From: Aquila chrysaetos chrysaetos
Lineage: Eukaryota > Chordata > Aves > Accipitriformes > Accipitridae
Direction of reading: 5' to 3'
Length of the DNA stretch: 64,000 nt
Assembly (NCBI RefSeq): GCF_900496995.4
Contig: NC_044011.1
Coordinates: 46,487,541-46,551,540 of the forward strand
Part shown: one piece after another, positions 1-64,000 of the stretch
How the letters are laid out: the number at the start of each line of letters is the position of its first letter
Position numbering within the stretch: the first letter of the stretch is position 1
Position numbers and translations under genes: made by a program
Notes under the pieces: generated by a model
What the model was told of the DNA's origin: nothing
The model's database searches: none
Seen by the model: only the letters and a program-made list of their open reading frames with translations

Positions 1-557
1 TCATCCTCCCCATTAAGGAGCAGAACCCCCCCCCCCGGGGGCTGTTAAAAAAAAGAGGAGGGGGAGATGGAGACGGCATTTTTCCTTCCACCAGCCAGAC
101 CTGAAGCAAGGCAGCCGTCCGTCTGTCCGTCCATCGGCGCTCCATCGCCGGCGCCAGTCTCCCTCGGTTAAAATTACCTCCCGAGGGGGGAGAGAGCAAA
201 AACCAGGCTGGGAGGGGAATAAAATCCAGGTGAGCTCATCCTCCTCCTCCTCCTCTGGAGAAAACATCTCTACTTGGCATGAGCGAGGTGTTTCCAAGCC
301 CGGCACATCCCTCACGTCACCCCAATCGCTATCGCCCCGGGACCAGGAGCTTATTCATTCGGCAGGTATTTAGCGGGAGATAATACGGCCACTTCCCAAC
401 CATCCTTTGGCTGAGCCAAAGGTGTAATTCTGGTGTGGGATGCGATTTTTCGGTAGAGGTTTCCCTGCTGATCCTCACCCCAGCATCCCAGCGGATGCTC
501 TGTGGCCAGGAGAGCACGGAAGAGCCACCACCAGCAGGACCCCCATCCTCCACCCCA

Positions 558-650
558 ACTGTTTTTTTTATTAAATTAATAATTTGTTGGATTTATTAAA
601 TTATTAAAAATAAAATTTTATTTAAAAAACATAATTTAATAAACCTATTG
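558..650. repeat. AT-rich low-complexity stretch
   Basis: About 90 bp made almost only of A and T (runs of TTTATTAAATTA-type sequence), flanked on both sides by mixed GC-rich sequence. It contains AATAAA-like hexamers on both strands, but no gene 3' end can be assigned to it. Confidence 0.6.
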
Positions 651-3600
651 CTGTTAAATCCCCGAGAATGGGAAGAAAAGCAAAGCTACCCGGCCAAGCT
701 GGATTATCTGAAGCAGTGACCGACCTAAAAATAAACGACCGCTATTTAAGGACGAGCCTCCTGCGATTACCCCCCCCAAAAAAAAAAAACTAAAAGGAAA
801 AAACAGATGTGAGAAATCACTACTGTTTCCAAGCTGGGGTGTTTAGCATCACCCATCAGACAAAAAAAAAAAAATCCTATTTGGGGTTTATTTCTTAGCA
901 AAATTCTGTGCTTCCAAGAGAAGAGCATTCCCAGGCTTAAAGCTGCTGATTTACAGACACCCCATACATTGAGCCAGGCAAATAAATAATTAAGATTTAA
1001 ATATGCGTTTGCATAATACAGATAATCTGTCAATTTAACTTGTAAATGCAGTCAGAATTAAGCAGCGACTTTGTTAATTAGGTAGCAAAGGGGCCTGGGA
1101 AGCCCCAGCTCCACAGCAGACGCTGAAGAACCATAAGGATGCTAAAGCCGAATTTGCTGGGGGATGCAGGGGCTCGGCAGTGTGACCAGGCGTTGGGGCA
1201 GGTTTTATCCTCCCCCTCCCCTAACGCAGCGCTGGGGCACCAAACCCTTGCGTTCACCTATATTTTTATTGCAAAAGCCCCTGTAACAGCTCCAGCCCTT
1301 CATCAGGAGCTGCCTGTACCTTCCCGTTCTGCCTGCACCGAAAGCTGCAAGGGCTACCATCGCCACACGATAAAAAAAAGGCAGCGGAAAAAGAGCCTGG
1401 GGTAATATTTTTGAGGACGAATCACATATTTTTTTGTTGCGTAAATAGCAACAAAAGCCGGGCTCTTGGCCACCCTCGGCTCCCCCCACCCCAAAAACGA
1501 GAGCTCGCTACCCAGACCCTGCCTGGGAGGGAAACCTGTTGAGCCCGTATGTGCGTGAACAGACGGTTCTTTGTGATTTTTTTTTTTTTTCCCCCTTCTT
1601 CTTCTATTTTTTGTTTTGAAGCGGCACTGGTTATTGTACAGGGAGGGACCAGAGGAGTTCCCAGCCCTTGGCGCGGTTCCTGACGCCTTGTTCTCCGCTT
1701 TAACCCAGCGCTGGGAAGGCAGCATCGCATTTAACCCCTAAAGCCCTTCGCTCCCCTTAGTTTTTGACACCCTCCCCCCCATCCCACACTCCGGTCCTCC
1801 TTCGGTCCTTCTTCCCCTTATTTCTCACTTTCCACCCCATTTTTCCCCATGATGCCCCAGCACTCTCCTCCATTCCCAACCCAGGCGGGTCCGGATCCAT
1901 CCTCGTGCCGTAAATTCCCACCCCACGAACACTACACTGGGGGGGGGGGGGGGGTTGGACAAGCCCGACGGCCACGGAGCTGCCGGGATGGGGTTTTAAT
2001 ACCCGGACAGGGGTGGTTTATTATCCACCGTGGGGATGCTCGGCTGGCAGAGTGCATACAGCATCAGCAAAGCCCCAGAGCAGCAGGTTTGCAGCGTTAA
2101 AGCAGCCTCAGCTCTTGCTCAGCGCTTTCCTGCCTCAGTTTCCCCCCATTTTGGGGCTCAGGGAAGCTCTACCCAGTCAACAGCAGAGGCAGGGGATGCG
2201 GCAGGGACCGCGAGCCCCAAACTCCAGCCCAAGTCATATATATATATCTACATGATTTTTTTTTTAAAAAGGAAATTAAAAAACCACCCGATAGAAATGT
2301 CGCAAGCGACTCAAAACCTGACACAGGATCTGACCCGGAGCTCCGGCTTGTGCAAGGCCACAGGGTGAGTTGTAACCTCTCGCCAGTGGCATTACTCTCT
2401 GGTTAAAAAAACTGAGGCTTGGCTGAGTCAGCCCGGCCGGATATCGGGATCTTGAATCCGGCCGGGAAAACTTCGGCGAGGCTGCCGGCGAGCTGGGGGA
2501 GACATTTTGCGAGGGGAAGAAACGAAACAGGAACAGCATCTGGAAGCGATTGGAGGCGAGGAGCCTCTCCCAGGCGCAGCGGGGAATTCCAGCGGCGTGA
2601 GCTCAGGTTAAAGCCTCCTTCGCAGACCCAGGATTAGAAAAAAAAAAACCCCAAGCTTCAGCATATATATTTTTAAACCTGCAAATAATGAAGTAAAGGC
2701 AGCCAGCTCCCCACTCAGTCCTACCTGGACACGGCTTTGCGATTTAGGTTGTTTCTGATTTGCAATAACAAAAAAAAAACCAAACCCAAAAAAGAAGATA
2801 AATGTCTCCGTAGATTTGTTGATATAATTTTGCAGGCATGGCATAGGGAGGAGAGTCCTCCTCTGGCGCTGCATTGTTTAAAATAGCCTTGCTTTGCGTT
2901 ACGATGCGCCCCTGCACCATCCTTCCCCTGGGACCGCTGTATCGCACCTCTGAGCATCCCTCGCCGGCACGGGCTGCATCCCACAACGGTCCTTGAACGG
3001 CAGCGGCTCAGCAAACCCAGGAGCATCCCAGCATCCTCGGGACGGCATCGTAGAGCCGATGGAGGATGCCATCCTAGCTTAGACGGAGTGGTCCCTCCAC
3101 GAGGGACCGATGCGGCGGGGAGCCCCCGGTCCCCTCCAGCCATCCCTGAGCCCGTGGAACAGGGACCGGCAGCACCCGTGGGTGGTCAAACTGGACACCC
3201 CAGTAGAGCACGTGCCATGCCAGGATGGTGACCCCGGCCACTCCATGCCACCCAGCGTGGTGGCACGGGCAGGCTGCCTGCCAATGCCCCCCTCTGCAGT
3301 TCCGCCGTGCCCTTTTGCACGGCCGGCACGTAAATATGCGCCTTAAAACCAAAAAATACCTCAACCACACGTTAACACCCACATCGAGATATAACTAACT
3401 TGCCCGTTACTAATATAAACCACCTGCGTGGCAGCTTGCGCGCTCAAGAAGTCCCAAGCATCCCACCGAAGCGATGCCGGCAAACCTGCACCCCGTCTCT
3501 CTTTGAGCCAGAGCAATTTATTGCAGGGCGGGATCCACGGGCGATGTGCAGAATCCGGCCCCGTCTGCCAACGCCTACCAAATCCCGCTCCCCCAAAATT

Positions 3601-4033
3601 GCCGCTTCAGCCCCACCGCGCACCGAACACCCGGAGCCGAGCGCTCGCCTGAAGAATCCTTCCCACCTCCATCGCTCCCACCCACCTTCCCGGCAGTTCG
3701 GCGGTCCCCATCCCGCGCCGATCCACAGCACGGCAGAGCCGCACCAGCCGGGAGCAATGTCCGCCGGCGATGCCGGTACTGCAGCTTGGCAGCCTCCGGC
3801 AGACGGTGAAACACATCCTGGAGAGGAGCCGCAGCCCGCGCCGGACCAAAACCACTCTGAGCATCCGCCAGTCCGAAGCAAAACCAGGACGGAGGGTGGC
3901 TCCTTCTCCAGTTTCGCCGTTCCCCGCTGGCCAAATCCCCTTCCCCTTCCTTCAAGGAAACTTTCCAGCCCAACCCAGTCATATGCAAGGGGTCAGCAAG
4001 TGGAAATGCAAAAGGTTAGCAAGACCGGTGCTT

Positions 4034-4060
4034 CCCCCCCCCCCCCCCCCCCCCCCCCCC
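4034..4060. repeat. Poly-C run of 27
   Basis: An uninterrupted run of 27 C on the plus strand, preceded by CTT and followed by AAGAAG. It is the longest pure C run in the window. Length is likely to vary between individuals and to be error-prone in sequencing. Confidence 0.9.
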
Positions 4061-6899
4061 AAGAAGACACAGGCTTTTCCTAGAAAAAGCTCAATAAACA
4101 TGAGGATCGCGGCCGGAGGAAGGAGAAGCCACCAGTGTCCAAGTGCAAGAGGAAGGCGAGGGGAGGTTAAAAAGAAACACCAAAAACAGAGAACCAGACG
4201 TTACAAACAGCAGCGTGAAAGTGTCATATCATTTCCTCTTCTTGCTGCAAAACCGAAACTGCTCGCGCGAGCGTCCTCGATGGCTTCGTACGAGGGTCAC
4301 TGGCCCCAGCCCAGGGTTCCTAGCCTGCGATGGGGAAAACGGGATGGGGTGTCCACAGGGATGTGGGCAAAGACGGGATGCCAACTCTGCAGGAGGGCCA
4401 CCACATCCCTACTCCTTACACAGCCATCATGCTACGCCCAGAGAAAACAACCAAAAGGGGAAAAAATTAAATAAAATAAATTATATTTTAAAAAAGCATG
4501 ATAGGAAAAGCTCTTGGGAACAAGACTCCCAGCCCAAACCAGCTCTGAAATACTCAGGACTAAAGCAACGGGACCACGGCCTTATACAAGAGAATAAGCA
4601 ACAGAGTATGTGGGATTTAGAGATATCACCAAATAATTAGTTTTAATTAGTGGGATTCAACCCGAGAATCACTGCTGGCCGAACACACACACACCCCCCC
4701 CCCCGAAAACAGGCACGTGGAGGGCCCCGGTCTCACTTGGCATTCCTGCATCCTGCAGCCTGGCATCCACCTTTGATGTTGGTTGCAAGCATGGGGGTGT
4801 CCCAAGCTATAAAAATACAGGCTTGAAGATGTAAGTATGGTTGCTCCAGAGTTTAAAACGGACTTAAATAGAAGTTTTCACTCCACGGGTGGGTTTTCAC
4901 TCCGTGGGTGGGTTAGGGACCGGGAGGATGCTCTGGTCACCGTTGTGGTCGCAGCTCTGGAAGACACCCTACTCACAGATCTCCATGGTGGACATTCCTT
5001 AAAATTAGTGTCAACAGACAGTTCCTTCTCTTATATTTACATTTGCAGAGCCCTTAGCCCCTATCCTCGTGGGATTCGATGCCTTGCTGTAGCAGTTGCT
5101 ATTAAATCACTGCCTGGAGGTGGAGGAGCAAGCAGCTCCCTAATGATACAGATAATTAAGCACAGGGGTTAAGGAGAGTCCAGGAAAGCGCGTTGATCCC
5201 ATCCCACAGCTTATAACGATGTTAGGAGTTCATTATAGGTTGGACGTGTCTTTAGGAGCCAGGATAGGAAGAGGAGACCTCACACCTGCAGGACAGCCAG
5301 CACCGGAGCTGGAGGCAGCATCTCCTGGGATGATTCCACCTCCGAGTCCTCTGCTCAAGATCCCGGCTCTTCCCAGGCTGGGATCCGGCACGTGCTACGG
5401 AAAGCCGCGATGCAACGCAACGGGAATGGCAACGCACTTTGCAGAGTTGAAACGCAAGTCGTCTGCAGCCAGCAGTGCCAGTGCGTCCCCCCGCACGGCT
5501 GATCCCTGACCCCAAAGCTCCAGACCAAGACCAGTGACCAGCATGGACCCCCCACCTGCTCCAGCCCCTTAAGCAAAGGGAGAAGGTTCTCTGTGCACAC
5601 TTAAAATCATCAGCTCCATCACCAGTCCGGGGTTCTGCCCTGCCCGGGGTGTCCGTCCCGTGTCACTCTGCCCTGCCACTCACCACGGAAAGCCTCAGCG
5701 GAGGCAGCTGGCAAAGCCAGGGTAATCCCTCTTCTCCGCCGCCAGCCTCTTCATCTCCGAGAGCGGTCGGAGGGAGAGCCCGGCAGAGAAAACCGGCAAA
5801 TTCAGCAGGGCTTTCCCAAAAGCTCCACCGCGAGACTTTAATTAGCTCATCTCGCTAAGAGATGGGGACGGGAGTCGCCGAGCAGCCTGGCACCAGCCCA
5901 CCAACCCACCGGGCATCGCTCTATTAACTCGATGGGGAGAGACACATCCCATGCCCGGTGTCAAAGCCGAGGAGCACAAAAAAAAAGCCCCCGGAGGAAG
6001 ATTTTCCTTTGTTGTCAGCTCCCCAGAACAATAAAACCCCGTCGGTTCACCCTGCGAAAGACCTGACATTGAAAGTCCTTTTTCTGCTGCCGTGGGGCAA
6101 GCATCCTCATCTCCCCCCAGGAACGAGCTGGTCCCGTGGGAGAAGAGGGCTCCGGGAGCACGCGATGGGGTGGGATGGGGTTTATCAGCATCCTGCACCA
6201 GGACACCCGGATCCCGCTCCCGGCACCTCCGTCCACACTGGGATCGTCCCCTCCTACCCCTTTGGGATCACCGGGCTACTGGAGCACATCCGTCAACCGG
6301 TCAGAGAACGCTCGGGGACAGAAAAGCAAAAAAAAAAGCTCAGACCGCTTAAATAAATCACCCTCAACCTGCGCCTCTGCGAGAGCGAGACCGTCCAGAG
6401 CCGCACACGGGGCACGTCCTCCCCTCCCCAGGGCCTCCGGGAGGATTCTCCCTTCCTTACACCGGCGCCCGGGCATTAATATCGCACATACCCATCGAAA
6501 CGAGCCCCCCGCACGCTATCGGGAGATGCCAGAAACTCTCTTGCCGGGGGTCTTGGCGTGGGTTCGCCTTCCTTAGGGGCGGCCGTGGGCAGGAGCGATG
6601 CCGAAGGCCGGTTTTTCCCCGCGAGACGCAGGGGTTTTGTTTTGCCGGGAACCGGGCGGTAGCAGCTGGAAGGGCATCGCAAGAGCGGGGGCTTTCCTCT
6701 CGCCGCTGCCCGCGCATGCTTCGCCACCTGGAAGCTCAACCGTGCTCTAATTAATTACGCTAATTAGAAAAATAATAATTAAAAAGAACAAAACAAAACA
6801 CAGAAATAAAGCCGCTTTCTCGCTTTCCGGCGTGGCGCGCTCACCGGGGCATCGATGCCGATGGCGTGGGATGCATCGGTGGGGGTCCAAGCTTGGGTT

Positions 6900-7640
6900 A
6901 ACGGGGGGGGGGGGGGGGGGTGTGTCTCCCCCTCTATCCCCAATTTGCACCCCCCCTGTGCAAAAGCTGCCTGGGAGCTGCAAAGCAGGCAGCCCTGCCT
7001 GTCCTGCCGCCCTCCCAGCATGGACCACCCCCCCAATACCTCCAGCCCCCCCCCCCAATAAAAGCTACGGGGCTTTTGCTTGCAACCCCCCCCCCCCCCT
7101 TTTTTGCTCAACCCCCCCGGCTCGCAAACCCACTTGCAGCGGAGACACGGAGGCGGGGGGGGGGGGGGGGACACACGGACACGGGGGGGGGACGACCCTA
7201 CAGACTCACCATGGGGCGGGCGTGGGGGGGTCCGGTGCGGGATGCCGGAGCCAGCCCGGGGATGCATGGATGGATGGATGGATGGATGGACGGACAGACG
7301 GACGGGGGAGGGGGCACGCTTGCGCACAGAGCCGGGATGGGAGGGAGGGAGGGAGGGAGGGAGGGAAGGGAAGAGCATCCCGGGAGCTGGAAGCACTCCG
7401 TTCCCCCCCCCCTCCAGGCAGTGGAGAGGTGGGGGAATACAACCACCCCTCCCCACCCCATACCCAGCGGACCCCCAAAAATCACAGCGCTGGGGGGCCC
7501 AGGCAAACTTGGGGTGCGCTCAGCCCCCCCCCCCCTCCTTGGCACAAATCTCGCCAACACCCCCCCCCCCCCAATGAAGAGCAGCTCACAGCAAATTTTG
7601 GGGGGGGGGGCAAAGCTTTTTGGGGGGTTCACACCGTTCC
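6900..7640. repeat. Cluster of G/C homopolymers and tetranucleotide repeats
   Basis: A G run of 18 lies at 6903-6920. Several C or G runs of ten or more follow, near 7040-7100, 7156-7170, 7530 and 7600. A (TGGA)n array lies at about 7266-7290 and a (GGGA)n array at about 7341-7367. All frames here stay open for long distances, so the long open frames are an effect of base composition and not genes. Confidence 0.8.
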
Positions 7641-10600
7641 CCCATCGAATCCGCCAGCCGAAGCACCGTGAGATGGCATGCAGAGGATCTGGGGATGGCT
7701 TGGCTTCAAATCAGCGACTTAATATTGTTTGGGAGGGTTTTTTATTTTTTTCCCCACAGAGAAATTTAATTCCCACGGCAGGAATGCCCCATGCCCAGCC
7801 ATCTCGGTCTCCCATGGGATTTCATTTCCATCCCATCATCACGATACACAAAATGCAGCAGCCGACCCCCCCCCAAGGCTTTTATTTCTATCGTCCAAAA
7901 TCCATCCCTCCTGCACCGGGGTGGGGTTTTGCCAATCCCCAAGATAATTAGCAATATTAATGCTGATTTTTACATGGGAAATAATGTGAAATATTGCCTC
8001 CAGTAGCAGGCAGCTTGTAGCTGAAGGCAGCAAGGTTTGGTCCCCTTTACCAGGCTGGAAAGCAAGAGCTAGCGGGAACTTGGAGGGCACCAGCCCCATT
8101 TGAAGACCGACACGTCCAGTGCCGACAATATTAATTGGTAAAATACCTGTTGAGCTGATGGCTCTGGTATTGCCAAGGCTAATTGAGCAACCACATCAAT
8201 ATTTGAAGAGCATCCTCGCTTTGTCAGTCAACCTATGTAGGATGAGGTTTTCTTGCTGGCAAGATGCGAGGTAACGGGGCAGAGAGTTTTACCCGTGGTG
8301 ACAGGCGAGCCTGCCATAATTAGGCTTTAATTGCCACCAGCTTGTAGACAATCCCAGGGTAATTATTGGGGCTGCAGCTCAGCAGGGAGGGAGCTGGGAT
8401 TTGCTTGAAGGATATTTAGACCCTTCGGTCTCTTGTGTTCCCCTGCTAGGTTTATTGCATCTGAAAACAATAAACAGTGTTCAATAAAACTCCAGCAATA
8501 ATAATGCATCCCAAATGTCTATTTTTACCATGCCCCCAAGACAGAATATTAAAAGAGGCTGCAAAAGCTTTGCTTCTCAGCATCTTCTCAGTCCGCAGCT
8601 CCCTCCTGCTGGTGATGGTGGGATGGGCTCGTTTTGGGGTGATGGCCTCCATCCCTGAGCATCCCCCCACGACCACAGCCTGTGGTAGCATCAACAGGGC
8701 CAAAAGCAGAAGAAAAGCCCTTGCAGAGATGCAAACCCAGCATCGGGGAGCTACTCCAGCTCCACGTTTCCCACGTGAGCTGCCTTGCCCAGACCTCCGC
8801 GCCGAGAGGTCTTGGTGCTGTGGCTTGAGCTTCACCAAGGTTTGGGGAAACGATGGTGATCCTGAACGCCAGTTGCGACCACCCCATAGGAAACTCAGGA
8901 CGTCTAAGCGCACCGGTCATGCATCCACGGGGCAGGTACGGGGTGCCTGCCTTGCCTACTCACATCTCCTCGGGTAACCCATCTCCCAAGGGACCCCTTG
9001 GGTGGACCCGAAGACCAACAAAGAACTTCCACTGGCCACCACAGCTCCAGTAGACAACGCGGTTTTAAAACCCACCAGAAAATACCATGCTTTGGAAACA
9101 CATTTGCTGCCTTAGCAGAATGCCACAAGCTTTCGCTGGGTAGTTAGTCATTGCTAATGACTACACCCTGCCCTAATATTTAATTTACAAAGGATAAATT
9201 GCCAGTTAGATTAATTCAGCATGATGAGCGCCGAGTAATTTGGAGAAGAAAAGGAGGGGGGGAAATCCTGGCTGTTTGAGAATTGAATTTGTAACGAGCT
9301 CTGCCATCACCCAGTCCAAAGCTATTCGGAAATCACATCAATAAAATCGTTTAGAAAATGCCCCGTCCACAGCAGCGAGGAACGGGACCATGTTCTTGCC
9401 CCACAAGTGCACGGGCAGAGGTTTCGCCATCCCAGGGTGGCCTGGCGCCATCACACCGCAACCAAAACGCTCCCGAAAGGGTGATGAGGACAAAGCAGGA
9501 ACCAGGCGAGCATGATCTATTAATAAAGGAGGAGCAGGGATGCCCTCGGCCAGGCTCGCAGCATCTGCTCGAGAGGGACAAGAATGGGGCGATTCATGCC
9601 CAGCACAAGCCGGCTTTGTCCTGCCGACCACCTCGGGCTCACCCTTCCTCAACCCATAGCCTAGAAATGCTGTCTGGTTTTGCAAAGCCAGCCCCAGGAC
9701 CTCAATAAATCCTTTGAAGGCTCCAGCCATAGATCCATCAAAATGCATCCCCCTGCCCTTTTCTCTTGGGGCAGGCAGGGACAGCCCTCGTCCTGGGCTC
9801 CACATATCTCCCCTGCTCCCAGAGGAGATGGGTGATGGCCCGGCAGCGCGCTTTCTAGTCTCCCAGGAGAAACAATTCCTCCAGCCGGAGCAGACAGATG
9901 GTCTGCAGAAGATGTGCTGCTTGGTCGTCTGCCACAGCCCTCAAAAAGCCTGTTTTCAGGACAGGTTTGGTTTGGGATTTTGGTTTGGTTTTTTTTTTTT
10001 TTTAATACCTGAAGAACAGGGAAGCTTCCTGGGTGACAGGATGGTCCCATCTGTTGTTTAACCATCTTCATTCTTGGGCTGGCCTGGGTGGGTACATGAA
10101 ACCGTGATGTTCCCTCACCCAGGGAGACCGAGCTTCTTGGCACAGAAAACGCTCTGGTACCGAAAAAAATTCATCCCTTTCCCTTAGCAACTTAAAACCT
10201 AGGGATGCAGAGAGCCAGGGGACAGCCAACCACGCTGATCATCTCTGGGTCCACTCCTACAGCAGCTCCCCAGCTCCTAAATCAACTCTGGCCCCAGATG
10301 TGCTCTGCTCAGGAGATGGGTAGATCTGAAACAAGAGGGAAAGACTCCCTCTAGCAGATTATCCCAGCTTTCTTAACACGTATTGCATTTTTGCAGAGAA
10401 ATAAGAAGTGGCTGCATCCAGATGCTCTGCCTCTCCTTGCTGCTAAAAGGTGCCTGACCTGAATATTTATTAAATTGGATGAGCCGAACAAAGCCCCGGG
10501 CACCTCTTGATGATGCTACTTGCAATCCAGCCGGCTCTGGACTGCTCCATCACAGAGCAGTGCTGTGGCACACCGAGCAGCCCTGCAAACAACAAATCAC

Positions 10601-11636
10601 TTCTGTTTCCCCCCCTCCCGCCCATCAGCAAAAAAACCCTCTTGGAGCCCAGTGTGTTGAAAGAAGTAAATAACTGGGGTGGCCAGCAAGATGATTCCTG
10701 CAATTACATCCCTGGTTACCGGCTGGCCAGAAACCAGAGCCCTTTTTGGCAGCAAGAACTCATGAAGTTTTCAGAGGTTGGTGTCCAGCGAAGAAGATGC
10801 AGGGGAACTGATGGCTGGGTCGGCAGACCAAGCCTCTCTCTATACGTAGAAATCTATTTTTCCCACTGCAACGGGCAAGCTCTCACCAGGTCACGGTGTG
10901 ATGACCATTTAAACAGAGTCAAGCGGCGAGGAAGAAGTTGGGATCTCACTGAAAGGGGAAGAAAAACCTCACCAGAGCTGGAAAGTGGCAGCAAAGTCAT
11001 CCAGGGTCTCACGAGGCTCCTCTGCGGGACCCTCCAGCTGCAGGAAGGCATTTACTGCCCTGCCACCACCTTGGCAGAAGGAAGAGCAGTATTATTTATG
11101 GTTTTTTTAATGAGCACACTGAGGAATCCTTGCAAAACCTTGAGAAGCCTGTGTCAGGGAGGGGCTGCCCTTTTAAATGAGCTCATTTAAGCCGGATATA
11201 TGACTAATTAGCAGGGTAGAGGTGACAGCTCTCAGGCTGGGGAATCAGGCAGCATGCACAGTCGTGTTTACCTCCACAGAGCCCACAGCGGCTGGCTGGC
11301 CGGGAGGGGCAAGGACTTGGGTTAGTCATTTGAGTTATTTGGAGCAAGAAACCCCTCCCTGCCCCAGGAAAGCTGCAATCCCGCTCCCAGGGGTAAATCT
11401 GTAGAAATAAGTGAAGCTTTCTGAGGGCAGCAGGTTTCCTTGGAACACTCTGGCTGCCTACTCCCCCATTTGGGCTGACATTTGGTGGCAGGGGTTATCT
11501 TTTGGGTGGAGAAGATGGATCCACACAGATCCTCCTGCCCAAACCCCTCTGCTCGCTGCATCCCAGAGGCGCCCAGTCCGGTGCTACGACCCTGGTAAAA
11601 AACAGCACATTAAAATGGGTTACTCAATCTTAATGT

Positions 11637-11642
11637 TTTAAT
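11637..11642 (-). terminator. DCPS: Candidate DCPS polyadenylation signal
   Basis: Minus-strand ATTAAA lies about 160 bases beyond the DCPS stop codon, the first PAS-like hexamer met downstream. No cleavage site can be proved from sequence alone. Confidence 0.35.
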
Positions 11643-11801
11643 TGACTTGAGCAGAAGACATGGTTTCCATAGCAATGGGCCGCCAGCCCCAATTTGTACA
11701 AAATCAGAATTAAAAAAAATAAAAGCACCAAAACCTTTAAAAAAAACCCAAAAACGGGCATTTATGAAAAATAAAAAAAATACAAAAGCGCCTCTGCCAG
11801 T

Positions 11802-14800
11802 TCACACTCTTCCTGCCTCCTGGAATTTCTTAAACAGAAGTTCATCAGCCCGAAGGGCGAAGGTCAAAGCCCGTTTCTGGTAGTACATGGAGTCCATCGC
11901 CAGGTTGTCAATCACGTCTGCCAGGAGATGGGCTCTCTCAACGGAGCTGCCTGGGGCATCATAGCCCAGGGCAGTGAAATGCACGTGCAGGTGGTAGTAG
12001 GAGGGTTGGTAATGCAGGTAGATACGCAACTGGGATCCAGGCACGCCGAAGTGCTTCACTACAGCCTCCTAAGGAGAAAAAATAAATTAAAACACAGGTC
12101 AGGACTAGCGACTCTCCGCGAGGGCAGGGGGCAGCTGGGGGCAGGCGGCGCATGGACAGACAGACCTTGCAATAGATGGAAAGGAGCATCCCCGGATGGC
12201 ACAAAAGGCAGAGAGAAAGGCAGAAGTGATTTCTGCTTCCTCCATCCTCACAGCAAGGGAGAGGGGGACGCTGGGAAGGACAGAACTCTTCCCTATCCTC
12301 TGTTTCAGCCTCCGCAGGGATGGAGCGATGCCTCCGGCTGCCCCACTTTTCTCCCTCCATGATGGGACGTGCTCTCTGCTCATATCGTTTTCCCTTCCAC
12401 CCTTATCGCTTCGGCTCGCTCGGCAAGTTACGGGGATCCTGTTACCAGCCAGTGTAATTAAAACTATAAACAGCAACAGCAAACTCTGGCATGCTGGCTT
12501 GGTCCACTGCTCAGCGCACTGCAATCCCCTGACTAATCTCTTAATTAATCTCCGCTTTCCCCAGTGCAATTAACTTTCCAAATTTCTAGCACAGCGAAGG
12601 AAAGAGAAGCTATCACGCATCCATCTACCAAGCACGCCCCATCACATGGCTGGAAAAAACTCATCAGCTGGTGAAAACGGTCAAGGAGTTGGGAAGGAAG
12701 TTACCAATATGGGGAGGACAGGGCTCAACTCCTGCCACTCACTACTAATGGAGAAATATCGAGCACCTCTGAAACACCTTGAACACAGCATGTCCTTCCA
12801 ACGCCCCAGGGGAAGGTGCGGAGAGAGCAGCAGGGACCAGGGTCTCCAGGCAGACATGCTAGAGAGGGCAGCGCAGCCCCGCTTCGTGACGTATTGTCAT
12901 CTCTCAGTTACTGGTCCCCACGCAGATGCTGGAGAATGCAGGCAGCGACCCTGCGGCAGGCAGGACGTGCTCTCCCTGGACAGGACAGCAGCGTCGGACC
13001 AGCCTTGCGCTTACCTTGCCTTCTTGCAAGATGTTCCTCAGCAGTGGGATGTGCTCAGCGGTGAGGTCCCGAAGTGACTTGACTTCCCGGCGGTGAATGA
13101 GGGCTATCAGGTAGAGGTCATCCAGCTGAAGAGAGAGAGATGGTAGACGGTGACGAAGGTGACCGCAGAAAGAGCGGATGGAGGCACGAGCACTTTGGAC
13201 CTGACACCAACCACAGCTTTCCAGGCTGTGTTATAAGGGGCTACCTGCCGTCGTGTTTAACACGCACCCAAGCTGGGTTGAATCCAGTATGAATCTCCCA
13301 GTACGAGATGTGCTCATCCACAAACCCACTGCACCTCAAAGCAACGTTTCTGGACAAATTGGGTTTTGTCCAGGAATAAGCAGAAGAGGACAGCTTCACC
13401 CCAACTGATAAACAGTGAGATCACAAATATCTTGTCAGCCTTAAAGGCAGATCAATTGATCAACTCTTTTCTACCATAAACACAGCACTTGCTGTTGCCC
13501 TTACATGTTCACAATGTCTCCCCGAGCACCTCCAAAAAGTTGTCCCAGTGCAGATTGAGGCTGGCAGAAAAGGTGCGGGCACCCACCCTGCTACGTGGGG
13601 GAAACTGAGGCCCGAGCCCAGGAGGCTGCAGGGTCTGCCAGCAACCCCCACGCGCAGATGCCACGCCGAGCACGGCCTTTTCTGCAGAGCAAGCAAAAGG
13701 TTTATCTCCACGCTCAGATGAGGATTTACAGTGAATCACAGTGGCCAAAACTGCAACTGTAGATTTTTCCCGAGTGAAAAGCTTCCTATATTTCCACTGT
13801 GCAAATAGCCGGCCACTTTCCAGTTGCGCCAGTTCTATAAATAACTATTTTCAAGACCTAATCGGTCACTAGACAACCCCAGTGCAGTAAAATACGGCCA
13901 TTCAGCAGCTCTCAGCCAGACCTTTGGCATCTCCCGAAGCACTTACCGAATTCAATGTTTAACAAGATGTACAGTCGTGGATCATTACACTTAAAAAAAA
14001 AACCAAACCCAAAACCCAAAAAAACCCCCGTCTCCTTCAGCTCAGTTAGTGGCTTTCTAATATAAACACTGCAAAGCAAAGGGTTTAGATATTTGAGACC
14101 CAGCAGATCTTTTCAAGGCTGTGAGAAACCCATCTGGCTATTTGGAAACAGATGCTTGTGCCAAAAGATGCTCTCAGAACCCTGTCTCGGGGCTCTCGAA
14201 ACATGAAGCTGCTATTTGCACCCAGCCAGCACAGCGATGCTCGTGGTTCAGTTTGATTCCCAAAGCAGCCTGTGCACAGCTCCGGAAAAAGACAGCGTAT
14301 CAGCTTGTTCTCTTTGGATCAGGGCTGGCTGGCGGGAGGAAAAGCAAACATCCCTTCTCCTTAGAACAACATCTGCATGTTGCTGTTTGAAACAAATAAG
14401 CCTGTTGCTAAAAAGGCCTTGAATGATGTCATGCCGGGCATCATTTCAGGCAACGCCTCAGGGCTCCTGCGGGTTTGAAACCAACTCAAAAGAAGTGGAG
14501 AAAAAAAAAAAAAAAAAACCCCAACCCCCCCCCCCCCCCCAATTTTTAAAAAAATAATAAAAAAAAAATAACCCAACCCAAAAAACCCCCAAAACCAACC
14601 AAAACCAAGAAACCAACTCAAACCACTATCAAGGTTGGGCAGCAGGAGCTGATGTGGCACCCAGAAAAAGTTGAGGCCGGCAGCAAGCGTGCAGACTTCA
14701 CGATGCAAATGAGAAATCTTTCTCCCGTCCATCAGCCTGAAATAATTACAGGTGAATTCGCAGCATTTGCGGGCAAGGTGCTAAGCTAGTGCAAGGCAAT

Positions 14801-17800
14801 GCCGTTGAAGGGACTTCTAAGGGGAGGCTCGGAGAGTCCTGCTGGGAGCTCTGTCTCACTTTCCTAATTTAATTTAGTAGCCTTGCCTGTTTGGTGGGAT
14901 GCGGCAGAAGGAACCAGTGCTTATGGGCAGCCCCGGGGCTGCCAGGATCAGCTCTGGCTCAGCGTCACCCACAGCCAAGAAGAAATTCCTTGGCTCAAAG
15001 GCAGAAGTCGACAGCCCTTGCTGGGATGCTGGCTGGCCTGCCTGAGAAAGAGACAGGCAAAGCAAGGCAAAGGTCCCAGATAACCCCAGGGATGACGGCT
15101 CTCTTGTTGCAGCCGTTGGGAAGAAATCAAGAAGATCCAGTTCAGCATACCAAGAGGCAACAGCAGCATGGGGAAACCTCCCCTAAAGACAAATCCTACC
15201 ATTTAAGCACTCCCTGCCCATGCTAGCTGCAAGATGTGAATACAATCTTTTAGCCCGCCTCCAATCCCGATGCGAGTTGCAAAGCTTCGTTGCGGCGAGC
15301 GAGGATTTACACCGAGGCTTTGCTCGAAGCAAGGAAAGGGGCAGCGTGCTGCACTTTTTAGGATCCCTAAATATTGCCACCCTGAAAGTAAAGGCCACGG
15401 AACAAGGCATGGTGGCGTAAGCACGACTGCAAGCTTGCTGTGTATCACCTGCTTTGCAAAGTCTCTCCAGGAAGAAAGTCGTGCCTCCTGGAGAACAAGT
15501 GGAAATTCGAGCTTGGTTACCCCATCAAAGCTTGACAAGGGATTTCTGGAATAGCTGATGTGCAAGGAATTCATGGTGACCAGAGACTACCCTGCAGCAG
15601 GTTACTCACCTGTCGTCCCCAAGTCATTCCCACAGGTGACTCAGCACCAGACCAGGAACAGGTGTTCCCAGTACAGAAATACAGAATTGCATTGCCCACA
15701 AGCAGGCTTGTGTTCCCCTTTTTTTTAGTTCCCATTTCTAAGTTTTAATCATACTGTAACTTTCCCCGCCACGACCTGTGGAAGCATTTTGAGGACCAGA
15801 AACACAAAGGGGACTTTTTTTTGACTCCACCAACTTCAAGGGGTGCACGTGTGGAGTTTCACCTCCCCAGGCACATCCCCAGAAGTACAGCACAAAAGGG
15901 AGCCGGAGCCCAAGGAAATAATGAGCCACTCAATTTAGGATTACAGCCTGGGCTTAAAAACCTCTGCATTTCAATGAGTGGCCACTCCCACGCAGGGTTA
16001 AGCAGCTGCTCATAAGCTAACAACCATCTGTTTAATATTGCGTGGAGGAGAGTTAATGGCAGCAACGAAAGGACAACACATCTGCCCAGTTTGTGCCTGA
16101 AGTTGAGGCTTGCAAAAAAAAACCCAAACAAGTTCAGCAGGAACAAATACACAGCTGGATTTAGGTTCAAATACATCACGACAACATTTGGGCTAATACA
16201 GGAAAGAGAAAGCGAAGCTAATAAATAAATCACCCTGCAGCAGTGAGAACAGCCTGTGTTCTGCAGCGTCCACAATTAGCACGTGATAAAAGGCCTGGCA
16301 ATATCATCACTTAATGACAGTGTGAACAGGAAGGACACATTCCCCTACTAAAACTTTCATTAGCGTGCTATTAGTAGCACGAAAGTGGACATTTCCTCTG
16401 GATTACCTTCAGATAGGCAGCATCCCTTCAAAGGTAAGAGGAGCAAACGAACCTGGTTTTGATTCCACTTAAAATCTGGAACTAGAACAAAGCCATTGCA
16501 AGGATCTGGGTTTTCATGGATGATTCGATCAGCCTCAGCTTTCTTCTCCAGGATATTATACACCCACTGAAAGAGAAATATGCGATTTATAAACCAGCAG
16601 AGAAAAAAACCCCACACCTCACGCACATTCAGCCCAAGCTCATGGATTAGTGCACATTCCCCTTCAACTAGAATATAAAAAAAAAGCCCAACAACTTGAT
16701 TTTAAGATGACCAAATAATTTCATAGCTGGTAACATTTGTAGTTAATTTTCCATAAAACACTCCAACAACAAACTCCAGGCTATTACGAGCACTTCAGTG
16801 AAAAGATACGCCCCCCACCCCACTGCGTGGCACTGCACCGCCAGCTAGCTAAATTATTCCGGGATTTTTGTTTTCCTCTCAAGCATTAAGAACTGGCCAC
16901 AGCTGGAGATGAGGTATTGAACAGAGATGGTTTAGCCTAGTGTAGAAATAGTTGCATTTACCCCTAAGAGGATTTGGAGATAATTCTCCCCGATGGGGTC
17001 TAGCAATACTCCAACCAGACCTGGCTGCTTTACGTGGCCAGAGATGGAGCTGCTGCAAGCACTAAATACCCAGAGGGGCAGCAGCATCCCTCCTCCGTGC
17101 TCCCACCGGCTGGCAACGGACAGGTACAGGCATTCAGACAGATTAGCCACCAGCACAAGCAACTCTGCGCACACCAGATCCCAGGCGAGGCGGGCAGCGG
17201 TAGAAGCCAGCTCTCGTGGGGCTCAGCAGATGCCTCTTGCAGCACCGCAGGGCTGTTTGCACCTTTTTAACTCCCAGACTGCACTGAAACCTTTACAACT
17301 AGGTCTGGGAAGGGAACTTGGCTGATTTTTTTTTTCCCCTTTCAAAAAGGAAGGAGCAGATCGCTTGCAAGTCTGAGGTTGGATGCGGCTCCAGCTGCTG
17401 GCAGCCAGTGCTTGCGGGCGAATACGAAAGGCCCATGTTTTCTTGGGTAATGCACATCTCTTGGTTTCCTGGCTGATAAGAAAACAGCTCGCCGCTCTCC
17501 TTCTTCTTCCTCTATACTTAAAGCTTCAGCCTCCAGACTGCCTGTAATGTCTGCTCTGGTTATCCCCCCGCATTGCTCCTTCAAAGCAAAGCGCCATCCA
17601 GAGAAGAGTTTTGGCTACAAAATGGAAGATACCAGGGATAAGTGACAGAGTGAGACCAACAGAAAGCATCTTTGCTTTTCCTGGCTCCCAACCTGATCTC
17701 GAGCATCCTTCTTTACACCTCAAAAATGTACTCCACGCTCTAGCTTAAGTACTGGACTGCCAAGGGAGTCCCCAGCCAGGTCCCTAGAAGATAAGACAAG

Positions 17801-20800
17801 GCAGGAGAAAATGGCTAAGGCTTGGGAGCTGAAAACATCCTGAAACATCATTTTACCCATCAAGTTAAGATATGAAACATTTTGATCGCACCAGGTGGGT
17901 AGTGAAGATGCAGCCAGTCTCACAGACACACTGAGCGAGCTGGGCCAGTGGATGCTGTGCACACCAGACACTCAAGATAAAAAGACAGCCCTTTGGGGGA
18001 ACTCTGACAAGTTTAATTAATCTAATCAAAACTTAGGATCATTGTGAATGGACCTGAATATATCCCTTAGGGAGAAACCAATCTTTCCTCCCTTGATCTA
18101 GTTTTTGTTTAAATTTCTTCCTAGCAACAACGTCTTAGAGAAGATTAGATTCTCAAAGCAGTTTTGGAAAGCATGGCACAAGATTGCTGTGCTCTGTGAC
18201 CCTGGAAGAAAAGCAGAGCAGGAAGCTCAGCAGGAAATGAAAGTTTGCCCTTTTGGTTTTTTTTTTTTTTTAATGCCTGCTCTTTTCACAAGTGCCAAGC
18301 TATCAGTGCCCTAAGTAAGTTCACCGATCAGATGAGCTGAATTTTAAACCCAACACTGCCTCATGTGATAGGCAGGTCATCAGCTGACTGCTCTTGCTGT
18401 TTCCAGCACAAGCCCAGCGAGGACAAAACATGTCCAGAGACTGGCACCACAATAAAACTATTATACTGAAAGCATCCACGCTTTGCATCCTCCAGCAGAA
18501 AACAGAAATGCCTCTGTAGCCCCCCAATATTTCTGTTACACTTCCCATTTCCCCTTCCGCTCATCAAAATCAGTTAAAGACAAGAAACGGCATTATCAAA
18601 TCACAGAGGTCAAGGACTGACTGTGCTGACCGTGATTTATCAGCAGATGCTCCTGATGGTCACCAGGAATATGTTTCCATGTACAGAAATCAGCTTGCAA
18701 GCAATTTGGTGGAAGAGGCAGAGAGTGAGAGCTCAAGCAAGGCAGCTTTTTGGAGGCAGCTGCTACACCAGGAAACTTAACAGCCTCTGGAGCAAAAGCA
18801 CGGAGAAAACATTCGTGCAGGTTGCTGTCTGGTGGAAACACGCTCTTGTCTTTTTCTCCAGCTAATAAATGCCCCCTGTATGTTACTGGTGTTGCAGCCT
18901 GGCTGCCGGCGAGAAAGCTGAACAACGGAGCAAAGAAAAGCAGGCGGGCAAGGAGTAATGGAGCGCGCACTGCAGCTTGCAAGGTGCCTTCTGGTACAAG
19001 TCGCAGAAAGCAGGATTCACCTTCATCTGCAAGCAATTAGAAAACAGACATTGCAACAGTGAGCCCCGTTAACTGTTCTGCTGCTGTTTACAGCGGCAGG
19101 AAAGAGGTGTGGGGGATACCCAAGGCCTGTGTTTGGTTGTTTTTTGTGGTTTATTTTTAACAGAAAGCCTCAGCAGACCCAGGATTTGTTTTATTCCCCC
19201 ATTCTGCACAGGCTGGCATAAACTGGTCCCTACAGACTTGCATTCCTTTGGTCTCTAAAGGAGAAAGATAGGGAGAAGAATGGTCAAAAGGGATGTAAAC
19301 CAGGAAAAAAGTCCACTGCTGCTGCCTGGGGCAAGAAGGACACTAAAAGTACAGCTTCGCTATGTGGAATACGGACCAAAGGGCCTAATGGCAGACGAGC
19401 TGTAGGCAAAGCCCAAGCAGTGAGTTGCAATGCAGGAATCCAAGAGCAATCTGAGACTTCCCATTTCCACAACACCCAAGAGACTCCTAAAAAGCCTAGT
19501 GAACGGCACCAACGCCCAGGGACCCACCCTCAGAAAGGAGGAAGAACACCCCAGCACAGAAAGTCTCCATAAACCTTGGGAAAGGCAACTTTGGGTACAT
19601 CTCCAAGGCAAGTGTTTTTCTGCAAAGATAGAGAAGGATGCCCCAGAGGACAGAAAGACGGGGACGCTGGGGAAGTTTAGGGGAAAGAGAGCCCTGTTTA
19701 GCATCACTGAGCTTACCCCAAACGTCAAACAGCCTCAAGAAAGCACAATAGATAAGGGTATGCGTTCAGCAAAGCAGGCAGCATCACAACCCAGGACCAG
19801 CAAAAATAATCTGCAGCCGGTCGTGTTTGAGAAACGGGCTGCCCAGCCAGATGAGAGGGTGCAGTACCACGGAGCTGACAACATGCTGATGGAACAACCA
19901 ACAGGGAGACGGGGGCAAAGTGCTCCCGACTCTTCTGCCTCCAACCTGGGCTTCGGAGGAGACATTTGACAGCCCAGCATGTTGATAAAGGAGACCAAAG
20001 ACATCTGTCTGTGCAGAGGGTAAGCAGTGGTACCCATACCTGGATGCTGAAGCTCTGGGACTGGATGAAGGGCAGCGTTATGTTCTTGTAATCCTCCCAG
20101 GTTTCACGGATGAGGTGCACTTCTTGACGAAGGTATTTCTGAAGGTGTTTCTCCGTGGCGGGGTACACTACTGTGGTTTTTATCTCTAGAAGTAAACACA
20201 TTTACTGAGTTATCACAGTTGACACCCATATTACTTCCTTCAGTCCCTGATAAATCTGTTTTCCCTTCCGATAAATGCCACACTAACACATTTTGAAAAG
20301 ATACCGCTAAAATAGTGGGGTAGGGGAGAATGGACATGGAAAGCAAACAAGTGCTTTAACCTCCCAGGTTGCTGCTGCTGCTTTTCTCGAAGAAGGATAA
20401 CCCGACAACACAGCCAGGGCCTGTCCTTCCAGTTCAGGTGGAGGAGTTTCCTGTCTGAAGGGGTTTTTTTCCCCACACTCACTCTTTCAGGCCTATCAGC
20501 AACATCGGGGCAGAGCTGGGGCTCCCAGGGAAGAGTTCATGTGCAGTCAACAACCAGGAGAGAAACACAACCCTGGGGGCAGACACGCATCTTACTCATA
20601 CTTAAATCTGAAGTTCATGGGACGTTATCGAGTGAGCACCCAGCAACTTTCTCCAGCCACAAAACCAGACATCGCGTGAGCCACAAGCAGCAGGGCCGGC
20701 ATGAGCAGCAGCTCCTTCCCAGCTCCTCTGAGCCGTCAGGATGCTGGGCCTCGACCCCCAAGTGCAGGAGACAAAGAGGTCAAGGGCACAGGGATGAATC

Positions 20801-23800
20801 CAGAGAAAACAATGCTGGCTGATGGGTTAACATGGCACAGGACAAGCTGACAGAAGAGGGCTGGGTGATTCCCCTGCACCAGCCAACAAAGAAAGAGCAT
20901 TTAGCTGCTTGCTCTAGCAAAAGGAAAAATAATTTGTTTACCTTGAGATTAAAACTTTGCTGCGTAATTTCTGTGGCATTAAACAGGATGCAAACGTGCA
21001 TTTCGCCAACCTGGCAGCTTTGACCTTGGCAGCAGTAAATCTTACCCACAGCAGTAAAACAGTCGGAATATAACCGTTTTCGGCTGAGATTAGATGCGCG
21101 ATACGGAGCCTGCCACAACTCTGAGGGCACCAGCGGTGCCTCCACCTTCCCAGCTGACAGAGAGCTGCTATAAAACTTAACACAGGAAGGAGAAAAAACC
21201 CCGTGAGCCTGGACAAACCCTGAGCAGATCACACCGAAGCAAGCGGCTGGGGCACTGCAAACACTGCAGCTTGTGCCCAAGGTCTGCCATGGTCACAAAA
21301 GCCACGGGCTGTACACTCACCAGGGTACCAAACAGTCATGCTTCACACTTTATATACATATATATGCTAGCCAGACACCGAATATAAATAACTATTTGTT
21401 CCTAAAGCCAAGATTTAGGGTGTGGGGTTGGGGGTTTTTTCTGGTTTCTTTCTTTTTTGTTGTTGGGTTTTGGTTGGTTGGGTTTTTTTGTTTGCTTTTT
21501 TCTGAGTTTTTGTTTTTTTGTTGGGGTTTTTTTTTTTGGTTTTTTGGGTTTTTTTGTTGTTTTTTTTTTTAAGATCAGTGCTGCACAAGCTGGGAGACTC
21601 TGCCTTTTCATTTCATGCCAAGCTCAGCTTAATGAAATCCACAGGAAAATGCTGGTAACATGAAATATGAAAATGCAAACCACAAGGGCAGTCTGGTCTG
21701 ATTCCCACCATACACATGTTCAAACAAGGTTGTTTTCCAGGACTCGATTAGCACTTCTAGTGGGATGATGTAATAGCAAAAAAAAAAAAAAAAAAAAAAC
21801 ACAAGGCTGTAGCTCCTCCACTCCTCACTTAAAAAGAGCGGCAAAGCACTGGGGAGAAAACAAAAAAGCAAAAGATAAGGAAATACTATGTTCAGCCTCA
21901 GGTGGACACTTCCACATTTTAACTTTATACCCCAAAACAAGAGCAGGGACCGCAGCAGAAACCCCTCCATGCTGGGGGTGGTGATCACCACAATCTGTGC
22001 ACTGCTGGGATGTGGTTGCAGAGGACCCTTCATGGCTTCCCCAGCACCTCTCCAGTTTGGGGAGTGGCTGCTGATGGTGGAGAGAGCCACTTAAGATACT
22101 TTAAAGCCTAGCGTAAGATCAGAGAAATCCTTAATGTGCAGCTGCGGTTGAGCAGCAGATGTTTGGAAGAGGAGGGGGGAGAGGCTGTGGTTCACTAATG
22201 ATTATTTCCCTTCTAGAGATCTCATCAACCCTGAAACGCCCCAGCAATGCTAATTAGCATAAATCAATACAACCAGAGAAGCTGTTTGATAAATGTTCAG
22301 AGCCTGACTATCTTCAGGAGCCCGTGCATGGGATCCAAAGTCACAGCTAAGGCTGGGCTCGGCCGCAGGAAACATCCACAGCAAGACCGGGCTCGCCACA
22401 AAGTCTTTCCATTGCTGGCGACTGGCCGTGTTCATGCTCCATTTTAAAAGCCGCCCTGCTCCTGGCAGGTTCCACGTGCATTAAAGCATCACGTATGCCG
22501 TGAGGCAGCCGAAACCTACCCTGGCCTGGAATTGGGGCTAAAGAACCGCTGGACACGTGATGTGGGTTTTTAAACTCGCTGAAGGGTCAGGGATTGTCTC
22601 CGCTCACGTCTGAGTCACATCAGCCGGCATGTTCCTGAACACCAGCCCAGGGATGTGAAGAAACGCCTGTGGTTTATTCTGGAAGTCAGGACTGACCATC
22701 AATTAACTGGAGGTTATAAAAAAGGAGGTTTAATTGAAGGAACCCGGATAAGCAGGAGGCAGAGGTACTGCGATGGCAGGGAACAACCGATCAGGCAGTT
22801 CACCCTACGAAGGGTGTTTGAGGGGATACACCGCACCGTTGCTTCCCTGCCCAGGAGAAAAGGAAGCTTGGATTGACCAGAAACAGAACGACTTCTCCCC
22901 TCTCCTGCTAAAAACGAGAGCAAAGAAACAACCCAAGACACAAAAACCAAAACAGCACCTTAGTTTGGGGAGCTTATAGAGAAAAGGGCTGAAAGCAGCT
23001 GTCGCCAAGAGGAGAGGATGAAACACGTTATCCCATGCTCCCTGCAGCGCAAGACAGCTACCTGTCGCAGATGGGAAGGAGGAAGAGAGCACTCGTGCCC
23101 ATAGGAAAGTACACTACAGGCTCACTAGCGATGCCTCGTCCCCTTTTGCACTGCGCTGTCCCCAGGGTCTGCCAAAATCCCCCTCCAGCTTGGCACATCA
23201 AATTTCAAACTGATGCAAATGGCGTTGCCACTCATCCCACTCAGCAACATTAAAATGGACCACTGTAGTTTTGGTTTAAATAGATTTAAACATGCTGGGG
23301 AGCCGAAAGAAGCACGCAGGGCAGGAACAACCCGTTTCTACTTTTGGGCAGGAGTGCTTTTTCCTCCCTTTGCTAGTAGGAAGCCGAGCTTTGGCTTGTA
23401 ATCTGCCTAGTCAACTCAACTGTCAGGTGCAGGAAGATGCCAAGCCCAGGAAACGGCAGACAAAGCCACATTTGCACTCTTTCAAGTTTTCTTTTCCTCT
23501 GCAAGCCTCTCTCCTGCTGCATACAGCTCTGCGCTGTCTTCCCATTTTCAGGTATCTCCTTCAATGCAGCCCTAACCAAATATAATGAGGCACAACCCCC
23601 CCTTCTCCAGCTGTATTAACATAGTTTATTTAGTTTTATGATCACAACTGCACAGCAGTCACAGGGGAACACCTAATTTTAACCCACACCCAACCAGATA
23701 CAATCACAGCTTTGCCTCAGACATCTCGGGCTCTCGTTACTGAACAAAATAAAAGCACAAAAGAAAAGGATAAAGCTTGCAAGAGCTCACAGTCTCCAAG

Positions 23801-26800
23801 GCCAGCACATGCCAGGGCAAGCCAAGCGTGCTGCTGGAGACTTCTGCCATGGCTGTCTGGCCCCTGGTTCTCACCCAAGGAGGACTCGGTGGGCTCTAGC
23901 TGCAACAGCCGCGGCAAAAAGGAAATTTGCAGCTTTCCAACCCCCAAAAACCAGAGCAAAGCATGGCGATACCTCCCACTGTCCCACAAACCACCCCATG
24001 CACTCCCACTGCTTCAGGCTCCAGCTTTTTCTTTAAAGTGTAAATGCAAAGAGTTTTCTTCGCTGGGCAAGCCCCACACGCAGGCGGAGCGTGGAAATGC
24101 CGGGAGATGAACCAGCCTTCCCAGAGCAGCTCGTGCAAGTTTCTCCAGCTCCTCGCTGCCTGAAACCAGATGCTTTTTGGGCTCGGGAAGGCAGGGATAT
24201 GTATCACTTCCTGCATGACTGAATACTTTCCTTCCACGCTCTCCCATTTCTCCCACAATTTCTCCACCCTGTGTTGGAGAGATGGAGCCGGAGCATCTCC
24301 CAATGTGCTTGTTTTCAGACATTTTTAATAAGCTTCAACGTGCAGCACAGAGATGAGCCATACCCAGTGAGTAAAGACTCCTTAAAGGACTGATAAGAGC
24401 CCTTAAATTACACCAGCACAGCTTTGGTGCTGTGAAACATGACATCCCTCAGCAGCCAGGCAAGAGGAGGCTGCTTTTTTCTGGAAACAGCAAGCTCTCC
24501 TTGCTAAACGGGTGTGAGCACCGCCAGTAGCTGGATGTTATCGGGGAACATGTTGATTGAACCATCTGGCTTTTGCAATTGAGCCTTTGGCAGCAGGAAA
24601 ATCTTTCCCCTGCTATGAAAGCAGCCCTTTCTCTCCCTGCAAGGGAGAGTCCCAGAGCTGGGGTTTCCTCCACCAGTATCTCACACCTCTAGGCATAAGC
24701 TGCCTCGTAAATCTAGGTAACATCCAACAACTGGCCTTAAAATAAGTTACACACGCCTGCCTTCGCCAGTAGCAGAGCAGTTACCATCAGAGGGCATGCT
24801 CTCTGACACTGCTCCTCCTAGCAAACTCATTCACAAACTTCCTTCTCCTTACTCAGATGGTTTGGGTTGCCCTTTAGGCAAACTCTGACTGTTATTAAAC
24901 TTGTTTGCAAGTGTTATTTCCCATGTTAGCCTTGACACATCTCTCCTAGTGGCCAGTAAAACTGACAAGCCAAGCAAGACACGGATGAGGTCCTCCTTCT
25001 GACCAGCACCACCTTCACATGTCCCCACAGCAGTGCGCTCCCAGCCCTAAAAAATCTCATCTTCAAGCAGCAGCAGAGTGAAATTCCTCTTCCCAGGAGA
25101 GAGGGGAGTCGTTTGCTCAGGTAATGTGCTTCTTTTGGCCTCCCTTTCTCTGCCTTCACCACGCAAACAAAGTGTGACTGGCCCAGCCTCGCGGGCTCTT
25201 TTACCACCAAGACAAAACAAGCTTTCATCGCATGGGGCCTGTGTTAGCTTGACTCCGCAGCAGGAACAGCATCCGACTCACTTAAACAAGGAGGCGGGGA
25301 GAGGGTGAAGAAAATACCCACTTTCAGCTATCAAGAAACTCCACCTGAATGAAGAGCCCCCCGGGGACTTCAGACCACAAAGGTGGCATTGAGAAACACA
25401 CTTCAAAAAAGCAGAGGGAGCCGGAGGCAGCTCCTCACGCCATCAACGCAAGTCACTTGCAGTCGTGACTTCCTCAGTCTGGAGGTTTATCCTACCTTCA
25501 GCCTACCTTCAGAAAGTGAGAAGCTGAGTGTTGAGGGGCTTAGCCACCTGGGATGCTGTGAAATCCCCGGGGTGAATTCCTCTTCTGCATAACACTGTGA
25601 CCCAGGGCTTTTTGGAGGAACTGCTTAATGCCAAAGTCTGACCTTTTCTGCAAAATACTTTTACTGCATCATGTTAACCAGGTGTAAAACTGCAAGTGCC
25701 AGGAGATAAAACCCTGTATCTCTCTAACCCTGCAACCAAGAGGCCGAGATAGACCCGGTGTGAGGGCTTGCTGGGTCTCCACATGATCACTTGACATCCT
25801 GGCATTTCTCACAAGCCCTGACATTGTCTGCAGCCTTACAGGAAATTTCTCCTTTGTGTTAGGTTTATGAGCTGCATTCCTCGTATTGACTCCCTCCTTG
25901 GGCCATGACTGAGCTCAAAAGGACAATTTCCTTCCCCTCCTGACATACATGACATTTCCTGTAGTGCCAGCCCAGATAACTGCCAGCAGCTCACACAACA
26001 TGCCCACAAAAACAGCTATTTGGCGACAAATTGCTTCGAAGAAAGAAGCCTCCTTGCTCACCGCTCAGAGCCAGGGAGCCTGAAGAGCAGCACCGGGGTC
26101 CACAGCCCCCTCCTGATCTCCTGCTTGGGGCTGCCCAACATCCAGAGCAAGCACAGCAGTGCCAAGGAGAGGGGTGGGAAGCAAAGATGCACCACTGGGT
26201 AATGTTTCTGCAAAAACCTACCTTTTCAAGGCAATTTTAAAAGTAATTAAAAACATAAACTTCAGCAGAAGGAAGCCAGAGGCTTTTTTCCCATTCAAAC
26301 CTGCAAGAGAAACTGCACAAACACTCATCCAAAAGCACAGCAGGTTTGGTCCAGCCATACATGAACAAACAGCATGGCTACGTGGGGCAGAGTCACAGCA
26401 CAGAGGACACACCAAACAGAAACAACCTGAGCGAGGATTTAGTTTAATGAAGTTCCAGAAACAGGACGTGAGAAGACCCAGATTCACCTGGTTTTGCTCC
26501 AGTCTCTCAGAAAAAGCAGGACCTGGCACAGCACTGACAAGAGACCGGCAACCCTTTAACAGCCTTTTCACCCCAGTGTGGGGTTTCGCACCTGGCATAA
26601 ATCTTAAATAAAATAAAAAATTTTGCTATCAGAGTAATGCTGGAGTTACACATCGCTGCAGCAAAGCTCTACAAGGAAGTCAAATGCCAGCACCGCTGGC
26701 AGGGCTGCAGCTGGAGAGAGGCCCAGGGGATTTTAGTCTTGCAATGCCACCTCGTGGGAATCGCTGCCAGTCGCTGCAGGCGTTGAATGCAGCAGGCACC

Positions 26801-29652
26801 CAAGCAGGAGTCTTTCCGGTCACTGAAGCATAGCCTTAACATCTTCCCACTCAAGGCATCCGCAACAACCATGGTGTCGCGGTGTTTTCCCACCACTGAA
26901 ATGTGGCATTGCAACACTGAAACCGCTGATTTCGAGTCCTCGACAGGACAAGAGGAGCTTTGCACAAATCGCAAGCTCCCAAAGCCAGACAGTGCTTCTT
27001 CCTACACCATGGAAACAGCACTAAAATAGGAGCGTTTTCGGGAAGGCACATCAAACATTCTGAAAATTTAATTCGGGACTGCAACAACTTCTTACTTAAG
27101 GCTATCACTCCAATGAATTTTGTTAAGACTCTGTTAAGCCTGTTTGGCTATCGTTGTGTTTGTGGAAGCGTTAACACATAATTAATCACCGCACTTCCAG
27201 AATTTAAACACATACTAGCATTAAATCAAAGTGCCCGACCTGCCAAAAGAGCAGCCCTGCTTTCCAGCAGCGGCTGCAGAGTGCCACAATCACAGGACAC
27301 CTTTCCACCGTGACAAGAATCTGTCTTGCAGGATGTCAGCCTTCCACTGAAGCTCTCCAACCTGCTCATCTGACCTCATCATACTCAGTTATTAATAGGG
27401 TTTCGTAACACACGGATGCGTGAAATCAGCGGGGAGAGATTTGAAAGGCAGAGGCTGGGTGCCCATCTGCCCCAGGCACTCGAGGTTACCAGAATTTAAA
27501 TCCCCACTGCAAACATGCTAGCTGTTTGTCCTTACCAGGTGACATCAGGCAACAAAAATAAAGAGATGATACCCTGGAATGAGAAGAAGCTGACATGTGC
27601 TCTGCAGAGATTGTTTTCAAGGTAGACCTTATAGGGAGAGACAATATCTGAACTGACATCACTGAAAAAAGCCACACGGAAAGCTTTCAGACCCCCAAGC
27701 CCTTCTTCACCTTTAAATCAAGGCACAGGCAGATGATTGCAAGTAATCAAGCGATGCCCATTTAACGGCCAGCCACTTATCAGCTGAGCTAGGTGTCCGA
27801 CAGTGCAGGGAAAAGGGGGTGAAACGAGGCAGCGTGCAAAGCCTCAGGAGTAAGACGCTGCCTTCAGAGCGGCAACAATCCACCATTCTCCCCACCTCAG
27901 CCAGGTCTGCTGCTGTCAGCCAAACCACGACCGGGTTGGCATGGTCAGATCCAGCAGCAGCGCTTGCCTGTCTTGCTGCAACCTCCCCTCCAGAGCTGGC
28001 AGAAGCACACTGACTGGCATCCCAGCTATGACCACTGGTCCACAGCTGAGCCACGGAGCAAGCCACCCTCCCGGGACACCCCCACGTGAGGCTGAGAGTG
28101 CTCACCACTCAGCTCCACAGGAGGATAGAGATGGTACGTGCTATAAATATCATTGCGCATCTGCAGGTCCAGCTTCGTGTGCTTCTTCAGCAGGTCTGAT
28201 ACCTTCTCCTCCTGGAAAGGAGTCTTTTCCAGGATGACTACGGCATCTGTTCCTTCTCCGGAGGGGCTGGTCACCTGGAATAAGAACAGATAAAGCTGTC
28301 AGCAAACACAGACCCAGTGCTGGCTGGAGATTTTGAGGCCAGGACCTGAACGCCTCCACCCAGGGACCATGGCACGACACCTTCCAGCCCCTCAATCCTC
28401 GTGCACAAACTCCCTCCTAGTCCAGCCACCCACAGGGCAGCACCCATCCAAAAATAAAGGGCACATTTGCCCTGAAGCACGGCAGGACGCTACTCCCCAT
28501 CAGAGAACACGAGTGGTTTTTTGGAGGAGCACAGGATGTGGACAACATCTCAGTCCATCTGCACGTCCCCAGATGCTCCCAGCACCTGCAGCTGCATTCC
28601 CGCTGACCCACATCACCGATTTCATCTCAGATACTCGCAAGTCGACACGGGGCCACTGACCGGGCAGTCGTAGGGTCAGGAAGAGGACAGAGGCAGGCGC
28701 AGGGGTTTGCGTCATGGTCAGGGAGCAAACCTAGTCTGTTTTGGGGCAGGGAGTACCGCTGCCCTGGTCCAAGGAACCACAACCCAGATCCGGATGTGGC
28801 CTAGACATGCCAGTTTTGGGAGGCGTTGGGTGCGGAGCACACCCCTAAATCGCTCCCGTCTGTACAGGACCCAGGCGACGCCTCACTGAACACCGCCTGG
28901 GGAGAGAGCAAAGGGATTCACCCGGGGCTCCCAACCCAGCCACGCTCACAGGGCAGAGCGGGCAGGTCTGGGCCCGCTTCAGTGACCCACTGACCATCAC
29001 CCCACTGCCCCGAGAGCAAAGCGGCAGCCTGAAACCTCCCCGTCCTCACCGCCTGCTCGGACGCACGTCTCCAGGAGACAGAAGCCGAGGCGGCTGCGCT
29101 GCTCCCACGCCACGCTCAGCCCCTCCGGCCATAAAGGCTTCCACAGCCTCCTGCCCCCCCCGCACTTTACCGGATTTGGGCAGCACCGGGCTGGAAAAGC
29201 GGATCTGGGGCTACACTTTGTTGAATAAGGAAGGGCTGAGGCCGGGCCGTAGCCCTGCGGAGAGGAGGGGACCGGGAGGGGGGACGGGACCGTGGGAGCC
29301 CCCGGCCACGCTGAACCCGGCCGCGCCATGCGGCGTCGGTGGGGGCGTGGCCCTTGCGGAGGGGGCGTGGCCTGTCAGGAGCTTGCCGCCGCAGGGGCGT
29401 GGCTAGCCCCTCAGCGGGGAAAATGGCGGCTGGCCTCAACGGGCCTGCCCCCCCCCCCCCACCCTACCCCCTCCCCCGGCCCCGGCCCAGTACCTCCCCG
29501 TGCAGGAACACGGCCTTGTCCCTCGCCGACTCCCGCAGCACACGCCGCAGGCGCAGCTCCGCCAGGGGGAAGGGGGCGGTGACGGTCCCGCCGTGGGGCG
29601 CGGCCCCGGCCTCCTCCTCCCGCTTCCTCTTCGGCCGCGGGCCCTCCGCCAT
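11802..29652 (-). CDS. DCPS: Scavenger mRNA-decapping enzyme DcpS
   Basis: DcpS hydrolyses the m7GpppN cap remnant left after 3'-to-5' mRNA decay, giving m7GMP plus a nucleoside diphosphate. It works as a dimer in nucleus and cytoplasm. Coding exons on the minus strand, 5' to 3': 29494-29652, 28106-28274, 20040-20185, 16453-16566, 13015-13125, 11802-12068. They total 966 nt, or 321 residues (human 337). All have GT-AG borders and consistent phases. Residues 7-11 (PKRKR) resemble a nuclear localisation signal. The N-terminal swapped domain includes [12 protein letters not shown]. The C-terminal HIT motif is H259-L-H261-V-H263, with H261 expected to be the nucleophile. The start ATG lies in a CpG island and gives the expected N-terminus. 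The gene runs tail-to-head after TIRAP on the same strand, about 0.9 kb apart. The introns are much longer than those of the other genes here: 7.8 kb for intron 2 and about 3.5 and 3.3 kb for introns 3 and 4. No break seen. Confidence 0.96.
14496..14625. repeat. A/C-rich low-complexity tract in DCPS intron 4
   Basis: A run of A is followed by a C run of about 16 (14525-14540), then AAAA-and-CCC blocks such as CCCAACCCAAAAAACCCCCA. Similar A/C-block tracts occur at 13990-14030 and, on the other strand, at 21421-21572. Confidence 0.75.
20186..28105 (-). other. DCPS: Large DCPS intron 2, no nested gene seen
   Basis: This 7.9-kb intron separates the exon ending in the VELSG-coding bases from the exon starting in the EIKTTVVYP-coding bases. 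I looked for nested genes on both strands and saw only short open frames with no family resemblance. Apart from the T/G-rich tract at 21421-21572 and a poly-A run near 21779-21799, it is ordinary mixed sequence. I recognised no interspersed repeat by eye; old CR1 fragments could be missed. Confidence 0.55.
21421..21572. repeat. T/G-rich low-complexity tract in DCPS intron 2
   Basis: About 150 bp of T runs broken by GG or GGG (GGGTTTTGGTTGGTTGGG type). On the transcribed (minus) strand it reads as AAAACCC blocks, the same style as the tract at 14496-14625. Confidence 0.75.
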
Positions 29653-29760
29653 CGCGCCCCTTCCCCTCACTGCGCCTGCGCGGCGGCACCGCCGCCAAGA
29701 GAGGCGCGGGGCCGGGCGCCGCGCGGGGGATAGCGCCCCCTGGCGGCTTGGCGGTGCAGC
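29280..29760. promoter_or_regulatory. DCPS: CpG island, DCPS promoter
   Basis: GC-rich, CpG-rich sequence surrounds the DCPS start codon at 29650-29652. Just upstream, at about 29670-29683, CTGCGCCTGCGCGG resembles an NRF1 site. There is no obvious TATA box, as is usual for a housekeeping promoter. Confidence 0.7.
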
Positions 29761-29975
29761 GGGGCTCCATGGCCAACCCCCCCCCCCCCCCAAACCCCAG
29801 TCCCCTTGGGGCACAAGGAGGGTCAGGGGATCGACCCCAGCCCCACCGAAAAAGCTGCCTCTCCCCCACCTCACAGGAGCCCACATAGGGGTCACAGATC
29901 AACACCCCCCCAGTTTGGGGTCTCTTACTGCCCACAGCTCCTTCCCAACACAAACCCACAAGCTGGGGGAGTATT

Positions 29976-29998
29976 AAAAAAAAAAAAAAAAAAAAAAA
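29976..29998. repeat. Poly-A run of 23 between DCPS and TIRAP
   Basis: 23 A on the plus strand followed by GAGAAAAGAAAAA. It reads as a T-rich tract in the sense direction of TIRAP and lies about 0.5 kb beyond the TIRAP stop. I saw no clear AATAAA for TIRAP in this interval. Confidence 0.8.
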
Positions 29999-30519
29999 GA
30001 GAAAAGAAAAACACAACCCAAAATTTAAACCTTCTGCATTTTCATAGTCCCAACAAACCCGTGCAAAGACACCACTGGCACCTGCCCCTCCTCTTCCCAC
30101 CCGCAGCCCAGCACTGTAGGGCAGGCGTCATGTCAGCTTACTGGGGATCCAGCGCCCCCCCAGGACCGGTTCTGACCCCGAGGGGACACCGGCACAAGAA
30201 GCTCTGAAGACCCCCTGGACCACCCCCCCAAACAACAGAGCTTAGTGTTTGCATGACGAGCAGCAGGGACCTGCCAGAGGATGTCCCCGTCCCCACCGAA
30301 GGGGTTTTGGCCACCGTAGCATCAGCAGGACGCAGCAGGCTCCACACCGCTGTCCCCCCCTCCATGCATGTGGGGACGTCCCCATCTTCGGCTCCCAAGT
30401 CTGGTCCAAGCAGCTCGGCTTCACCCTCCTGCGTGAGGTCCATCAGGATGTGGCCGCATCCAGATCCGGCAGCGGCAGCTCCGAAACGCCCGCAGGGATG
30501 CCTCTGCCTGCTCCTGGCA

Positions 30520-31611
30520 CTACTCCATCCTGCTTGTTGAGCTCCGGCACAGCTCCTGGAGGTCTGTGGAGGCAGCGAATGAGCCCCATTAGCAACCCAT
30601 TCATCTAAAAAAAATGAACTATTTAAATAAATTTACAGAATCTGGTCCCTTCCCATGGTCTCTACCCCACCGGAGCAACGTTTCACCGCCATCCCACAGC
30701 ATACTCACAGCGTGTGATGGTGTCCCTGATCTGCCTGAAGCTGTTCTCCTTCAGCGCCATGTAGATGTAGTAGAGGTTTCGCAGCTCCTTGGGATAATCC
30801 TTCCGATCCACATCCTTCAACACCGGGATGGTGCGCCCGTTGGCCATCGGAGCTTCGGCCAAAGCCTGGTGCATCTGGTACTTGCACCAAGGGTCCCGGA
30901 GGAAGCCAGGGGTGATGAGCATGACCCAGCAGTGGCTGTTTTGCACGGCGTCGCACAGCTCCGTCACCACCGCGCTTCCTGGTGCCGCGTCCCGCAGCTG
31001 GAGGAAACAACGGAAGCTTTCGGGTTGACCTTCCAGGTAGGACACCAGCTCCTCCACCAGCTCCAGGTCCACCTCGCTGTGGCAGATGCAGACATCATAG
31101 CTCTTGGCCCACCGGGCACTGCCCGAGGCGTTGATGTCCAACATGGGTGATGAGCGGACGGACCTGGCCAGGCTCGTGCTGGGAGAAGCACCAGAGCTCT
31201 CAGCAGAGGATGAGGAGGAGGAAGGCGAAGATGAAGCAGAGCGGCTGGCGTTGAGACTGCTCTCCACTGACCTGGGCTTGGGCTTGTGTAGAAGCCGCCT
31301 AAACCAGCCTGTAGAGTCAGAGAGACTGTGGTGAGGTTTGGGGGGGCTCAGCACTCCCCCCAGGCTTCCCAAGGGGCTTGCATGGCATCGCCGGCTCAGC
31401 AGGACACCTCCAGATGGAAACCGCCAGGCAGGATCTCACCCTGACCCCCCAAAAACCAGCCCAGCCTCTAAAACCTTGGCTATTGCCAAAATCCAGATGC
31501 TATTGCATCATGGCGAGCAGCCCACGGGCACCCTTGTGTTTCAGTGGGGAGGGGATAGAGCCAGAGGGTTTATCACCCCTGGCACGAACCCAGCCCAGAC
31601 TCACTGGCCAT
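30520..31611 (-). CDS. TIRAP: TIR-domain adaptor TIRAP/MAL
   Basis: TIRAP is a membrane-associated sorting adaptor that brings MyD88 to activated TLR2/TLR4. Coding exons on the minus strand: 31605-31611 (7 coding bases, ATG GCC A), 30709-31308 and 30520-30563. They give 216 residues (human 221). The first exon joins in phase to give M-A-S-W-F-R-R, matching the human M-A-D-W-F-R core. Residues 5-15 are basic (FRRLLHKPKPR), the region that binds phosphoinositides in the human protein. A Ser-rich linker spans about residues 16-68. The TIR domain starts near Y73: box 1 is YDVCICHS, the BB-loop-like segment is RDAAPGSA, and ITPGFLRDPWCKYQM follows. Without the last small exon the frame would read into the intron and stop early. 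With it the protein ends in YLQELCRSSTSRME, like the human YLQTLS end. The short first and last coding exons were placed by splice consensus and phase, so they are less certain than the main exon. Confidence 0.92.
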
Positions 31612-33165
31612 AGTGGGCAGCACGCTGCTCAGCCACCGATCACCGGCATGAAACCTCTCCTGCCAGCAGAAAAAAAAGAGGGGAAAAAAAAAAAAAAAAA
31701 GAAATTAGGAGAGCAGCAACTGCCCTGCGGCAGGTCTCAGCCCCAGGAGCTCAGCAGGGTTTATTCCAGGGACACACAGCTCTGGGGTGCTCACCTGCCG
31801 CCCCAAAAATCACCCCAGCAGGGTTTTCCACATCCACTACCCCAAAATTTACCAGGAAGGAGCGTTTCAACCTCAAGCAGGGCTGGAAGCAGTGGCTCCA
31901 GCAGCCCTCCTGCCTGCCTGCACTTCTACTGCTCATTACCAGCTCTCTCCAATGGAGATACAAACCTGCAGCGAGTGAGGCTGAGAGCTGACAGGCAGGA
32001 GAAACCCTCATTCCCAGCAGCAGGGAAAGGATCCTGCAGAGGGGAGAAGCGAGGATCAGTGGGGATCAACCAGCTGCTGACAAACCAGACAGCTGGGGTG
32101 ATGTCCAGATCCATATGTCCTCAGTGATGCCTGCCCATCCCTTGCCAGCTCACGCCAGGCCTACACCTTGGCATCATGCTCCCGGCACAGTCTGGGGTGC
32201 CCAGGAGAAGTGATGGGGCAGGGACAAGCCCCAGGAGAAAACGTCGCTGCCATTTTCCACTGCTTACATCACCCCTTCCAAAATAAAACATCTCAAGTCA
32301 CACTGAAGCCTTTCCCCCACCCCAAAAACGGAGCAGGACTGCAGCAAATGCTGGCAAGGGTCCGGCGCACCCACGGAAACCACACTCCCCAAGCGAGCCC
32401 CCAGTTAGTAATAGCGAAAAGCTCGAGCATGGCTTGAATGACAAGCATGGATGGTGAACGGTAGGGGGGAAATTTGGGGGATGCCTACCTGGGATGCAGG
32501 AGTCAGGCACCGGAGCAGGGAAGGGGGATGCATCAGCCCCTGGGTTCAGTGAGGAGGAAGATCTTCCAGGATTGCCTAGGTGGGAAAGGAGAGGTAGGAT
32601 GCAGCACGTTCACTCTGGAACCTAATGGGATCCACAGCAAATGGTGAGACTCAGCCATCCTTACAGCTTCCCCATCCGGAGCCAGTTCCCAACAGAGCAA
32701 CCCCAGTGTGGAGGGGAGGACATGGGCACCCACCAGCTTTCCCAGGGACGGAGTGGAGGAGCTGCCCCGACCCTCCACTGCCTGTTCCCCTGGCCCCCCC
32801 AACACCCCCCTACTTGCTGGCAGGTCCGGGCTCTGCCTGGGCATGCGGAAGTGCCGGCAGGGGAAGTCTGCCGTGATCCTGTGGGGCCGGGAAGCCTGCC
32901 CTCCCTGGGGCCTCCCTCCCACATCCGCCACCAGCCAGATGCTATCACCAGGCAGGCGTCACCGCACCCAGCCCTCGCCAGTGCACGCCAGCAAGCCCAG
33001 ACCCATTTCCCTCCCTGGTTTTATAACCAGACACCAGATGGGTCCATCTCTGCCGCTCCCACTTATTTTATGAGTTACATTTACCAAACGAGGCATTTTT
33101 TTCCCCCAAAAATCCACCCCCATCTCTCCTTTCCCAGGTTGCATCCCCCCTGGACCCCCCCAGCC
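31612..33165. promoter_or_regulatory. Divergent intergenic region TIRAP / (6-4) photolyase
   Basis: The 1.55 kb between the two start codons holds the 5' ends of two genes pointing away from each other. An acceptor-like CTTTTCCCAG ends at about 33137, 29 bases before the photolyase ATG, so non-coding 5' exons probably lie further left for that gene and further right for TIRAP. A run of about 18 A occurs at 31683-31700. I see no strong CpG island and cannot assign transcription starts. Confidence 0.45.
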
Positions 33166-35487
33166 ATGCAGCACAGCTCTATCCACTGGTTTCGGAAAGG
33201 TCTCCGGCTGCACGACAACCCGGCGCTGCTGGCAGCGGCCACCGATTGCCGCCACCTTCATCCCCTCTTCATCCTCGACCCATCCAGCAGCCGCGCAGGC
33301 ACCAACGCCTGGCGGTTCCTCCTCGATGCCCTGCGGGACTTGGATGGGAGCCTGCAGGAAATGGGCTCCAGGTGAGTCCCGGTGCCATCCCCGAGGGATT
33401 TGGTGGGGTCTCGAGGGGATTCGTGCCCACCCGGTTCCCCGGCAGGCTGTTCGTGGTGCAGGGCTGCCCAGAGGAGGTGTTCCCCTGTCTCTTCCATGCC
33501 TGGGGGACAACACGGTTGACCTTCGAGGTGGACACCGAACCCTCTGCCCGCCGGCGCGATGCCACCGTGGCCAAGCTGGCGGAACGGCACGGCGTGGAGG
33601 TGATCCAGGAGGTGTCCCACACCCTCTACGACACCGAGAGGTGGGTGCCTGGCGCTGTCCCTCAGGGTACAGGGGATCCAGACCCGGTGCCGAGCGTGTC
33701 CCTCCCTCTCCCACCTCAGAGTCCTTGCCTTGAACGATGGCAAAGCCCCCCTGACCTACAAGGGCCTGCAGAGCCTCCTGGCATCCCTCGGACCCCCGGA
33801 GAAGCCAGCCCCGACACTCACATTGGAGCACCTCCAGGGTGAGCATGGGGTGGACGTGGGGTGGTAGAGCACAAAGCTGGGTCAGCGTCTCCCTCACTGT
33901 TCACCCTGGAGTGGAGTGATGGCTGTCACAGCCTCACCGTACATGGCACCCCAGGCTGCCACACCCCATGCCAGGTCAGCCATGACACCGAGTACGGGGT
34001 CCCCACCTTGGAGGAGCTGGGCCAGGACCCCACCGAGGTGGGTCCTCACCTCTACCCCGGCGGGGAGAGAGCAGCACTCGCCCGGCTCAACGCACTCATG
34101 GACAGGACGGTCAGTGCTCAGCACCCATCACCATAATTTCAGGGCTGCTTTGCCTCCCCCCATCCCAAAACATGATCCTTGTGTGTCCCCCCCATTCAGG
34201 CCTGGCTGTGCAGCTTCAAGAAGCCCGAGACAGAGCCCACCTCGCTGAGCCCCAGCACCACAGTCCTCAGCCCCTACCTCAAATTCGGCTGCCTATCGGT
34301 CCGCACCTTCTGGTGGTGGCTGCACGAAGTCTACCAGGGGGTGAGGCAGCATTTTTGGGGTGCTGGGCAGAGGTTGAGCCAGAGGGACCCTGCAGAAGGG
34401 GTGGGGGGCTGGAGAAGACAGGGGCCAGCCCAGCCAGAGGGGCTGATCCTGCCTTTGCCAGCAGCGGGAGCACTCCCAGCCCCCTGTCTCCTTGCACGGG
34501 CAGCTCCTCTGGAGGGAATTTTTCTACACTGCCGGCGCTGGCATCCCCAATTTTGACAGGATGGTCAGCAACCCCATCTGCCTGCAGGTCGACTGGGACA
34601 ACAACCCCCAGCACCTCCGTGCCTGGAGGGAGGTATTTCCCTCAGTGATAAGTCCCGAGTCCTTTGACCCCCAAAAAACACACCCCTGACCCCAGCACCC
34701 CACACCAGGGCCAGACAGGCTACCCCTTCATCGACGCCATCATGACCCAGCTGCGCACCGAGGGCTGGATCCACCACCTTGCTCGGCATGCCGTTGCCTG
34801 CTTCCTCACCCGCGGGGACCTTTGGATCTCCTGGGAAGAAGGGCTGAAGGTCAGATCTCCCCCAACACCCACCAGTGCCCACTGGGCTCTTGGGGACCCC
34901 GTCCCCATGCCATCACAGTGTCCCACAGGTCTTTGAGGAGCTCCTGCTGGACGCTGACTGGTCCCTCAATGCCGGCAACTGGCTGTGGCTGTCAGGCAGT
35001 GCCTTCTTCCACCGATATTTCCACATCTACTCACCCGTCGCCTTCGGCAAGAAGACAGACCGGGACGGGGCATACATTCGGTAGGCGCAAAACCCAAAGC
35101 CATGTGAAATGGGAGGCGGCCTCCCTGCTGGCTTTGACCCCTCGCCGTAGAAAATACCTCCCTGTCCTCAAGGACTTCCCCGCCAAGTACATCTACGAAC
35201 CGTGGAAAGCACCACGGGCTGTGCAAGAACAGGCAGGCTGCTTGGTGGGCACCCACTACCCCCCAGCCCATCGTGGAGCACGGGGCGGTGAGCAAGAGGA
35301 ATCTGGGGCGCATGAAGGCGGCCCGCGCCCAGAAAGGTAACGAATCCCCCAGGAGGCACCAAGCTCCCCTTGTACCCTGCCGCCACTCCAGCTGCCTTCC
35401 TCTCCTCCAGGCACCAAGCGGGAACAACCAGCTGGCCCCTCAGTAGCTGAATCACGAAGGAAAAAGCCCAAGGCTGAGCAGCACTGA
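33166..35487 (+). CDS. CRY5: (6-4) photolyase, cryptochrome/photolyase family
   Basis: This flavoenzyme uses blue light to reverse UV-induced pyrimidine(6-4)pyrimidone photoproducts. Coding exons: 33166-33371, 33446-33640, 33720-33838, 33955-34109, 34200-34340, 34465-34632, 34709-34849, 34929-35080, 35151-35336, 35411-35487. The protein follows amphibian and fish (6-4) photolyase (zebrafish cry5) almost throughout: [19 protein letters not shown] at the N-terminus, the [15 protein letters not shown] segment, and [15 protein letters not shown] in the flavin pocket. The two catalytic histidines of the Xenopus enzyme (H354/H358) fall at H351 and H355 in HHLARH. W393, W370 and W316 fit the electron-transfer triad. 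The coding length is 1540 nt, one base too many. A six-C run at 35259-35264 (residue ~464) shifts the frame away from a conserved tail encoding [12 protein letters not shown] and a basic RRKKPK end. As read, a different tail of about 37 residues results; the catalytic core lies before it. CRY4 was considered, but the active-site and C-terminal match favours (6-4) photolyase. Confidence 0.93.
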
Positions 35488-35745
35488 CCCCCACAGGGAC
35501 ACCCAGCCGTGGGTCAGGCACCACTTGTCCCGTTTTGACCCATTTCGCTCAACTGCCTCGCATTAATCCCTTCCCCTCTCCTACCCCAAGACCGGTGACT
35601 TCGATGCTGCCACCACCCCAAAAACCAACTCCCCACCCAAGGATGTGCCCCAGAGGGCAAACGCCGCCCCGCAAACCTGAGTCCCCAAGGGACAACACCC
35701 CATTGGATCAACCTCCACCCCTACCTCAGTGGTAATATAATCATT

Positions 35746-35751
35746 ATTAAA
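35746..35751 (+). terminator. CRY5: Candidate photolyase polyadenylation signal
   Basis: ATTAAA lies 259 bases after the stop codon at 35485-35487, in an AT-rich patch (TAATATAATCATTATTAAAG). It is the first PAS-like hexamer downstream. Confidence 0.45.
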
Positions 35752-36249
35752 GGGAGCAGAGTAATTAAGAAATCACAGTTTGATTCACCACATGCCTTGA
35801 CCCACCAGCAGCAGCACCACATGGAAGTCTCCCAGCAGCACAACTGCGTTTTGGGTACGGTGTCACTGGGCTGGTCATCACAGGGAAGCCTGCTGCTTAC
35901 TCCATTGCCTGCAGAGTATGAGGAGATGGGTTGAGGCTAAGGTGAGCGCAAGGCAGGGGCAAAGCTAGCCCCCAGAAAGGTGTTCACATGAGAAAATAAG
36001 CCTGCTTTAACCGCTAAACACACCCACCATCAACACACTTCAATTATGGCGCCAATACAAAGCAATACACAGCCACCCTGAAAGCCAGAGAACAGCTGCT
36101 CTTCCCGAAAAGCTCGAAATACACCCAAACTCCTTCACGCAGACGCCTGAAAGCATTACGGCGGCCAGCTAGGGCCAAGCACTGCTTTACTACCTCACAA
36201 GGCTGGAGACGCTGCCGCACAGACACGAACCCAAGCAGCTTGTGGAAGG

Positions 36250-36960
36250 AACTCGCGGAAAGAAGGCCCCTGAGGGGAAACGGGGCACAGTCGCACCCAC
36301 AAGCCCCCCCCCCCCCCGGCCTCTCACACCGCGACCCGACAGACGACGACCACCACACCACCCCCCCGCGCCGACCACGGGCGCCAACTGCCAGGCGCAT
36401 GCGCCCGCCGCCTTTTATAGCGTCGCGAAGCATCGCGAGAACAGAGGTGAACTCTCGCGCAAGCGCCTCTCCTCCCTCCCCTCCCAGCCGGCGGAAAAGC
36501 GATAATCCCTCCTCTTCCGCTACGATCCAATGAGAGGACGGCGCAGAAGGGGGCGGGCCAATCCCTTCCCGTCTCCCCGCCCGCCGCCGCCGCGCCGAGG
36601 AGGGCGGGGCGGGGCGGCCGGGCGTCTCCTCATGGGGCCGGGCGCGCGGCGCCAGGTGCGTGCGGGGCGGGGTGGGGGGGGGGGGGGGAAGCGCGTCGCC
36701 ATGGCGACAGCGGGCGGGGGGGTCGCGCGCGCGTGTCTGCGGGGAAGGCGGCCGCCGCCGCCATGAGGGGAGCCCCGAGGTCCGCCGCGGTGGGGAGCGG
36801 CGGGAGCTCCGTCCCGCTGTGTCCCGTCCCGTTCCCCCCCCACACACACACACACCCCCCGAGGGGGCTGCGGGGCTGCCCGGGGACCGTAGGGGGCCGG
36901 GGGTGAGCCCGAGGGGCGGCCGCTTTATGGCGGGGATGGTGGGGGGACCCAGCTTTACCT
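36250..36960. promoter_or_regulatory. FAM118B: CpG island, FAM118B promoter
   Basis: Dense CpG sequence. It contains an NRF1-like GCGCATGCGC (36395-36404), CATCGCGAGAAC resembling the TCTCGCGAGA promoter element (about 36431-36442), and two CCAAT boxes (36527-36531 and 36558-36562), followed by GGGCGGGGCGGGGCGG Sp1-type sites. A donor-like CCAG|GTGCGT at 36655/36656 could end a first non-coding exon. The next coding gene downstream on this strand is FAM118B. Confidence 0.7.
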
Positions 36961-37095
36961 CAGCTCTGTGAGACACCCCCCACCCTGCGCCGTTGCCCTC
37001 TTGAAAATCCATTTTCTTGGGCGTTTATCCCCCCGAGAAGGAGCCTCGGCCTCCTCCCTGCCTGCTGAAGTACAGTGTTCTTGCTTTTCCCTCAG

Positions 37096-37141
37096 GTTTA
37101 GCGTGAGAGGGGGCGAGGAGGGGGCGCAGCAGAGAGGAAAG
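37096..37141 (+). other. FAM118B: Candidate non-coding 5'UTR exon of FAM118B
   Basis: A pyrimidine-rich acceptor (TTGCTTTTCCCTCAG) precedes 46 bases that end in GGAAAG|GTAAGG, a good donor. The piece lies between the CpG-island promoter and the first coding exon at 41267 and encodes no obvious conserved peptide. Prediction from splice signals only. Confidence 0.4.
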
Positions 37142-40123
37142 GTAAGGCTTCAAGGCGCCGGGCATCCCTGAAGGTGCAAACCCCCGCCACCCTCGGCAGC
37201 ATGTCCGGCCCGGTTTGCTTCCCAGAAACGCTCTTGGAAAGCCAGCTCTGTGTGCAGAATGGCCTGCCTGAGAGCCGCCCCGCTGCCTCGTCTGCTGGGG
37301 CTTAAATCGGGCAGACCGAAGGCAGCCTACGTCTGAACGCCTTGGCCTGGCGCCTGTCAGACAATGCAGGCTCCAGTGTGTGAGTTTCTGGGGATGCAGG
37401 CCTCTTCCAGGCTTCGCTCTGTGGCTCCCTCTCGTTTTTCACGAAGCCGGTGGGAGCTCGAAGCGCGTGGAGAATCACAGCATTAAATAAAAACCTCTGG
37501 CATATTTTAACTCGCATCCGAGGAGGCTGAATCTTGTGTTCGTAACGTCGGCGCGAATAGAAACAGGGCTCGTTTTCCCTACGCTGCTGGTCCCCATTAT
37601 CCCTGAAGCCTTTCTGGGGCAGTTTTGACGAGCCATGCAGGCCTGCTCCGGTTGCGACTCCCACGTGGAGAGACAGAGCTTGGGAATCAGCCAGGGACAA
37701 CTCATAAACATCCTTTCGGATTCTTCTAGCTGACACATAGCGGGTTTTAAACTGTAACTTAACATTTGTCTTATCCCAACATCTTAAAGCCCCTTAATTT
37801 AAAAAGGAGATCTGAATTATGCCCTCAGTGGTGGTAGTTCTTCTCAGCACTCAAAAGAAGCTAAAAATAATTGATGAGCAATGAATTTGTGCTTGCTTCT
37901 TTATATAATTTGAGAGGGCTGTTCCAGAGAAGCCCCTCTTCCAACATTGAGCTGGAAGCGCACAGTTTTTACTTTGCTTAAGCTTTAAACGTTCAGGTGC
38001 AGGTGTAGCTTTACTTGTGTGTTAGCTGCTGAGCATGGAGACAGTCAAAGGGCGTCCACAGTGACTTCCCCATCTCCTTTGGTGGTGAGTCAGCGGAGAA
38101 AATGTCTCATTAATTTCCTGGGGTGGTTCTGAAGGCTGGGGTCTGACGTTGACTGAGCGGGATAGTCCTGTTTTGTAGAGTTATGGCAATGTAAATACAC
38201 ACTCTATGTGAGCGCCAGCATTAATTTGACATAGGCTTTCTTTAGGCGCTTGGGTTTGGCTGGGATACATCTTTGTGTTTTGGGCAGCTGGATGTGTCTT
38301 CTTTATATTACATATGGAATTGTTGTGGTTAGCTTTATTCAGTGTTGGTGACTTGGGCATCGTTTAAAGATAATGCTGAAATATGTACCTCAAAGGCTTT
38401 AAGATAAATTAATTTATTTCTTCAGTGTGGAGGGTGAAGGAGAACACTGCAAACCTATCCAGGGACTCTGTAAGCACGGTACCATTAGTAAAAGCGATGA
38501 GAGACAGCGCTGTGACAGGATAACGGGGCAGCCGAGCCAAGAACCCACAGAGTTTGATGTTTACGCTTTCTCCGACTCCCTGTAGTCTAAATAGCTGGAA
38601 AGTTCCCGACATCTTGAGGAGGAAGACTGGAGAGAGGCTTCTTATCTTGTAAGTGCCCATCGCTCCCTCTCCTTCGTGGCACCTGCGTACACAGCACGGC
38701 CAGGTACTGCAGGGTCCCCTTGGCACTTTTTTTCCCTGCAGCAGTGGTGCCACACTCTGAGGTAACACTGTTTAATTTCGGTTACCTCGACCGTGCCGGC
38801 ATGATCTGTCCCCGTGGAGAGCAGAGCTTCTCCCCAGGCCTAAAATCTGGAGGTTTATGTTTCTTGGCTGAATCTCCAAGACTTGTTCTGAACAGAAATA
38901 AGAACATTTTTGGAGACAGGAGAAGACTAGACATTATTTCTGATAGTTTTTTTTTTTTTCTTTTTGGCTATCTGCATTAAATAGAAATGAAGGTTGAAGT
39001 TCATGATATTAGACAACCATTTCTTGGTAGCTATAATTATAAAAGGTGGTTTTTCCTAAGTTCAAAATGACTTTTTAAATGTCCTTAGTGCTTTAGAGGC
39101 GCTTAAAAATTGAATTGATGACTCCATTTCTGCTGTTTAAAGTAATGCGAATGTGTAGGATGAGCGAAATGGGAGCAGTGCTCAAGCAGGTGAACAAGCA
39201 AAATGGGGGAAGGCCTCAGCAGGAGTTTATAAACAGACTTGATATTTGAGACTTGGCAGGTAAATCTAAAGCTAATATAAACTTAAATTAGATCCCTAAA
39301 CTAAGCCAGTGGAGAAAGTGGGGAAGGTTTTACCTTTGGCTGCTAGGTGTGCTGCCTTGGAGGGGATTGAGGGCAGACCTGGACAGCAGTGGGAGTTCAG
39401 CATGTTGCTTTACACAAACTTCCTTCTTAAATATTCCAGTTAATGAAGGTTACGTGCTTTAGTCCCGAGCTCGTCTAAAGTGTCTTTGCACCATGAATTA
39501 AAATTTGGCTGGCTTTGTGGAAGCAGCCTGTTCTTCCAGAAGAATCAGCTAATCCAAAATGAGAGATCTTACTCTACTGGAAAGGAAAAAAAGAGGGTTT
39601 TTTTTCCCCCTTGATGTTTTCCATCCTGACCGTGCTTGGCTGTATTCTCTGGGGGTGAGTTTGATGTTACCGCCTGACTGATCATGTGTCCAACGGATTC
39701 TCCTGCCTCCCCGAGAGACACCGCTCCTGAGCAGATGTTTTTCCAGTGGTTTAACTCCCCGAAATGGTTCACCCCATGGCCTGATGCTTGCAGGCATTTG
39801 CGGGGCAGGAGGGGTGCAGAGTTTTGTTGTCAGAACTTCGTCAAAGTGCTTTCGGGCTTGATGGCAGGTTGGAAAAACACAGGGTACAATGTTCAAAAGG
39901 GTGCGCAATGGAGGAGGCTCAGCCTTGCAAGCACGGAGGGTGTAAAACTGGGAGGTACAAGCAGTCGGCTGGAGCCTGGTTCCTCGCCTGCTAAATGCGT
40001 TTTGAAACTTTTATCCAAAATCGGGGCTCTACAGTAAAATAAAAATCTGATTATTTGAGATGACAGGCAGCATATGCTAAGTGGTGTTTCAGGAGGCAGG
40101 TTGTGAAGACCAGCTCTCTGAGG

Positions 40124-40180
40124 TGTTATAATATTATTATACTATTGTTATAATAATTATATATTATTATTGTAATGATA
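40124..40180. repeat. AT-rich TAT/ATT low-complexity stretch
   Basis: About 57 bp of TATTATAATAATT-type sequence inside the long first FAM118B intron. The 37142-41266 intron otherwise shows no gene or recognisable repeat. Confidence 0.7.
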
Positions 40181-41266
40181 AAGTTTTCAGAAGTGGTCAG
40201 AAGTGAAAGGCTGGCAGGCATACTGTATCTGAGCATCTGCAAGAGTCGGTGTGCCCTGTTTTCATCATCCAGCATTGAAAGATGATGGATATCTAGATTT
40301 CTTAAATGATCCCTGCCAACGTTTGCAGCCCAGCTGAGATTTCATACCTGCAAAGAGTTGCCCTGTGTATCTCCTGTCAGTGCTGCTGCTTTGCTGCAGT
40401 GAAGCAATTGCAGGCATCTCATTCGTAGAACAAACACTCAGGTCTCACCAAGGCTGCAAAACCTGTAAAAAACTGTGATTTGGGGCCAGCAGCTCCTGCG
40501 CAGCGTTGCCTTTTGGCAAAAGTCTGCCTACCAGAATTTTTGCTGGACTCTTCATTACAATTGGCAAGAAAAAATGGGTAAGGGTGAACAGTTCCGTCTG
40601 CTTTCCTTCCCTTTTAATAGTCTTATTTTGGAGAGGCAGAGTGGGAAAGGACCGTGTGCTGGCAGACCTTTTGTATTTTATGTCATGGGCTGTTGAAAGA
40701 GTTCTCAGACATAGAACTTCCTTTCCGTGGGCTTTAAGGTCACATCCCACCGCCTGTAGACGTATGGTGGGACGGATAATCCTTCTTTCATCACCAGAGA
40801 ATGAAATGCTCTCGGTGGCTTTTTGTAGCCAACAAAAATCTTTTTGTCTTTCTTCCCTCCCGCTGTTTTCCCAAGCAGCAAGTTTGCTAACAGGCATTGC
40901 CTTGGAAGGGGGGGAGCACGTGCTCCGAGATGTAGGCTCTGAGGCAAAGATGAATGGCCAAGGTGAAATGAAGGGTCTGGCAAACAGTGGTCTGCCAGTG
41001 GCGACTGCAACCCGGTTTTGTACAAAACAGCCCTACGATTTTATCAAGCTTCATTGTAAAGGAAGTTAAGGAGGTGGATGAGAGCTGTGGGGCAAAGTTC
41101 AGAAACAAAAAGGTGCAATTCTTGGTCCGAAGGTGATCTCGTAAAGATAACAAAACCCAGTATTTATCTGCCCCTGAAAAGCTGGCTCGAGAAAAAAACT
41201 GTGGTCTGTTACACATCATGTTGCATGTATGTAGTGACTTTGCTTGTGGTGATTTGTCTACTATAG

Positions 41267-47250
<5,984 letters not shown>

Positions 47251-47690
47251 GCATCAGACTCGCCCCAGGACCTGTGCCGCGGCGGGGTCTCCCTAAGCCA
47301 GAGCCAGCAGCTCCCAGGGAGGCCTGCGCGATTTAAGGCCAGTCTAGGGGAAGAGCAAAGCCCACTGCTGTCAAGCCGCTGCCCACACGCACCGAGCTGA
47401 GCTGGGACACTTCAGGCGTGAAACAGGGGCCAGGGCAGAGCTTCCTCGGACGGACACGCGCCTGGTTTAACGTAGTAGTTGTCTTTTTAGCGAGGTTGCG
47501 TGCGCCTGGGGAGCACGTTCTCCCTAAGGGAGCTGCAGCCACCTCTAATTTCATACCTAGTGCTTTTGTATTCTGTACTTTGAATTAAAAAAAAATGAAA
47601 CTTGAGCGCTTTTTTTTTTTTTTTTACTTGAAGCTCTAGTTTTCTAGTCCTGTCTTTATACTGTACAGTATTTTGTATGTTGAAGCTTGT

Positions 47691-47696
47691 ATTAAA
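47691..47696 (+). terminator. FAM118B: FAM118B polyadenylation signal
   Basis: ATTAAA lies 441 bases after the stop, with an upstream TGTA element (CTGTACAG, TTGTATGT) and a GT-rich stretch (TTTGGCTGGTGTGTG) 20-35 bases downstream, the usual arrangement around a cleavage site. Confidence 0.65.
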
Positions 47697-47853
47697 GGCC
47701 TGTTCACGTAACGTTTGGCTGGTGTGTGATTTACACGCCCTCTCAAACACCTCACACAGGCAGGAGTTTGTCTTCCCACCCCACCCTGCCCGCAGAAGGA
47801 AATAGGGCCTGGCTGGAGGCAAGTTATTTATACACAGAGAACAAATTATGAAG

Positions 47854-47859
47854 TTTATT
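47854..47859 (-). terminator. SRPRA: SRPRA polyadenylation signal (candidate)
   Basis: Minus-strand AATAAA lies about 0.9 kb beyond the SRPRA stop codon. It is 158 bases from the FAM118B signal, so the two converging genes end almost against each other. Confidence 0.45.
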
Positions 47860-48762
47860 TTATATAAATTATGTCTCTTAGCAGACAGCATTCAATTTAT
47901 TGCACTATAGCACATCTGCGATACAGAGCTACAAGACATCATAAGAGTTTTGTATTATTCAGTGTAGCACTTCAGACCGGGATCAAGAGGCACTCGAAGG
48001 GGTGGGGGGGAGAAAGGGTGCAGGAAAGCAGCAAGCAGCCACTGTTATCTACCAGTATTAATTTTTTTTTTTCCTTTTTACCAGCAAATAACGCTAAGGC
48101 CAGCAGGCAGGAGCCACGCAGGAGCACACTGCCTTCCTTCTTCAGCTGCAGTTAGCGTTATCGGACCAAGCTGCCACGGCTCTCCAGCTCCTGCCCAAAT
48201 ACACGGTGTCCAGGTACCCTGCTCTGGTGTCCCGGTGACGACAGAAACGGGGACCTTAAGGCAATTTAGCATCTCCCCTCCAGCCCAGCGCAGGCCGTCG
48301 CCATTTTTGGTTTATCAGCTTCGGTGGAGCTACCACTAGCAGCGACAGTAACAGCCAGCTCATCTAACGCTGCCGTTCAGCAGCGGCTATCCTGCTTGCC
48401 CCTGACAAAAGTCACTCCTGCATCTTCCCTAAGCTGGTCTAAAAGTCAAAAGCAGCTCAAAAAAATGCCTTCAAACCCCCCAAAAAGCACAGCACGTCCT
48501 CGCGCTACCCGCCCCTCCCCATGCGGCACGAACAATACAAAGCTCTGGATTCAGCCTCCTCGCGCGGGAGCCTGTGTCACTTAAAACAGAATGAAGGAAC
48601 CCAGGGGAAGGGCTTTTGCTGGATAAAAGGAGTTTTATCCAAAAAAACTACCCCTCGCGCTGGTATCCCTTCATTCTGTTCTGTGCTACACGGGAAAGAC
48701 TAGTCGGTAACGGGGTAAAGCATGTTCTTCTCGGACATCTGCAAACAGCGATTTGGTGGGTT

Positions 48763-51700
48763 TCAGGCCTTCATGAGCGCTGCGACCACGGCCTTGGCAT
48801 TAAGGCTTCGCAGATCACAGTACGTTTGTCCGGTACCAACGAAAACGATGGGCTTGCTCGTGATGTAGGTCATGGAGATGGCGGCACCGACCTGCCGAGG
48901 ACAACAAGCACCATTAGCCTGCAAATCCAGTGCTACCCCCTCAGGGGAACACATCAAAAAGCTCGTCAAACGTTCAGCCTCCTCCTGCTTTCCGGATCTT
49001 TACAGTCCCTATACATCCCGCTGGGGTAACGCATATAAACCAAGAGCCCTCACAGACCCGTTTTCCACATGTGCTGAAATCAGACTGCTGTGTTTTGTTT
49101 AAATGGCTTAAATGCAGGAGGAAAGCAGGGGACAGCGTCCAGAACAGCGCAGAAGTGCCCCGTGTTTTGACAGTTCCCTTCTCTCCCCCTCTGGTCACCA
49201 GCAGGAAGCTCTGTGCAGAGTCGTCTTGACGGCCTCCTTACCTTGTCATCGATGGTATCGAACTTGGTGAGGACAATCCCGTCAATGAGCCGCGGTGTCT
49301 GGGCCATGGAGTGATCAGCCAGGGCCTTGTTGAACTTGACCTGAGGGAGAGAATGGATCCAAGAAACGCATTTGTGGTGCTGCCTCTGTCCGAATCTCCT
49401 CATGAAACCTGCAGAAGCGGGTTTTTTTTCCCACCCCTCAATCTTTCAGGAAACAAATCCTCGGCACTCACCAGCTGATCCACAGCCTCATTTCCCACCA
49501 GGGCTTCCCCAACAAACAGGACCAGGTCGGGAGCGTTGACAGCAATGAGTTTGGCCAGTGCCGTCATCAAGGGAGCATTGTCCTGCATGCGGCCCGCCGT
49601 GTCCACCAGGACCACGTCAAAGCCCTGGTTCCGAGCTGGGGAGATGAGGAGGCAACCTTAAGCAGGATGCTCCCCCGAAACAGCGTCTCCCGCCACCGGT
49701 TTTCCACTTACCGTAAGAGATGGCCTCCATGGCAATCCCCGCGGCATCCTTGCCGTAGCCCTTCTCGTAGAGCTGCACCATGGTCCGCCCGCCGTGGCTC
49801 TCCGGAGGATGCAGGGCGTTGAGGCGACGGGTGTGGGTGCGGAGCTGCTCCACCGCTCCCGCGCGGAAAGTGTCACAAGCTGCGATGAGGACGCTGAAAC
49901 CATTCTCGATGAGCCAGAATGAGATCTGCAGGTGGCAAGAGATGGAAAAAAAAGCCCGTTACCAGCCACAGCCTGGCCTCATCACCCTGGTCCCAGAGAG
50001 CCAGGAGGATCGTGTCCTACCTTGGCCAGGTTGGTGGACTTCCCAACACCGTTGACACCACAGAAAGTGACCACATAGGGTCGGCGATGACGCTGGGCGT
50101 CCATGACGTCACGGAGTACATCCACACGGCGCTGGGGCTGCAGGATCTGCACAAGAGCCTCCTGCAGGGCCTGCTTCACCGTCGAGGTCACCGCTGGGAA
50201 GAAGGAGATGGAAAGAGAACCGGTCACGCCTGGGGAACACTCCTGAGCCCCAAACCATAAGCAGGAGGCCACGCGGCCACTTACTGGTGAACGTTCCCAT
50301 CACCTTCCCTTCCAGTTTCTTAGCCACTGATTCACAGAGCTGAACCGCAATCTCAGCTGCCACGTTTTTTGCTTCAAGAAAGAGACAGAGAGAGGGGAGT
50401 TAGTGCTGCTGAGGAGGTTACACACGCCGGACGCCGGCATCAAGGGAAGGATGAAGTCAGCGTGCAGGATCCCCACCAGGCTAGACCGTTGCCCCCGCTT
50501 TTGATGCGCTGTTAAGGGCTCCCCAGAGGCGAGACAGGAACCCGCCACGGTTCCTGTGGGCAAGAATGGCTCAAACCGCGGGTGCTACCCCACACCGGGG
50601 CCCACCCGGTGGAGCACAGGAAACCACCTCAAACTAACCCCCTCACAGCAGATCCAGACGTACCGATCAAGTGATCCTTCATCTTCTCCAGTACGGGGTC
50701 CATGTCCTCTCTCGTCAAGCTCTTGGAGCCCACCAGGCCTTTCAGCATGCCAAACATGCCCCCCAGGCCACCCTTCTTCGTGCTGCGGAGAAGCAAAGGA
50801 GTTAACCTTTAGGTTTGAGGAGCGAGTCCTGTAGGGCACACAACGGCCAGATGCAAGAAGAGCCCACCACGCAGCTGACAAACACACCAGTTTGTCCCCA
50901 GCTGTGTTACTGGTTAGACAGGAAGATGAGTTACAGGAGGAAAATTAAGGAGCACGCAGGGGCTGCAGGAGCCTCTACCTGGGTTTTGAAGGGTTCTGAA
51001 TAACCTTCTCCTCTTCCGCTTCATCATCGCTTTCGTACTCAAGGTCGTAGAGGCGGCCGGGTTCCCTATTTCGATCCCCCAGGGCCTGCGAGGGGGGGAA
51101 AAGACGCACCCTGAAAAAATCAGCCACCGCTTACTGTCATCTCCCCCTGCCCGCTTTCGCCGTCACAGCCAGGCGACAACAGTTATCGTTAGCAGCAGAG
51201 GCAGCTCTGCAGAGATCTTTGCCACAAGGGCTCAGCAGGTTGATCCCACCTAGCGCCGCTTGCAGCTAGAGAAAAATACTCTCTGGGCAGCAGCTTTATG
51301 GGCTGGGCGCCGCGATCCCCATTTCTCATACCTTCTTGGCCAGCCATGGAGACCAGGCTGGGTTTGCAATGCCCAGCTGATCCCAGAACAATGCACTAAA
51401 GCAGACACAGCGATCTGACTTTTCCTTACTGTATCAGGGTCAAATTCCTCCACGGGACAAGCCTCCGTGCTTCCGTTGGTAGCGGAGTTACTGTAATCGA
51501 GTACTTTGGCATTAGAGTTCCCCAGATCCCACACTCGGGGCTTCTTCCCCTTCTCCTTCTGTGCCTCGGGCTTCGGAGATTTGCTGAAATAAAGACCAGA
51601 AACACATTTTGTTCAATGCAGGAAAGCAGAAGCTATCGCCTCCTTAGAAGGTGTGAAAATTAAAAGCCCAGATTACCCAAAAAGGCAAAAATTAAGGCTA

Positions 51701-54700
51701 AACCTGGCTGATTCAGTCTCTGGAGTTTATTTATCTGAACTTTAACCCTGTATCGGACCACTTCACCTCGAGCCAGACATCAATGCGCCGCTGCCCTTTG
51801 CTCACAGCGGGAAAGCCTCACCAAAAAGAGGTCTGGACCTCTCCCAGGCACACGCTGGGTTTTTGGGTCTCCTCAGGCTCTATTACCCTTCCAGGACCCC
51901 CCAGCGTACCCTCTCCCAGTCTTTCCAGCAAGCAGAGAAATAAGGAAAACGGCAATAAGATCCGGGAAAGCAAGATCTGACTTCCAGGGGTCACTGAAGG
52001 AAGGAGACATTCGGCTATGGCCGAGGGACACGAGGAAGAGCTGATTTGCAGCACGGGTAGACTGACCACGTCGTTGCTACCCACCTGGACTTCTCCCCTG
52101 CTTTCATGTGTCTCTTGAAAAATTCCTCCCGGTTCTTTTGCAGGATTTCATCCTTGGTCAGTTCCTCCCTGTCCCCAGCTGTGGAGGGCTGCTTGTCACC
52201 CACAGATGCTTTACCGGGTGCTGCGACAGCTTCAGTTCCTGACGGAAAGAGCCCCGACACGAGCTCAGACCAGCGTCTGGGTGCTACGAGAGGACTGGGA
52301 AAGCGCAGGCTGGGACACAGAGCTCTGGAATATTTATTCCCCCCCCCCCCCCCGCAATATATCCTTCCTATCAACTCACCCTCTTTCTTGGAACCTTTGT
52401 TCTTCTTGTTCTTGACTTTCTCCTTTGGTTTCTCCCCTCGGGTTTCTATCATACACTTGACAGTCTTCTGGGACTTGAGAGACTGCTCAAACGTCTTCAT
52501 TACCGTGGGAGGTCGGACTTTACTGCTCTCCTCTGCATCCCTGCGGGGAGGCGGCCCGTCAGCCTGATTTTTAGCTCTGCCCCTCCCCTCCACATGCCCC
52601 CCCCCCCCCCCCCCATTTATCTCTGCTCTAAATGGAAATGAGAGAAAAATCAGGTTCTGCTACCGAAGAAGGCGCATGAAGTCGTCTTTAAAATCAAAGG
52701 TGCCATTTAGGAGGCCCAGGGTGCCTTTCTGCTGGAACTCATTGCGATACTTGTCTCTGAACTCCTTATGAACGTCGTCTATCAACTTGTCGACGTAGGT
52801 TAGAGTCAGGATCTTCTGAAACCCCACCTGCAAAGAAGCACAGCAAAAAGATGTTGCTCTTTCAGCTAATTTAACTGCAGCATCTAGCTGGCAAGGAAAC
52901 AAAAACCTCTCCATTTAATACAGAGTTCTTTAATTTCGGCCGGCTTCAGTTTTCCAGTCTGACTTCCCAAGCTTTTAATATGCTCTCAAAAAGGAAAAAA
53001 AAGGGCACAGCCCAGATCTTCGCTTTACGAGGCGACACCAATAAAAATGGGTTGACTGTTTCACGGCAACAAAGACATGTAGCGAAAGAGCAGAAAGCCT
53101 TTTGCTTATCTTTAGGTACACAACGAAGGCTGTGTGGATTTATAGAGATAAGGTACTGAAAGGAAGAGCATTAAAATAGATCCTAAAGTAAAGCTGATGA
53201 CAGGTTCCTGGCTTTTTTTAAATAGATCTGGTCAAAGTAAAAAGTTTTATTAGCATGTAGCAGCCTGTACAGTTTCTATGTGAGGTTTAATGAGTTTTAA
53301 TCCTATCGCAGACGATTGAAATAAACTGCTACCACAGCGGTGTATGACCCAGAGGCACCCGCATCCACCCACCAAGTCCACTGAGCTCCCCGAGGAAGAA
53401 GCACGCGGGAGCGGGCTGCGCTGGGATCGCCGCTCGATCCCCCCCACCCCGAGGCTCTTCCGGAGCCAGGAACGACGAGACCCGCGTCATACCTCCTCAT
53501 CCCCCAAAACCCCAGAGCCAGAAGGAGGTAACCCAGTTCTGGGAGTCGAGGTACGGCCCTACGCAATTAAAACATCCATTTGCCGAGACCACCGCAAGCT
53601 GATAACGGTTCTCTCCGTTTCCAGACCGGATTAACGCTAACTCGGGGGCGATTTTTCCCAACGCGCGCAACTCCCATCGTGCCGTTTTCCCAGCCGGCAC
53701 CGGCTCTTCGGCGAGGCCGACGGGCCCGCGGCGTTCCCCAGGCCGACGCGGGCAGCTGCCGGCACGGGGAGGAGGAAGAAGGGGAAGGCGCCGGGAAAAA
53801 CCTTCGCGTTATCGCCGCGCGAGCTGCCCCTTTTCCCAGGCAGCGCCGACGAAGCCTCCTCGCCACGTCAGCCCCCGCTCTCCCCGAGAATTTAGGGAGG
53901 CTGCGGAAAACCTCACCCCTTTGGGAAGGCATTAAACGGCTTTTTTTGGTTTTTTTTTCCCCAACCGAGCCACAGGCGAATGCCCCTTTTCTGGGACAAC
54001 CCCCCTCCCTCGGGGTTTTGGGGTACCCTGGGGGGGGGGGGGGGGGCAACCTGCCGTCCCAGGGGTGCCTGGGGGGGGGGGGTTGCTTACCACAAACACC
54101 AGCTCAAACTGGTTGTCCAGTTTGTACTTGAGCGTGAGGGCTTCATGGGTGAAGGAGTTGTTGCCGCCTCGCTCCTAGGGGAGAGGAACCGTCGGAAGGG
54201 GGGTGCCAGCAGTGAGGAGACCCCTCCATCATCCCTGTCACCCCCCCCCCCCCAAAAAAGTGGCCCAGCCCACCCCCCTGGGCAGATGGTCCCATCCTTC
54301 CTTCCCCAAATGGGTCGGTCATAACCCCCCCGCCTCCGTAGGTGGACCCACCCGTGTCTCCCCCCCCCCTCCCCAAGCAAGTGATCCCATCCACCCCCGA
54401 TAAATGCTTGTGCCCATGCCCCCCCCAGTTAGGTGGTCCCACCTGTGTGTCATCCCCCCCACCCCAGGTAGATGGTCCCAACCACGCCCCCCCCCCCCAT
54501 CCCCAGGCAGATGGTGCCAACCGCCCCCCCCCATCCCCAGGTAGGTGGGCCCGCCCAGTCCACCCCCATCCCCAGGTAGGTGGCCCCTACCCGCCCATCC
54601 CGTCCCGTCCCCCCCCCCCCCCCAGCTGGTGGTCCCGGCCGCGTCTCCCCCCATCCCCTCCAGACAGATGGTCCCGCCCGCCCCGGCAGGTGATCCCGGC

Positions 54701-54850
54701 CGCCGCGGCGCGCCCCGCCCAGACCTGCAGGAGGACGGAGCGGATGAGGGCGTTAACGGGAGCGGTGGCGGCGGCAGCGGGCCCGCGGACGCCCTGGAAG
54801 CACCAGAGGACGAGGCCGCCCTTGCTGAAGATGGTGAAGAAATCGAGCAT
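48763..54850 (-). CDS. SRPRA: Signal recognition particle receptor alpha subunit
   Basis: The ER-membrane-docked GTPase that receives SRP with its ribosome and pairs its GTPase with SRP54. Coding exons on the minus strand, 5' to 3': 54725-54850, 54091-54174, 52664-52827, 52380-52540, 52085-52238, 51430-51583, 50979-51085, 50664-50782, 50285-50371, 50021-50193, 49712-49925, 49472-49635, 49242-49340, 48763-48891. They total 1935 nt, or 644 residues (human 638). The N-terminal SRX domain starts [16 protein letters not shown] and binds the beta subunit. A charged Lys/Glu linker spans about 125-316. The NG domain carries P-loop GVNGVGKST (431-439), DTAGR (526-530) and TKFD (594-597), ending AALMKA as in human. 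An Ala-rich insertion at about residues 22-30 (RGPAAAATA) adds three residues relative to human. It is head-to-head with FOXRED1. No break seen. Confidence 0.97.
52597..52614. repeat. Poly-C run of 18 in SRPRA intron 3
   Basis: 18 uninterrupted C on the plus strand, about 50 bases from the exon 3 donor; it reads as poly-G in the SRPRA transcript. Confidence 0.85.
53630..53905. promoter_or_regulatory. CpG-rich patch inside SRPRA intron 2
   Basis: About 275 bp with frequent CpG (for example CCAACGCGCGCAACTCCC and CCCGCGGCGTTCCCC), roughly 1 kb inside the SRPRA gene and separate from the promoter island. I see no coding exon in it. It could be an internal promoter, an enhancer or simply GC-rich intron. 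Confidence 0.35.
54240..54700. repeat. C-rich degenerate minisatellite in SRPRA intron 1
   Basis: Repeats of the type CCCATCCCCAGGTAGGTGG or CCCCAGGCAGATGGTCCC occur about ten times at spacings of roughly 35-50 bp, separated by C runs. The transcribed SRPRA strand is therefore G-rich. Confidence 0.7.
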
Positions 54851-55068
54851 GGCGGCGGCGGCGGCGCCGGGCCCGGCTCCGCGCACACGTCGCACTGCCC
54901 CCCGCGCTTCCGCCGGAAGCCGCCGCCCCACCGCACGCCCATTGGCGGAAGGGAGGGAAAGGGGCGGGAGGGCGGCGGGCGAATGACGGCCGAGGAGGCG
55001 TGGTTGAGGGGGGCGTGGTTACGCGGAGGGAGGCGTGGCGACGGGGGTAGGGGGCGTGGCCAGGCGGC
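54851..55068. promoter_or_regulatory. Bidirectional promoter SRPRA / FOXRED1
   Basis: Only 218 bases separate the two start codons. The spacer is CpG-rich and has an inverted pair of ETS sites (CTTCCGCCGGAAGC, about 54907-54920), an ATTGG inverted CCAAT box (54941-54945) and a GGGGCGGG Sp1-type site at about 54961. There is no TATA box. As I recall, these two genes also share a divergent promoter in human. Confidence 0.8.
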
Positions 55069-58000
55069 ATGCTGCGCTGGGGGCGCGCTCTGCGCCCGCC
55101 GAAGCGGGGGGGGACCCCGGGGGGGTCCCCGGCACCGGGGGGGGCTCCGGACCGCCCCCTCCGCACCGCGGCCCCGCTCAGCTCCGACATCTTCCGCGGT
55201 GAGACCCGGGAGGGCCGGGGGGGGGGTGTCCCGTGGAGATTTGGGGGGGCGAGGTGGTCGGGGAGAGGGGGGTCGAAGGGATGGGGAGGGTCGGAGGGAA
55301 TGGGGGGGGGATCGCTGGGGGGGTTATGGGGGGGGTCCCCGGGGGACTGTGGGAGGACCCAGAGGAGACTGGGGGGAGTCCCGGGGGGTTGGGGGTCCCA
55401 GAGGGTACTCGGAGGTTTTCAGGGGACCCAGGGGCAACTGGGGGGGGGGGCATGGGGGGGCCCGGAGGGGACTGGGGGCTCCGAGGGGGGACTAGGGAGT
55501 CCCAGAGGACTTGGGGGTGGTGTCCCAGGGGACTGGGGAAGGTCTTGGGGGGTCCCACAGCAGAGTGGGGGGACCCAGGAGGGACTGGTGGGGGTCCCAG
55601 GGGACTGGGGGGGGTCACAGAGAGTCTGGGGGGGTTCCAGGGGATCCTGGGGGGGTTGTCGCAGAGGGGCCTGCGGGGCACCCAGGTAGCTGGGGGGGCC
55701 TGGGAGGTGCCAGAGGGGCCTAGGGGGGTCCCAGGGGATGTAGGGGCTAGTGGGGGGGTCCCAGAGGGGACTGGGGGGGGTCCTGAGGGGTGCCGGGGGG
55801 CTGCCAGCTGTCCCCCCCCCCCCAGGCCTGACAGCCCACCCCCCAATATACCGGCAGAGCTGAGGCCAGGTCTGAGTCGCCTGGGTCAGATTCTGAAGGA
55901 TCAGCTGCCGGTTTCGGGGGGCGGATGGGGGGGCTGGACCCCCCCGGGGACCCCCCCGGGTCCACGACCCCCCGAAGAAGCTGACGTGGTGGTGGTGGGG
56001 GGCGGCGTGGTGGGCTGGTCGGTGGCGTACTGGCTGAAGGCGCTGGAGGGCCGGCGGCACGGCATGAGGGTGCTGGTGGTGGAGCGGGACCCCACGGTGA
56101 GACACCCCCCTCCCGGGGTGGGGTACGGCCTCGGGGACCCCCCCTGAACCCCACCTTCTTTTTCTTTTTTTTTTTTTTTTTTTTTTTTTTTGGGGGGGGG
56201 GGGGGTTGGTGGGGGGGTCCTCTCCTTCAGTATTCCCGAGCCTCCACGGTGCTGTCAGTGGGGGGGATCCGGCAGCAGTTTTCCCTCCTAGAAAATATCC
56301 GGATGTCCCGCTTCTCCGCCAGCTTCCTCCGCAACATCAACGTATGTGGGGTTATTTTGGGGGGGGGGGTAAGTTGGAGGGGGGGGGGGTCCAGCCCTGC
56401 TCACCAGGGTAGCCTCCCCCCCCCCCCTTACAGGAGCACCTTGGGGTGCCGAACGAGCCCCCCATCGACATCCAGTTCCAACCCTCGGGGTACCTCTTCC
56501 TCGCCCCCCCGCAGAGCGCTGCCAGGCTGGAGGCCACCGTCCAGCTCCAGAGGTGGGGGGGACAGACATAACCCCCCCCCGGGGTTGGGGAGGGTTTGGG
56601 GGAGGGGATGTCTCATCCTGACACCCCCCCCCCGGCATGCTGGCTGTCCCCAGGGAGGAAGGGGTGCAGGTGGCCCTGCTGTCCCCCACCCAGCTGAAGG
56701 CGAAATTCCCCTGGATAGACACGGAGGACGTGGCCGTGGCATCCTACGGTACGGGGGGGGGGGGCGTGGGGGGAGGACAGATGGACGTGGGGACCCCCCC
56801 TCAACACCCACCCCCATCCTCCTCCTCATCCCCATCCTCATTTCCATCCCCATCCCAGCCGGGTGCATCCTTCATCCTCAGTTTATTTGGGGAAGGGGGG
56901 GTCCAGCCCTGCTAAAATTGGGGATTTTGGGGGGGGGGGGGGGGGTTGTCACACTGAGGTGCCTGCCCCCCCCCCCAGGTCTGGAGGACGAAGGCTGGTT
57001 CGACCCCTGGACCCTCCTCAACGCTTTTCGGCGCAAAGCCGCATCCCTGGGGGTCCACAGCTGCAACGGGGAGGTGCGAGGTGAGGGGGGGGGGGGTGGG
57101 CGGGAAACAGCGCGGTACCCCCCACCACCCCCGGGACCCCCCCAGTCTCACACACCCCCCCCCCCCAAAAAAAAAAAAAACCCTCCAGGTTTTGTCACCT
57201 CGGCTGAGGACACGATGCCGCCGTGGGCACCGGCACCGATGACGGCCCGCATCAAATACGTCCACGTGAGTGTGTCCCCCGTCCCACGCGGGAGGGTCCC
57301 CACGAGTGTCCGTGACCCCCCCCCATCCCAAATCCTCATCCCGTGTGTCCTCTGTGTGTGTGTGTGTGTGTGTGTCCGTCGTCCCCCCCCCCAGATCCAC
57401 ATGCCGGACAGCCTGGAATACCAGCCGGTCGCCTGCGCCATCGTGGTGAATGCCGCCGGTGCCTGGGCCGGGGAGCTGCTGGAGGCGGCCGGGCTGCCGG
57501 GGGGGCTGGCACAGCCCCCCCTGCCCATCCAGCCCAGGAAGAGGTGAGGAGGGGGGGGGGCTTATTTTGGGGGGTTCACATCTTGCCATCGCCCCTCCGT
57601 TGTGGGTGAAGCCCTCGGTGCTTTATTGGGGGGGGGGGGGTCATCCCAGCACCCGCCGCCCCTCTGTCGTGGGTGAACCCCCTTGGTGTTTTTTTTTGGG
57701 GGGGGTCACATCCTGGCACCCATCATTTCTTTGTCGTGGGTGAAGCCCTTAGTGGGGTTTTTTTTTGGGGGGGGGGTGTCATGGTGGGGGGATGCATCCC
57801 AGCACGCAAGAGCAGGAGGGTGAACCCCTCGGTGCTTTTTGGGGGGGGTCTGCATCCCAGCACCCCCACCACCCCTCCCATCTTCGGGGGGGGGGTTGAA
57901 CCCCTTGGTGCTTGGGGTTTTTTTTGGGGGGGGTTGAACCCCTTGGTGCTTGGGGTTTTTTTTTTGGGGGGGTTGAACCCCTTGGTGCTTGGGGGTTTTT

Positions 58001-58798
58001 TTTGGGGGGGGGGGACACCGAAGTACCCACCACCCCCCCAATCTGGAGGGAGCAATACAAACCCCTCCACACTATTTTTTTGAGTGGGGGGCACACACAC
58101 ATCCCAGCCCCTCTAAAGGTGGGGGGGGGGCCAGCCTGAACCCCTCATCCCTATTTTTTTTGGGGGGGTGCCCCCCCCATCCCTATAGGTACGTGTTCTC
58201 CTGGCACTGCCCCGACGGCCCCGGCTTCTCCTGCCCCCTCCTCGTCGACACCACCGGAGCTTATTTTCGCCGCGACGGCATCGCCGGCAACTACCTGGGC
58301 GGCATGAGCCCCCCCGAGGTGAGCCCGCAGGGGGGTCCCCGATATTATTTTCCCCCCCCCCTTTTTTTTTTTTAACACAGACCCCCCCCCCCCCCTCCCC
58401 CGGTCAATTAATTTTTTTAATTTTTTTTTTTTTTTCCCCAGGAGGAAGAGCCGGATCCGGGCGATCTCTCGGTGGATCACGATTTTTTCCAGGAGCGGGT
58501 CTGGCCCCGTCTGGCTCGTCGGGTCCCAGCCTTCGCGTCCCTCCGTCCCCGGGGGTCTTGGGCGGGCTACTACGACCATAACGCCTTCGATCGGAACGGG
58601 GTGCTTGGCCCTCACCCCAAATTAGAAAATCTGTTTTTAGCCGCCGGTTTTAGCGGGCACGGGTTGCAACACGCCCCCGCCGCCGGCAGAGCGGTGGCCG
58701 AGCTGGTGGTGAAGGGCCGGTACGAGAGCCTGGACCTGCGCCGGCTGGGATGGAGGTTTGCCGAGGGGGAACCGCTGGAGGAGGACGGGGTGGTGTGA
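55069..58798 (+). CDS. FOXRED1: FAD-dependent oxidoreductase FOXRED1
   Basis: A mitochondrial flavoprotein needed to assemble respiratory complex I. Coding exons: 55069-55198, 55858-56096, 56231-56341, 56434-56552, 56654-56748, 56979-57080, 57189-57265, 57395-57543, 58189-58318, 58442-58798. They total 1509 nt, or 502 residues (human 486). The Arg-rich, acid-poor first ~43 residues fit a mitochondrial presequence. A Gly/Pro-rich spacer (about residues 62-82) precedes the Rossmann motif [12 protein letters not shown] (GGGVVG at 91-96). The DAO-fold segments [38 protein letters not shown] and GFSGHG (453-458) match human in order. For exon 2 an earlier acceptor at 55824 would run into a stop, so the one at 55857 is used. 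Introns are short and extremely G-rich on the coding strand. No break seen. Confidence 0.96.
55205..55800. repeat. FOXRED1: G-rich degenerate minisatellite in FOXRED1 intron 1
   Basis: About 600 bp of units of roughly 30 bp resembling GGGGTCCCAGGGGACTGGGG. Runs of G are close enough to form quadruplexes throughout the nascent transcript. It fills almost the whole of intron 1. Confidence 0.75.
56165..56205. repeat. T27-G14 homopolymer junction in FOXRED1 intron 2
   Basis: 27 T directly followed by 14 G, upstream of the exon 3 acceptor at 56230. The T run may serve as part of the polypyrimidine tract. Confidence 0.85.
57545..58182. repeat. FOXRED1: Minisatellite in FOXRED1 intron 8
   Basis: Tandem units containing GTGAACCCCTTGGTGCTT followed by a T run and a G run fill the intron. 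The left part has diverged units of roughly 70-100 bp. Three nearly identical 38-39-bp units start at 57895, 57933 and 57972. Confidence 0.8.
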
Positions 58799-58925
58799 TG
58801 GGGGGGGCGGCGAGGGTCGGGATGTTTGGGGGAGGGGGGAAACTGAGGCACGGCGGTGGGGAACCACCCCCCCCCCCCCCCCCACCACTCCCCAGCCTGG
58901 AGGTTGGTGGGGGATCGGCGGCAGA

Positions 58926-58931
58926 AATAAA
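58926..58931 (+). terminator. FOXRED1: FOXRED1 polyadenylation signal
   Basis: AATAAA lies 128 bases after the stop codon, followed by a G-run-rich stretch that could act as the downstream element. Confidence 0.65.
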
Positions 58932-59099
58932 AGGGATGGATGGCGAGTGCGCTGGGGGATTAAATTTTTGGGGGGGGGGGGGGCCCCAGCCCCCCCCCCC
59001 ATTAGCCCGGTACGGCCTGTTCACGGCTGCCACGCTCCCCCCGCCTCTGCCCCCAGTATCCCCCCCCCCCGGTGCCCTCAGGCCCAGTGCTTCCATTAC

Positions 59100-60465
59100 C
59101 GCCCCCACCATGTAGCCCCGGTGCCCCCAGTACCCCCCCCCCCCAGCCCCAGTAGCTCCATTATGTTCCCATACCCCCAGTCCCAGTGTCCCCAGTACCC
59201 CTCGTTGTCCCCTGTTGCCCCCCCAGTGCCCCTCAGCCCCGCTCTCCCCAGTCCCAGTGTCCACCCAGTGCTCCCATTATCCCTCCAGTGCACCCCCATT
59301 ATCCCCCCCAGTGTCCCCATTATCCCCCTCATTGCCCCCCCAATTTCCCCATTATCCCCACATTACCCCCATATTACCCCCCATTACCCCTCCAGTGTCC
59401 CCATTATCCCCCCATTGCCCCCCCAGTGTCCCCATTACCCCCATTATCCCCCCATTGCCACCCCCAGTGTCCCCATTATCCTCCCCATTATCCCCCAGTG
59501 TCCCTGTTATCCCCCCATTACCCCCCTCCAGTGTCCCTGTTATCCCCCCCACTATCCCCCCCAGTGTCCCCATTATCCCCACCATTACCCCTCCAGTGTC
59601 CCCATTATCCCCCCAGTGTCCCCCCAGTGTCCCCATTATCCCCCCCATTGCCCCCCCCAGTGTCCCCATTACCCCCCATTACCCTCCCCATTGCCCCCCA
59701 GTGTCCCCATTATCCCCCCCATTACCCCCATTATCCTCCCCATTGCCCCCCCAGTGTCCCCATTATTCCCCCATTGCCCCCCCAGTGTCCCCATTACCCC
59801 CCATTACCCCCCATTATCCTCCCCATTGCCCCCCCCAGTGTCCCCATTATCCCCCCCATTACCCCGCAGTGTCCCCATTATCCCCCCCACTATCCCCCCC
59901 CAGTGTCCCATTATCGCCCCATTACCCCTCCAGTGTCCCCGTTATTCCCCCATTGCCCCCCCAGTGTCCCCCCAGTGTCCCCATTATCCTCTCCATTGCC
60001 CCCCCAGTGTCCCCATTATCCCCCCCCATTACCCCCATTACCCCCCAGTGTCCCCATTATCCCCCATTATCCTCCTCATTGCCCCCCCAGTGTCCCCATT
60101 ATCCCCCACATTACCCCCCGTTGCCCCTCCCAGTGTCCCCATTACCCCCCAGTATCCCCATTACCCCCATTCCCCCCCAGTATCTCCATTACCCCCCATT
60201 GCCCCCAGTATCCCCATTCCCCCCTATTACTCCCCCATTCCCCCCAGTATCCCCATTCCCCCCCATTACTCCCCCATTCCCCCCAGTATCCCCATTACCC
60301 CCCCCATTCCCCCCAGTATCCCCATTCCCCCAGTATCCCCATTATCCCCCCATTCCCCCCGGTATCCCCATTATCCCCCCATTCCCCCCAGTGTCCCCAT
60401 TCCCCCCAGTATCCCCATTATCCCCCCATTCCCCCCCAGTATCCCCAATTACCCCCCCAGCCCAT
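59100..60465. repeat. Large C-rich minisatellite between FOXRED1 and EI24
   Basis: About 1.35 kb of tandem units such as CCAGTGTCCCCATTATCCCC, roughly 25-32 bp long, several dozen copies. Units change along the array: CCCAGTACCCC-like at the left end, AGTGTCCCCATTATC in the middle (about 59280-60140) and AGTATCCCCATTCCC at the right (about 60140-60465). The long proline-rich open frames it creates in all three plus-strand frames are not genes. Confidence 0.9.
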
Positions 60466-60469
60466 TTTG

Positions 60470-60713
60470 GCGCCCCCTGGCGGCGCAGCGCTGCCCTGCC
60501 GGCGGGCGGCACCAGCCCGCATGCGCGGGGAGGAAAAGGGGCGGGCAGGAGGAGCGGGGGGCGGAGCTAGCGGCAGCGCGCCTGCGCGCGGGGAGGGGGC
60601 GGGGCGCGCCTGCGCAGCGGCGGGAGTTTCGGCGCATGCGCGTTGCGTGGCGGCCGGGCCGGCGGGAGCTGGGCCCCCTGCCGCGCCGTGCGGCCCCCGG
60701 CCCGCAGCCGCCG
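60470..60713 (+). promoter_or_regulatory. EI24: CpG-island promoter and first exon of EI24
   Basis: CpG-rich sequence with two NRF1-like sites (CCGCATGCGCGG at about 60517-60528 and GGCGCATGCGCG at 60631-60642). It ends in CCG|GTGAGT, a good donor at 60714. The first exon is probably non-coding. An ATG at 60636 opens a frame of 26 codons that, when joined to exon 2, runs to a stop before the real start. Confidence 0.65.
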
Positions 60714-60744
60714 GTGAGTGAGCGGGGAGGGGGTTGGACAGCGG

Positions 60745-61140
60745 CGGGGGAGAGCCCTGAGGTAACTGTGAACCCCCCGGGGGAGATCGTGGGGGTCACC
60801 CCCGGGAACCGTGGGGGCAGTCCTGAGGTAACTGTGGGCCTCGGGGGATCCGTGGGGCAACCCTGAGGTAATTTTGGATCCGGAGGGGTCCGTGGGGCAA
60901 CCCTGAGGTAATTTCGGGTCCCGAGGGATCCGTGGGGCAACCCTGAGGTAATTTGGCGTCCGGAGGAATTCTTGGGGAAACTCTGAGGTGATTTTGGGCT
61001 TCGGGGCCACCGTGGAGGCAGCCCTGAGGTATTTGTGGGCCTCTGGGGGACTGTGGGGCAGCCCTGAGGTAACTATGCCCCACACATACACACACACAGT
61101 TCTCAGGGGGACTGTGGGAACAGCCCTGAGGTAAATTAGC
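60745..61140 (+). repeat. EI24: Tandem ~40-bp repeat with splice-donor-like core, EI24 intron 1
   Basis: Nine copies of CCCTGAGGTAA or a close variant lie just inside intron 1, with the GT at 60762, 60828, 60868, 60908, 60948, 60988, 61029, 61069 and 61131. Most spacings are 40-41 bases, the others 62-66. The unit is G-rich (GTGGGGCAACCCTGAGGTAA). A tenth decayed copy near 61210 reads TGAGATAAG. Confidence 0.85.
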
Positions 61141-62572
61141 GCCCCCCCCCCCCTCCAGCGTAAACTATAGGGGTCACCCGCCCCCCCCCCAGTAACCACA
61201 GCAACAGCTCTGAGATAAGTTTGCCCCCCACCCCCCCAGGAAACCATGGGCGTCACCCCCATTAACAGTGCAGGGAGACGATGCCCCTGCCCCCGGTGTA
61301 AGTGTGGGGCAGGCCTGAGTTCCCCATCCTGGGCACCTCTGGGGTGCTATGAGGATCCCGCCCCTTCCACAGTGACCCCCACTCTGGGGTGCCCCCCAGT
61401 TACCCAGGAATACCCCTGGGTAAAAATAAATCGGGCAGGGCTTTCTGTAAAAGCTGGAACTGTACAGCGGTCAGGTCTCGCCATACGTTTCTGAGCCCGA
61501 AGGCCGGTGAGGCGCGGCCACCTGGAACAAAGAAAAACCTCGTTTCTGCCTTTTGTTTCTGCTGCGGCTCTGCCAGCATGACCCGGACCTTGGACGCCTG
61601 GCTAAAGCGAAAAGACCCTGATGCCGCACATGGGGCTGAGCGCCTCTGCCTCCAAAGGATTGATTTTAGAGTGAAGGCACCTGTGATTAACTTGATGTTA
61701 ATAAAGCTGGACACCAGTTCTGATTCCGCAGTTTCAACCGAACTGGCATTCGCCGCTTCATGGGAGCGCAGTTCAAACCCTGGCAGGTTTTGTCTTGGAA
61801 TAACCTTTTTTTTTTTTTTTTTTTTTAATTGTTTTTAATTGTTTCTGTCTTGCGCTGTGCGTTATAGAGCAACAGCAACGCTGACATGTTGGGGCTTGCG
61901 ACACCAGCCTGCTCCAGAGCTGCCGGTAGCTCTCACCTAGGAGAAGCGAGCGGTTTGAATCCTGGTGGAAAAGCTCCACGAGTTTTATTAGCTGGTGATT
62001 TTTGTTTTTTCATAATTCAGACGCTGTCTTTATTTCTGTGGCGCTTTACAAGAAGCAGAAGACTGACTGCAACATTTTTGGCAAAGGGCTGTTTGGAGTA
62101 ATTACTGCTTTGGGCAAAGAGCTCAAGAGCAGCCCTTCTTCCGTCAGGCTCCTAATTGTAGACCTCGAGTTTCTTACCTGGCTTGTGAGGAAGAGGAGGC
62201 GCGGAGCTGTAAAGTGTTAAATTAACATTGGATTTAGCAAAGATGTTTTCGCACCTCTCTGGGCTGGCTCTGCTGGCTTTTCTCTTCCGAAAATGAGCGG
62301 CGCAGCGTGGTGTTGGGAGGGATGTTCTGCTGCGTTAGAAACACAGGCTCTGCTGTTCTTGAAACCCCGAGCTCGTTAATACAAGATACTGTGGAATTAA
62401 CAGGACAGGTCCTTTCTCTGGCCCTGCATTCGAGGATGGTTGCCTGACGGGAAGCCAGTGAGGACAGGGAAGGCTGTTGAAAATCGCGGCCGTGTGATTT
62501 GGCTTGTAATTACCCCGCTCAGACCGATGCTGTTAATGCCTGCCCACGGTCCTGTGTTTTCTCTCTCCGCAG
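61141..62572 (+). other. EI24: Remainder of EI24 intron 1
   Basis: Mixed sequence with C runs near 61142-61190 and a T run of about 23 near 61805. An open frame beginning at 61578 (MTRTLDAWLKRK) has no support from splice sites or a recognised family. No gene is called here. Confidence 0.5.
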
Positions 62573-62720
62573 GCTCCATCCGTTTCCCATCTCTCCAGGA
62601 TGAGAGAGGTTTGGGTTCGGCTTTCCCCCTCTCCCTGTAGTTGATAGTTTCGGAACCAGAGGTGATGCTGGAGTCGAGATGGCAGACAGCGTGAAAACCT
62701 TCCTTCATGACCTCGTCAGG
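62573..62720 (+). CDS. EI24: EI24 first coding exon (gene continues off the right edge)
   Basis: EI24 (PIG8) is a multi-pass ER protein induced by p53 and needed for autophagy. The acceptor CTCTCTCCGCAG ends at 62572 and the donor AGG|GTAAGT follows 62720. The main ATG at 62679 gives MADSVKTFLHDLVR, matching human MADSVKTFLQDLAR, and the exon ends at the same point in phase 0. The leader has two upstream ATGs. One at 62600 opens a 14-codon frame ending at 62642-62644. One at 62665 opens a frame that overlaps the true start and ends at 62692-62694. No further EI24 exon is visible up to 64000, so the rest of the protein is outside the window. Confidence 0.88.
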
Positions 62721-64000
62721 GTAAGTCTCCACGTTTCGGGTCCTCCATCGCGAGGACTGGTCTCGTTTGCTTTGGTAACGGTGGGTCTTCCGCGGGGAGC
62801 ACCCTCCTTCCTGCGTCATCAAGGGCAGATTAAAAAACTTGACAGAAAAGGGGCTCAGGGTATATTTTAATCGAAGACGTCAGTTTTGTAAAGCAGAGAT
62901 ACCTGTAGGCAAGCTTTCCGCTCACTGATGACAGTTAGGTTTGACGAGGCTGTGTGGGATGCATTGCTCCCCATGTGTTTCCTAGAATAATTTCCTCCCA
63001 AGCTGGCTGTTGTGCGATGCGTCTGTTGTAAAGGGCTCGGCGTTTGTCTGGGGCACTGCTGAACCTGTGGTGGATTTCCTTTGGGCAAAAGTTAATTTAT
63101 AGCCTGTACAAACGTTGCAGCTGTGCTGTGGTGATGAGGCTTCGTGTGAACTCAGTGCTCCCACGCTGTCTTGTATCACGCAGGTGTAAATACAGCCTTA
63201 AAAACATTCGTGACATGACGCTAAGAAATAACTCGTGTTCAGAAGTAACTTGGTTTGAAAAACTTGCCGGGTTTGATCTTACAGATCTGCGGTGCACTGG
63301 CCATGATCTAGAGCGTAAGAGAACTTGTGTCGTTTTCAGAATGCTCTCACGCCATCTGTAAAGCAGTGGGTAGAGCAGCCCGTGCAATTAATTTCCACCT
63401 TGTCAGGTACCAGCGGCAGCATGCTCTGCTGTTTCAGACATGCATTTGGCATCAAAATTTAGCCTGTTTGGTCAAGAACTCCATATACGAAGCTGTCGCG
63501 TGGGTCACCTGGGTAGTGATGCTGTCCTGGCTCACGCGAGCGTCTGTATGGTCTTTATTGTGAAGCGAAATTTTGGTAACAATGGTTACGATATCGTCCG
63601 GAGCTGGAAACAGCTGCTCGTGGAGTACTAGGAGGTGGCACTAGAAGTCTTTTAAACAAGGAGTAAGACAAAGATTTCTGGGCACTTTCCTATTGACAGG
63701 TTTGCATGGATGTGGCTGATGCGAGGATGCTTCTGGGACAAGGGCAGATGCTTTTATTTGTAAAGGAATAAGCATCAAACTCATACATACAGCCAGGACA
63801 CAAGGACTTTGCACGTCCTAAATGTTTTGTATAATTCTATTTTATTGGCCTTAGAAATGCTGGCAGGGGATGAAGGGCTTTCTGCCAGACGGAAGAAACG
63901 GGCTGCGAGAGATCTGACTCTTTGGGTTTTGCCAAGGTTATAAATAGTGGAGATCGGATGAGAAATCGCACCTTTTTTAAAAAAAAACAATACTGCTGCT
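62721..64000 (+). other. EI24: Start of EI24 intron 2
   Basis: Ordinary AT/GC-balanced intron with no tandem repeat, no conserved exon and no recognised mobile element up to the window edge. Confidence 0.5.

Follow-up and report, generated by a model that had tools for sequence, protein, structure and literature searches.

A probable avian (6-4) photolyase gene with a single frame break in exon 9 in Aquila chrysaetos chrysaetos

The window analysed here, a 64,000-nucleotide stretch of the Aquila chrysaetos chrysaetos genome (contig C8, 46.49-46.55 Mb, in an assembly of 1.23 Gb and 144 contigs), holds a gene that we regard with high confidence as the bird ortholog of the vertebrate (6-4) photolyase (cry5). 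Judged from its sequence, the enzyme is a known one and the gene very probably an ordinary ortholog, with one base at issue. That base breaks the reading frame in exon 9. The break is evenly balanced between being and not being an assembly error in a run of Cs, a recent real loss falls just short of such a balance, and very little is left for something else; artefact against recent loss is about an even question.

The gene lies at 33166-35487 on the forward strand and consists of ten exons joined through nine introns of 70-124 nt, all with GT-AG borders (9/9), and there are zero in-frame stops upstream of the exon 9 break. Exon 1 (33166-33371) opens with the start ATG and ends in phase 2, and is followed by exons 2 (33446-33640), 3 (33720-33838), 4 (33955-34109) and 5 (34200-34340). 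Exon 6 (34465-34632) carries W316, exon 7 (34709-34849) carries H351, H355, W367 and W370, and exon 8 (34929-35080) carries W393. Exon 9 (35151-35336) contains a YIYEPWKAP motif and the frame break, and exon 10 (35411-35487) closes with a TGA (35485-35487) that is in the frame used downstream of the break. This structure agrees, coordinates included, with an earlier note on this DNA, which had described ten exons whose borders stay in phase until one site. ATTAAA, a possible polyadenylation signal, follows at 35746-35751 (+). The encoded protein matches the Pfam domains DNA_photolyase (7e-43) and FAD_binding_7 (1e-68), both of which are also found in cryptochromes, and because of this family match the gene is not a chance reading. 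Its GC3 is 0.82 against an intron GC of 0.63. An Rfam search gave nothing at gathering score. Upstream, 31500-33165 contains no E-box and no CRE; four D-box matches allowing one mismatch (two palindromic sites, 2.3 expected), one E'-box (0.3 expected) and one TATA (1.35 expected) occur there, counts too weak to be of use as evidence.

A PDB sequence search with the protein up to the break returned 45 distinct matches at E <= 1e-5, headed by CRY2 and CRY1 and continuing with the Chlamydomonas animal-like cryptochrome, the Drosophila (6-4) photolyase and pigeon CRY4. Identities are 58.5% to CRY2, 57.4% to CRY1, 57.4% to the Drosophila (6-4) photolyase and 54.1% to pigeon CRY4 (PDB 6pu0). CRY1 and CRY2 probably top the ranking because they evolve slowly, as their end branches, the shortest in the tree, suggest, and the ranking therefore does not name the gene's subfamily. 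In the protein tree, the CRY4 of the same genome and pigeon CRY4 form a clade (100/100) with the window sequence outside it, and CRY4 pairs with CRY1/CRY2 (88/88). Constrained placements were compared in trees of database-derived sequences only, which include no vertebrate (6-4) photolyase and thus leave the deeper position of the window sequence loose. Holding it with CRY4 gave p-AU values of 0.041 (pigeon CRY4 alone) and 0.034 (pigeon plus same-genome CRY4), and holding it with the Chlamydomonas protein gave 0.0002. Placement with the Drosophila (6-4) photolyase was mildly disfavoured (0.103 and 0.043 in two trees), and placement with CRY1/CRY2 was not rejected (0.182 and 0.148 in two trees). 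With approximate Xenopus and zebrafish (6-4) sequences added, the window sequence joins them at 100/99, and zebrafish alone at 99/98; with sequences of this kind the grouping is a lead and not a test, and the collinearity with Xenopus and fish stated in the earlier note was compared against them alone. The gene falls outside CRY4, and the nearly intact (6-4) photolyase ortholog that the earlier note had proposed is very probably what it is.

The same note had stressed the two catalytic histidines and the Trp triad. H351, H355, W316, W370 and W393, together with W367, do align to the corresponding positions of the Drosophila (6-4) photolyase, but the histidine pair and the triad are found in all seven aligned sequences (7/7), CRY1, CRY2 and CRY4 included, and are therefore neither diagnostic of a (6-4) photolyase nor evidence for repair. 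W367 is common to the window, Drosophila, CRY4, CRY1 and CRY2. In the Drosophila enzyme, a change of His365 abolished activity and a change of His369 strongly reduced it, and with the Xenopus counterparts of these changes all activity was lost, according to the accessible portion of PMC9852545. By the excerpted text of PMC9498864, the YIYEPWKAP motif occurs in 81% of (6-4) photolyases, 44% of the CRY1/2 type and 21% of CRY4. The window has it and none of the nine others examined does, and because these include the Drosophila and Arabidopsis (6-4) photolyases it is of little help on this set. CRY4's Tyr319 is replaced by Asp317 in the window, and Asp is also found in CRY1, CRY2 and the Chlamydomonas protein; neither YIYEPWKAP nor Asp317 would prove the subfamily. 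Better, if partial, markers are the lack of Tyr319, the exon layout and the alignment columns that set repair enzymes apart. At 12 columns uniting Drosophila, Chlamydomonas and Arabidopsis members, which we take to be (6-4) lesion repairers, against CRY4/CRY1/CRY2, the window has the repair-group letter in 8 and the CRY letter in 1. At 28 columns defined by Drosophila and Chlamydomonas alone it has 14 group letters and 5 CRY letters, and of 53 columns peculiar to CRY1/CRY2, 7 show the CRY letter and 35 that of some other row. Letters private to a single row do not discriminate (CRY4 7/104, Drosophila 10/108, Chlamydomonas 9/85, CRY1 11/95).

If the protein works as its family does, it would bind FAD, and the chain W393-W370-W316, perhaps with W367, would photoreduce the flavin. 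The excited flavin would then pass an electron to the (6-4) photoproduct, with H351 and H355 managing the proton, and blue light would in this way restore the original bases. The gene keeps 133 of the 142 columns that are invariant among six relatives, with nine family-invariant residues changed. Controls that drop one of the six relatives at a time, with the window sequence then helping to define the invariants, give 133/136 to 133/152. By the invariant-column measure the gene is conserved to the level of its relatives, and it was probably under purifying constraint until recently. It resembles the vertebrate (6-4) photolyase/cry5 of Xenopus and zebrafish in its domains, histidine pair, Trp chain and grouping with the approximate sequences, and differs from it by its extra base in exon 9. 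It shares the histidine pair and all four Trp residues with the Drosophila (6-4) photolyase (PDB 2wb2), alongside the identity given above, but it has a shorter loop (DPSSSRAG), has Arg changed to Ala at 48, and does not pair with that enzyme in the database-sequence tree. Further afield, viral contigs gave one pattern match and zero relatives, and prokaryote genomes gave 87 pattern matches and 54 relatives, 53 of them at 23-37% identity. The one close relative (L001:1501-2880), from a Gloeobacterales cyanobacterium MAG, is an unbroken frame whose product has 52% identity over the full query and falls with the Arabidopsis and Chlamydomonas members in the tree.

A C6 run of exon 9 (35259-35264, +) has one base too many, and no other lesion was found. 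Family residues extend to Tyr462 before the run, and the family sequence beyond it continues one base shifted; translated as assembled, the protein departs from the family sequence after residue 462 and is 500 aa long. As assembled, then, the gene has no complete reading frame such as a working gene has, which concerns its function, not its orthology, and the product of this allele would be without the last helix and the basic tail. The post-break frame, scored as a separate piece, matched the C-terminal helices of Drosophila, Chlamydomonas and CRY4 at scores reached by 0/1000 shuffles each, and that of Arabidopsis at a score reached by 17/1000. The assembled frame scored at chance level against the same tails (282-718 of 1000 shuffles). 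A genome search with 35080-35500 returned only that locus and 65 nt of CRY4, and hence no second copy.

One-base homopolymer gains are a common error of long reads, and the lone lesion sits in a homopolymer within GC-rich DNA. Conservation on both sides of the break, intact splice sites and the downstream ATTAAA also speak for an assembly or polishing error in an intact gene that encodes a normal (6-4) photolyase, a reading that takes half of our credence. The point against it comes from the surrounding genes, in whose coding exons no frameshift was seen. Their order is DCPS (-), TIRAP (-), the photolyase gene (+), FAM118B (+) and SRPRA (-). TIRAP and FAM118B, named as flanking genes by the earlier note, are recognised by a TIR-domain open frame at 30686-31435 (-) and by four open frames holding exons within 43305-46504 (+), one of these exons lying in the open frame 46112-46504. 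DCPS, at 23.8 bits, stayed below the cut-off of 25 but was also matched by an approximate human sequence. The four neighbour queries, three of them approximate sequences, were matched over 1431/1530 residues, and residues 280-310 of SRPRA had no match in the window. Between matches the frame changes only at gaps of at least 83 nt, compatible with introns, save in one SRPRA pair, in which the second match extends back across a short intron containing a stop.

The rest of the window includes a ~1.2 kb array at 59260-60460 with units like CCCCATTA and CCCCCAGT, and further C- or G-rich arrays at 54454-54681, 55542-55657, 57586-58011 and 60804-61072. Two CR1 repeat motifs, presumed bird markers, were not found in it. 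In chicken this block of genes is on a small microchromosome; its location here, 46 Mb into a contig, suggests the kind of microchromosome fusion seen in birds of prey.

The frame behaviour of the neighbours, together with CRY4, CRY1 and CRY2 of the same genome being uninterrupted over their modelled parts, favours the other main reading, to which we give a little less than even credence: a recent pseudogene in which the surplus C is real in the species and function was lost within the last several My, as one of repeated avian losses. A single lesion suits such an age. If neutral change is assumed to run at 1.5-3e-9 per site per year, with an assumed indel share, the chance that a dead gene shows no further lesion reaches 5% after ~4-10 My, so that the next lesion is expected within that span (95%). 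The persistence of the coding signal beyond the break counts against a pseudogene, as does the frequency of the same one-base gain as a long-read error. Frequent absence of the gene from birds, reported in the accessible parts of PMC9498864 and PMC4350181, counts for it.

A search of the genome for the FAD domain gave at least five places, on C17, C2, C24 and C3 and in the window, and by reference comparison the first three are CRY1, CRY2 and CRY4, respectively. The C3 locus (L066, ~73.55 Mb) is probably CRY-DASH, to go by weak identity and exclusion; it has no stop in its best-scoring match and bears on the published loss in birds. The same-genome CRY4 is uninterrupted across 492 modelled codons and identical to pigeon CRY4 at 440/492, and no stops occur in CRY1 (418 codons modelled) or CRY2 (two parts). 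Intron places were matched by eye from flanking letters, with the CRY2 junction near codon 277 unreliable and the comparison with CRY4 covering introns 1 to 8. Six of the nine window introns coincide with same-genome CRY4 introns in place and phase, and intron 3 is 2 nt off another. Among the six is intron 6 (codon 329, phase 0), which CRY1 and CRY2 lack; these have an intron at codon 196 (phase 1) instead, a layout that the window does not fit. Such sharing is what would favour CRY4, or a CRY4 duplicate, over a photolyase, a reading we find highly improbable: CRY4 has a locus of its own on a different contig, its fully supported clade excludes the window, joint placement is disfavoured by the p-AU values above, and the window has neither Tyr319 nor the codon-461 intron of CRY4 and has a codon-69 intron (intron 1) that CRY4 lacks. 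The earlier note had also expected a bearing on the origin of CRY4. One exact intron shared with CRY4 and not with CRY1/CRY2 fits a shared origin of CRY4 and (6-4) photolyase, and stands against the pairing of CRY4 with CRY1/CRY2 in the protein tree, but it settles little.

Just as improbable is a rescue of the frame in the mRNA, through splicing of an exon 9 stretch out to the AG at the C run or ribosomal frameshifting at the run: three GT-AG stretches that end at 35266 (103, 46 and 22 nt) are of a length whose removal would restore the frame, but known spliceosomal intron minima exceed 22 nt and excision of the 103-nt stretch would delete the conserved YIYEPWKAP segment. The 22-nt stretch (35245-35266) spans the C run, and gene-prediction pipelines may call it as a false intron.

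Returning to the (6-4) photolyase ortholog, the published record on birds is divided. In the portions of these sources available, PMC9498864 reports the enzyme from one third of Neognathae and from no other birds, PMC4350181 states that Cry5 was lost in birds, and a time-point table in PMC4564169 dates the avian loss of Cry-DASH and (6-4) Phr to 86.5-66 My; the occurrence table of PMC4564169 shows four plus signs for Aves in columns whose genes are not identified in that portion. The text of PMC10846946 that was accessible treats CRY4 loss and lacks the string 6-4, and the part of PMC5629816 at hand includes another photolyase among owl light genes. Literature searches on photolyase and frameshift in bird genomes found no report, those on photolyase in raptor or eagle genomes found the owl genome paper alone, and those on photolyase and FAM118B found a zebrafish vision paper alone. 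The earlier note had called presence in land vertebrates patchy and had linked a largely conserved bird-like copy to UV repair. The gene is indeed conserved, but a (6-4) photolyase in birds is not new, some birds having been reported with one in the portion of PMC9498864 available.

These partly available sources thus conflict, two stating loss and one stating presence in a third of Neognathae, and a conserved copy in a contiguous assembly backs presence in Neognathae and speaks against a single early avian loss. We tentatively raise the possibility that the loss has been caught in the act, with a one-base gain, fixed or segregating, having just silenced (6-4) photorepair while CRY4 and the probable CRY-DASH were kept. 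If true, avian loss of this enzyme would be recent and repeated, and would not go back to one event around the time modern birds arose.
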